Made by a program: the position numbers and the translations under genes
Part shown: piece by piece, positions 1 to 64,000 of the stretch
Position numbering within the stretch: position 1 is the stretch's first letter
How the letters are laid out: the number at the start of each line of letters is the position of its first letter
Source of the DNA: Bolinopsis microptera
Lineage: Eukaryota > Ctenophora > Tentaculata > Lobata > Bolinopsidae
Assembly (NCBI RefSeq): GCF_026151205.1
Contig: NC_087080.1
Coordinates: forward strand, 14,267,337 to 14,331,336
Direction: 5' to 3'
Length of the DNA: 64,000 bases
The notes under the pieces: model-generated
The model's input: only the letters and a program-made list of their open reading frames with translations
Told to the model about the DNA's origin: nothing
Database searches by the model: none

Positions 1-946
1 TTTTAAAAACATTTCCGTTATTCATATTGACAATTTTAATAAGTTAGTGCTGATAATGATATAATGATTGATGGGTAGATACTATCAGACATTCCAGACT
101 ACACTACTACAAGATCATTTAAAGGGAATACCCAAAGATGAGAACCGCTAGTATAGTATAGGTTCCTGAGGATAAGCGGTTATTATGTTAAAATGATGTC
201 TATATATAGACATACTCTATATATATATAGAGTCATTAGTAGCTTCGCTTGATACTGACGCTAACACCGTTTTTGAGAGTATATTGTTTATTGAATGTGC
301 GTATCAGTACTCACTTTAGGACATGTTGGGTGAGCTTATACTCTGTACAGATGTTGTTAACAGTGGGCATGGGTCATAACTTTGCCTTTTGTGCCAGATA
401 TTCAACCTGATACTGCAGCCTTATTTTAACTTAACTTATTTTAAAGTTAATTGTTGTACTATCTGATGAAATGTTTAAGTTAAATCATTATTATCTCCGA
501 AATAACAGAATATTCTGGACCTTTTAAAACTTCACCAACATCAATTTCGTGCTACCTGGATATAAGCTCACGAACACAAATGTGTTAGCAACATGAAAAT
601 TGGAGACTGTCATGATCAAATACACACACCACGTGATATCCTCCGTGATCATCCTGCAGATATCACACCATATTACTCCAACAACGTGACACACACCATA
701 TTATGTAACAGAAACTTTATGATTTCTTTTTCTCAACGTCAACACGTTGACTGTAACTCCCCAAACGGGTGGTATACTTCAACCTGGTCTATGTTTCATT
801 ATCTAGAGCTGCTTATATGTTTGTTTCGTTTACTAGTGCACCTACTACCGGAATACCCTTGTTGTGAGTTTTAGCTTAGTCCGATCATTCGAGAATATTC
901 GAGAACATTCGAGAGAGTTTGTCGGTGGATCACGTGAAAGTTGAAG
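1..946. other. 5' stretch without a recognised gene
   Basis: No coding exon is recognisable here. The Kelch gene that follows lacks its BTB domain, so this stretch is either the intron between a BTB exon outside the window and the exon at 947, or promoter DNA if the gene really starts at 947. A TA-rich dinucleotide patch lies near 200-235. The open frames are short and resemble nothing I know. The only regulatory-looking site is the heat-shock-element-like array at 887-915. Confidence 0.5.
887..915. promoter_or_regulatory. heat-shock-element-like array
   Basis: Six alternating pentamer cores with perfect 5-bp spacing are present: TTC 888, GAA 893, TTC 898, GAA 903, TTC 908, GAG 913. Alternating inverted nGAAn units are the HSF trimer binding site in eukaryotes, and five perfect units plus one near-perfect unit would be a strong site. 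It sits 32 bp before the ATG at 947. Whether it acts as a promoter is unclear, because that ATG may be internal to a longer gene. It could also be a chance 10-bp tandem repeat. Confidence 0.5.
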
Positions 947-3900
947 ATGAGTAGCTGTTTTTGTTTTCGTAACACTGTGAACAGTGTTAACTCTCGTTTG
1001 GTCTCCGAACAGTGTATGGAGAAGCTGAAGACGTCTCTGAGTGATAAGAATGTGTTTGACATCCTGGAACAGTCCACTGGGGATATCGGTATGCTTTCTT
1101 TTTATTTATTTTTTTCTGTGTTTCAGGTCGGAATTTTTATTTAGTAATTCATTTAGTAAATTTGTTCAGAAAATTTATTTAGAAAATGTATTTAGAAAAT
1201 GCTTTTAGTAAATTTGGATTTATATGTCTTTGGTGGTCTTGAAAAATACTGAGCATTTACGATGTTACCAACCAAGGGCTTCTTTCAAGGATGGCGGGAA
1301 AATTTTCTCTTTGAAACTGAAACGCTCTGTAAAATTAGAGGACCTCTTTAAATGTTGAAATTTTGCCTTCAAAAGGAGATTTTAACAGATTTTAACAGGC
1401 TGGATCCGTTTTAAATTGTATTATGTCTCCTAACTGTTAGAGCAGAGCAAGTTTATATTATTCTAGAAGAAGAATACTCTCAAATTGAGGGTCTCAATCC
1501 TCTATTTAATGTTTATTTAAATTGAACAAGAGAATTTTCAAAGAGCTGCCTTAGTCCTACAAAGGAGTCCACCATTTAACACACTATTTAACCATACTAT
1601 TATGCCTTCCCAAATGCACGGTAACTCAATATAACGGGTATAAAACATACTGTTAGTCGACATGCACCGTCTGGCATGTTAAGAAACCGTGACTGGATCT
1701 GATTCTAACGACTAAAACCTACCTCAGGAGTACTGAACTCAGTGGCTATGACCTACATAGAGGACAACTTCAAGACACTTTACAAAAACGACAGGATCTT
1801 AAGGTTGAACTGGGAGAGTTTCCACAAGATACTGTCCAGTGACCGTCTCAACGTTGAGAATGAGGATAAGGTAATTAGAATTTTTTTAATTTTCTGTATC
1901 GAGTTTTAAATTTTACCTGATCAGCTTCTAGTTCTAGTGTCCTTGTATAATGGTAGCTGATATCATTGTCGTTTCTCGTCTCACAACATGCTTGTAGCTC
2001 CTCCTACTCGGTGTCCACTGAAATTTGTATTTTGTTTGGATTATGGTTTTAAAGGTTGTGTGGTATTATTATCTCTATTATTTAACGGCACTTATTTACT
2101 ACACGGCACTTACTATACGGCACTCACTATACGGAACGTACTTACTATACTTAGCTCACCATCTTTCCCAATCTATTGCCGATCAAATAATCCCCAATCC
2201 ATCAGTATTCACAGTAACCCCACCAATAACTGTGTGCTAGTGACCCCACCCCAGCAACTCTTAACGGTATATAACCCCATGTCTCGCCAGGTCTATCAGT
2301 TAGCATTAGCGTGGGTAGCTAAGGTATATAACCCCATGTCTCGCCAGGTCTATCAGTTAGCATTAGCGTGGGTAGCTAAGGTATATAACCCCATGTCTCG
2401 CCAGGTCTATCAGTTAGCATTAGCGTGGGTAGCTAAGGTATATAACCCCATGTCTCGCCAGGTCTATCAGTTAGCATTAGCGTGGGTAGCTAAGGTATAT
2501 AACCCCATGTCTCGCCAGGTCTATCAGTTAGCATTAGCGTGGGTAGCTAAGGTGTATAACCCCATGTCTCGCCAGGTCTATCAGTTAGCATTAGCGTGGG
2601 TAGCTAAGGTATATAACCCCATGTCTCGCCAGGTCTATCAGTTAGCATTAGCGTGGGTAGCTAAGGATGACATTGGAAGAAAACCTCACGTTACCGAGAT
2701 CTGCTCAAAAATACGGATCCCCTTCATGACAGACTACGGACTACAGGTTCGCTCTTCTAACCTGCAGTTACTTTTTCATTTTTTAGATATCATTGAGCAT
2801 AAGCAGTGATACAACGTATCTCGGGATGATCCGTAGAGTCTCGACTAGTTTCGGCTTACCGCCATCAACAGGATCGATGAATCATTTCAAATTATTTGTT
2901 ATTATATAGTAGTGTTGAAAGTATTAAAACTTACTTTTTCATAACTTTCTAGTAGTTCAAGTTACTTTTGGTCACTTTTTATTTACTCTTGAAACCTGAT
3001 TTGTTTTAAGTTATTTTTGTTAGCTGAACAGTACATTTTTACTGTTTTGAAGTGTTAAGTTTCTAATATATGGTTGAGTTACTCTCAACCCCTTTATAGT
3101 CCCTAGTGTGGTTTGAAGCCTCATAACTTTAATGGCTAGTGTAACTTTCATTAGTGATTAGAACACAAAAGTCGTTGTTAGTAAAGCACATTCTTCATTT
3201 ATTACGAGCTGCATAGCATGGTGTTTGTAATAGTAAATAATATTCGCATATTGCGTGTGCAAAGAGTCGTTAGCAATTATCATTCCACCATTTATTAATT
3301 GTAATTATACCATATAATAGCGGTGATGTGTTAAACAACGTGTCATTAACCGGAAATCCTGGATAATGTACGGGGGATGATTTGTGAGTGGGGGATTGTT
3401 ACAAAAACCGTGTAAAAAAAACATTTTCTCCTTGCAGAACATGGTGTGTAACAAGAACATCCTGACGAGTAACGAGGAGTTTTACAATAATATAGAGACG
3501 TTGCTAGGCAACCCTGCAGCGTTGCAGGTCCCCTTTTATCAGAGGGTCAATGATAAGATGGGGAAGATATTCGTGTTTGGGGGGTATCTGAACAGATCCC
3601 ACATTACTACCACTATGGAGGTTTACAACAGGTATATAGCAAGTACACTTAGGTATATAGCCAGTACATTTAGGTACTATAGCAAGATATGGTCTGAGTA
3701 GTAGTACTCACTTCTAATATTTAAATATCCATCATTATCATTAGTCCCCTGACTATTAGTCGCACTTCCACATTTTATAGCTTACTTTTACAACAACAGT
3801 TTAAATACAAAATAAAACCAAATTGCTGGTAACCATAGTAACTAGTAACCATATTGCTGGTAACCATAGTAACTAGTAACCATATTGCTGGTAACCATAG

Positions 3901-6900
3901 TAACTAGTAACCATATTGCTGGTAACCATAGTAACTAGTAACCAAATTGCTGGTAACCATAGTAACTAGTAACCATATTGCTGGTAACCATTGTAACTAG
4001 TAACCATATTGCTGGTAACCATAGTAACTAGTAACCAAATTGCTGGTAACCATAGTAACTAGTAACCATATTGCTGGTAATCATAGTAACTAGTAACAAA
4101 ATTGCTGGTAAACATAGTAACTAGTAACCATATTGCTGGTAACACAAAACATGAACCTGTTCTCATTGTCCAGGCGTACAGGAGCATGGGAAACAATAGA
4201 GGAGATGAACATGACAAGTACACCACCCAGTATCTACTCGGCAACCATGACTTCTGTTGCTGTTGATAATAAGATCTACATCGCAGGTATATTGTTACTT
4301 CATGGAGTTACATTATAATGTTACGTTACTTCATGGAGTTACATTATGATTTTATAATGTTACGTTATAACGCCTATCGTAGTGATAACGTGGAGACAGT
4401 ATTTTTTGCGGTACCATGACATTGTCATGGCAACAGTTAAACATTGTTATGGTTACTATAAGTATGACAATGGTGGGAGAGTTCCAACCCTATTTTACCC
4501 ATTATCCATATCTACATTTTAGTTTACGTTTTTCTCACAAAATGACCATATTTGGGATTAAATCCTTATCTTAAAACCTACCTACAGTAAAACTTTGTCA
4601 CGACAACAATATAACCGTGACACACTATCCCAGGGGGACAAAGTGACAGCGGCACGAGGTTGGATACCACCTTTGTATTTGACGGTATTCTCTCCATCTG
4701 GGCCAGTCTTCAGGAGATGCCGACTGTAAGAGTGAAGAGCGCTGCTGCTCGCTTTGGCAACTTCTTGTACGTCAGTGGGGGACAGAAGGATAGGCATACC
4801 ATGAACGAAGTTATCAGGTAATGTGAAGTGCGATGTATATGCTGTATTAATGTAATGTATTCTGAGGGATGCGGCGGTGACTTATCTTGAATAACTTTAA
4901 CAACAACTTGGTAGACACAATTACTGGTCGTGTTTAATTCTCCTCAGACGCTTCACATAATTAAGCGTCTGACGAGACTTAAGACGAAAAGTTTGTGTAA
5001 TTAACGCTTACATCAAATTTACCTCCACCAATGACTAATTTGTGATTTCTAGGAATAATGTTTGGTCATTGCATCCTTGATCCCCCCTTTTAAGCACGCG
5101 GAATAGGGTGAGGTTGTGAAGTTGGTCAAGTGCTAATAAAAGTTCTGACACGCCAACCTCTAATAATCGTTAATATCTTGACAGGGCTCTATCGTTCCAT
5201 GTTAAAAATCAAGCAGCTACTGTGTACTGGTAGTAATATGTAGTTTATGACCAAAACTGTGTTAAAATGAGAATTACTGTTGAAAGCTGATACGGAGAAC
5301 GACCGTTTCAAGTCACAACGTATCACGTGATCTATAGTAGTATACTGTATAGTGTATAGTGTATGGAGTTGAGCCCATTACTTTAAACTTACCCTTGGCA
5401 CTAAACCACTAAACCATATATTCCAGTTTAAACCTCCCATTCCCCCATGCACGAATAAAACGCCAAGATGTAACCCCCCCCCCCCCCCCCCCCACATGTT
5501 AAACAACTTACAGCAGTGCAGGAACCTGCCCCCCCCCCCCCACATGTTAAACAGTTTACAGCAGTGCAGGAACCTGACAAGCAGACCCCCCCCCCCCCCC
5601 CCCACATGTTAAACAACTTACAGCAGTGCAGGAACCTGCCCCCCCCCACATGTTAAACAACTTACAGCAGTGCAGGAACCTGCCCCCCCCCCCCCCACAT
5701 GTTAAACAACTTACAGCAGTGCAGGAACCTGGTCAGCAGACCCCCCCCCCCCCCACATGTTAAACAACTTACAGCAGTGCAGGAACCTGCCCCCCCCCCC
5801 CCCCCCCCCCCCACATGTTAAACAACTTACAGCAGTGCAGGAACCTGGTCAGCAGACCCCCCCCCCCCCACATGTTAAACAACTTACAGCAATGCAGGAA
5901 CCTGCCCCCCCCCACATGTTAAACAATTTACAGCAGTGCAGGAACCTGCCCCCCCCCCCCCCCACATGTTAAACAAATTACAGCAGTGCAGGAACCTGCC
6001 CCCCCCCCCACATGTTAAACAATTTACAGCAGTGCAGGAACCTGCCCCCCCCCCCCCCCCCACATGTTAAACAAATTACAGCAGTGCAGGAACCTGCCCC
6101 CCCCCCCCCCCCCTCCCCCACATGTTAAACAATTTACAGCAGTGCAGGAACCTGGCCAGCAGACTCAAAATGCAGACAGCTGACAGACAAAGTCCTCCTT
6201 ATAATCATAAAGCCTGTCTGTTTCACGTTCATAGACCATCTCTTAACATTAACTTATTACATTCCAGCTGCAAATAACATCCTCCACGCTCAGGTTGAAC
6301 ATACACCGGGATTTGTGGGAGACAGTGAACCCCATGATCCACGCTCGACACAGCCACGGAATGGTAACAGCCGGACAGAAGATATTCGCGGTCGGAGGGG
6401 ACAGTGGAACGGGACCGGTAGCGACTGCAGAAGTGTTTGATAAGGGTACGGGGCAGTGGAGCGAGATTGCTAGTATGAGCAATGCCAGGTAGGGATAGTA
6501 CTGAGTGCAAACCAAAGGACTATGGATCCAATTTTCCAACATTTTCTTAAACTGTCGGTAAGAACTACGGCTCAAGACCTCTTGTACCGAATTAAATTCC
6601 TACCTTAAGGTTTGGATGTCAGCTGGTGGCGATCAAGTCTCAAGTGTACGTGACCGGTGGGTGGAACGGCCGGAGAGCACTGCACGAGTGTGAGAAGTAT
6701 AACGAGGAGAACGATAGTTGGGGTTACATCAGTCCTATGGCTACAAGGAGATACGGTCACATGGCTGTCTCCTTCGGTAGCAAAATATATGTTCTCGGCG
6801 GTCAACAGGTAACGTTCAAACTGACCTACAGTATTAGGCTTGATTACTGACTAACGTATTAATTCCGTGATTAGTGTACACCAATATCCCTTATATATTT

Positions 6901-8311
6901 AATTATTTAGCAATCAATGACTGATTCCATTGCACGATCGAGAGAATTAATATACATATTAGCTGCATGGTATTGTGATTGATTTGAATATATTGTTATT
7001 TCCTCCAAGCTTGATAACTAAAATTAAAACGAAAAAAACTTCAACAATGATTTATAATCAAAAAGAACTTTGAAGCAAATGCTATCCTCTAACCTTTGAA
7101 AAATGATTGTTGTTCATCACGTCAAATGCGAGGTGGCGATATTGTTGTTCATCACGTCAAATGCGAGGTGGCGATATTGTTGTTCATCTTGGTTCCGTTA
7201 CTGTTAGAAGAGTCACCAAACACCAATATAAGAATTCAGAAACCGTCAAACCTGTGAGATACATTGGTTTTATCAGGCTGACGATGTGAATTAATACACT
7301 AACAATTAAAACCATTTTATGTCACAATTTCAACACAAAGCACAATAACTTTACTAAAATTTTTAATTGAGAGCAAATATAAAATTTAGGGGAAGATAAG
7401 AAATACTTTAAATGAATATGAACTAAATAAGACTAAGAGCCTCTTGAAATCCCTGTCTAAACTGAAACACAATTCCGCCTAGTCTGGTCCGTGGACTGCC
7501 ATAACAGGGGCAGGGGCAAGGAAAATGAGTACCCACCAAGGCCCAGGCATGGGCAAACCTCTGAATGTAAGTATATGCACCAGCGTTTTAAACTGAACTG
7601 GACTACTGGTCCTTCTTCAACTACGAGCCAGTGCCTGAAAAACTTGGAGTGAAACTTTAAACTTGTTGTCTTGAATCATGGATTATACTCTTAACATTGT
7701 TAAAACTCTTTTATGATTATTTGACGGCAGAGGTTCTATGCTATATTGATTCGTAAAACAATTATCATACTGCAGTGGACCAAATCTTTGTTTCAGTGAA
7801 CTAATCATCGAACAACATCAATACAAATACAATATACAGGGTGCACTGTGTATAATGTACTTCACAATTCTTCACAAGACACGAACCTACCTTTCTAAAA
7901 CATTGAAGCACTTATTAAGCACATTTAGTACTGAGTTCTTGCATTTAAGTTTGAGAAATTGAAACGCTTTGAGCTGCCAGGCAATTGTTTATTGTTTCGT
8001 CTTTGCCAAACAAACCTATTACGATAATTACAAAACTTCTGCAAATCATATGGATATTGTGCTATTTCTGGTATAAAGAGTGCTGACATTACATTTCTGG
8101 TATAAGGAGTGCTGACATTAAATTCCTGGTATGGCTAAATGCTGACATTACATTTCTGGTATGGCTGAATGCTGACATTAATGTATCGTAGGTGCAACAC
8201 GAGGACGCTATCGCAAGTGTGGAGTACTACGACGCTGTAGAGAACGTCTGGACAAGAGCACCAGATATGGGCAATGCCCGGGCGTGGGCAGCTGTAGGAG
8301 CCGTCATGTGA
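947..8311 (+). CDS. BACK-Kelch (KLHL-type) protein, 5' partial
   Basis: Probable substrate adaptor of a CUL3 ubiquitin ligase, the known role of BTB-BACK-Kelch proteins. Exons: 947(or 979)-1088, 1728-1870, 2633-2746, 3438-3631, 4174-4286, 4634-4817, 6294-6488, 6610-6808 and 8192-8311 (TGA). All junctions are GT..AG and the phases close across the set. The first three exons give the end of the BTB domain and the BACK domain (MTYIEDNFKTLYK, LALAWVAKDD, KIRIPF). The rest give six Kelch blades with GG doublets, such as KIFVFGGY, IYIAGG, FLYVSGG, IFAVGG, VYVTGG and KIYVLGG. The protein stops soon after the last blade (AAVGAVM). The BTB core is not in the window. Exon 1 may begin at the ATG at 947, or after an acceptor-like cag at 976-978, which would suit an upstream BTB exon. 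Exon 3 sits at the end of a seven-copy array carrying its acceptor. Confidence 0.85.
2267..2665 (+). repeat. 57-bp x 7 minisatellite spanning Kelch exon-3 acceptor
   Basis: There are seven tandem units of exactly 57 bp, nearly identical (one shows a gta-to-gtg change). Each unit has 24 bp ending in ctcgccag and then 33 bp encoding VYQLALAWVAK. The last copy runs straight into the unique remainder of BACK exon 3, and K from exon 2 followed by VYQLAL restores a normal BACK domain. The first 24 bp are therefore intron tail and the next 33 bp exon head, copied together. Because 57 is divisible by 3 and contains no stop, the array is also open, reading VYNPMSRQVYQLALAWVAK per unit. Confidence 0.9.
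3632..3690 (+). repeat. short tandem copies of the Kelch exon-4 donor
   Basis: Starting at the donor of exon 4 (AACAG/GTATATAGC), the segment GGTATATAGCaAGTACActTA is repeated about three times with small changes, the last copy shortened to GGTACTATAGC. Each copy carries a possible donor. The next intron has a similar, weaker pattern: GTTACTTCATGGAGTTACATTAT occurs twice within 70 bp of the donor at 4287. Confidence 0.6.
3823..4141 (+). repeat. 31-bp x 10 minisatellite in Kelch intron
   Basis: There are ten units of 31 bp built on TTGCTGGTAACCATAGTAAC plus TAGTAACCATA, spaced exactly 31 bp apart with a few substitutions. The array ends about 30 bp before the acceptor of the exon at 4174. The units do not contain exon sequence. 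Confidence 0.9.
5478..6155 (+). repeat. poly-C-headed minisatellite in Kelch intron
   Basis: About thirteen units consist of a poly-C run of roughly 8 to 22 bases followed by CACATGTTAAACAACTTACA and GCAGTGCAGGAACCTG, some with a GTCAGCAGA or similar linker. The non-C part is well conserved while the C run varies greatly in length. It lies in the 1.5-kb intron between Kelch exons 4634-4817 and 6294-6488. Open frames across it (proline- or glycine-rich) are repeat artefacts. Confidence 0.9.
8065..8186 (+). repeat. ~33-bp x 4 repeat ending at last Kelch acceptor
   Basis: There are four copies of TTTCTGGTAT, then aaaGAGTGCTGACATTACA or a variant. The last copy ends about 5 bp before the acceptor (gtatcgtag) of the final Kelch exon at 8192. 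The pyrimidine-rich acceptor context is largely made by the repeat. Confidence 0.75.
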
Positions 8312-8836
8312 GATGTGATGGTCGGTGGAAGAGGAGTGGGTCACCAGTAGGGCCCGGAAATGGCACTTCATCAGTTGAAAGACCAGGCGCTTTTTGGTTG
8401 ACATTCGAGAGAGAAATCACCAAAATTGCGCATTTGAATTCTTTGTTCTTCAACTTCTTGTCTTTATGTTCAATTTTTGATATTTTGATGCAAAGAACTC
8501 TCGAAGAATACAGAGTTGTCTATCTTACTCTTCATGATCAGAACTGATAAAATTGAGATTTTCTTACCGTTTTATTTTGTGTTACTTATATTTATATTTT
8601 ATTAATTGTGTATCTGAGCTATCGGATGGAATTATGGCAAGCTGTTTAAAATAATACTTTGTGTTGAAATTGTTTTAGATCTTCTGATTGCACTTTCTGA
8701 AAACAACTTTTAATTGTCAAAGACATATCTAATTGTTAATAAAACCCAATTAAACTGAACTGCTCAACCTAAAATTACACCAGAAAAGTGAGAACTATTA
8801 CGATCTAAAATTATTTTCGACTTACCGATAAAAGAT
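8312..8836. other. 3' flank of Kelch gene
   Basis: No gene is seen. AT-rich sequence follows the Kelch stop codon and presumably holds its 3' UTR. AATAAA-like stretches occur (for example near 8740), but I cannot assign the cleavage site. Confidence 0.4.
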
Positions 8837-8918
8837 CGACGAGGATGGGATTCGAACCCACGCGGGCATTGCCCAATGGATTAGCAGTCCATCGCCTTAA
8901 CCACTCGGCCACCTCGTC
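8837..8918 (-). tRNA. tRNA-Ser (anticodon GCU)
   Basis: The 82-nt type II tRNA reads on the minus strand with acceptor stem GACGAGG pairing with CCTCGTC and discriminator G. Box A is TGGCCGAGTGG, the anticodon loop is CTGCTAA (GCT at complement 8883-8885), the long variable arm is TTGGGCAATGCCCGC, and the T arm/box B is GGGTTCGAATCCC. Type II structure with the GCU anticodon is a serine isoacceptor reading AGC/AGU codons. No intron is seen. A short T4 run (complement 8830-8833) just downstream can serve as the Pol III terminator. Confidence 0.96.
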
Positions 8919-9999
8919 CCTGCGACGGATATAGATGCAATGATCAATGAACAACAGATGCAGACCTAATTTCGAAAGGCACTTTTTGAAAATTATTGAC
9001 AAACTCAGACGTCCCTACGATTGAAATTTTAGTTAGGAAGAATTGTCTGCGGTGTTCTATGAAGTTAATTTTATTCTGAGCCATACCTACGCCCCCCTAA
9101 CTAGACGCCTAGTAAATCGTAATTTCTACACGCATTCGATGGGGAAGTACGTGCGCGTCGAAAATTTCAGTGATAAAATGATGTAGAGATGAACTACCCA
9201 ACAAATAAGTTGTTGGGCGTTCGCGCGTTCCATATCTCAACAAACCATTCTGTCTCACTTACGGAACTTTGAACAAAACTGTCCCAAATTACAAGGCCGT
9301 AAATCAGTTGTTCTAAACAACTATTTTTTCAATTTCTTTCAGATCCTAATTACCTTCAAACTTTTCGGATAGTAAGAAAAGTGTAAGACTGACACAATTT
9401 GTTCAAGTTTGGGTAACTTTATATGTGCTAAATTTGAAATATCACTTCTATCACAAGGAAATAACTCTAAAGCGATGGTGGGCCACGGAACACAGACAAT
9501 TATCTCCAGATCCTCATATATGACTTTCTCTTCTTAACTTCCCAGACAGTAAAATGAATATATAACTGACAATATGTGCAAATTAGAAATATCACTTCAA
9601 ATTTAATTTAGAGATATTTTCTTGTGTATTTTCAATTTATATTAGAGATGTTTTCAAATATCTCAAATTTGGCAAATGAAAATTCACCCAAACTTGCATA
9701 AAATGTATAGGTATTACCCATCTTACAATCTGGGAAGTTTGAAGAAAATCGCATGGTACATAAATGATCTTGAGATAGTTGCTTGTGTTCCGTAGAATTC
9801 GCTGATTTGGAGATATTTTCTTGTGTTTAGAGTTACATCTCGAATTTGTCGCCTAGAAATTTGCCCAAAATTGCACAAATTACTAGTCTTAAATAGGAAG
9901 TTTCCATAAAATCCTATGGTAGAATTTTGAGATAATCGACTTTCGTCATAGAAACAAGTAAAACACCATTTTTTTCAATAAATAAAAACTGAAATGAAT
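8919..9999. other. intergenic, imperfect internal repeats
   Basis: No gene is seen between the tRNA and RPS23. From about 9420 to 9960 the DNA holds diverged internal repeats (TAGAGATATTTTCTTGTGT twice, GGGAAGTTTGAAGAAAATC-like phrases several times). This looks like an old degenerate repeat. Confidence 0.4.
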
Positions 10000-11219
<1,220 letters not shown>

Positions 11220-14200
11220 GGCTACAAAGAAGGTTAGGTTTAAAACACGTGATCATTCAACAACTCATTATTTCATACAATTATATCTGATTTAGGAATT
11301 CAACAAGAACATTTAACTTCATATTATGATAACACAGGGCCGGGTGAAACAGAAATAATATAATAGTTTATGTAGACAGACATAAAATTGTAACTAGAAC
11401 GATAATAATTACGGGTGTCCGGTGTTGTCATATTCTCCGTATTCTCATACACACGGTAGTTGTGGTGAGAGACTTATTTACACAACAATTTCATGTAGGA
11501 TACAGGTACAACAGATGAGTAACGAATATGTCACTCCGAAAAGTACGTTGAGTCACCAGTAGGTTTAAAAACAGTTGGACATTATAAAGACAATCAAAAT
11601 GGGGAGCTGGAGGTGAAAAACCGGACGGATATACCTCGTATAGGTATACCATTATTGAGCAAAAGGTTGTGAGATCCAGTATATTACAGTGATACGGTAT
11701 CCATGTTAGGTGAAGTTGGTTGAACCAGAAAATATAAACGTCATAAAACAAACAAAAAACAAAGGAAAGATATTTTGCTTTAAAATACTTTAATTTAATC
11801 AGAAATAGTACAGAAACAATTTTTATTGTGGGCACAAATTACCACATTAAGGTATTCACTCTTATCATTTTTGTTGGTATGGCCCTGTTGAATAATAATT
11901 TATTTTCTGTAACTAGCCTTGCTCGCAATTTAACAATTGCTGTCATCCACCCAAATTTCGCCCGAAATGTTCTTTATTAATGGATATTTCAAAATAAAAC
12001 TCCATGTAGGCCGGAAAGTGTAGGCTGAACAGGGCTAGTTAAAGTAGTGCTGAGGTTGGGCCGTCATGGTTATTAGAGGGTCAGAGTGAATCAAGCGAGA
12101 AATTAGGTTAAATTATCTACAGCTCACACGGCTCAGAAAATGTGGAAAGTGAGACCAAATTGGGCAGATTATTTACAGGCCGAAATATCAAAAGGCGAAA
12201 CTATTTAAATTTACAGGCAGAATAGTGGGGTGGCATTAAGCTGAATGTGTCCTAAAAAATCGAGATGGTAGTTTTCTTAAATCAAAGCAAGACTAATGAT
12301 ATTAACATAATCACTACTTTTTAGAACATTCTTCCTAATGCCTGCATTATCAGGACAGTGAAGAGCCTATCATGTGAAATTGAGCATGCACAGAAATAAG
12401 GTAAAATATTGGATAGAAATTATGTTTTATTAAGATTAGATTAGATTAGATTAAGAATAATGACATAAACATCATCACTAGTTTTAAACATTCTTTCTGA
12501 TTTCCTCATTATCAGAACTGTGAACATTTCACAGCCTTCGCCATTTTTAAAAAAATTAAATTCATGGTATTGGATAATGGGGCAAGAATTGTGAAGAGAG
12601 ACGAGGCTAAACATTAACAACATTTTCATTATTAAATATGAAGAACTGGCTTCCATCATGTTTGCAGTGTGCAATAGTATCTTCTAATAGATTACACTTG
12701 TTTCACTATTTCGAGGAGTTAATTCAGCTGTAACGAAAATTAACATTGTAACAGCGTTTCTAGATTTCCAAGTAAAATGTGGCCGTAACTAATTTACTGC
12801 TTGCAATTCTTAAGTACATGGTGTTTCATTAGTAGAACAATCGAATAAACTACATTCAATTTCAGCAATGGCCAATTGGCTGACTATAAGGTCATGGCCT
12901 GAACAAACAATTTCTTTTTAAATAGTCAAGTGATGCTAAAGCAGAGCGAATAGATTAAAAACTGATTCATGTGATGCATTACGCAGAGCACAGATAAAAA
13001 TACTGATTCAATGATTAAAATTATAGCTGTGAGTGTCAATAAATTACTGTGTCATAAAAAAGGAACGATGTACACGTGATCTGAGATACCAATATCTCAA
13101 TATCAGAAGGAATTCTTAAGTACAACGACAGCTACTAATCTAAAAGAGGTTCAAAAATCTTAGGAAAAACATTTATCTCGCACTAAGCCCCAGTGGAATA
13201 AATTTTAAATATGACTAGGAATCCATTTTGGGAAGAAAAAAAGGCTATATATTTTTCGGCCGCTTTGCGGCCGACTTGTCACTGGTCAGCTCTTCTCCCA
13301 GGTCAAGATTAGTTTCAAATGCTTAGCGTATCCATTAGAATAATTACCGGATGAATATGCAATTGCAAATTTTGAAATTAAATAAAAAATTTCTGAGAAT
13401 TCTTTAATTTATTTGAAACGCAAGGAAATATTTTTTAAAAGAACTATACAGCCTAGCCCACAGACATCGCTATACTATTCTTTATACTAACTCGGTAGAT
13501 CGAGTTCTTAGATTTGACTTTCATCAGCATGATGAACGATTCGCTACTCTGAAAGTGGCTTCGACCTTGTGTTGATATTTATGGCCTGACTTTGGATCTG
13601 AAGCTTGCTTCTGCCAGGTTAGATACAATATTGGACAATAAACAATGATAAACCTCGGACTTAAAGCGGGATAGGGATGTATAATGGAGGGGGTTGTCTG
13701 CACTGTACTCTAGATGATCTAGGATGTGAAGCTTGCTTAAGCCTAGAACACACGAGTTCCCCTGTTATAGTAGCAATATTGTTGTTGACTTGTAGCTACA
13801 ATATTAAATTGATTCGTGGAAATCGGTCTCGGATGTGAAGCTTCCTTAAGCGCCAAACCCTGAGAATACTGTATTACTCGAACTTCGAGAATTTTCTAAA
13901 TGAATCTAGACTAAAGGAGCCAACTTGAATCCATAAAATTTTGAATGCTACATTTTAAAATACCGCTCTATATTTACACCGTTCACCAGTTAATATGGCT
14001 GGGAGGATTGGGAGGATTCATATTAGATTGTCGATTGTTTAAGATTAACTTGATATTTTAGCGTATCAGAGCTGAAATTTTGCATGACTATTTCAAATGA
14101 CTATTTTACATGACTATTTTTTCATATTCCGGGTTGTTGAGGAAGGAGGAATGGATAGCTCGCGTTTTCTGCGCGTTTTTTGGTGTCTGAATGCGCAAAA

Positions 14201-16173
14201 AATAGTCAAGCAATCTTATAGGTAAGAAATAGTCATGGAATCTAGGAATGCGCTCGATTCGAACTTCGAGTCGATAAAATGATGTAACATCGCGTTAGCC
14301 CTGAGAGCGACCAATTTTGATTTAATTTTAAATTAATGTGAATATTTTTTCCACAAGAATCTTTTTTTACCGGTTATCAACAAATTTTGACTAGGTGTTA
14401 AATTCCTGGACGCCTGACTATTTGCCACTGGGCACTAAGCTAGATGTAACAATAAAATGACTAGCGCAACCGCATTGAGCATCGTTATCGTAACCTTCGT
14501 AGCGCATGGTCATAGAAATATGGACAATTTGCAACATGAACTTGACAATAAGAAACCTGGCTCGTAAATGAAAACCCTGGCGCTAGACATGTAGAAACAT
14601 TCATTGAAATGCAAGGTCTAATCATGAGCATGGACAATGTTTTGGAAATATTTTCGGTAATACGTTTTCAAATTTAATTAATAAATTCATTAATCTTATT
14701 CCTACTAAAGAAGTTAAGTCTGGTAGTGATTATAAAAGCCGGAAAGGAAATAAAGATGGGTAAAATTGAACATGCAAGCAAAATAGCGAACTACTGTAGT
14801 TATTCTTTCTCCTTCGGTGTATTACAGGGTCCATTTAATGGAGCCGTTGCAATTTCAAGCAATTTCAAGCAAATGTAGCATCGGTCGAGTGTAACGATTG
14901 TGATGTAAGTCCATTGTGACCGATAGCGAACAGCAAGCACACTCCTTTGCACCATCAACCTATATCTAATCTATTCAAAGAGTGACAACCATACGTTACT
15001 ACACATTAAATTAGGATTCCTTCAAATATCAAATTAATTCTTTGCAAACTTATTTATTCTGTAATAAATGGCACAAAATTGCAATTTTTTGTTTAGCTGA
15101 ATTATTATTAAATCAATAATTTATGCAAATTATATTCTCTTAGTGGAGACTGTAGTGAGGGGAATACAAATTCTGTATCAAATTATCAGCAAAGTGAAGT
15201 TAAGTAGTAAAGTAAAGTAATGTAAAGTAAAGTAAAGTAAAGTAAGGTAAATTAAGTAAAGTAAGGTAAATTAAGTAAAGTAAAGTAGAGTAGAGTAGAG
15301 TAATGTAAAATAAATCAGAGCAATTACATGTTACAATCAATCACCACTTGTGATATGTGAATGGATCTAATGAAAGACCGGTGACGTAGGAGTGAAGTGT
15401 GAACATGTACCTGAAAAGTCCAATAATGAATTTCCACGATTGGAGGGAGTTGAGGGTAAATATAATATCAACATGAATGGAAGATTCTAATCGGAAGATT
15501 TGTATCATTACAACATCCTGAGGAGATATGCAAAGTCGTACACAATGACAGTATTAAACACAACAAACGATGTCGATGAGCCACCAGTAATATCGAGGAT
15601 AAATAAAAGAATTAATGTTACAGCGCTCGATTACATCTTTCGATGTGGAACGATATAGACGTGCGCGGCACGTAGTTGGCGTAGTTAGGTAATCTGTAAT
15701 CAGTGATGAAAAATTTAATTTCAAATTAAATGTTTTAACTGAATTTTTATTTGTCATTTTTAAAATATTAAAGTGATGGACAAGTTAATTTGATGAACAT
15801 TTATATAGGCGCAGTTTATATGTTATATCTCCGCCAAAAGCACACTCCCAAATTGCGCGCATTGCTGTAACTTCTTCCAAACTTCATGAATCGAGGAAAC
15901 TTATTTTACAATGTATTTAGAGTCAATACATGCACTTATAAAAATCACTTGGAATACTTTTGAAAGAGAATAACAAGCTCAAAAACGCTTCTGACGTATT
16001 TCTCCATTAAAAGCACAATAGCGTGAGAAGTTTTTGTCGAGGTGCTTCGCGTTCGAAAGTGATTTTAAACGATTCCCCGTTCAATTTTGGTCGAGAAATA
16101 TCAACTTAGCGCACAACCAATGAAGTTATAAACATATTTTATACATATCAAATTGGATGTGCTTTTGGCGGAG
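11220..16173. other. long intergenic stretch, no gene seen
   Basis: No convincing coding sequence appears on either strand in nearly 5 kb. Visible items are an (AGATT)n patch near 12430-12455, three short copies of GATGTGAAGCTTGCTTAAG-like sequence at about 13600, 13725 and 13835, and an (AGTAA)n-type simple repeat at 15200-15310. Sequence around 9170 and 14270 shares GATAAAATGATGTA, perhaps the ends of an old dispersed element. The first part (11220 onward) must hold the RPS23 promoter and any 5' UTR exon. Confidence 0.4.
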
Positions 16174-16264
16174 ATATTGACGGATGTTACTCGTCTAAAT
16201 TTCTTCGAAGTAGCGTGATGGCACGAGCTACGAAGTAGCGCGCGCCGGGCCAGATCATTAACAA
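16174..16264 (+). repeat. dispersed element copy (TTGACGGATGTTACTCGTC family)
   Basis: This copy begins TTGACGGATGTTACTCGTC, carries TTCGAAGTAGCG twice and ends GGGCCAGATCATTAACAATG GTC. Other copies in the window are at 16583-16695, 18219-18318, 18786-18833 (end only) and 31476-31604. This one lacks the GCTTTCTTCTCGAAATATT middle. The 31476 copy defines the ends and target duplication. Confidence 0.7.
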
Positions 16265-16299
16265 TGGTCTTACCTGGGGACCTCACTCCTCAGGCTATT

Positions 16300-16910
16300 A
16301 TGTTCGAATAGAGATTAGGCGGAATGACAAGCTGAGCGTTGTAGCTTTACAACCTACCAGGACGCGCGCCGAGTTGGACTCGTCGACGGTCCAATATATG
16401 GAACAGATATTTTACGAGTATCACCCGTTAAGCTGAGCGCGGCCCAGTAACAATGGTCAAGCGGAGATATAACGTGCGCCATTTATACATCTTTTGTTTT
16501 GGAATAAATTGGTCGCATCGTACTTGAATTAAACAGGAACAAGAACCATTGCGGATTTTTGTCGTCTGATTGGCTGAATTTTGACGGATGTTACTCGTCT
16601 AAATTTCTTCAAAGTCTAGTAGCGCGCGCCGCTTTCTTTTCGAAATATTATTAGCACTTGCCCGCGGCAAGTGCTACGAAGTACTGTGTACTGCGCGCCA
16701 CGCTATTTTAACGGGTGATACTCGTAAAATATTTGTTCCAATTATTATAATCAGGACCGTCGACGAATCCAATTCGGCGCGCGTCCTTGTTTACCTGGGG
16801 ACCTCAGGCTATCATGCTCATAAACCGAATAGAGATTAGGCGGAATGACAGGCTAAGCGCGGCCCAGTAAGTCCTGGTAGGTTATAAACCTACAACACGC
16901 TATTCCATGG
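16300..16910. repeat. large imperfect inverted/direct repeat nest
   Basis: GAATAGAGATTAGGCGGAAT occurs directly at about 16308 and 16829, followed by AAGCTGAGCG-type sequence and CCTGGTAGGTT or its complement. Between them, sequence at 16370-16430 (GGACGCGCGCCGAGTTGGA, then GATATTTTACGAGTATCACC) returns inverted at 16705-16795. A further TTGACGGATG-family copy (16583-16695) sits inside. This looks like nested or foldback insertions rather than a gene. Confidence 0.6.
16583..16695 (+). repeat. dispersed element copy (TTGACGGATGTTACTCGTC family)
   Basis: Begins TTGACGGATGTTACTCGTC and carries the middle CGCTTTCTTTTCGAAATATT and GGCAAGTGCTACGAAGTA. The right end has diverged. Same family as the insertion at 31476-31604. 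Confidence 0.65.
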
Positions 16911-17246
16911 ACAAGCTGAAACGTGCTAGCTGCTTGGACATGCAAATCAAGCTTAATGTCGCTGGTCGTGCGTGAGCTCAAACCGTACTATGTTCAAATT
17001 AAACCACGTCTACACTTTAGTAACACCGCCAGCCAGCTGTATCACGTCGTGACCCTCATTGTCGTTTCACTATACTTATAGTTATAGAGTTTCTGCTATA
17101 CAGGGGTTTCTGCTATACAGGGGGGGCCGCGCACAACGTATGACAACCAGCCAATAAGTTTTGCTGGGTGAGGGGGCCTGGCCGTCGCACGTCGGCCTCC
17201 CAGATACCAGAGGGACATTTGCATCTTGCAGACAATTACTTTTCTA

Positions 17247-18103
17247 GTAGAGGCTCTTACGGGCATTGTCTGCTCGATACGTTAGGGACCCCAGATACAC
17301 CTTACTAGACGTATTTTTGACCGTAGAATCGATTGAAAGTAGTTTCAAGATGATTGGACTGATTGTTCTGGGGTAAAATTGCAAAAAACCGATTTTTGGG
17401 CCAAAAATAGGCCAAAAAACCATGTTTTTTGATATTTTGAGCAAGTTAATTTTGTTGGCATGTCGGCAAAACTTGCATAAAGATAGCTAAAAGACAGCCG
17501 CACAAGATGGTATAAAAATAAAACAAATCCCTCTATTTGTTCTGAGGTAAAAATCCAAAAAAGTGGTAAAAATTTTGACTTTTTTGCTTGAAGTTTGAAT
17601 AATTTTTTGCAGTTGTATTAAATCAACCCAAAAATAGTCACATCGTGTTTGCCTAAATTTTTCCTTTCCGAGAAGAACCCACTTCATATACTTTATCGAA
17701 GTTTGAATATTTTCACTCCGCAAGCGTTTTTGCCAAATTTTCGACGCGCACTACGCGCAAAAGCATTTAGTTGTTATCAATTGGCACCCGCGCGTTCATC
17801 ATAAATTTCAAACAGCTATAACTCAGCGAGATTATGTCCGTTCTAGCTCATATTTTTACACTAAATAGAAAATAATGTGATCTTATTGCTGACAAAATAT
17901 GAATATAATTACTCTATTTGCCTTAGAGAAATAGACTGTCAAAGTTTAAAACGCGCATTGGTATAGCACGTGACTAATAAGGCCAAATTTATACTTCTTA
18001 ACATATTATCGATCCTTAGACATCATACTATTGTGTCCAATTAGCGGTTAGGTCTCTAAACTCGTAGCAGAAAACACGTCTTTTTGCCCGTAAGAGCCTC
18101 TAC
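17247..18103. mobile_element. 857-bp TIR DNA element, non-autonomous
   Basis: Perfect terminal inverted repeats of 19 bp: GTAGAGGCTCTTACGGGCA at the left and its complement at the right. Both ends are flanked by TA (17245-17246 and 18104-18105), consistent with a TA target duplication as in Tc1/mariner-type elements. The interior has no transposase-like frame, only AT-rich sequence with short minus-strand open frames of no recognisable family. It sits amid TTGACGGATG-family repeats. Confidence 0.75.
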
Positions 18104-18218
18104 TATTCTTTTCGTCGAGCCCTGCGAAGACACCGCATCCTTCGTTACACCACTGTTACTGAACTATGGCTGCGTCACAATTCACAATTATTTACAAACA
18201 TGGAGCTGCAATATGGTT

Positions 18219-18318
18219 GACGGATGTTACTCGTCAAATTTTTTTCGAAGTAGCGCAGTACGCCGCTTTCTTCTCGAAATATTGGCCCGATGGGGCGATG
18301 GCAAGTGCTACGAAGTAG
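18219..18318 (+). repeat. dispersed element copy (TTGACGGATGTTACTCGTC family)
   Basis: TTGACGGATGTTACTCGTC, then CGCCGCTTTCTTCTCGAAAT, GGCAAGTGCTACGAAGTAGC. The right end is missing or diverged. It lies about 115 bp beyond the TIR element at 17247-18103. Confidence 0.65.
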
Positions 18319-18409
18319 CGGGATGATGATTAATCACTCTACACTCAACTGTCACGTGACTTTTATTTTATTTTTCAACCCGTTCTCTAGCCAGTTCTGA
18401 ACGACTTTT

Positions 18410-18575
18410 CGAAACCCTAACCCTCTTATAATCTGATCCCAACCCTAACCCTAACCCAATCCTTAACAAAAACATATTATGCTGAAACCTTAATTGACGA
18501 TGTCAATTCATGGCAGCTCGGCGCGGCACAGTAGCGCATCTCGCTACAATTGCTGAAACCCTAACCCTAACGAGA
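18410..18575. repeat. short interstitial telomere-like CCCTAA runs
   Basis: Three short runs of (A)ACCCTAACCCTAA occur at about 18415, 18449 and 18557, separated by other sequence. A minus-sense counterpart GGGTTAGGGTTAGG lies at 10310. TTAGGG is the standard metazoan telomere unit. The runs are only 2-3 units long, so they may be part of a dispersed repeat rather than a telomere scar. Confidence 0.5.
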
Positions 18576-21500
18576 AATTAGACTAACTTCCTTATTGCTT
18601 ATACAGTCATATCACGTGATCGAGACAGTTTGTCGCCAATATCTCGCGTCAGGGGAGCATTTTAACCCTATGTCATGGGGGTGATTAGGAATCAGTGTCC
18701 GAAAATACATCGATTGGAGTTGGTTACAACAGTCGGGGGCCCTTTTAGAACAATCTCGAAGATCGACTGTAGAGTGATTTAGCACGCTCGGAAGTAGCGC
18801 GCGCCGGGCCAGACCATTATAACAATGGTCAACAATGTGGATACCTAGGCCCTAATGATTTGCATCGGCTATTATTTTAAAATACGAAACCTTCCAGTTT
18901 TGGAATTATTATTTTTACTGATTTAATTGTCCTTCTGTCCCGACTCATTTGAGTCATGTACCTTACTCGGAAATATTATGACTGGGAGTGGGATAAAGCT
19001 TGGCCGTGGGTTTTGGAAAATTCCGCCATATTTTTCCCAGTCAAAAATTTTACCAGTCATAATAAAAGTACCCGCCAAGTCAGATTATGAGGTTCCAAGG
19101 GGGTGCCCGGGTGGTGATCATTATACTTTACCTTGTATGTTGTACCTGAAGTCTCATATGTGGCATGTGCTAGAGAAGACTTTTGAAGCAGTGGATGGAG
19201 GGCTGTAACTTTATTGGATGTTGCTACCATAATTTCGTTATAAAAATCACAATTTGGTTATACTTATAGAAATCAGATTTCAGCGCAGTACCTGTTCCCA
19301 CAAGTTTGCGGATGAGGCGTCTTCGCGGGATAGTTGATTCACGATGTCAATCCTTCGCAGCTCGGTGAGGCACAGTGGTGCATCTCGCCGATCTACCGAA
19401 GGATTGATGCATAACAACAAGACACGCGCTAAAGACGCGCATTTTCTGAGTGATGTTAACGATAGCTTTAAATTCACTGATGTCATTATTATTCAGCGTG
19501 ACCGGTAATAGTTTAAAAATCAGAAGGAGAAAACACATGTTTAAATTACTAAAAAAGGAGTATCACTTTACAGGATTGAATTTAAATATAGTCATAATAG
19601 ATAAGAGAGGAATTTGTTTCCCTTTGAATCAATCAAACTAGATGAATTGTTGTAAATACTTAGATCAAACTATCAATCTACAGGCTATCGTCAAACATGT
19701 TGCAAGGCGTCATCTTCAGTGACATAATAGATAAGAGTTTATTAACTATCATGCCAACTTTAGAGACGGTAACCACATTAAACTAAAGTTTTCCCAATCA
19801 AAATAAAGGGTTTATACGAAATAAAAGGTTTATGCACTAGACTGCGAGACAATTAACCTTATGCAATGCAGGTTAGTATAACTATAATATCGGACTGAGT
19901 TGAAATTTCTGAGAGCATGATACCCCAAAATAAATATATGCCTGTGTCTGGCAATAGCGTTCAGATGGCTTCCGAACTTGTGCGGATAAGATAATATAAA
20001 AAATACAAATAAACTATAATAACAATCTGAAAATTAATGTATCAGTACAGATCTTATACTCGAAATCAGGCACTTTCAAAACATTTCTCTTAAATTATCT
20101 TTCTTAACACCGTTCAATTGTAACTTTAAATTAAAATATTATGATGATCCGGACGATGATAAATATTAAATTACAACTGATTATATTTATGGATTTCGGC
20201 CTGTCGATGCTGGAAGCTGATCAGCTAATCGTTAATCGTTACCATGTGACAAGAATAGTATGATGAACCTCCCAATCAGTATCTATGTATCAAAAGAAAA
20301 TATTGATCTAATTCAACTCGTCGGGAGCCCTTTTGAAACATCTCGAAGTTAGAGTGCAGAGTGCATGATTACTGATTATCAGCACGATTGGGTGAAACAA
20401 AGACGAAACCGTGTGTTGATTAGAATTAAAAGAGGAAGATATTTAGTGATAAATTGTGCACTCTTGCATTTAAGTTTTAATTGTTAGACTTGTTCGATGT
20501 AGGGCCTTTAATTTAACCTAATACTAATGCAGTTACTTAATACTTGGTAAGTCTAGGGAAAACAGGTGCTAGTTGTCGGAAATGAAATGGAGTCTGTTCC
20601 TGATCGAAGTTACATGATGCTGATAGATTTGATGCAGCTCAGCACTCAGCAGCCACTGTCTTCAAATAGAGTGTTCCAGTTCTGCAATCTGCAGTCTCAA
20701 ATGTTTTCGCCCAGCTTTTCTTTTCATCGTGGTTATAGAAGACAGACCTGAAGAAATACTAGTATAATGATAATATAGGTAACATGTCCAGAATGAGTAA
20801 AATTGTATTATCGGCAAATTTACTTATGTGAAAACTCCCAACAGGGTGGCGCTGGCCCAGAAGTAACTGCACACAAGCAACCCTTTAATGATCACGCACG
20901 TAATTTGTGTGAAAATATGTAACTCATTTAACGAAGTCAGTGAAAAGAACCTACCTTTATTTACCAATGTCGATTTTTTGCTTGTGATGAAGTAGTCCTC
21001 GCAAATGTGAGATATGTATGTAGTTTGTTTTTAAAAGTAGGATTGTAGTCATAGTCGATGTATAGCGACGGTAGTTTACCAGCAGCTCCCTGTACAAATA
21101 GAAATGTGGTTTTTATATAATATTACTAGTTAAATTAATGAGTACAATGCAGGAATACAAAAATGTGTCTTAAATGTTTTATATTAAATGTGTTATAATT
21201 ATATTAACCACCTTATATTCGTATAATATGTACTCACAAACAATGATAGTCCCAACTGTTTTTAATTGCTTATAATTTAAACCTTCTTATTAAATAATTT
21301 AGATGACTGTGTCTGATCTAAAATTGCACGAGAAATAGAGAAAATTAGGTCTCAGACAGAACTCGACCGGGATATAACCGGCGCAGCCGGAATACCGGCT
21401 GGTATTTGGCGATTTTGTACCGGTACCGGCCGGGATTTTGGTTTTAGCCGGGATTTTTCCAAAATAAATTCAGTTTTTCTCAACGTTAATTTGAGTCCAA

Positions 21501-21868
21501 AATTAACAAATCTGTGAACATTTTCCTAAAACATTTTGACGAAGTCATTGAACAATGGAGACTGGAGTCAATCTATATTTAACATAATCATGGGTGTACG
21601 AATTATGGACTTCTTTCTGACTTATGACTTAATTATTGTGACTAAGTGTCACGGCTCACGGTCTTGTGTTACCGAGGGACAAGTAAAACAGAGTTCTCCG
21701 GGTAAAGAAAGCATTAATAAATGCTATTCAGTATTCATCCTATTCAATTATTCAGGTAAGGTGATGTAAACTGTAAAGTGATAAGCTCCAACGTCAAACA
21801 CCATGTTCAATTAAATAAGTTTAAGTAACCAATACCAGATCACAGGATTGTTATAGTTACGGAGACTG
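18576..21868. other. intergenic, no gene seen
   Basis: No convincing gene. There is a pair of diverged copies of a short repeat (CAACTCGTCGGGAGCCCTTT-like) at about 18720-18790 and 20318-20385, the end of a TTGACGGATG-family copy at 18786-18833, and a CCGG-rich palindromic patch at 21365-21460 (ACCGG/CCGGT phrases). Open frames near 18927 and 19450 resemble no family I recognise. Confidence 0.4.
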
Positions 21869-22061
21869 TTGGAAACGATGCAAACCAGGATCGGACTCCT
21901 ATCAGAAATAGTCGACCACCGGTCCAGCCTCCCTCAAACTCAAATGCCCTACCACTACCCCAGACCACATCCACCTCTTCAGCCAGGAACAGCGCTCCCA
22001 CTATACCACTACCAGCAGTTCCTACCGCCTCAGAGGATACACTGCACGTGCCCGTTATTCC

Positions 22062-22258
22062 TCATGCCTCGTCTTAAATGTCCAGTCCATGAATCCTAGT
22101 GCATCAAGTGCGAGTATATGGGAAGTGCCAAAAATCTCAGCTCTTATTCAGGAGAAATCCAAAAACCACTCGTTACCGTTTATTGCACTTACGGAAACGT
22201 GGCTCAAGTCCTACATGTCAGACAAATACAAAATGTGCATCACCTCTTTCTCCTGCTG
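22062..22258 (+). pseudogene. CR1/L2-like retrotransposon endonuclease fragment (copy 1)
   Basis: One frame reads NVQSMNPSASS, then IPFIALTETWLK-like text (LPFIALTETWLKSYMSDKYK). This matches the start of the apurinic endonuclease domain of CR1/L2-clade ORF2 proteins, where the TETWL motif holds the catalytic acidic residue. The frame ends at a TGA after about 60 residues, and no further endonuclease or reverse transcriptase follows. It is a decayed fragment. Upstream sequence from 21869 is proline-rich and may be the preceding part of the same element. Confidence 0.7.
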
Positions 22259-23175
22259 AGCAGAACCTCCCCCTTAAAAGTAAACAAATCTGCATCGCCT
22301 CCCAACGACAATCCAGATATATTAAGCAGCAGAGACAATCATTTAAGGAGACTTCGATATCTATCAGGATCATGATTATACTGCCTGAGAACTCAGCACT
22401 TCAGGATGAAACATATAATATTTGGTTTTCTCGATTTCATTCATATTTAGACAGAAGTCCGTGTAGATAATTGGTTATAGAATAATTGGATATAATTTTA
22501 TGCGAAGTTGTGTCTGCGAAAATATACGTGTGAACTGGTCATCCCGCAAATGCTGAAAAAGTAGATGTTACCTATCATAAAATAACCGCTCGCACCGTAC
22601 AGTGTACACGACAGAGTTGTGACTGCGTTTACAAATTCTTTATCATATTGATGTGTTGCCATGGCAACCGAAACTCCATCGGAAGATCGGCCTGTAAGGC
22701 ATAATCATGATAATACACAGTATCAAAACATTGCCATTGATATCATAGCAACATTCCAGAGATTAGATTATGTGTGTGTAAGAAAATGTATGTTATAGTA
22801 TTATACAGTCTGCTAGAACATTCCGTTTACACATGGTGGCCGATAACAACTTGTTTAATTTATCTCCGAATTACACACAAATTTCTGAAAGTTTCGTAGA
22901 CTTAAATCAATTACAGAGAGTGTGGCTATTGGCCAGCCCCTCTATTTCACTATTATGGTTGAAACTATAAGAATACAGATTATATTGTTACAGTGATTTT
23001 ACAAAAGTCGAAACAGTAAACACCAATTTGTAGGATACTTTAAATCACACCAAAATTGGTCCCAGAATGCAATGAAATCTGATGGCGTCTTTTCAGTGAA
23101 AAAGAGGCCACACTCTCTGTAATTGATTAAAGTTTACGAGACCTTTAGAAAATGAGTTATATAACTTGCAACTTA

Positions 23176-23217
23176 AACTAAGATAAATTGAGTATTTATA
23201 CTCAATTTATCTTAGTT
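23176..23217. repeat. perfect 20-bp-stem palindrome (copy 1)
   Basis: AACTAAGATAAATTGAGTAT, a 2-base TT loop, then the exact complement. It is repeated identically at 24419-24460 in the second copy of the duplication. It could be a foldback end of a small element; no T run follows on either strand that would suggest a Pol III terminator. Confidence 0.8.
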
Positions 23218-23319
23218 GCATGAGTAATATATATATACTACCCACTATACCACTACCAGCAGTTCCTACCGCCTCAGAGGATACACTGCACGTTCCCGTT
23301 ATTCCTCATGCCTCGTCTT

Positions 23320-23502
23320 AAATGTCCAGTCCATGAATCCTGTGCATCAAGTGCGAGTATATGGGAAGTGCCAAAAATCTCAGCTCTTATTCAGGAGAAA
23401 TCCAAAAACCACTCGTTACCGTTTATTGCACTTACGGAAACGTGGCTCAAGTCCTACATGTCAGACAAATACAAAATGTGCATCACCTCTTTCTCCTGCT
23501 GA
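23320..23502 (+). pseudogene. CR1/L2-like retrotransposon endonuclease fragment (copy 2)
   Basis: Second copy of the fragment at 22062-22258, with a 1-bp deletion after the QSMNP-coding part that changes the upstream frame. It keeps ASSASIWEVPKISALIQEKS and IALTETWLKSYMSDKYK before the same stop. Confidence 0.7.
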
Positions 23503-24478
23503 GCAGAACCTCCCCCTTAAAAGTAAACAAATCTGCATCGCCTCCCAACGACAATCCAGATATATTAAGCAGCAGAGACAATCATTTAAGGAGACTTCGA
23601 TATCTATCAGGATCATGATTTTACTGCCTGAGAACTCAGCACTTCAGGATGAAACATATAATATTTGGTTTTCTCGATTTCATTCATATTTAGACAGAAG
23701 TCCGTGTAGATAATTGGTTATAGAATAATTGGATATAATTTTATGCGAAGTTGTGTCTGCGAAAATATACGTGTGAACTGGTCATCCCGCAAATGCTGAA
23801 AAAGTAGATGTTACCTATCATAAAATAACCGCTCGCACCGTACAGTGTACACGACAGAGTTGTGACTGCGTTTACAAATTCTTTATCATATTGATGTGTT
23901 GCCATGGCAACCGAAACTCCATCGGAAGATCGGCCTGTAAGGCATAATCATGATAATACACAGTATCAAAACATTGCCATTGATATCATAGCAACATTCC
24001 AGAGATTAGATTATGTGTGTGTAAGAAAATGTATGTTATAGTATTATACAGTCTGCTAGAACATTCCGTTTACACATGGTGGCCGATAACAACTTGTTTA
24101 ATTTATCTCCGAATTACACACAAATTTCTGAAAGTTTCGTAGACTTAAATCAATTACAGAGGGTGTGGCTATTGGCCAGCCCCTCTATTTCACTATTATG
24201 GTTGAAACTATAAGAATACAGATTATATTGTTACAGTGATTTTACAAAAGTCGAAACAGTAAACACCAATTTGTAGGATACTTTAAATCGCACCAAAATT
24301 GGTCCCAGAATGCAATGAAATCTGATGGCGTCTTTTCAGTGAAAAAGAGGCCACACCCTCTGTAATTGATTAAAGTTTACGAGACCTTTAGAAAATGAGT
24401 TATATAACTTGGAACTTAAACTAAGATAAATTGAGTATTTATACTCAATTTATCTTAGTTGCATGAGTAATATATATA

Positions 24479-25167
24479 CTCTCATTTTTTTAGAGCAAAC
24501 GTAATTTAAATGGCTAAACACAATTCAATAAAATTTGGCTCGATCCGATTATCCAAACTATCAAATAAATGCGAAAATGAACCTTCTTTTGAAAACAATG
24601 AACACAAATATGTTTCGATTTGACAAATTTCTCGAACCAGTGGTGGTAGTAAGTCATACCAGAACCAATTATTTCAATTGGGCACTCAGTGACTGAGCTA
24701 TTAATGCCAACGTTTGCACACTGACTTTTGGCCCACCCTGTATATTTATAATATACGGCTGGAAAAATGTAACTGGATATCTGCCACAATGCTGCTATTA
24801 TTAAGGTTAAAGTAACATTTAGCACATAAAGAAGTCTGGTTTGCTAGGTTTTAATTGGTCGTATAATAACAAATAAAAATGAGTTAAGACTACAAAAACG
24901 GTCGATAGAACCTAATTATAATACCTGTATCGAGAACTCGACTTCAATGCACTGATAGCGTTGGTACTAACATTCTATCAAATTATGTCATTATATCTTG
25001 AGACTTGATAGCTGCCTGAAACAGTTTTGAGTCAACATTATCGTGATATTCTAGAAATTGAAACCAATTCTCAACTTTAAAAAAGCAGGTTTCAATAAAT
25101 GCCATAGAATTAAATTCTACCTTTTTAAATTTCAAGAATTTGTTGATTTATTAAAATTCTGTCTCAA
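24479..25167. other. intergenic, no gene seen
   Basis: AT-rich sequence between the tandem duplication and the piggyBac-type element. A minus-strand open frame at 24514-24825 begins with a hydrophobic stretch, but I recognise no family and give it no support as a gene. Confidence 0.4.
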
Positions 25168-25171
25168 TTAA

Positions 25172-27858
25172 CCCATTAGGGACGATAGGGTCGTTTACGA
25201 CCCACCTTTTCTAGAGGCTATAGAGGACAAACCAAAATACTAAACGCCACGAATCTTTCGCACATATGCGCAAAATTTATTGGGCTACATTATTGACTTT
25301 CCAGTCGAGACCCAATTAATCACTAACAATTAAATAATTAGACTGATTAGTCGTCATAATTGGAAAATATTTCACTTAACTTCTTGCCTTGATTGGGACA
25401 TTTAAACTTTATGTAGGCTTATTTTTTGAGAACAAAATAGTTGCGGGCAACGATTTCCTTGGGACAAATGAAAAGCCTGTGATAATCAAATGTTCACAAA
25501 CAGAGCTAGACGCTGTTTACTGACTGCGGTCGCATACGACCCACTCGTCCGGGTCGCAAACGACCCATCACGGTTTTTCGGCTATTACTTCTGAAACAAA
25601 GACGTAAGGATAAAATAAAAACTGTAGCATAAGTTAAAAACATATGGTCAATACTGTGTGACTCTAACTTTTTAAAAATAGAGAATTTGGGTCATTAACG
25701 ACCCACTCGGCTCACTTGCTAATTACTACATTTGTCCATGTAACTTCTTGAATTCAGCCTAAAACATGACATCATAAGTGGAAACTCGCCTCCCAGCAAG
25801 TGATTATCATCATAAACTGCGAAAAATCGGTTAAATGGGTCATTAGCGACCCACTAGGACCACAAAATTGATTAATTAAATATAATGTTGTCAAACTTTT
25901 ACAAATATTAATATAAAAACATATTATATCTTGGTCATTACTCCTGTACGTTGATTTAACTTCTTAAATCGATCAACTGGGTCAATAACGACACACTTGG
26001 AAGTTAAACCACGTCATTAATTATCAGTATCATGCTGTTCCACCATCAAGAAAGACACTCGTAGGTCTTAATTCCACGCAAACCACGGGTGGATGACCAC
26101 TAGCCCTTCTGAGATCCAGGGCCAACTGAAGGGCAGTCATCACTCATCAAAAAGCTGCGAGAATAACACGACTGCATATGCCTGGAGTTGCGTCCTGACT
26201 ATGGTGCGTGGAAATCTGTACCGAAATGACCGTGGCCGTGTCGCAAAAGAAAAGGAGATCGGCCCTCGTTCCTAACTTGCTAGGTAATAGCCATGCTGTT
26301 GTTGTTGCTTATTAGATTCTGTAACCTTTTTCGTCAATTTCAAATCTTGGTAAACGACCTGCTACAACTCACCGCTTGAGACCCAGGGTCCCAAGGTGAT
26401 CAGATCATGATCATGTCACTCAAGAAAAATCCCCTGAATGAAGTATACGAGATATCCTGTAACCTTGGGTAAATACTGAAAGAAAAGCGGTCAAATTGCA
26501 TATTCTAATCCAACATGCCAATCTGTTTGACATTCCTAGAAAGTACGAGAATAACTGAACAACTGCTGCATTCAGATGGCTACATCTATAACAGCTCTGC
26601 GAAGAAGGACAAGCAAAAAGCCCCCCCCCCCCATCTGGCTGGCGGTGCTGCAACCTGCAATCTCTCAGACAACTACTTCGTTGTGGGTATTAACAACCCC
26701 ACAACAACGAGGCAGCTTTCAAAACGAAACCAAGTATTACGTAATCGGCCGAGAGGGAGGGGAGTTTCCAAATGATTACGCTTGTGTAATTTTGAAATAA
26801 TACATAGCTATGTGGTGAGGGAGGGGGGGGGGGGTAAAAATTGTCCAATAAGTGATTACGTAATATGTGAACGGCCCCTAAGAAGTAAAGAAAGGAAGCT
26901 GCGAAATGAGTAGATGCAGCCATCTGAATTCTGAATTCAGCAGTTGTATAGTTCTTCTTGGACTTTTTAGGAATCGGGAAAAGATAGGCACGTTGTTTGT
27001 TGTCTCATGACATTACGGTCGTGTACTAACAGCTGATAAACTCACCTACCTATCAATCCAATTCTGCCCATTATTCGTCAGTGATTGGGTGACGTGATCT
27101 GCAGAGTGCAGATCACAGGTTGAGACTCCAGATCTCAGGAGGGCTAGTGAGCTAGTGGTCATCCACCCGTGGTTTGCGTGGAATTAAGACCTATGAGTGT
27201 CTTTCTTGATGGTGGAACAGCATGATACTGATAATTAATGACGTGGTTCAACTTCCGAGTGGGTCGTTATTGACCCAGTTGATCGATTTTAAAAGTTAAA
27301 TCAACGTACAGTAGTAATGACCAAGATATAATATGTTTTTATACTAATATTTGTAAAAGTTTGACAACATTATATTTAATTAATCAATTTTGTGGTCCTA
27401 GTGGGTCGCTAATGACCCATTTAACCGATTTTTCGCAGTTTATGATGATAATCACTTGCTGGGAGGCGAGTTTCCACTTATGATGTCATGTTTTAGGCTG
27501 AATTCAAGAAGTTACATGGACAAATGTAGTAATTAGCAAGTGAGCCGAGTGGGTCGTTAATGACCCAAATTCTCTATTTTTAAAAAGTTAGAGTCACACA
27601 GTATTGACCATATGTTTTTAACTTATGCTACAGTTTTTATTTTATCCTAACGTCTTTGTTTCAGAAGTAATAGCCGAAAAACCGTGATGGGTCGTTTGCG
27701 ACCCGGACGAGTGGGTCGTATGCGACCATAGCTGTATCTTTTAAACTAAACGAGATACAGATTAGCTTTTTTGGATATCTCATTTTTGCTGTAAAGTGAC
27801 CTAGTGTATTAAACGGCATCAAAATCGGCAAACTTTAAAACTCGTCGTCCCTAATGGG
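25172..27858. mobile_element. piggyBac-type foldback element, non-autonomous
   Basis: Flanked by TTAA (25168-25171 and 27859-27862), with terminal inverted repeats CCCATTAGGGACGA and its complement. TTAA targets and CCC..GGG ends are the piggyBac signature. Inside are long inverted arms of about 600 bp (roughly 25528-26125 and 27135-27726) around a 1-kb spacer. The arms carry several copies of the palindromic motif GGGTCGnnnnCGACCC or close variants, at about 25188, 25530, 25552, 25688, 25840 and 25979, mirrored on the right. No transposase frame is visible, so it would need a transposase in trans. Confidence 0.85.
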
Positions 27859-27862
27859 TTAA

Positions 27863-29087
27863 TATATAAGGGTACATGCAATGTATTTCGACACGCACTG
27901 TAGACTCACTTATTGGATTCGTGCTAGATGCTGTGTACGTCACCCTCTTAACCACCTCTATGGCGAAGATGAGGATGGTAAGTGCAAGTACAGTAATGTG
28001 AGGAGAGGATGGGTATCATTTAGCACATTTTTGCTGTAGGTGTAAAGTAGCTCTTAGTCAAGGAGTATATAAATGACGGCACGACAAGGTTCTGCAACAG
28101 ATCTCTGAACATGTTATCTTGTGAGCGCCGAGTGAACACTTATAAGAACAAGGCCAGCGATGTAAGACAGTATCATTGACTTAGTCCATGCTGGGAGGAA
28201 AAAAGCAAGTACAGACGACCGAAAGGAGTCGTGGTTTGGGATCCTGAGTGGGTCTCGATATTGGATAGTGCTTTTATATATCGGACCTTATGATATTCTC
28301 AAGGTCACCAAGACGGCACAGTCTTATGGCGGGAGGTAACGGTACCATCTAAAGAGCAGATTGCTGAATCATACAAGTAAAAACTCTACCGGTACAGCAG
28401 TCTTACAGCAGACTGAGATTCAAGCGAAAGAATTGTGCTGTTATAATTATGCGGTTAAAGTTCTAGCACCGGGAGTAGTTGTTCACGGTTTGGAGAGAGC
28501 TGAGTAGGCTAGTACGGGATAGAAGGGAAGAAGCAGCTCACTGTTCCAGATGGATCTACTTCTTATCAAGGAAGAAGGAGTGGTAGGTATAGTAAGGAAG
28601 ATTGGAGCCTAAGAGTTAACTTAACATCTAGAGGTACCACAAACTTTATCTCGTCGCCAATTGCGAGCTTTAACGGGTTTCCTCAAGTGACTCGATGGTT
28701 TAATTGTGACAAATCATGATACGAACTTTGATGAACCCATAATAGTATAGTGCAATAATACTATGATAGTATTCTCATAAGTTCTACCCTTGCAACCGAG
28801 TACAATGTACATACTAAGTGATATCAAGCTGCAATCTAAAATTTATTAATTGAATCTCAAAATAACTTCAAATTTTACCTAATAATTGCGACATCGTTGG
28901 AAGTGAGAAATAAAATACATTAAATTTTAATCCAATTCTGCGAGAGAAGATTTGCCCAGACAGCTGACAAGAATGTATTACCATACTTCCTGTAAATGTG
29001 GTAGTTATTAGGTCATATCAAACTTGAAAATTATGTCAAAGTTTTTCTCAGTCTCTGGTGTCAGAAAACTTCGAAATTCGTGGAAAT
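27863..29087. other. upstream flank of the ORF1-type gene
   Basis: No gene is recognised. It may be the 5' untranslated part of the retrotransposon whose ORF1 begins at 29088, but I cannot place an element boundary. Confidence 0.35.
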
Positions 29088-29846
29088 ATGGACCAGGAAA
29101 TACTCATGTCTCCGTCTATCTATAAAAGGTATATGGCAAACTGGGTTATGCAAGCAGCAGACCTCGTACGACGGCAGAGTAGTCAGATGAGCGCTATGAT
29201 GGAAATCGTTGAGTGCCTCAAGACGGAAGCACTAGCAGACAAGGAAAAGATGGTCAGGTTGCAGGACCAGTTGCTAGTGCAGAAGGACGAACAACTACAG
29301 TTGTTTAAGACGTCAGTTGAAGAGACAGTACAAACAACGGTGGAGACAGGAATTAAGAGCTACAGTGCAGCTGTACAAAAGAACAGCACAAGTGGCGCGG
29401 TCTGCAACAGCAAAATTCTGAAGAATGTAATGAAGAGTGTGGCTGCAGAGGAGGACAGGAGCAAGAATCTGATAGTGTTTGGTCTGAAAGAAGAGGATGA
29501 AGAACAGCTACCAGCTCTGGTAACCGCACTATTGGAGGAGATCGGGGAGAAACCTCATTTTGAAGCGACTAGAGTCGGCTGGAAGAGGCCAGGTACGGCT
29601 ATCCGACCAGTCAAGATCACCGTCCCAAGCTCAACAGCAGTTCATCAGATTCTGATGAAAACAGGGAGACTGAAGATGGCTGATGCACACAAAAATGTAT
29701 GGATCTGTCCTGATAGATCCAGTGAAGAGCGTGCAGCAAGGAAGAACGTGGTAACTGACCTGAAGAAGAAGAGGGCTGAACAGACTCATCTCGACCACTA
29801 CATCCGTAACGGGAAGGTCTGTAGCCGGGTTAAGAAGACACCATGA
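29088..29846 (+). CDS. non-LTR retrotransposon ORF1-type RNA-binding protein
   Basis: A 252-residue intronless, intact frame from ATG 29088 to TGA 29846. The N-terminal half is helical and charged and probably coiled coil (about residues 25-110, with repeated K/E/Q and hydrophobic spacing). It is followed by an RRM-like block starting at EEDRSKNLIVFGLKEEDEE, with RPVKITVPSS and WICPDRSSEERAARK further on. This order, coiled coil then RRM then basic tail, is typical of ORF1 proteins of CR1/L1-like elements, which bind and chaperone element RNA. No endonuclease or reverse transcriptase frame follows in the next 1.4 kb. It is either a 3'-deleted copy, a non-autonomous element or a captured host gene. 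The upstream in-frame GTG at 29058 is less likely as a start. Confidence 0.7.
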   Translation: MDQEILMSPSIYKRYMANWVMQAADLVRRQSSQMSAMMEIVECLKTEALADKEKMVRLQDQLLVQKDEQLQLFKTSVEETVQTTVETGIKSYSAAVQKNSTSGAVCNSKILKNVMKSVAAEEDRSKNLIVFGLKEEDEEQLPALVTALLEEIGEKPHFEATRVGWKRPGTAIRPVKITVPSSTAVHQILMKTGRLKMADAHKNVWICPDRSSEERAARKNVVTDLKKKRAEQTHLDHYIRNGKVCSRVKKTP

Positions 29847-31260
29847 TGACGTAATTCATGTTTCTCGGACACCACCGATCAGTATAATATGTACTTGTAG
29901 GGGTATTTTAAGAGTTAACGGACGTTATCTGTATTTGAGAGACAATTATATTATATACATACATTATTATTTGATTGTTTCACACTTTTCACATTTCATA
30001 ATTTTATTACTAGGTGGAGGTGATGTTATTGAGACTTTGGGCGGCCAAAAAACTCTTGTTCTGAAAGTTGTCCTCTGTACTTGTTTCACTGACCCACGCT
30101 TTTTAGCATTTATACATTTCGGCCCATTTTATATGTTTGTTCGAATTGCTGTACATTTGTATACTTGCTATTTTGTAAAAGTTTCAAATCAAAAAATCAC
30201 CAGTAGAGTGCCCAGCCGCACCAAAACAACCTGCGATTTTTACGTGGGAAACATCGTATAATACACATGCTATACACTCTAGTTTTAAAGCAGCTACTGA
30301 TATCAAGCGGCAGTATTAATAAGCATACAAATTCAGCGCAAAAAATTGTAAAGACGACACAAATTCATGCGGGATGTTAATAAATGTGTCCATGTTGAAC
30401 TCAAACTCCGACAGAATAATATTTCAAATCGGATATATTATAATTAATCAAATGGTATCTGCTCATGTTCCGTCTATATAAACTACAAAACTTAATAAAT
30501 TAGTGAAGTTCTGAAACAAAGATCACGACTAGGTTTTATCAAAATTGAAAAGAAAACCGATCGAAGTGCACTAGAGATATAGTTTAAGTTTAAAGGGTCA
30601 TCATTACTAAAATCTCTTCCTAGCTCCTAGCAATCAAGTTGTTAATCCTAGTTCTACACCTAAACAAGTACAAAATTACAGCCTTACATTTTGAAATTTT
30701 TCGATATCCAGCTCAACATAAGACTTCGATACCAATAATGCATAATGGGTACATACCGATGATCGGTGTTCGTAAATATTTGATTATTTATAGTATTGAA
30801 GTTTAAAATCTTCCTAATTATGTAAGAATAACAAAAGGAATCACGTACTAGTGTGCTGTTACGAAAAACAACTATTTAATAAAAATAAATTAACAGTATT
30901 CGAGTACAAAATTAAAAATACAAACTCCAACATAATCGACAGACAAACTCAATAAATGAAGATTTCGTCGTGAAACGAGCTATATATACAGCTATAACGT
31001 AGCGCTCGACTCCAGTCTGAACCAAAATTAAGTCGCGTTCGTAGGAAATTGACCACCAGCTGCTGGTGGTTCGAATGTTGGTTTGCACACTACTGTGGTT
31101 GCGAGAAGCATTATTTGATGCGCGCGCGACCCAGTAGTGCATCGCGCTACAACGGGATAGCTACTGTTAGTGTTAAAGGGCAGTAAATTATTATTTCTTT
31201 ACTGTTGCAGTTTGAGTCGTCATCGTTAGCTTACTGTGTACCAATTTTCTGACGTTGAGA
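29847..31260. other. no gene seen
   Basis: AT-rich DNA without recognisable coding sequence or reverse-transcriptase remains. A short plus-strand open frame (29935-30261) resembles nothing known. An inverted CCACCAGC/GCTGGTGG pair lies near 31050. Confidence 0.4.
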
Positions 31261-31843
31261 ATGGCACGCTTCCGAGATAAAAGAAGTTCCAAGACACAAG
31301 AGCTGATGATACTCATATTTTGGAATTTACGGCTGCGACCGCATCTCGAGGATTTCATGTTTACAAAGCTACTTGACTGGACAAAGGCGGAACCTGGAGA
31401 GCGTGTAACAGTGGAGCTAGAGACATCAGCTGAGTCGCTAAAGATTGATCGCTTCTCGTGTGCAGTGTGTAGACTTGACGGATGTTACTCGTCTAAATTT
31501 CTTCGAAGTAGCGCGCGCCGCTTTCTTCTCGAAATGTTGGCCCGACGGCAAGTGCTAGTGCTACGAAGTAGCGCGCGCCGGGCCAGACCATTAACAATGG
31601 TCAATGTGTAGACTAAAGAAAGAGGAAGTTTTTCCCGTTAAAGTAACTTGTGGCCACATCCCGCTAGAAGTGAGTAAACTGTGCCACTATTTCATGGTCC
31701 ACGGTGGATTGATTACAGGAGCAGTTGAAGATGAAAAGCCAAGACGTTCCCCAATACCAAGCGGTGGGCAGGAAATCAAGCTGCGGCTGACCTTCAGAGC
31801 AGTAGCTCTGAAAAATATTTTTGAAAATTTTTTTATTTATTGA
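31261..31843 (+). pseudogene. HIRAN-like protein gene split by an insertion
   Basis: Two in-register halves flank a 129-bp insertion. The 5' half (ATG 31261 to about 31475) contains WTKAEPGERVTVELE and IDRFSCAVCRL. The 3' half continues RLKKEEVFPVKVTCGHIPLE, then LCHYFMVHGGLITGAV and KLRLTFRA, ending at the stop at 31843. The spacing GE..E.E...DRF.CAV, then GHIP.E.S.., then HGG.I.G.V resembles the HIRAN-like domain seen in many uncharacterised invertebrate proteins; HIRAN domains bind 3' DNA ends in HLTF-type proteins. The insertion plus its 10-bp duplication adds 139 bp, which shifts the frame, so this copy should be null unless the insert is spliced out. The family assignment is tentative. 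Confidence 0.5.
31476..31604 (+). mobile_element. 129-bp miniature element with 10-bp target duplication
   Basis: Inserted in the HIRAN-like gene and flanked by TGTGTAGACT on both sides (31466-31475 and 31605-31614). It starts TGACGGATGTTACTCGTC and ends CCATTAACAATGGTCAA. The terminal inverted repeat is at most a few bases (TGAC/GTCA). Other copies lie at 16174, 16583, 18219 and 18786. A duplication of 9-10 bp suggests a Mutator-like or similar mover, but a very short retroelement cannot be excluded. There is no poly-A tail and no clear Pol III box. Confidence 0.75.
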
Positions 31844-32462
31844 TTAATTAATTATACAATCTAAAAGTTTTTCTCTTTTATTTTTAAACACACTGGTTCA
31901 ATTTAGAATATTCTACGACATTTAGAAGTCGAAAGCATTTGCTTATTTGTTATTGGCCAAGTTGACTATTTATCATTTTATATTCTATCGCAGAATCTTT
32001 GATAAATCCAAGATAACACTCAATAATACCTGATAGCGGCCGTTCTCAGTATATTACACAAAAAGGACCCCTCAGGGTGTCAACGTTGCCATATCAACCA
32101 TGGAAATGTAGCGGTAGCCCTACTCTATAAGTCTATAGTTTACTAAACTCGAATAATACAGCCATCCGATTGGGTATTATTTTATAATAGGAGCATCACG
32201 TATTCTGGTAATTGTAGTGCCAGAAATAAACACCTGATATTAGCAGTTCCTTTTACCGTACGATAAGCTCGCTATCTTGCATTATCTTATATTTATCTGT
32301 TTCCGTAGTTGCGATAAGCCACTGCTTGAATACGTTTGGCGACCAATAACATTTCCGGAAAGACCCCCACGTGACATCTCTGTTTTGTCATTGGAGTATA
32401 GGTAGCACATTATCAGTATCGCAGTGGCTTTCAAATTTGTTCGTTGCCCTAATCTCTTGTGC
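31844..32462. other. no gene seen
   Basis: AT-rich intergenic DNA between the broken HIRAN-like gene and the duplicated 3'-flank block. Nothing recognisable. Confidence 0.4.
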
Positions 32463-32890
32463 TGCTAATTCTAAATAATTTGCTTTCGTTATCTCAACAA
32501 TTGACAAACGTATTTATTCTTAAATATACACTCAGTTTGTTTTATAAAGACGATTAATTTTGGCGAAGGCTTCACCGTCTTTAATTGATCGCAACCAGTC
32601 TTTAATTTTGCTGGTAGAAGTAAGGTCAGTGTATGAAATGTGCTTTATTACATGATCTGATCTATTTTTAGACCTGTTGTGGCCGTCTTTAACTTTTCAA
32701 TCTTGAATTCTTGCAGTTTTTAATTTTCGTTCATTTGAAGGCACCGTCTTTATCAAGGGCGTCTTTAAAAAATAAACTGAGTGTAGTCCTCACATTTCAT
32801 TTCCCGTTTATATTTAATTTTCCTGTTTACATTTCCCGTTGACAACGGGCCGTTGTACAGTTTTCATAATAATTGATTAGAAGTTACTAA
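32463..32890 (+). repeat. diverged copy of the 3' flank of the gene at 34046
   Basis: CTAATTCTAAATAATTTGCT onward matches 34877-35214, which starts at the last codons of the small coiled-coil gene (TCT AAA TAA) and runs through its 3' flank. The homologous block includes a miniature TIR element in both copies (32529-32783 and 34939-35136) and unique flanks on both sides, so it arose by segmental duplication after the element inserted. Confidence 0.85.
32529..32783. mobile_element. 255-bp miniature TIR element (copy A)
   Basis: Ends CACTCAGTTTGTTTTATAAA at the left and an AATAAACTGAGTG-type complement at the right. Flanked by TA on both sides (32527-32528, 32784-32785), fitting a Tc1/mariner-like TA duplication. 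Internal GACGGTG/CACCGTC phrases are also inverted. No coding capacity. Confidence 0.75.
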
Positions 32891-32933
32891 CTTGGTAACT
32901 TGGTAAGGTTTATCCTCGTAGCAGGAAGGGTCA

Positions 32934-33830
32934 TCAGATGTCTGACCACCGTGATGGCGTGTAGTCTACCAAGGAATTCGACCAGCTGCACGTATAACCG
33001 GAAACCGGAGGGTTATCCGGTATCAAAGCAAGAAACTTAGACAAACTGACTTTGAAGCTGGCAAACGTTTTCTCGGCTTTCACTTCACTCGGCACCTTAT
33101 TCCACAGTTTGGATCCTTTTACTGCGAACGAGCTATCGTACAGTGTCTGGTTTCTCATCGAACTCGACTTTGATAGAGAAGGAACAACTGCTTTAGTGCC
33201 ATATCTGGATGTTTCCACAAACTCGATGCTACAGCTATTTGGAACAACGTTATGGTACGTTTTCCACATCATCAAGATGATGTATCTCTCCCTTCTCCGT
33301 TGCAGGGACATTAACTTCAAATGAGCTAGCCTCTCCCAGTAGTTTAAGCTGTATAGACCACCAATGCGGCTTGTAAAGGTACGCTGGACCCCCTCCAAAA
33401 GCTGAATCTCTGTCGTCTTGACTGGGTCCCACAGCGGACAACAGTACTCCAATAAGCTTCTGACTAGAGACTTGTAGAGGGTCATCATAACCACTTTATC
33501 CCGTGTCTTAAACACACTGAACACCCAAGACAGTTTACTTCTAGCTTTGGTGACCATATCCCCGACGTGTTTAGACCAGCTCAGATCGCTTGACACTTTT
33601 ACACCAAGGTCTCTAACGTTTTCTACGGGATAAAGAGTGACGTCACTAGAAACCTTGTAGAGGAGACTTTCTACGTAGAAGGGAAGTTCACTTGATAAGT
33701 TCCTCTTATTGTGTAGGTGGTTTAGGAGTTCGAACTTCTGCTCGTGTAACTTCATGTTGTTACATAGGGACCAATCTATAATGCTGTAAAGATCAGTCTG
33801 AAGAAGTTGGCAGTCTGAAGAAGTTAGCAA
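32934..33830 (-). pseudogene. CR1-like reverse transcriptase, C-terminal part (5'-truncated)
   Basis: An open frame of 298 residues on the minus strand ends at a stop at 32934. It reads as the thumb and post-RT region of a non-LTR reverse transcriptase: DLYSIIDWSLCNNMKLHEQK (the usual 'W...N.MKLN..K' block), VRDLGVKVSSDLSWSKHV, LVRSLLEYCCPLWDP, LEGVQRTFTSRI and LWNKVPSEV. The catalytic FADD block and everything before it are missing, as expected for a 5'-truncated CR1/RTE-like insertion. Just beyond its 5' end are a short GAAGAAGTTAGCAAG phrase shared with the 35.2-kb array, and a poly-C run at about 33927. Confidence 0.85.
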
Positions 33831-34045
33831 GAGCCAGTGACCGTACCGAACTTTAAATATTTAACAAGTCGAAGAACGGTTGTTTTATTGTTTTCAAAAT
33901 TAGTTTTTAACTAATTAGTACCTGATCCCCCCCCCCCCCCCCCCCGCTGTTATAGGTCTTAAATATCATGATACCGTAATTATAAGTTTGGTTAAGATAA
34001 TGAAGATATCACATAACATTACATGACATTTTTACTTTTTTAGCG

Positions 34046-34889
34046 ATGGACACTGACGTGGAGGATTTGGAAATTATCATAGATATTGAGAAAACTGGTA
34101 AGTTGGGTAATGTAATCATGTGATAATCAAATTCAAATAACAGTGTCAATTATTTCTTTAAATAATTGAAATTTGTTTGTTTTTTATCAGTTCCATACCA
34201 CCCGGCACCGTACCCCTCCCTCCCCGGCCCCCGCCTTATATCTCATTTTCGTAGAGAAGAAGCTGTCAGATGGAGAGAAGAAGCTGTCCGATCTGAGAGA
34301 ATACCACGACAAGCTTGTACACCGGCTAAGAGAGAGGGAGAGCCACCCATTAGCTACGGTTGGAAATTAAATTTATTGTTTAGTTTAAACCTTTCTCAAT
34401 CCAAATTACTGATCGATGATTTAATAATCCCGAAACAAGAATCATCATCAGTAAAACAACAAATTTTGTACTCCGCATTGTTCATCTAATCCCAATTTAT
34501 AAGTTTATAGATATAAACAATAATAGCGCTAATACTATGTGTTTCAGACAGCTGTGCCCACATATGAAGAGCTGAAGAAGATGCTAACTCCAGCTCCCCC
34601 CGATTTAACAGATTTGTCACTATACGCCCCCTATCCTCCTACACGATATCTCGAGTACTGTGAGGCTCACTCTCCTCGGCAGGTATCAGACCAGGACGTT
34701 AAACAGGACGTTGAGATACAGTTAGAGCAGTGGCGCGCCTCGCTGGAACCTTTTGACAGGGCCATTCTACGCGGCGAGGTTACGCCTGAGGGAGAGATGG
34801 AGCGCGGTGAGGTTACGCCAAACAGAGAGAATTGTAAGGAGAATTGCGAGGTTAAACCTCAAATCGCAGACTCTACTAATTCTAAATAA
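34046..34889 (+). CDS. small coiled-coil protein, unrecognised
   Basis: Three-exon model: 34046-34097, 34255-34358, 34548-34889 (TAA), 165 residues, phases consistent. Exon 1 encodes an acidic start (MDTDVEDLEIIIDIEK). Exon 2 a short coiled coil (EKKLSDGEKKLSDLREYHDK). Exon 3 a proline- and acid-rich tail (YEELKKMLTPAPPDLTDLSL, LEQWRASLEPFDRAI) with GEVTP twice. The exon-2 donor (ACG/gttgga) is weak, and an earlier acceptor at 34190 gives a longer alternative frame, so exon 2 is the least certain. A pyrimidine-rich acceptor (ttttttag) ends 2 nt before the ATG, implying an upstream untranslated exon or a spliced leader. I do not recognise the family. Confidence 0.5.
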
Positions 34890-34938
34890 TATGCTTTCGT
34901 TATCTCAACAGTTGACAAACTATTTATTCTTTAATATA

Positions 34939-35136
34939 CACTCAGTTTGTTTTATAAAGACGGTTAATTTTGGCGAAGGCTTCACCGTCTTTAATTCATC
35001 GCAACCCGTTTTTAAATTTGCTGGTAGGAGTAAGGTCAGTGTGTGAAATGTGCTTTATTACATCTGATCTATTTTTAGACCTGTTGAGGCGTCTTTAATT
35101 TTTTAATTTTGAAGTCTTTAAAAAACAAACTGAGTG
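34939..35136. mobile_element. 198-bp miniature TIR element (copy B)
   Basis: Same element as 32529-32783, with an internal deletion: left end CACTCAGTTTGTTTTATAAA, right end AAACAAACTGAGTG, TA on both flanks. It lies about 50 bp after the stop codon of the gene at 34046 and so probably within its 3' UTR. Confidence 0.75.
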
Positions 35137-35212
35137 TAGTCCTCACATTTCATTTCCCGTTTATATTTGATTTTCCTGTTTACATTTCCCGTTGTACAGT
35201 TCTCATGATAAT

Positions 35213-35815
35213 TTATTAGAAGTTAGCAAGAAGTTAGCAATTTTTATTTAGTTAGCAAGAAGTTAGCAAGAAGTTAGCAAGAAGTTAGCAATTTTTATTT
35301 AGTTAGCAAGAAGTTAGCAAGAAGTTAGCAAGAAGTTAGCAATTTTTATTTAGTTAGCAAGAAGTTAGCAAGAAGTTAGCAATTTTTATTTAGTTAGCAA
35401 GAAGTTAGCAAGAAGTTAGCAATTTTTATTTAGTTAGCAAGAAGTTAGCAAGAAGTTAGCAAGAAGTTAGCAATTTTTATTTAGTTAGCAAGAAGTTAGC
35501 AAGAAGTTAGCAAGAAGTTAGCAATTTTTATTTAGTTAGCAAGAAGTTAGCAAGAAGTTAGCAATTTTTATTTAGTTAGCAAGAAGTTAGCAAGAAGTTA
35601 GCAAGAAGTTAGCAATTTTTATTTAGTTAGCAAGAAGTTAGCAAGAAGTTAGCAATTTTTATTTAGTTAGCAAGAAGTTAGCAAGAAGTTAGCAAGAAGT
35701 TAGCAATTTTTATTTAGTTAGCAAGAAGTTAGCAAGAAGTTAGCAATTTTTATTTAGTTAGCAAGAAGTTAGCAAGAAGTTAGCAAGAAGTTAGCAATTT
35801 TTATTTAGTTTTCAC
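35213..35815 (+). repeat. minisatellite of AAGTTAGCAAG sub-units
   Basis: Blocks of two or three AGTTAGCAAGA sub-units are closed by AGTTAGCAATTTTTATTT. About fourteen blocks alternate between the short and long form. The first units derive directly from the ATTAGAAGTTAGC end of the duplicated 3' flank. Non-coding. Confidence 0.9.
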
Positions 35816-36068
35816 CAGTTATTATTTGCCTTATTTCACTTTGTCTGTCGAGAGCCGTTATGCTCCCTACTAAACACTATAATGCATTATAAAATACAAA
35901 TTACATAATATTATGCACTAGTCCAATTTCAAAATCTGCTCTGGATATCTTACACATCCACTCAGGATATAATTAATACATTAAACACTTAGCATTTAAT
36001 ATTGAAATAAAATATCGGTACTTTTTGACGTGAACAGAATTATCAATCAATGTAAATACTAAATGCTA
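35816..36068. other. 3' flank, no gene seen
   Basis: AT-rich sequence between the minisatellite and the stop codon of the minus-strand membrane-protein gene. It presumably holds the 3' UTR of that gene. Confidence 0.4.
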
Positions 36069-37980
36069 CTAAAAAGCTTTAACGAGTTCATAGATAAAGT
36101 AGATAACTGATGGTATTGACGATAATAAAGTTAAACAAGTAAAAACCAGTATTGTATAATCGCACCAGTTTAAACAACCCAATGTGAAAGGTGTCTGTTG
36201 TAACGCATTATCGAATACAACAAAACATTCTGCATTAACAGTACTACCCATGTTCTGGATAATCATTCCAACTATTCTAAATATCATAGCAAAACTAATA
36301 CATCCTTTTGCTAGTGTTGCTGGAATGTAAAATAAATATGCCTGCAAACTGTCTTTCTCCTTCAATAACTTAAAATCTTTAACACCTGACATTACAATCT
36401 TTATAACGGGTAACATATAAATCAGAGCAGTAACAATGTCCTTGCCTACCAGAAACCAAGGAGGGTTATCAATGATAAACTTATCTACATAAAAGTATTC
36501 TAATATTAACTCAGGTGCATCTTCTAACAATAATTTAACAGTTAAAGCTGCCAACGTAGATAACACCACCCTGAATCGGTTCCTCCCCTTGTTATTCTCC
36601 ACAACATTAAAATAACAGAAAGCAACTAACACACTTTTAATAGCACCTAAACATGCAAATCCTAATATACTATTATTAACATGAGTATTTCTGTAAATTA
36701 AGGGATCTATTAACTCACCACGCTCTAGTTTATAAAAGTAATACGTGTCAGACAAAACGTCCACCACATCCCAGAATATTTTAAATAGTGGCAAAATAAT
36801 AAGTTGTGAAATTGAAAGGATATGTGCACAACGTAATGGTAAAGTTATACATCCGAAGAAAATATGTCTACGTTTTTTAGATTCTTTAACTCTCTCACAA
36901 TTCTTTCTTATTTCCTTTTTCAATAAATTATCTTCTATATCCCCAACGGGAATAGTAGCTACTTTACTGTGTTGTTTTGATTCCTTCTTTTTAAGTTTTA
37001 ACTTTCCTTTAATATCCTCATACTTAGCACTCCGTAAAAGTTTCTTAGTGTACAATAGATTAGTGTTAGACCTGTACGTGTGCTTAATAAGTGTCCAGGG
37101 GGTACCTTCATTGTTAATGCCTGTTTTAATACTGATAATAATAAAGAACACAAAAATTACCACAGGGAATAGGACAGGTACTATCATAGCAAATATCGCT
37201 CCTGTCTCACTCACACGTGGTTTCCACGTGACTGTTACATTGCAGAGCTTGTTGCCACCTACTGTTACACATGTTCCGTTCTTTGTTGTGTTACCTGCGG
37301 GGTAAAACAATGCTATTATCACTTATATGTACCTGATGATTATAATTAAAATTATGATCAACTCCCCGGTCCCCCCCCCCCTCCCAATCGATTATTAAAA
37401 ATTCTACCAAGTTATGGAATAGTATCTGGACCGACGGCTGGAATAATTTGATTCTTATATCAAACCCACAAAACATTTGATATGTTAAAATAAGATTACA
37501 TTTTGTTGTAACTAAAATAGCCTAAATTAAAAAATATTGCCAGCAAAATTCAAATAAGACAGCTAGTCTATTTTTGAAAAAGACTTTTTATCGAGAAGTA
37601 CACATTTTAATAAATATTGAAATTAGAAATGGGAGACTTACTGTAAAATATCAGGTCAGCAGTTTGCTTCACGGGTGTAGCACCAGAATCAGCAGGATCA
37701 GTAACTTCACAAGTAAACTGCAAGTTACCCCTTGTATTATCAGAACCTGCCACCTCCAAGGTGGTTGTTTGTGTTCCATCTGTTCCATCTCCACTACTGT
37801 ACGAAGCTGCTCCCACATCTGGTGTGTAGGTGTTGTTATCGGTCAAGATCGTTTCTCCCAATTTCCACACGACGTTTGTTACCTCTGCAGTCAAACTACT
37901 GATATCACATTTTACAGTGAACGTAGCGGCTGCACTATCTACCACTTCTCTACTTCGAGGTGACACAATTATCGCTGAAC
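36069..37980 (-). CDS. Ig-domain multipass membrane protein (XK-like?), partial
   Basis: Two minus-strand exons: 37980-37642 and 37294-36069 (stop), joined in phase (ac-A/GT-aac gives S). The first encodes an Ig-like domain (ATFTVKCDISS, VVWKLGE, LQFTCEVTD). The second adds more extracellular sequence with N-glycosylation sites (NTTKNGT, CNVTVTW), then a membrane segment (GAIFAMIVPVLFPVVIFVFF), a long basic cytoplasmic loop and about six more hydrophobic segments, including FWDVVDVLSDTYYFYKL and LLEDAPELILEYFYVDKF. The acidic D..DVLSD and EDAPEL patterns recall XK-related membrane proteins, but this is only a resemblance. The exon(s) with signal peptide and start codon are upstream, beyond 37980, and were not identified. 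The acceptor at 37981 (ttatttcag on the minus strand) is good. Confidence 0.75.
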
Positions 37981-39489
37981 CTGAAATAACGGGAATTTAG
38001 AATAACTAAAACACTCGAATAACATGTGGTTAGTGTAGTTTTTTGTTGAGATGTGAAAGCTATTTACGGGTTTTACTTAACTATTAGCTATTTGATGAAT
38101 TGTGGTCACATTTTCAACTATTTGTTCTACACCCACCCATAGCCAAGTCTTCTGAACAAAATCCTAAAAATGTCTTTCGAATTATCAGATGAGTTGGTAG
38201 TAACTAGTAGCTGGTATTACCCACTAGTCTAGAACCAAAATGGTACCAGCTCATTACAATGGTAATAAGCCGATAATCAGCCTATGGTAATACTCTGGTG
38301 TAGAACGAAATCGAGAAGCTTATTAGTTATGACCGCCCTGGTAATAGCCAGGCCGGTAACCCGTTCTATTACCAATTTAGAGTGTGTATAAGTTGTGTCC
38401 AGACCTCACTTTTTCTAGAATTCCAGAAAATAAGTGATATTACAATAACGTCACAGTATTTATATAGTAAGGAAGCTATATGTTTCTGCATTTAAGTGCA
38501 GCTTAATCTGTAGCTGTTGGCCGCACACATCGAACTTTTAGCTGTTTACCGCAAACATTCACTCTGACAGTCGTTTTCCGCACTTTTCCGCACAAATATG
38601 AACTTCTTGCACAATTTTAGATGAAGAATTAATGACCCACCTAATTTTGGGAGATTTTGAGGCTAGTTAGAGATCTAGTCACTGCGATATTGTGGTAACT
38701 AGGGTTATTAGGGATACAATATTCACCGTGATCGGATCTGCCTATTAATTATTCGACTGCTTTTGGACGGTTATAGTTGGGTTAGCTAGTTAGAATAAGA
38801 TTTCGGCCCCCCTATTGTTAATGATATGGTTTAATTATAGCTGTGGTCAGTTTACTACCGCCATCATCAGATAAAAATTTCACGTGTGGCAGTACAATTG
38901 TTTCATATTCTAGCTCAAACTTGGCTCTCTTTCAAAGTTTTATCAGTTTTCAAGAAAACAACAATTTCAAGGTTTGGCACCGGTTGTCTCTTAATAAGTC
39001 TTTGTGTTTTTGTGTTTTCAGTCAAGACTTTCCCTCATCGCATCATGACCAATATGCATGGAGTACTACAGGGCTACTGGAGATGGAGTTTGTTGACATA
39101 CCACCACTATTGTGCACCAAAGAAATATATCCATTATATTGGTTCCGATGTAATGAGGGACAGTCTAAACTTCAAAAGTTTGAGAGCTGGAAGATTAAAC
39201 AATTGGTTAGGTCGTCAAATTCAGCCCTCGGTGCAAGACCGACGATAATGAAACTTCTAGATAATTAAACAATGTAGTTGAGATTTGAATCTAAAGGATT
39301 GAGACATTCAGGGCAAATGAACGAGCGAGGACTATTGTTATGCAGCTGTTACGTACCGACTCAAAAACGGCTGAATCCCCGCCTAGAAAGAAAACTCACA
39401 GTTTACTTAGTCATAAATATTTTATGATAAATTACTTCGACTTGGCGATTCAAATTTGTTTACTCCTATCAACTTAATCCTCTCGAGCA
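37981..39489. other. no confident gene
   Basis: Should contain the missing 5' exon(s) of the minus-strand Ig membrane protein, which I could not identify. Overlapping plus-strand open frames at about 38843-39268 (up to 141 codons) resemble no family and have no supporting context. The end of the stretch is the promoter region of the TSP1 gene; no clear TATA box is placed. Confidence 0.35.
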
Positions 39490-40338
39490 ATGAAACATTT
39501 CTGCGCATCTGTAGTTTTGCTAACACTTTTAGTGTTAATCGTTACTTCGTACGAGTGTCCATTGAAGAACAAGAAGCTCAACAAGAAAATCAAGCAGTAC
39601 AACAAGAAGTGCCTACAGAAAGGTTTCCAGTCGTCTCTGGGCTGTGAATCCAGCGATGGTGAATTAAAGAAAAAGGCTTCGAGGAAATGCAGTAAACTTG
39701 AACAAGTCCTGAAAAGGTGTGGCCACACTTGTCCAACTGATGGAAACTGGAGTGATTTCGGGGATTGGTCAGACTGCTCGGCTGCTTGCGAAGGAGGATC
39801 CCAGAAGAGAACGAGGAGTTGCTCCGACCCAGCCCCTGCTAACAGTGGATCCAACTGTGTAGGAGATGCTGAAGAGACACAAGAATGCAACGATCAGCCT
39901 TGCGAGCCTTACTCGTTAAAGGTATTTTGTGACGATGATACAACAGTTTATATAGATGGAGTTCAGAAGTACACAGACACAAACTGGCAGGCACTAGCGT
40001 CACTCAGTGTTCCATCACCCACCCGGGTCATAGCAGTTAAATGTTACAATGGTGGTGGTGAATATGGTATCGTAGCAGGCATGAAGGATGCGGAAGGAAA
40101 CGATTTCATGGTCTCGAACAATTCCTGGATGTGTGCTGGAGTGGAGGAGATTGGCTGGGAAAAGCCTGACTTTGTTGAAGGAGACAACTGGAAGCAACCC
40201 CTAGACCGGGGTGATGGCCATTTCATGATAAGTGCAGGAAGTCCTTGGAACCAGATTAACTCTGCCGACAGAAGATCAATCTGGTCAAGCAGAGGGGAAA
40301 AGGATAGAACAGCATACTGCCGGAAGATACTAATCTAA
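39490..40338 (+). CDS. secreted TSP1-domain protein with C-terminal jelly-roll-like domain
   Basis: A single uninterrupted 282-residue frame. Residues 1-20 form a signal peptide (MKHFCASVVLLTLLVLIVTS). Residues about 22-80 are a lysine- and cysteine-rich segment. Residues about 84-137 are one thrombospondin type 1 repeat (WSDFGDWSDCSAACEGGSQK, RTRSCSDP, TQECNDQPC) with six cysteines and the WxxWxxC-like core. Residues 140-282 form a domain (VYIDGVQ, RVIAVKCYNGGGEYGIVAG, SWMCAGVEE, DRTAYCRKILI) like the galactose-binding jelly-roll modules found after TSP1 repeats in some invertebrate proteins. It probably acts in the extracellular matrix or as a lectin-like protein. An AATTAAA poly(A) signal lies at 40410-40416. 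The lack of introns contrasts with its neighbours. Confidence 0.85.
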   Translation: MKHFCASVVLLTLLVLIVTSYECPLKNKKLNKKIKQYNKKCLQKGFQSSLGCESSDGELKKKASRKCSKLEQVLKRCGHTCPTDGNWSDFGDWSDCSAACEGGSQKRTRSCSDPAPANSGSNCVGDAEETQECNDQPCEPYSLKVFCDDDTTVYIDGVQKYTDTNWQALASLSVPSPTRVIAVKCYNGGGEYGIVAGMKDAEGNDFMVSNNSWMCAGVEEIGWEKPDFVEGDNWKQPLDRGDGHFMISAGSPWNQINSADRRSIWSSRGEKDRTAYCRKILI

Positions 40339-41922
40339 ACCCCTCTATAACAGCTGTATACCCCTCTTCAACTGCATCTTGGAGTAAGATGAGGGGTCTT
40401 GGACATTGGAATTAAACCTTGAACTGGTCTTGAAATGACCTTGCATGATTCCGAATGATTTTATCTCTTAGTGTGAACTACATCGTAAAATTAGAACTTC
40501 GAGTGCACTCAAATTTCTAATTTTCATTCCAATTTATTCGGAGCCGAAAAGGAGGCTGCTACCTTCTTTTTTAACATAACCATGAGTTCGAGGTTGGTTT
40601 TGCAAATCAAGGGGAAAGGGACACCTACCGTTTGACATAAGTAAGAAAAGCAACTACAAGAATGTGATTTTTAAATCTAAAAATTGCCTTAATATCTTGT
40701 GAAAAGGAAAGAATGCTTGATATTAACCTTCGAAATTTGAATTGCACCGGAATGTTTAATTTTACGACGGGTTCTTAAAACAAAGCAGTGATTTGGATGG
40801 TTTTTTTAGTGGACAATGAAAGATCTTGTTTCGAAAAGCGCACATTATTGTTGTTTGTAAGAAAAAAATAGAAAAATAACCTTTTTTATCTTGTCCGCCT
40901 TTTTTCCATCCAGTTGCTGCCCTGAAAAACAGTTAGTACCGCTATATCTACACTTTATCTACACTCCTTTTCACTGGTTTCTTGCATTCATTTATTAATT
41001 ATTTTACGAAGATTTGTGTTCAACTTGTGCTGTCTTACTTTATGTCAATGACAAAATTAGGCGGAGCTTGTGGAAGCCACGTGGAGAGTGGTCCGACATC
41101 ACTCACTCATTTCCAGAAAGGGGAGCATTTCATTAGTAACCATTAGTAACCATTAGTAAGTTAGTAACCATTAGTAACCATTAGTAACCACTAGTCACTC
41201 ATTTCCAGGAAGGGGAGCATTTCATTCTCATTTAACTATATAAAAAAATAAGTATAAAGAATAAGGAAAAGGAACGGGAATGAAGCCAATACCAGAAGTG
41301 AAACCCCACCAAAGAATTATTGATCCTTAGGTAGACCTGGTGAAATAAAGTAACTGAACTGTAAGTATATGAAAAGACGGAAGGAATAAAGGAGAGAGGA
41401 AATAATGTTATGTGAACATCATCAGCAGATGATTTGGCACACCGGTTTCGGGGGTTTAACACCTGTACCGGTTTAATGTTCCAAGACCCCCTAGCGATCA
41501 CTCGTCAGTGCGATCACCTGTCCACGTTAAATGTGATGTCGCTGACATCAAGTATACTGTATTTGTACAGAATACTAGGTCGGTCTTTCAGAAGCTTTCT
41601 GAATTTACTCTTCAGGAGTCTGTCATTATGACATCTCTAAAGAAGTGTCCTATAAAGGGTGTTGGTTTATCATAACTTACCTCACAGAACTGCGGCTTTC
41701 CTTCTTCGATATATCTTAAGTATTATATCACTTGCACCGTTTAGCTCCACAGTTTCTTAAATCTATCTCTATCTATAATCAACATTTATATTCACAATAC
41801 TATTTACCCCCTTTACTATTTACCCCCTTTATCATTTACCCCCTTTACTATTTACCCCCTTTACTTTTATACCCCTTTATTGTTTTTCGGGCATTAAGAC
41901 TCATCGAAAGTAGTTCAGCAGG
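40339..41922. other. intergenic, no gene seen
   Basis: Contains the 3' end of the TSP1 transcript, a small ATTAGTAACC array at 41132-41195 bounded by two copies of TCATTTCCAG(G/A)AAGGGGAGC, and a TTACCCCCTTTA pyrimidine repeat at 41800-41880. Nothing coding is recognised. Confidence 0.45.
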
Positions 41923-42555
41923 CAAGGTTGTTAAATACGTCAAATTTTCGTGAAAGAATACGACGTATTCGGTTCTAATAAAGAATACGTCGTAATACGC
42001 CGGAATACGGTAATTTCTATGGATTGTTAAATACGTCCAAGAATACGCCATAATACGCCGTAATACGCTGATTTGTCAAAATTAAACATTACAGCTGCGC
42101 GCCACCCTCATCATTGATCATGCATTAAAGGAGTGCAGTTATACATGATAACTTAAATTTGTAATCAAATTTCATGGATAATCCGATAAGCTAACATTTT
42201 TTGCGAAATTATCAATTACATATTAATACATATTTATTATTTAATGATTTTGATGTTCAGAGAGCGAGAAGTTCGTCAAGATCAGTCAGCTTCACAGTGC
42301 ACTACTCCGGTCTGGGAATTAATTTTTCAGTTTGTTAGCCGTCAGTAATTACTAATTAGGGATTAGAGGCTGCTCCTAAAACGATCTCGCAATTATCAAA
42401 GTTTAAGACCATTTTCTAAAGTTCAGTCCCCTCAACATATTTGAATTTTTGAATTTTTTGAATAAAGAATACGTCGTAATACGTCAATTTTCGAGGATTA
42501 ATACGTATTCGTATTCCAATACGTATTCCCTCCAAATACGTATTTAACAACCTTG
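41923..42555. mobile_element. 633-bp hAT-type miniature element
   Basis: Terminal inverted repeats CAAGGTTGTTAAATACGT and its complement, flanked by a perfect 8-bp duplication TCAGCAGG (41915-41922 and 42556-42563). An 8-bp duplication and CA..TG ends are typical of hAT elements. AATACG/CGTATT motifs are packed in the first about 150 bp and last about 100 bp (for example GAATACGTCGTAATACGCCG). No transposase frame. Confidence 0.9.
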
Positions 42556-42563
42556 TCAGCAGG

Positions 42564-43204
42564 TATATTTAAGTTCAAATCATTCTAATTCAATGTTAAA
42601 GATGACAGGAACAAGAAATAGTTATGTGGAGGTTTTTAAGAAATTTGCGCAAAATACGAGCCAGCATGTTATACGAAATTCGGTAAAAAACCCAAAATTG
42701 CCATATTCAGGTGCCTTAAAAACCATGTTAAAATTGAGTTAGAGATCTGAAACTTTGCAGGGCGTCTATACGTTGACCAAATCGACTGTAAACAAAATTT
42801 CGTGTTTCAGGAGTATCGGGAAATGGGTTTTCTGGAACCCCTGTTTTACGATAGATTGTCGTGATACATATATATTCAGGGATAGACGCTTTGCCAGTCA
42901 AATGTAGTCAATTGTAGCCTGAATTTAAGTGTCCGTAGATTCAAAAGTATAAAAGATACAGCAATTTCCGACCACAGGTCTTAAAAATAATTGTTTACAC
43001 TTCAGTTTCAATTATATCAAAAAATAATTTAACGTCATCATCACCACTTGATGACGTCATCAAATTAAGTGTTTTTAAAACTTGATTTTTGACAAAATAA
43101 CAACTTTTCAAACTGATTTTACACCATTAAGGAGTAATTTTATTCAAAATCTGAGGACATTTTCATTTTTCAAGCATTCTGAAAATCTACCGAAAAGTTT
43201 CCCT
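42564..43204. other. no gene seen
   Basis: AT-rich intergenic sequence leading into the 366-bp tandem array; probably the diverged start of the same repeat family. No coding signal. Confidence 0.4.
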
Positions 43205-44520
43205 ACCCGCAACCAATTAGTAAGTCAACTGTAGATGGCATATGACACGATAGAGGTGCTGGAAGTTTCATTTCGGTCGGAGGAAGCCCACAGCAGAAAG
43301 ATTAACAAGACGAAAAGCTGTATTTTTAAACTTCTGTCCCATTTTCAAATATGAAATTTTCTGAACACAAATTTGACAGATTGGATGAACTTTTTGCCCA
43401 GAAACCGATAAGTCGGTTAATTGATGATGGAATGAAACCAAATTGAGGTACTGGTAGTCAAAATCCCGAATAAAATTGAAAAATCATATTGTCCCAATCT
43501 CTGTCCCATTTTCAGTTTTTGAAGGTGAAATTTCCAGGACCGAAATTTTACAGTTATGACTGATTTATTTACCCGCAACCAATTAGTAAGTCAACTATAG
43601 ATGGCATATGACACGATAGAGGTGCTGGAAGTTTCATTTCGGTCGGAGGAAGCCCACAGCAGAAAGATTAACAAGACGAAAAGCTGTATTTTTAAACTTC
43701 TGTCCCATTTTCAAATATGAAATTTTCTGAACACAAATTTGACAGATTGGATGAACTTTTTGCCCAGAAACCGATAAGTCGGTTAATTGATGATGGAATG
43801 AAACCAAATTGAGGTACTGGGAGTCAAAATCCCGAATAAAATTGAAAAATCATATTGTCCCAATCTCTGTCCCATTTTCAGTTTTTGAAGGTGAAATTTC
43901 CAGGACCGAAATTTTACAGTTATGACTGATTTATTTACCCGCAACCAATTAGTAAGTCAACTATAGATGGCATATGACACGATAGAGGTGCTGGAAGTTT
44001 CATTTCGGTCGGAGGAAGCCCACAGCAGAAAGATTAACAAGACGAAAAGCTGTATTTTTAAACTTCTGTCCCATTTTCAAATATGAAATTTTCTGAACAC
44101 AAATTTGACAGATTGGATGAACTTTTTGCCCAGAAACCGATAAGTCGGTTAATTGATGATGGAATGAAACCAAATTGAGGTACTGGTAGTCAAAATCCCG
44201 AATAAAATTGAAAAATCATATTGTCCCAATCTCTGTCCCATTTTCAGTTTTTGAAGGTGAAATTTCCAGGACCGAAATTTTACAGTTATGACTGATTTAT
44301 TTACCCGCAACCAATTAGTAAGTCAACTATAGATGGCATATGACACGATAGAGTTGCTGGAAGTTTTATTTCGGTCGGAGGAAGCCCACAGCAGAAAGAT
44401 TAACAAGACGAAAAGCTGTATTTTTAAACTTCTGTCCCATTTTCAAATATGAAATTTTCTGAACACAAATTTGACAGATTGGATGAACTTTTTGCCCAGA
44501 AACCAATTAGTCGGTTAATT
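43205..44520 (+). repeat. 366-bp tandem repeat, about 3.6 copies
   Basis: ACCCGCAACCAATTAGTAAG recurs at 43205, 43571, 43937 and 44303, a period of 366 bp, with only a few substitutions between copies. The last copy breaks off near 44527 into a different sequence. Short open frames starting at ATGAAATTTTCTGAACAC occur in every copy but stop quickly and show no family resemblance. Confidence 0.95.
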
Positions 44521-44527
44521 GATGATG

Positions 44528-45223
44528 TTAATTTGAAAATTGTATCCACAAAATTAAATATTCTTAAGCATGGTCGCGCGGACGGGTTCACATTGATAAA
44601 GAATGGCGGTATATTTTACTGGAACGCGCGCTATCCGGTGCACTTAGTTGTCCACTGGTCACGACTCCTCGGAGAGATTCAAAAACAGCCTAATCGGATG
44701 TTCCTTCAGGTTTAGATTTATTTAAAATAGATTATTGGTTTTTGTACGGAATTCTTTTCCTGGATTTCAGGGCACTCCCAAGAATTATGACGAAAAAGCA
44801 ATCAAAAGTATTTTTCACTGAAAGCACACAAATCATTCAAATAAAACAATAAATTTTCACTAGCAGTTTGATAATGAAAACATAAAAACATCATTAGCAT
44901 ACCAATGTATAAAAGTGTTTTAGTCACGAACCTTCTTATTGGACAAAAATTGTCATTTTCATAAACAATGAAGATACAAATGAGTTATAATTATTGTTCT
45001 ATATGTTCGGTTAAAAATAACGCATTAAGCATTTAATGTGTTGTATAGTAGTAAATCTAATTACCAACTCTCTCAGACGATTGATCATATCAGTGAAATA
45101 CTGAAATCACTTCCAGTCGGACTTTTATGAAATGTAATCATTAACAACGATGATTTTCAGTGTGTCGTTGAGAGAATAGTTCTGTCTGTTTGTTTTTGAT
45201 TAATTTGTTGATAAATGGATTAA
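44528..45223. other. 3' flank of acyl-CoA synthetase gene
   Basis: AT-rich sequence downstream of the synthetase stop codon; presumably holds its 3' UTR. No other feature recognised. Confidence 0.4.
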
Positions 45224-48200
45224 TTAGTCTATTCCCTTGTAGAGAGTGTCAAGAACTGGTCTGTAATTCTCCCGAATGTTATGTCGTTTCTTCTTGAATG
45301 TTGGGGTGAGCATTTCGTTGTCGATGGTAAAAGCACATGATTCTGGGAGCAGCTTTATTCTTTTAACCTTATGACGTGTTATATTAGTATATTATTGTGA
45401 AAGTCGAACAAATTCTTTTATTAGAAATTATGAACAATTTAGCAAAAACAGATTCCATTTAAATTATATCAAACCTGTTCCAGACTGTTGAGTTCTTCGC
45501 TGCCTAATTTTAGCATCGAATCAAGAACGAAATCTGTAAATTCCTTGGAATCTGGTAGCTCTGAAATAGGAATGTTTGCGAATTCCTGAGGGTGAGATGC
45601 CGAGAGATACTCCTCATCTAGAACCACGACTGCTATTAACGATGATTTGATGCTTTCTCCGTAAACGTAGACCTGTGCAGAATTAGAAACAATCTGAGAT
45701 AAAGTTTGGCGGAAGAATCGAAAGTTAATTTGAAAAGAGGATCATACAAACGCAGGTACAAATGAAATCTAACAGTGTAGCATGTTCCGAACCTGTGAAA
45801 CGTAGGGAGATCGTTCATAAACTATTTCAATCTTCTCCGGGGCGATGTACTCTCCCTGGGACAGTTTGAAAATGTTCTTCTTCCTGAAGAAGATACATTT
45901 ATAGGAACTTATTATCAGCACATGTTTAAGAGACCTTATCAAATTTGTTCAGATGGAAATTTGATTATTTTTAATGAAAACAAGACAACTGCGTGTACAT
46001 TGCAAGATAACTTATCTACAAAGACTCCTATCCTGTATTAAACATGGGTAACACTCATACGAAACAAATACCTAACCTAGGTTCAATAGGTAGGTAGGTA
46101 AGAACCTTATCTAGTTATCTGATAATATTCCAGGTAAGTTGAAAGTAACACTTCAACCCCCCCGGCCCCCCCCCCCCACTTCAATAAAGCACACAAATAT
46201 TCACCTGTCGATGAGTTGTAGTCTGCCCTCAGGTGTCCAGGTGCCTATATCCCCACTGTACAGCCACCCCTCCTTCAGCACCTCTGCTGTCAGCTCCGGT
46301 TGTTTGTAGTAACCCTGGTTGGAATGGCAGTAGTGTTTTCCTCTAGTTATCTTGTTTGAGGGGCCAGTCAATTTAACGACAATTTTCAAAAATTAAACTG
46401 ACAATTTTGTATTCTCAAAAAGAAACACACTTATAACCCAACTATTACCCACTATTACCCATTATTACCCACGTGTTACCCATTATTACCCAACTATTAC
46501 CTGGAATACTCCCGGTCCCTTGACGCACACTTCTCCCTTGTTATCCTTAACAAAGTAGCCCATCTCCGGAACATCCACCAGTTTTATCTGCCACTGTGGT
46601 CCTGGCACTCCCACGTGACCTGGGTATTGGGGGGATTGTACTCAAAACTTGGCACATTTCCAACTTTAGCTCAAAACTTGGCAATTGTCCAACTTTAGTG
46701 GACCGAGTTGGAAAAGGTAACTAGAGGAAGCAGCTGATGTCTCGGTTACTAACCTGGTACAGTATCTCCAAGAAGGTAACTAGAAGAAGCAGCTGATGTC
46801 TCGGTTACTAACCTGGTACAGTATCTCCAAGAAGGTAACTAGAAGAAGCAGCTCATGTCTCGGTTACTAACCTGGTACAGTATCTCCAAGAAGGTAACTA
46901 GAAGAAGCAGCTGATGTCTCGGTTACTAACCTGGTACAGTATCTCCAAGAAGGTAACTAGAAGAAGCAGCTGATGTCTCGGTTACTAACCTGGTACAGTA
47001 TCTCCAAGAAGGTAACTAGAAGAAGCAGCTGATGTCTCGGTTACTAACCTGGTACAGTATCTCCAAGAAGGTAACTAGAAGAAGCAGCTGATGTCTCGGT
47101 TACTAACCTGGTACAGTATCTCCAAGAAGGTAACTAGAAGAAGCAGCTGATGTCTCGGTTACTAACCTGGTACAGTATCTTCAAGAAGGTAACTAGAAGA
47201 AGCAGCTGATGTCTCGGTTACTAACCTGGTACAGTATCTCCAAGAAGGTAACTAGAAGAAGCAGCTCATGTCTCGGTTACTAACCTGGTACAGTATCTCC
47301 AAGAAGGTGACTAGAAGAAGCAGCTGATGTCTCGGTTACTAACCTGGTACAGTATCTCCAAGAAGGTAACTAGAAGAAGCAGCTCATGTCTCGGTTACTA
47401 ACCTGGTACAGCATCTCCAAGAAGGTAACTAGAAGAAGCAGCTGATGTCTCGGTTACTAACCTGGTACAGTATCTCCAAGAAGGTAACTAGAAGAAGCAG
47501 CTGATGTCTCGGTTACTAACCTGGTACAGTATCTCCAAGAAGGTAACTAGAAGAAGCAGCTCATGTCTCGGTTACTAACCTGGTACAGTATCTCCAAGAA
47601 GGTAACTAGAGGAAGCAGCTGATGTCTCGGTTACTAACCTGGTACAGTATCTCCAAGAAGGTAACTAGAGGAAGCAGCTGATGTCTCGGTTACTAACCTG
47701 GTACAGTATCTCCAAGAAGGTAACTAGAAGAAGCAGCTGATGTCTCGGTTACTAACCTGGTACAGTATCTCCAAGAAGGTAACTAGAAGAAGCAGCTCAT
47801 GTCTCGGTTACTAACCTGGTACAGTATCTCCAAGAAGGTAACTAGAAGAAGCAGCTCATGTCTCGGTTACTAACCTGGTACAGTATCTCCAAGAAGGTAA
47901 CTAGAGGAAGCAGCTCATGTCTCGGTTACTAACCTGGTACAGTATCTCCAAGAAGGTAACTAGAAGAAGCAGCTCATGTCTCGGTTACTAACCTGGTACA
48001 GTATCTCCAAGAAGGTAACTAGAAGAAGCAGCTGATGTCTCGGTTTGTCCGTACCCCTCCACTATGTTCGTTCCCATGACAGCTCTGAACCATTGTATCA
48101 CGTGATCTTGCATGGGGGCTGATCCGCTCATTATTATCTGGGAGATAAAGAAGGTAGAGATTTGGTAAGAAAACGGATTTAACTATCTTAACATAGTTTC

Positions 48201-51200
48201 CGATTCAGAAAGCAAAATGATAACAAAGTTACAATTGTATTGAGTGGAAGGTGCCATTACGCCCCCCCCCCCCCCATTACAAACCTTGACTCTCCCTCCT
48301 AGTTTGTCCTGTATCTTCTTGAAGAAGAGTGTATCCCATACACTGTCGTTCCTCACAATCCCCCCTTCCACCTCCGCTACTTTACACCCAACTCCATAGT
48401 TAAACGCGTTCTGAAGAAAATATCGATTAAATTCTCACAATCCCCCCTTCCACCTCCGCTACTTTACACCCAACTCCATAGTTAAACGCGTTCTGAAGAA
48501 AATATCGATTAAATTCTCACAATCCCCCCTTCCACCTCCGCTACTTTACACCCAACTCCATAGTTAAACGCGTTCTGAAGAAAATATCGATTAAATTCTC
48601 ACAATCCCCCCTTCCACCTCAGCTACTTTACACCCAACTCCATAGTTAAACGCGTTCTGAAGAAAATATCGATTAAATTCTCACAATCCCCCCTTCCACC
48701 TCCGCTACTTTACACCCAACTCCATAGTTAAACGCGTTCTGAAGAAAATATCGATTAAATCAAGTGGTAATTCTAGAAGTAGTGATGAGCAATTCTGGGA
48801 ATTGCGATTATTGAAAAACAGTTCACTGTCTTCGATTGTCTCGAACGTTAAAATTGCACAGTAGGCGTCACAATTTAAAACAATTCAATCAAATCGTTAA
48901 CAAAATCATTTCCCCTCAGATATAATCAATTAATCAATATCATCAAAAAGATACAAGATACATACAACATGACATTGTAATACAGGGAACCTTGACAACG
49001 AAGGGTTTCAGGTCGAGCTGAGCGTTTACTTTATCGTACACTTTGTTAAGTACTCTGGGTACCGCCGGGAATATTGTGGGTTTGAGCTCCTGGATATCAT
49101 CCAGCAATAACTTCGTGTCACCTGACAGGGGAGGAGTTGAAATTAGCAAAGGAGGAGAGGGTACAGACTACACTCACTACAGCACGTGCATATTGTAGGG
49201 TACAGTGTACTACACTGTACAACACATGCATATTGTAGAGTACATCACGTGCATATTGTAGGGTACAGCAAGTGTTACAAGGAAGAACTAGCTACTAAAT
49301 GTAGTTAGTTACTGTACAGTGTACCCCTTAATACCATGAGAGAAGCGGTAACAAGAATATGCCAACTTTGTGACTAGCCGGTCTATTGAAGTATCAAATT
49401 AAAACATTATGCCTTATTGTGATATGATAATGTTACAAATCAGAGAGGTCGCTTATTGAGCAGCGAGATTATCTCACTCAGCCTGCAATCTGCATGTTTA
49501 ATAGACATGCAGGCAGAGTGGAATAGCTAATAAGGATGTGTTCTTAATATGAGTTACATAATGATATCAAGTAATAAGATAATAATAATAATACGCTATT
49601 GTACTTAATAATAATAATCTGATATCAAAAAATGACTTGTAGTAGTAGTAAATAATAATCACCTCTAGAATACCCAATCTTGCCACCCACAAACAGTACA
49701 ATACACTCCGCAACAAAGCCGTACACATGCGCCAGGGGCAGGTAGGAAATAACAGTCTGAACAGATTGTGGGGGACTGTTAACTTATTAAGTTATTACGT
49801 TATAAGGGTTACCAGCAATTATAATATGATCTCTAAAACTGATCACTAATGACTAAAATGGCTTTACAAGCACTTTGTCATGTGCGTATAGTAATCACTG
49901 CTCCCATAATAATGATTCCAATAAAGCGTTGTATTCACTACAATCCCACTGTGAAACACACAATACAGTGTGAGATATTACACACAATACAGTGTGAGAT
50001 ACAGTAATGTAATAACTAGGGTAATATGATACCAGTGTATTGTTCAGTGCATTCTTCACCAGTCATACCAATTAAATAAACAATTTAAATACTACAATAA
50101 CTGATGTGGAAATACATTACAGCTGAAACAAACGGTGAGGAGTTGAACCATGTTCGTTTTGACACGTGACACTGATCATAGGGTCTGATTGGTTAATGCT
50201 GATCAATTGCTGTCACGTGCTAGATAAAGTAAACCTCCTCACCAGATCTGTGTTCGATACTAGCCACTAGGTACAAGACTAGATACAAGACTAGATAATC
50301 TAACTCTAGTCTAGTTTAACTCACCTCTTCTTTGTTGAATTTGCCCTGGAACTTCCAGAGTTGTCTCCACTGCATCTTCATGCAGGACACGATGTTCTTG
50401 TGGGTTAGCTCGGCTCCCTTCGGTTTACCTGTAGTACCTGCAGAGGGTGTGTGTGTTAGAGAGTGTTACAGTGTGTTTTACAGTGTGTTAGAGAGTGTGT
50501 GTTACAGTATGTGTTACAGTGTGTGTTACAGTGTGTTACAGTGTGTTACAGTGTATGTTACAGTGTGTGTTACAGTGTGTTACAGTGTGTGTTACAGTGT
50601 GTGTTACAGTGTGTGTTACAGTGCGTTAGAGAGTGTGTGTTAGTGTTACAGTGTGTGTTACAGTGTGTGTTACAGTGTGTGTTACAGTGCGTGTTACAGT
50701 GCGTGTTACAGTGCGTTAGAGAGTGTGTGTTAGTGTTACAGTGTGTGTTACAGTGTGTGTTACAGTGTGTGTTACAGTGTGTGTTACAGTGCGTGTTACA
50801 GTGTGTGTTAGTGTTACAGTGTGTGTTACAGTGTGTGTTACAGTGTGTGTTAGTGTTACAGTGTGTGTTACAGTGTGTGTTACAGTGCGTGTTACAGTGC
50901 GTGTTACAGTGCGTTAGAGAGTGTGTGTTAGTGTTACAGTGTGTGTTACAGTGTGTGTTACAGTGTGTGTTACAGTGTGTGTTACAGTGCGTGTTACAGT
51001 GCGTGTTACAGTGCGTTAGAGAGTGTGTGTTAATGTTACAGTGTGTGTTACTGAATGAATAGTTACAGAGATCGGTTATTGCAGAATATAAATATCTTAC
51101 TCCTTATAATTCAGGGTGAAATCGTTGGCTTTATTTGTATATTAATCCGCATTACTTTATTATGTCTGTATTAATCTGCATTACTAATAGTCCTTAGGAC

Positions 51201-54200
51201 GCCGACGGCTTTGTTACGATGTTAAATTATTATATAATGTAGTCAACACTCAACATTCCTTACACTAAAGCTTAAAATGGGGGGAAAAGTCAGTCAGTCC
51301 TTAATTTATAAAGAAGTTTTAGATTTAACGTTTTAGCGGGTAACTTGGTGTAATTTCCTGCTAAAATGATAATAACTTACACTGATAACATGGTATTGAC
51401 TAACCATTAGTGTAACAGATAATAGCAATAGTGTAACTAACCGCTAGTGTAACAGATAATAGTGTAACTAACCACTAGTGTAACAGATAATAGCAATATC
51501 GTCAGCAGTAGGTGGAGAGGACTTAAAGTCGGTAACTTTGGAGCCCAGAGATCTGACCTCGTCCCATTCCAGACACTGAAACAGTAAAACATTTTTATAA
51601 TACATAAATAAATAAATAAAATAAATAAATAAAGTCAATTTTTACAGCACAGCAATATATATCTAAATATCAGATCCTCTGTAATCATAATGTATAAAAA
51701 AAGGAGCTTTTCTCTGTGCTGAAGGATGAATCAAGGCAGATCATGGTTCTGTTAGCAGGCCACCCTAGTTAAATAAATAAATAAATAAAGTCAATTTTTA
51801 CAGCACAGCAATATATATCTAAATATCAGATCCTCTGTAATCATAATGTATAAAAAAAGGAGCTTTTCTCTGTGCTGAAGGATGAATCAAGGCAGATCAT
51901 GGTTCTGTTAGCAGGCCACCCTAGTTAAATAAATAAATAAATAAAGTCAATTTTTACAGCACAGCAATATATATCTAAATATCAGATCCTCTGTAATCAT
52001 AATGTATAAAAAAAGGAGCTTTTCTCTGTGCTGAAGGATGAATCAAGGCAGATCATGGTTCTGTTAGCAGGCCACCCTACTGTTAGCAGGCCACCCTAAT
52101 ACCCTACATAATATACAATTTACATATAATGCATAATTTAACATACAATATACATATAATACAATATACAATATACATATAATACAATAGTATATAATTT
52201 TCAAGAATCTGCACAGAAACTTAGATAAGATTAATAAGAAAAATATTCTGAAATTCTGACTGTAACAAATTTTATTGAATGTATTAACTGAGATAGGGGA
52301 AACATATTAATATAAGCTGAGATGGGTTAATATTAAGTTAATATTAAGTCGTGTTTACATACAGCATGATGAGCATAATGTGATAGAATATGTAACCAGA
52401 TATGTATTATGCAAGACACGGGTTCTCACCTCTCGTATTATCTCATATTTTTTAACGTATTATCTTAATATTTGAGATAATTTAATATATTAAATACAGA
52501 ATGAGCCAGAAGCAACTACCCACGCGGAACCTTTAAACAACTCACGGTATTCTATTCAAAATTGTACAAACATTTCAGGGATTACAGATATGGGTGAAAC
52601 TTAGATTCCCAAAAAATTGTCAATCACAGTGTATGGCCTGCCACTCCCATTTCTTACTATTTCCACAATAATAATTTTTAATAACATTGGTTGTTGATAT
52701 AAGCAGGATATAAATGCTTTATTTCTTTTCATTTCATTAATAACAATATTTAGTAATTAGCTCAAAGCACTGCCATTATCTTATGAAAATAGTGAAAAAG
52801 AGGGAGTGGCAAGCCACGCCCATTATGACATTTCGAAATTGTACGTTATTTTCTGGAGATTTAAGTTAGCCCCATATCTCTCTTAAACCCTGTATTTGTG
52901 ACAGTGCGACAGTGTGACAGTGTGACAGTGTGACAGTGCGACAGTGTAACAGTGTGATAGTGCGACAATGCGACAGTGTGACAGTGTGACTCTAGGTGAC
53001 CTTTATATTGAGAGAGCTCAGTTTGTGGAGAGTAGAAGAGTCGGTCACGTGTCCTACTGAGATAACGGTTGTTATCTTGCACCCTTCTGTAACGAACTCT
53101 AGCAACCTCTCCACACTGCCTAGGAGGGGGGTGTTAGAATAATAATTCTTATTAATTAATAATAATAACATATACGGGTGAACCGCCCCTAAAACGTCAC
53201 CTGTTTTTTGGGCCCAGATTGCCGAGTTAGGGCTAAATTTACAGGGTTCTGAAGTGTCTAGGAATAATATTTAAACCTTTTTCTAGCCTGCCAGGAAGAT
53301 TTGGAAATTTGAAAATAAAATCAGGTACAATGTTTTTTACGTTGAAATGGAGTCACTTTTGAAACACCACCCCTAAAATGTCAACTCTATATGTGCGATA
53401 ATTACAAAATGTACAGGAGGCCTGATTTATCTTTTGTCACTAGTACTATTTGTTTTGTCTTATTAAAACATTAAGCTACTTGAAAACATTCACTCACTAA
53501 AGGAAGTACCTCAAAACCGTAATCACCCCCTAAAATGTCACGTGCACCACCCCTAAAACGTCAGCTAAAACAGGTTGTGTAGCACTCAGAATGTTGCTCA
53601 ATTATTAATTTTAACCACTTCTGGGACAAATATAACCTATTTCTGAGAGGTGTCGACCAGAATTTCTCTCTCTGTTGAAAAAAAAATGGTGGAATTTAGT
53701 CAATGTACTTTTTGTGACATTTTGGGGACTTTTTTTTAATACCCAGAACTTACGGCAAAACAGTAACTCAGTCAACAAAATTAACACCTGTAGTTAGATT
53801 ATCTAGTTATAAACTAACAATTGGCACAAAAGAAATGGATTCAATGTGATTTTAACCTTGTGCAAATTGCATGCTTTAATTGCATTTTTTGGGATTTTTA
53901 ACATCATCCTGCATTTTGGCAATTTTAGTGACCTGTAGTTAACTAATCCAACCCAGTAATCGATCTGACCTTCTCTATAGACTAGATTTGACTGCTTTTA
54001 GCAAAATTGAATGTCAAAAACTACGGTTTTTGGTACTTACTAGTTTATGGTAAACCTATGATATGCCCCCTAAAATGTCATTTTTTTCTCCCCTAAAATG
54101 TCAAATTTGTATTTTGTTCGCATGGTGTGCGATAATAGCTCTTGTTTTGGCACTTGTTAATTATTAACATCAACTATTAACGAAATGTGAGTATGCATTG

Positions 54201-57200
54201 CATCTGAGGAAATTAAGCCTGAGTAATTTGATCATGTTAAAATGACATTTTAGGGGGGATAATTATACATTTTAGGGGATGTTTATTGCAATTAATAAAA
54301 TAAAACTAATTCCTTGAGCTGCCAAAGCTTTCTAATATTACCATTAGATGCTAAATATGATGTTTAATAGGCTGGTACCTCCATTTTATGGTGCTTGTAG
54401 TCTCAAAGCCAGAATCTGATAAAATGACATTTTAGGGGGCGGCCAGGTGACATTTTAGGGGAGGGTAGTAATATTGAGTAATGTATAACTTTCCATATCT
54501 CCAGTCATATGTACAAAGTTGCTAAAATATGTAAATATCACTATCCTAGACCAAAACTGAGTTAATATTAATGAATTCCAGAGTTATAAAATTGTGCGCT
54601 TTTTTTCAAAAGTAAAAAATTCGTACAAAGTGAAAAAAATGCCCTTATGGCATCATTTAGATTCAATTTCAGGATGTGGCAGGGTCTGAATGATATTTTT
54701 TTATGTTTAGGAGTTACAAATGATTAGGTAAGATACTTTCTGAGAAGATAGGATCCAATCAATTTAGAGTGGCGTTTTAGGGGTGGGTGACATTTTAGGG
54801 GCGGTTTACCCGTAATACTCGTTATTAATTGTTAGAATTAACCAGACTGTGACTGTTATAATGTTATGAATATGATATTAATCAACTTATCATTCTGTGT
54901 AATGTACATTGTGTAGTTTCTAAATCTCCACTACAGTATTTAAAGAACCATGTACATATTATGCAGTATAATTTGTTTGTGTGTATTTCTCACAGTAAAC
55001 TTTAAAGCTTTTATCATATTATGTTGAAAGTAAAAGTTAAAATACAAGATATGTAACATCACAGTAATAAGTAGTTGTTATTGTGGTTACTATGGTTACT
55101 GGTTAGTTGTTAGTGTGGTTACTATGGTTACTGGTTAGTTGTTACTGTGGTTACTTGTTAGTTGTTACTATGGTTACTATGGTAACTGGTTAGTTGTTAC
55201 TGTGGTTACTATGGTTACTTGTTAGTTGTTACTGTGGTTACTGTGGTTACTTGTTAGTTGTTACTGTGGTTACTATGGTTACTTGTTACTATGGTTACTA
55301 TGGTTACAAATTAGTTGTTACTGTTGTTACTATGGTTACTGGTTAGTTGTTACTATGGTTACTTGTTAGTTGTTACTGTGGTTACTATGGTTACAAATTA
55401 GTTGTTACTGTTGTTACTATGGTTACTGGTTAGTTGTTACTATGGTTACTTGTTAGTTGTTACTGTGGTTACTATGGTAACTGGTTAGTTGTTACTGTGG
55501 TTACTATGGTTACTTGTTAGTTGTTACTGTGGTTACTATGGTTACTGGTTAGTTGTTACTGTGGTTACTATGGTTACTGGTTAGTTGTTACTGTGGTTAC
55601 TATGGTTACTTGTTAGTTGTAACTGTGGTTACTATGGTTACTTGTTAGTTGTTACTGTGGTTACTGGTTAGTTGTTATTATGGTTACTATGGTTACAAAT
55701 TAGTTGTTACTGTGGTTACTATAGTTACTGGTTAGTTGTTACTATAGTTACTATGGTTACAAATTAGTTGTTACTGTGGTTACTATGGTTACTGGTTAGT
55801 TGTTACTGTGGTTACTATGGTTACTTATTAGTTGTTACTGTGGTTACTATGGTTACTTGTTACTGTGGTTACTATGGTTACTTGTTAGTTGTTACTGTGG
55901 TTACTATGGTTAGTTGTTTCTTGTTAGTTGTTACTCACTGTTTTGACACACCACAGCAGTCAGGCCAGTCTCTTTCAGGATGTGACTCATCGCTTTGTCT
56001 CCTGAAAAACGGAATGTTTCATTAAACTACATTAAATCTACCGCAGTGATCCCCACGTGATGCCCTTATTAGGAGATGTAGCGATCCCAACGTGATGCCC
56101 TTATTAGGAGATGTAGCGATCCGCAGAAACTGAGTATTCTTCTGAGCTTATTTGTCTCTAGGGAGTTGTACTAAACACATCATTCTGACAAACTTCACTA
56201 GAATACATTTACACTTGAGTCAGAATGTATACACTAGTATTAAGTATAAGAGTGGGATAACGGTGGGGTCATGAAGAGAGATTATATTGTATTATATATA
56301 ATTTGTAGTAAGGAGTGTGTAACTAATAACTAATAACTAATAACTAATAACGTATATTACCTACCTAGTGTTAGGTAGAGGGGAACTGCGATATTACTGT
56401 TCCCGGTCGCCGCTTGCATTGTCATGTGCCACTGAGGCGAGTTCTTGGCGAATATACCCACCAGTGTTTCCTGGCCACCTGAAATAGTGAAATATTTGTG
56501 TCTCATGAAATAGTGAAATAGTAAATTATCGGTCTCACGAAATAGTGAAATATTAAATTATCGGTGTCTCCTGAAATAGTAAAATAGCAGTGTTCTCTAA
56601 CACTATATGTTCCAATACGATACAAAAGAGTTGTAGGTAACACGAGTAACAGATTCAAAATCTCTGCTCCCACGTTACTCTTATCTACTTCCATGTTACC
56701 TACTCAATGTAGAAAGTGAGATGACACGTCACTCTGAAGAACTACACTATATTGTATGTGTATTACACCTGATGACCTGATTCTGTATAGCTCTTTTAGG
56801 TAGAAAGAGGACAACAATCAAATCAGGGAGGGTAACACCAATACTCTATTTAAACCATTCTATCTAGTCAATCTATTTTATACACCATCCTCATGTAGCC
56901 TATATACACTCACTATACTCATGGGACAATGGACATAGCACATACTCATTATACTCATAGCACATAGCTATCATATTAATTACCCAAGCAGCATTCTCCT
57001 GTATAGGGGGGGGTGACATGTCTCCAATGTCTCCAATGTCTTTTGTCTTTTTTGAAAAGATAGGGTGCAGAGACATGTCCTGGAGACATTGGAGACATTG
57101 GAGACACAGCTTTTGGAGACATTGGAGACATTGGAGACATTGGGGACATTGGAGACATTGGAGACAAAGCTTTTGGAGACATTGGAGACATTGGAGACAC

Positions 57201-60200
57201 TGGAGACGTAGATGTATGATTGGAGAAGGAGGAGGATCTAGGAGGAGGATGACCCAGGAGGAGGACTCAGGAGGAGAAGGAGGAGGATGAGGACTCAGGA
57301 AGAGGACTGAGGAGGACTGAGAAGGAGGAGGACTGAGGAGTACTGAGGAGGATGGCTGAGGAGGATGGCTGAGGAGGATGACTGAGAGGGAGGAGGAGGA
57401 GGAGGAAGAGGAAAAGGACTGAGGAGGAGGAGTAGGACTGAGGAGGAGAAGGAGGAGGACCTAGGAGGAGGACCCAGAAGGAGGACTCAGGAGGAGGAGG
57501 AGGAGAACTCAGGAAAAGGACTGAGAAGGAGGAGGACTCAGGAGTACTGAAGAGGATGACTGAGGAGGAGGAGGAGGAGGAGAAGGACTGAGGAGGAGAA
57601 GGAGAAGGTGGAGGAACTAGGAGGAGGATGACCCAGGAGGAGGACTCAGGAGGAAGAGGAGGAGGACTCAGGAGGAGGACTTAGGAGGAATGAGAAGGAG
57701 GAGGACTCAGGAGAACTGAGGAGGAGGAGGAGGACTGAATAGGAGGAGGGGGACTGGGGAGGACTGAGGAGGAGGAGGACTGACGAGAAGGATGAGGAGG
57801 AGGACTGAGGACTGAGGACTGAGGAGGAAGAGGAGGAGGATGAAGAGGAGGAAGAGGACCCAGGAAGAGGAGGACTGAAGAGGACGATGAGGATGAGGAC
57901 TGAGGAGGAGGAGGAGGACTGAGGAGGATGGCTGAGGAGGATGACTGAGAGGGAGGAGGAGGAGGACTGAGGAGGAGGAGGAGAAGGACTGAGGAGGAGA
58001 AGGAGGAGGACCTAGGAGGAGAAGGACCCAGGAGGAGGACTCAGGAGGAGGAGGACTGACGAGAAGGATGAGGAGGAGGACTGAGGACTGAGGACTGAGG
58101 AGGAAGAGGAGGAGGATGAAGAGGAGGAAGAGGACCCAGGAAGAGGAGGACTGAAGAGGACGATGAGGATGAGGACTGAGGAGGAGGAGGAGGACTGAGG
58201 AGGATGGCTGAGGAGGATGACTGAGAGGGAGGAGGAGGAGGACTGAGGAGGAGGAGGAGAAGGACTGAGGAGGAGAAGGAGGAGGACCTAGGAGGAGAAG
58301 GACCCAGGAGGAGGACTCAGGAGGAGGACTCAGGAGAAGGACTCAGGAAAACTGAAGAGTGAATAGGAGGAGGAGGGGGAGGACCTAGGAGGAGGAGGAC
58401 TGAGGAGTACTGAAGAGGATGACTGAGGAGGAGAGGAGGAGAAGGACTGAGGAGGAGAAGGAGAAGGTGGAGGAACTAGGAGGAGGATGAACCAGGAGGA
58501 GGACTCAGGAGGAAGAGGGGGAGGACTCAGGAGGAGGACTTAGGAGGAATGAGAAGGAGGAGGACTGAGGAGAACTGAGGAGGAGGAGGAGGACTGAATA
58601 GGAGGAGGAGGGGGACTGGGGAGGACTGAGAAGGAGGAGGACTGACGAGAAGGATGAGGAGGAGGACTGAGGACTGAGGACTGAGGAGGAAGAGGAGGAT
58701 GAAGAGGAGGAAGAGGACCCAGGAGGAGGAGGACTGAAGAGGACGATGAGGATGAGGACTGAGGAGGAGGAGGACTGAGGAGGATGGCTGAGGAGGATGA
58801 CTGAGAGGGAGGAGGAGGAGGACTGAGGAGGAGGAGGAGAAGGACTGAGGAGGAGAAGGAGGAGGACCTAGGAGGAGGAGGACCCAGGAGGAGGACTCAG
58901 GAGGACTCAGGAGAAGGACTCAGGAAAACTGAGGAGTGAATAGGAGGAGGAGGGGGAGGACCTAGGAGGAGGAGGACCCAGAAGGAGGACTGAGGAGGAG
59001 GAGAACTCAGGAAGAGGACTGAGGAGGACTGAGAAGGAGGAGGACTGAGGAGTACTGAAGAGGATGACTGAGGAGGAGGAGGAGGAGAATGACTGAGGAG
59101 GAGAAGGAGAAGGTGGAGGAACTAGGAGGAGGATGAACCAGGAGGAGGACTCAGGAGGAAGAGGGGGAGGACTCAGGAGGAGGACTTAGGAGGAATGAGC
59201 AGGAGGAGGACTGAGGAGAACTGAGGAGGAGGAGGAGGAGGACTGAATAGGAGGAGGAGGACTGACGAGAAGGATGAGGAGGAGGACTGAGGACTGAGGA
59301 GGACTGAGGAGGAAGAGGAGGAGGATGAAGAGGAGGAAGAGGACCCAGGAGGAGAAGGACTGAAGAGGAGGATGAGGATGAGGACTGAGGAGGAGGAGAA
59401 GGACTGAGGAGGACTGAGGAGGATGGCTGAGGAGGATGACTGAGAGGGAGGAGGAGGACTGAGGAGGAGGAGGAGAAGGACTGAGGAGGAGAAGGAGGAG
59501 GACCTAGGAGGAGGAGGACCCAGGAGGAGGACTCAGGAGGAGGACTCAGGAGGAGGAGGAGGACTCAGGAGGAAGACTCAGGAAAACTGAGGAGGAGGAG
59601 GAGGAGTGAATGGGAGGAGGAGGGGGACTGGGGAGGACTGAGGAAGAGGAGGACTAAGGAGAAGGATGAGGAGGAGGACTGAGGAGGAGGATGAGGACTG
59701 AGGAGGAGGACTGAGGAGTACTGATGAGGATGGCTGAGGAGGACGGCTGAGGAGGATGGCTGAGGAGGATGACTGAGGAGGATGACTGAGAGGGAGGAGG
59801 AGGAGGAGAAGGACTGAGAAGGAGGAGGAGGAGGAGAAGGAGGAGGACCTAGGAGGAGGAGGACTCAGGAAGAGGAGGACTCAGGAGGAGGACTCAGGAA
59901 GAGGACTCAGGAGGAGGACTGAGAAGGAGGAGGACTGAGGAGAACTGAGGAGGAGGAGGATGAGGACTGAATAGGAGGGGGGACTGGGGGAGGACTGAGG
60001 AGGAGGGGGACTTGGGGAGGACTGAGGAGGAGGAGGAAGACTGACGAGAAAGATGAGGAGGAGGACTGAGGAGGAGGACTGATGATTGAGGAGGAAGAGG
60101 AGGAGGATGAAGAGGAGTAGGAGGACTCAGGAGGAGGAGGACTCAGGAGGAGGAGGAGAACGACTGAGGAGGACTGAGGAGGAAGAGGAGGAGGAGGAGG

Positions 60201-63123
60201 AGGAGGAGGAGGAGGAGGAGGAGGAGGAGGAGGCTGTGTCTCCAATGTCTCCAAAAGCTGTGTCTCTAATGTCCCCAATGTCCCAAATGTCCCCAATGTC
60301 TCCAATGTCTCCAAAAGCTGTGTCTCCAATGTCTCCAAAAGCTGTGTCTCTAATGTCCCCAATGTCCCAAATGTCCCAAATGTCTCCAATGTCTCCAAAA
60401 GCTGTGTCTCCAATGTCTCCAATGTCTCCAATGTCTCCAATGTCTTTGTCTTTTTCGAAAAGATAAGGTGCGGGAGACATTGGAGACATGTCACCCCCCC
60501 CCCTGTATAGTATAGTAAACCAATCAGCGCTATATTTTAAGTTCCAATATTGCACCTGCTGTTACATCTGATCAACCAGCGTTCAGCGGTGTAGAGCGTG
60601 TAGTGCGAAAATATTGAAAATATTCGGTCGATCAGCTTAAATATTAGTATCTTATACTGAACTAGATAGTATCTGTATATACTATTCAGTCCAAAGGAAG
60701 GATATATAGTATAGCAATCAGAAAACTTTCAAAAATCTCATGACAATGGGGGAAACCTAAACTCTGAAAAGTTCCAACTTATTATATATATAGAAATATG
60801 TGCTTGTACCTCTTATAATGACATTCACGGTCTACTTACCCTGTAGACCCAGCTGAACGAGCCCACATCTGAAGTCCTGTATCTGTCTGTCCCCCCTCCC
60901 CCACTTACCCTGTAGACCCAGCTGAACGAGCCCACATCTGAAGTCCTGTATCTGTCTGTCTCCCCTCCCCACTTACCCTGTAGACCCAGCTGAACGAGCC
61001 CACATCTGAAGTCCTGTATCTGTCTGTCTCCCCTCCCCCCACTTACCCTGTAGACCCAGCTGAACGAGCCCACATCTGAAGTCCTGTATCTGTCTGTCCC
61101 CCCTCCCCCCACTTACCCTGTAGACCCAGCTGAACGAGCCCACATCTGAAGTCCTGTATCTGTCTGTCCCCCCTCCCCCACTTACCCTGTAGACCCAGCT
61201 GAACGAGCCCACATCTGAAGTCCTGTATCTGTCTGTCCCCCCTCCCCCACTTACCCTGTAGACCCAGCTGAACGAGCCAAAGTCCCCTGTATCTTGTTGT
61301 GTCTTCCCGCTATTCCCCCCCCCCCCCCCCCCCCCCCACCCCCCCCCACCCACTTACCCACTTACCCCCCAAACCCCACTTCTTCCACCCCACCCACTTC
61401 CCCCCACTCCACACTCCCCCCACCCCCCACCCCCCACACTTCCCACTCCCACTTCCCCACTTCCCACTCCCCCCCCACTCCCCCCCCCCCCCCCCCCCAC
61501 CCACTCCACCCCCACTTTAACACTGTAGTAGACCCGCTGGCTGCAGCTGAACGAAGTCCACATCTGAACTGAAAAAGTCTGTATCTGTTTTCTGGTCTCC
61601 CGCTTATCCCCCCCACCCCCACTTACCCACCCCCCACTTCCCTGTTTAGACCCAGTGAAACGAAAAGCCCACTTCTGAAAGTCCTGTATCTGTCTGTCCC
61701 CCCCCCCCCCCCACTCCCCCCCCACTTCCCCCCCCCCCCCCCCAACTTTACCCTGGTTGACCCAGCTGAACGATAGGCCCCCACTTCTGAAGTCCGGTAT
61801 CTGTTCTGTTCCCCGCTATCCCCCCCCCCCACTTACCCTGTTAGTACCCAGACTGAACGAGCCCACTTCTGAAGTCCTGTATCTGTCTGTCCCCGCTAAT
61901 CCCCCCCCCCCACTTACCCTGTACGATCCCAGCTGAACGAGCCAATTCTGAAGTCCTGTATCTGTACTGTCTCCCCCCCCCCCCACTTCCTGTAGACCAG
62001 CTGAACGAGCCCAATCTGGAAGTCTGTATCTGTCTGTTCCCTCCACCATTACCTGGAGGACCAGTGAACGAGCCCACATCTGAACGTCTGTATCTGTCTG
62101 TCTCCCTCCCCCCACTTTACCCTGTTGACCAGCTGAACGAGCCCACATCTGAAGTCCGTATCTTCTGGTTCTCCTCTCCCCCCACTTACCTGTAGGACCC
62201 GCTGAACGAGGACCCACATCTGAAGTCCTGTATCTGTCTGTCTCCCCTCCCCCCACTTACCCTGTAGACCAGCTGGAACGAGCCCACATCTGACGTCCGT
62301 ATATGTCTGTCTCCCCCCCCCCCCAACTTACCCTGTAGACCCAGCTGAACGAGCCCACATTGAAGTCCTGTATCTGTCTGTCCCCTGCTGTCCAGGATAT
62401 CCACCTATAGGGACTAGCTCCTTCTCGGTAACCGAATAGTTTACCCCTGAAGAGAGGATGGTGAGTAATAAGACAACTGACTAACTTGATAAGTGAGATA
62501 TCGGTTCTCTCCCTGACATAATTCTGGTAACATGCCTGTAATCCAGCGTACCATCTAGATGGCTTCTTAGTGTGGACGATAAACGTAATAAAGTACTCCT
62601 GAAAAAGCACACCCCTATCCTTGAAGTCTATTTTAATATAATTCGTGTAAAACGTTAAAAATGTTGCCCAATCAGATCAATTTGATTTGTACAAGGATTA
62701 TATCCTGTGCATATGTTTCTACTCTCAGCACACTGTGCATGTCATTGAATAACATTTCAATTTAATTAAGAGTTGAATCCAAATTTTACAAATATGGCCT
62801 CACGTTTTACACGAATTATATTAAAATAGACTTCAAGAATAGGGGTGTGCTTATTCGGGAGTACTGTATTACTTTATCGGTCACATGAGCCTATAGGATT
62901 AAAAAATACCAACCACATATTTTATCACATTTCAATATTGAACTAATTCAGCGCTGGCTGGTTGCCAAGTTTTTTGGTTGCCAAGTTTACCAACTCACGA
63001 GGGGTTGATTTCGAGTCCTTCCTCGAACAGGTTCCTAATGGTAGTTATGGAGGACTTAGTGCTGGATAAAACAGTCTCATCCTCGTCAAATATACTCTTT
63101 CTGTGTGTCTCGACACCGTCCAC
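45224..63123 (-). CDS. long-chain acyl-CoA synthetase, 5' partial
   Basis: Activates long-chain fatty acids to acyl-CoA via an acyl-AMP intermediate, on ER, peroxisome or mitochondrial membranes. Minus-strand exons: 63123-62999, 62446-62332, 56478-56365, 56001-55939, 53119-53001, 51575-51473, 50437-50325, 49756-49663, 49121-48991, 48410-48285, 48137-47993, 46619-46501, 46314-46205, 45883-45793, 45672-45475, 45367-45224. They total 1910 nt, one short of 637 codons: exon 62446-62332 lacks 1 nt. Motifs in order: LVGIFAKNSPQW, VPLYLTLG, the AMP-binding loop YTSG/TTGKPKG across an intron, SYLPLAHV, PTIFPAVPRVLNK, EGYGQTE, GYYKQPE, WLYSGDIG, LIDR/KKNIFKLSQGEYIAPEK and the C-terminal lysine region LTPTFKKKR. 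The N-terminal membrane anchor exon is outside the window. The match is to animal ACSL1/5/6- or ACSL-like enzymes; the subtype is not assigned. Confidence 0.93.
46440..46500 (-). repeat. GTAATA donor-like array at ACSL exon end
   Basis: On the minus strand the exon ends GTATTCCAG and continues GTAATAGTTGG, GTAATAATGG, GTAACACGTGG and so on: about six 10-11-bp units, each starting with a GTAA donor-like tetramer. The array begins at the splice donor itself. Confidence 0.75.
46712..48045 (-). repeat. 59-bp x ~22 minisatellite carrying ACSL exon end and donor
   Basis: Exact 59-bp period from 46741 to 48039 (22 intervals) with few substitutions. On the minus strand each unit is 53 bp of exon end (AACCGAGACATCAGCTGC to GATACTGTACCAG, encoding TETSAASSSYLLGDTVP) followed by 6 bp of intron (GTTAGT). 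The most upstream copy in the transcript is joined to the rest of the exon (EGYGQTE). The reading is completed by the exon at 46619 (GHVGVPG), which proves the junction. The other copies lie in the intron. Confidence 0.95.
48352..48760 (-). repeat. 82-bp x 5 repeat carrying ACSL acceptor
   Basis: AAACGCGTTCTGAAG recurs at 48402, 48484, 48566, 48648 and 48730, a period of exactly 82 bp. On the minus strand each unit is 23 bp of intron tail (ending TTTTCTTCAG) and 59 bp of exon head (encoding NAFNYGVGCKVAEVEGGIV). Only the last copy in transcript order continues into the complete exon. Confidence 0.93.
49140..49270 (-). repeat. GCATATTGTAGGGTACA repeats
   Basis: Three to four copies of CACGTGCATATTGTAGGGTA or variants in the intron upstream (in transcript sense) of ACSL exon 49121, beginning about 40 bp from the acceptor. 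Confidence 0.6.
50448..51052 (-). repeat. 12-bp GTTACAGTGTGT minisatellite
   Basis: About 50 units of GTTACAGTGTGT or GTTACAGTGCGT with interspersed GTTAGAGAGTGTGTG blocks that form a higher-order period. The array ends about 10 bp from the acceptor of ACSL exon 50437-50325, which encodes TTGKPKG. Long open frames across it are artefacts of the repeat. Confidence 0.95.
51400..51497 (-). repeat. 31-37-bp x 3 repeat carrying ACSL exon end and donor
   Basis: Three copies of TAACCACTAGTGTAACAGAT plus AATAG(CAAT)AGTG. On the minus strand each holds the exon end (ATTATCTGTTACACTAGTG, encoding IICYTSG) and the GTTAGT donor. The junction is fixed by the next exon, which completes G and continues TTGKPKG. 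The copies at 51400-51465 lie in the intron. Confidence 0.85.
51601..52076 (-). repeat. 156-bp x 3 tandem repeat in ACSL intron
   Basis: AAAGTCAATTTTTACAGCAC recurs at 51631, 51787 and 51943. Units include a TAAATAAATAAA head and end AGCAGGCCACCCTA. The copies are almost identical. The array begins about 20 bp from the acceptor of exon 51575. Confidence 0.93.
52632..52822. mobile_element. ~190-bp miniature TIR element
   Basis: GGCCTGCCACTCCCATTTCT with ACTATTTCC at the left, and the complement (ATAGTGAAAAAGAGGGAGTG, GCAAGCC) at the right. A lone related end, AAAGAGGGAGTGGAAGACCA, is at 10528. The target duplication is not resolved. Confidence 0.5.
52890..52998 (-). repeat. GTCACACT array at ACSL donor
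   Basis: On the minus strand exon 53119-53001 ends ATATAAAG and the intron begins GTCACCTAGA, then GTCACACT, GTCACACT, GTCGCATT and so on: about twelve 8-9-bp units, each beginning with the donor-like GTCAC or GTCGC. Confidence 0.85.
53173..54814. mobile_element. 1.64-kb TIR element with symmetrical motif arrays
   Basis: Terminal inverted repeats TACGGGTGAACCGCCCCTAA and its near-complement (about 29 bp, two mismatches), flanked by ATA on both sides, a possible 3-bp duplication as in Harbinger-type elements. CCCCTAAAA(T/C)GTCA occurs six times forward in the left half (53183, 53370, 53527, 53550, 54067, 54090) and six times in reverse in the right half (54243, 54266, 54425, 54448, 54770, 54788). 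No transposase frame. It lies in an ACSL intron. Confidence 0.82.
55062..55930 (-). repeat. GTTACTGTGGTTACTATGG minisatellite at ACSL donor
   Basis: About 870 bp of 12-31-bp phrases (GTTACTGTGGTTACTATGG, then TTACTGGTTAGTT). On the minus strand the array starts at the donor of exon 56001-55939: AAAACA, then GTGAGTAACAACTAACAAG, then CAGTAACAACTAAC units, so the donor itself resembles one repeat unit. Confidence 0.9.
56484..56590 (-). repeat. ~40-bp x 3 repeat of ACSL acceptor tract
   Basis: On the minus strand TATTTCACTATTTCAG, GAGACACCGATAATTTA-type units recur about three times. The last ends as the acceptor (CACTATTTCAG) of exon 56478-56365. At least one upstream copy also has an intact TATTTCAG. 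On the donor side of the same exon a TTATTAG array starts about 20 bp into the intron. Confidence 0.75.
57007..60501. mobile_element. 3.5-kb TIR element with polypurine minisatellite core
   Basis: The ends are inverted: GGGGGGGTGACATGTCTCC at the left and its complement at the right, flanked by a direct repeat CCTGTATAG (56998-57006 and 60502-60510), an 8-9-bp target duplication of the hAT type. Inside each end are arrays of GGAGACATT or its complement, with a conserved GTCTTTTT..AAAAGATA.GGTGC segment. The core, about 57220-60235, is almost pure GGAGGA-type purine repeat with GACTGAGGA, GACCCAGGA and GACTCAGGA variants and higher-order repeats of several hundred bases. No transposase. Open frames here are repeat artefacts. 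Confidence 0.82.
60830..62400 (-). repeat. ~69-bp x ~19 minisatellite carrying ACSL exon end and donor
   Basis: On the minus strand each unit is ACAGACAGATACAGGACTTC, then AGATGTGGGCTCGTTCAGC, then TGGGTCTACAGG, then GTAAGTGGGGGAGGGG. The exon part encodes RQIQDFRCGLVQLGLQ in the frame required by the flanking exons; the intron part is the donor plus a G-rich tail. The copy joined to unique exon sequence is at 62332-62446. Copies at 60830-61270 are nearly perfect, while those at 61300-62320 carry many small indels and long poly-C runs. Several open frames across it are artefacts. Confidence 0.93.
62447..62998 (-). other. ACSL intron
   Basis: Intron between the first two visible ACSL exons. 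It holds an inverted pair around 62600-62860 (CACACCCCTATTCTTGAAGT-like sequence and its complement, with TTTTAATATAATTCGTGTAA), probably another small TIR element of about 250 bp. Confidence 0.55.
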
Positions 63124-63635
63124 CTGCAAATATTAGAGGTTAGGCAAAGTGCAGTAACATGTCCTTACCATCAGGGGCGTGGCAAGGGCGTGGCACTTGG
63201 CTAGTTGTAAAGTCACACGATATAGCAGATACTTAATACCACACAATACCCCTTAACAGCTAACTTCACTCACCCATCATACCCCACCGTACACAAAGTG
63301 TTGGAGGTATGTGAAAAACCCAGTATAGGACCATAACAAGCCCGGCGTGATAAAGAGAATATATTACATGGATATAACTAATGTATTACATGATATTACT
63401 AATATGATAAGCTGGCTGGAACAAGGAACACCAACCACCAGGTTCTTTTAAGACTGGTATTTTAATGTTAACTAGATCAGGTTATCGGGCTGTAATTTAA
63501 CACTGGGACGCGGTGGAACCCTCAGTGAACATTCTAGAACAATTGGAAAACTGCAACGCCCAAATGTTTGTCAAACCGACTGATATGAATCCTGATAGGA
63601 TTCATTGAATCCTATCTGCACAAATTTGTATGTTG
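63124..63635. other. ACSL intron, no other feature seen
   Basis: Sequence upstream (minus sense) of the first visible ACSL exon. The next exon in the 5' direction, expected to encode the membrane anchor, is not present before the window ends. Confidence 0.5.
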
Positions 63636-63649
63636 TCTGCGCACTTAAA

Positions 63650-64000
63650 GAAACTATATATACGTACGGGTAAGGAGCAAGGAGGAGGGATTGTAGATAT
63701 CGTACGGGTAAGAGCAAGGAGAAGGGACTATATACGTACAGGTAAGGAGCAAGGAGAAGGGACTATATACGTACAGGTAAGGAGCAAGGAGAAGGGACTA
63801 TATACGTACAGGTAAGGAGCAAGGAGAAGGGACTATATACGTACAGGTAAGGAGCAAGGAGAAAAAACTATATACGTACGGGTAAGGAGCAAGGAGAAGG
63901 GTCTATATACGTACAGGTAAGGGGCAAGGAGACGGGACTATATACGTACAGGTAAGGGCAAGCGAGAAGGGGACTATTAGTAACAGGTAAGGAAGCAAGG
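63650..64000 (+). repeat. ~35-bp minisatellite at window end
   Basis: About ten units of TATATACGTACAGGTAAGGA plus GCAAGGAGAAGGGAC, with small changes, running off the window. Read on the plus strand each unit has a consensus donor (ACAG/GTAAGG), but the known gene here is on the minus strand. Confidence 0.9.

Follow-up and report, generated by a model that had tools for sequence, protein, structure and literature searches.

How does the spliceosome settle on one junction if the end of an exon, together with its splice donor, is present 22 times in tandem? This question is raised by an acyl-CoA ligase gene of the lobate ctenophore Bolinopsis microptera, which lies on the minus strand of a 64,000-nucleotide stretch of contig NC_087080.1 (positions 14,267,337 to 14,331,336). 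The whole stretch is referred to here as the window, and positions without a prefix are those of the window.

The gene and its 59-bp array

Sixteen exons of the gene, E_a to E_p, were assigned to the minus strand at 45224..63123; the 5' end of the gene is outside the window or not among these exons. Exon E_k (47993..48137, minus strand; 145 nt) reads ...EGYGQTETSAASSSYLLGDTVPG, with a final CCAG that precedes donor 1. The intron that starts at this first donor is 1373 nt long (46620..47992, minus strand) and leads to the next exon, E_l (46501..46619, minus strand), which has the acceptor CCCAG and starts with HVGVPGPQWQIKLVDV.... When E_c to E_p were joined via the first donor of the 59-bp array at E_k and the last acceptor of a second array at E_j, an open frame of 555 codons was obtained. 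Indeed, an NCBI protein of B. microptera (P0004), annotated as long-chain-fatty-acid--CoA ligase 1-like, covers 100% of the joined-exon query and has the same joints, among them that at the first donor of the 59-bp array. P0004 is nearly identical to the window product and contains a match to the AMP-binding family PF00501 (E 2.9e-77). At the sole position at which the window gene and its near paralogue differ in residue, P0004 has the residue of the paralogue, and the entry, parts of which may be a computed prediction, is probably the paralogue's protein. The original prediction of an acyl-CoA synthetase-type gene (long-chain acyl-CoA ligase) was borne out, and the exon-intron junction that it had placed at the end of E_k is supported by the spliced frame, by the coverage of P0004 and by an intron at the equal position in a distant paralogue. 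The N terminus of P0004 is short (MIAMCYEY), and matching codons are found in the window just 5' of E_c, at about 56970; the starts of the window gene and the P0004 gene may differ or may be mispredicted.

The repeat at the end of E_k is real. Tandem Repeats Finder (TRF) reported it at 46714-48045 (minus strand) with a period of 59, 22.6 copies and 98% matches, and each unit combines the terminal 53 nt of E_k with the six intronic nucleotides GTTAGT. Both the repeat of about 59 bp at an exon end and its composition of 53 + 6 bp, with a donor repeated in tandem, had been predicted, and both agree with the 22 complete units found here, all of which terminate in CAG/GTTAGT on the minus strand. 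Copy 1 (48045-47987) is the end of E_k itself with the initial six bases of the intron; its exonic part is AACCGAG...ACTGTACCAG, followed by GTTAGT. The 23rd copy begins at 46747, is incomplete and no longer has a donor. The number of equivalent donors is therefore 22 (1 genuine and 21 intronic) rather than the "some 23" first proposed.

The copies are near-uniform, with a mean of 1.0 difference per 59 bp, and bear distinct, non-periodic variants. CAGGTTAGT is present in 22 of 23 copies in the window and in 24 of 25 copies in the near paralogue, and none of the 21 intronic donors in the complete window copies is damaged. One of the variants is a change from C to G at unit position 12, which creates a TGA in the frame of the exon. 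In the window, 8 of the 21 intronic copies have it, as do 2 of the 24 intronic copies of the paralogue, again in the same frame, but neither of the two exonic copies does. Since the nonsense change is confined to intronic units, the intronic copies are free of reading-frame constraint, as would be expected of intron sequence from unit 2 on.

Productive sites at the donor and acceptor arrays

Read-through past donor 1 gives GGT TAG immediately, and the product ends ...DTVPG, followed by two stops. Since all exons that end at a later donor contain this stop after DTVPG, every later donor is unproductive. Thus, a first-donor rule is indeed required, as had been suggested. The argument that only the first donor restores the frame because 59 cannot be divided by 3 was right as to the donor, but the reason was incomplete: donors 4, 7 and 10 add a length that is a multiple of 3, yet they also stop at GGT TAG.

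A mirror-image situation is found one exon upstream. An array with a unit of 82 bp (48352..48760, minus strand; TRF) presents five identical acceptors, the AACGCG starts of which are at 48738, 48656, 48574, 48492 and 48410. The last acceptor (48410), which gives an E_j of 126 nt (48285..48410, minus strand), keeps the frame; with both of the other acceptors that were tested, the first and the second-last, stops appear. At the donor array, use of the first donor results in an exon of 145 nt and an intron of 1373 nt, versus an exon of 1384 nt and an intron of 134 nt with the last donor. At the acceptor array, the last acceptor gives an exon of 126 nt and an intron of 580 nt, versus 454 nt and 252 nt with the first. 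The productive option is thus the shortest exon and a long intron at both arrays, in keeping with exon definition, which would probably be the rule by which the sites are chosen. The donor motif is the same in 22 of 22 copies, and donor 1 is set apart only by its position and by the exon upstream of it. A mark in RNA structure was not apparent; the predicted mean unpaired probability of donor 1 (0.33) differed little from the values for the other 21 donors (0.18-0.31).

Two further junctions of the gene carry arrays. The end of E_f (...ICYTSG, followed by gttagt) is repeated in about 3 copies of 31-37 bp (51399..51498, minus strand; TRF), and the end of E_b in units of about 69-75 bp (60834..62382, minus strand; TRF), in which 14 GCTCGTT cores and 11 CAGGGTAAGT donors were counted. 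The E_b array is noisy, with indels and G-run interruptions; the noise is in the copies adjoining the exon, and the first copy is one base short compared with the clean copies. In the frame of the exon, a clean 69-bp copy has no stop, so that 23 residues could be gained through use of a later donor. In total, four junction arrays are present in the gene (E_k donor, E_j acceptor, E_f donor and E_b donor). Under a model of random placement of 13 repeat units in the collapsed gene, 2.4 were expected to cross a junction, versus the 4 distinct arrays seen, which is no clear excess; the 13 units of this model are not independent, because TRF gives the E_b array in several rows. Repeats of other kinds were also seen in the gene. 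In some introns, short tandem repeats set in only a few bases from the donor (55072-55926 and 46432-46501), and the intron between E_b and E_c contains some 3 kb of simple repeat rich in GGA (57222-60233), with TGGAGACAT repeats at one side and TGTCTCCAA repeats at the other.

Origin of the array and competing explanations

A near paralogue, 106 kb from the window gene (C9:14204501-14220500; L005/L006), has a 59-bp array of its own with 25 copies, 24 intact donors and its own variants. Copy numbers are unequal between the two loci: there are 22 donors in the window versus 24 in the paralogue, and 5 acceptors versus 2. From E_c to E_p, the two genes differ at 22 positions, 21 of them synonymous and 1 nonsynonymous, and at a dN/dS of 0.013 both copies are evidently under strong purifying selection. 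Over the 16 kb compared, homology ends at window position 57005, and E_a and E_b were not found in the paralogue within this 16-kb stretch. The paralogue also contains an inserted stretch of about 2.3 kb (L005, 6700-8980) that is missing from the window copy; it is coding-like, has TGGTCATTAA repeats at both ends and is perhaps a transposon. A distant paralogue (L004, C9:12.758 Mb) is 80% identical over 147 bp and has an intron at the equal position, with the donor GTTCGA and a length of about 124 nt. This intron does not contain the 59-bp array but has another tandem repeat, of 8 bp and 8.5 copies. Since the intron exists there without the array, the 59-bp array most likely arose within a pre-existing intron. 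In the near paralogue the array terminates in ...GGTTAGTAACTAGATC, so that AAC stands on the intronic side of the joint, and the exonic side of the unit starts with AAC as well; a joint at this shared AAC would be the simplest reading.

We consider it very likely that the array is a mirage, the name given in amphioxus Adh3 to tandem repeats that cross an exon-intron boundary (PMC3087553, PMC3902484), that its extra copies are spliced out as intron and that donor 1 is used through exon definition. The minisatellite would have expanded through a tandem duplication that spanned the exon-intron junction. In the initial duplication, the start of the intron (GTTAGTAAC) would have been fused to the AAC that opens the last 53 nt of the exon, at a microhomology of 3 nt, and slippage or unequal exchange would then have multiplied the unit. 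The spliceosome would pair the acceptor of E_k with the nearest downstream donor, which is donor 1, and copies 2-22 would be harmless intron that is spliced away. At the acceptor array the mirror image of this rule would apply, and the last acceptor, nearest to the donor of E_j, would be chosen.

Could the array instead serve as a regulatory decoy? Some transcripts would then take later donors, gain a stop and be degraded, and the copy number would tune the output of the gene. The stop reached from every later donor and the intactness of all 21 intronic donors would suit such a role, but recently homogenized copies that differ by a mean of 1.0 position per 59 bp predict intact donors just as well. 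Moreover, the distant paralogue does without the array and the copy number is unequal between the two loci, so that we regard a decoy as unlikely. Even less probable is a choice by intron definition, in which the last donor would be preferred and the gene would be largely silenced. The 134-nt intron that would result, instead of one of 1373 nt, is close in length to the intron of about 124 nt in the distant paralogue, but the mRNA would stop after DTVPG, and this conflicts with the strong purifying selection on both copies.

The two remaining explanations, a misassembly and a pseudogene, both appear highly improbable. The nearby E_b array (61.3-62.4 kb) is noisy with indels, and the assembly of arrays in this region may be imperfect, so that the copy number could have been inflated. 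However, individual copies at E_k differ in variants that follow no period, and the paralogue at a distance of 106 kb carries an array of 25 copies with other variants. An assembly artefact is thus unlikely, and the count of copies as such is that of a single assembly. If the array had ruined the gene, correct splicing would be under no selection, and the loss of one base in the first copy of the E_b array of the window gene might point in this direction; the open frame of 555 codons and the dN/dS of 0.013 against the paralogue argue against it.

Junction arrays in the genome and in other organisms

The mirage in the window is not unique, since the same gene and other genes have junction arrays. 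CAGGTRAGT occurs 4370 times genome-wide versus 2576 times for the reversed control. Triplets of this motif with gaps of 25-55 bases were found 780 times versus 4 times in the reversed control, the 4 being from one array, and triplets of CAGGTAAGT alone 447 times versus 0; many of these triplet matches come from single large arrays. For CAGGTGAGT, a triplet search at gaps of 38-68 found 20 matches, spread over 6 arrays, versus 16 in the reversed control and, thus, no excess. Counted over the first 100 places per search, there are at least 16 arrays (9 + 7) among the places listed in two triplet searches, and the heads of all of them were inspected (L044 continues L036). In 5 of the 16 arrays among the matches listed, the unit is an open exon end plus donor (L034, L036, L037, L041 and L042). 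Two of these exon ends are backed by homology. L036 is an importin-7 exon, with an alignment to PDB 6n88 (E 8e-15) that comes within two residues of the exon end, and L042 (C10:4506350-4506930) encodes a homeodomain (E 2.7e-13), with an alignment that reaches the exon end; in the latter, NLAQIQVQ and the donor are repeated in a unit of 35 bp, with matches to about 4507556. The other three are less certain. L037 is WD40-like, with E values of 1e-4 and 0.0056 that are both below the curated cut-offs and a best match to PDB WD-repeat chains, over the whole chain, of E 9.4e-10. L041 is Ig-like by eye, and a search of its exon gave no Pfam match. L034 (C3:5823300-5823950) has a 46-bp unit, an exon end plus GTGAGT, after an open exon ...RQLEMFNMFSAVFDMKCQ that was called by frame and splice signals and gave no Pfam match; from match positions, this array is estimated at about 100 copies and extends to about 5828486, which makes it larger than the array in the window.

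As to the other arrays, those in L029 and L035 begin in the intron immediately past an exon end, and that in L032 lies next to the acceptor of an exon that is on the opposite strand and resembles gephyrin (E 7e-25). In L028, L030, L031, L033, L038, L039, L040 and L043, an exon was not seen or the head of the array was not reached. The array of L039 (C8:7268300-7268920), a stretch in which no exon was seen, consists of 37-bp units TTATTTCAG/GTAAGT, that is, an acceptor fused to a donor, which resembles the motif of a recursive splice site. The window and a 200-kb sample (20 stretches, each of 10 kb, at chosen round coordinates) together have 65 array units with a period >=25; a donor-like motif was found in one of them, versus 1.01 expected from mononucleotide shuffles. 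This unit is the 59-bp array itself, with 0 from the sample, and genome-wide seeding of arrays at donors was not apparent at the 200-kb sample size. It is conceivable, although we think it rather doubtful, that minisatellites in ctenophores repeatedly start from splice junctions. Arrays of up to about 100 identical donors would then have built up in many genes, either through a mechanism coupled to transcription or splicing or because duplications of junctions are simply tolerated under strict exon definition.

The closest likeness is to the mirages of amphioxus. These also occur in the globins BflGb6 and BflGb9, in troponin C and in PGBD5, at 5' and 3' splice sites, with variable copy number and a repeated AG/GT; BflGb6 has 6 and 3 units in two haplotypes, PGBD5 has three units of 108 bp, and somatic instability is reported for the Adh3 mirage (PMC3087553, PMC3902484). 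Like them, the ctenophore units span an exon-intron boundary and repeat the AG/GT signals, and both the 5' and the 3' boundary are hit in one gene, at the E_k donor and the E_j acceptor. The variation in length (22 versus 24 donors, 5 versus 2 acceptors) is here between paralogues, not alleles. Adh3 data and RT-PCR of globins suggest that amphioxus mirages leave regular splicing undisturbed (PMC3087553), and the open frame and the NCBI protein would fit the same in the ctenophore gene. What differs is the phylum, the higher copy number (22, and an estimated 100 or so at C3:5823835-5828486) and the presence of donor and acceptor arrays together in one gene.

Other systems are less similar, as far as the available portions of the sources go. 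Introns can be gained via tandem duplication of an AGGT-containing sequence (PMC4974935), which likewise repeats splice signals in a gene, but the ctenophore intron appears older than its array, judging from the distant paralogue, and a new intron was not seen. Internal tandem repeats in human segmental duplications alter the gene structure of paralogues, and half of the variable ones are coding (PMC2812944), whereas the proteins of the two ctenophore copies differ at one residue only. The intronic minisatellite CeRep25B of C. elegans (PMC4039745) and the 38-bp repeats in intron 6 of TERT, which are more than 1 kb from the junctions (PMC3948165), are linked to alternative splicing; unlike the ctenophore array, neither is described there as copies of an exon end plus donor. 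Short direct repeats near splice sites are reported in the text seen of PMC11782384, and the part seen of PMC2206037 has nothing on junction-spanning arrays. Among the matches listed from the open-licence literature, we found no report of junction arrays in ctenophores and none of mirages by that name outside the cephalochordates. Arrays of this kind are known but rarely described; their presence in this phylum, their copy numbers here and a mirror-image pair within a single gene had, as far as we found, not been reported.

Lang and Spritz in 1983 and Reed and Maniatis in 1986 reportedly tested splice-site choice on constructs with few identical sites. The ctenophore gene provides a natural setting, with 22 identical donors after one acceptor and 5 identical acceptors before one donor. 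Its conserved protein demands the first donor and the last acceptor, and the gene would lend itself to asking how the spliceosome picks among identical sites and how strictly the nearest pair is preferred. Ctenophores are one of the earliest-branching animal lineages, and the extension of mirages from cephalochordates to a ctenophore would mean that they are either old or arise repeatedly. If splice junctions do seed minisatellites in ctenophores, the genome would be a natural catalogue of splice-site competition experiments.
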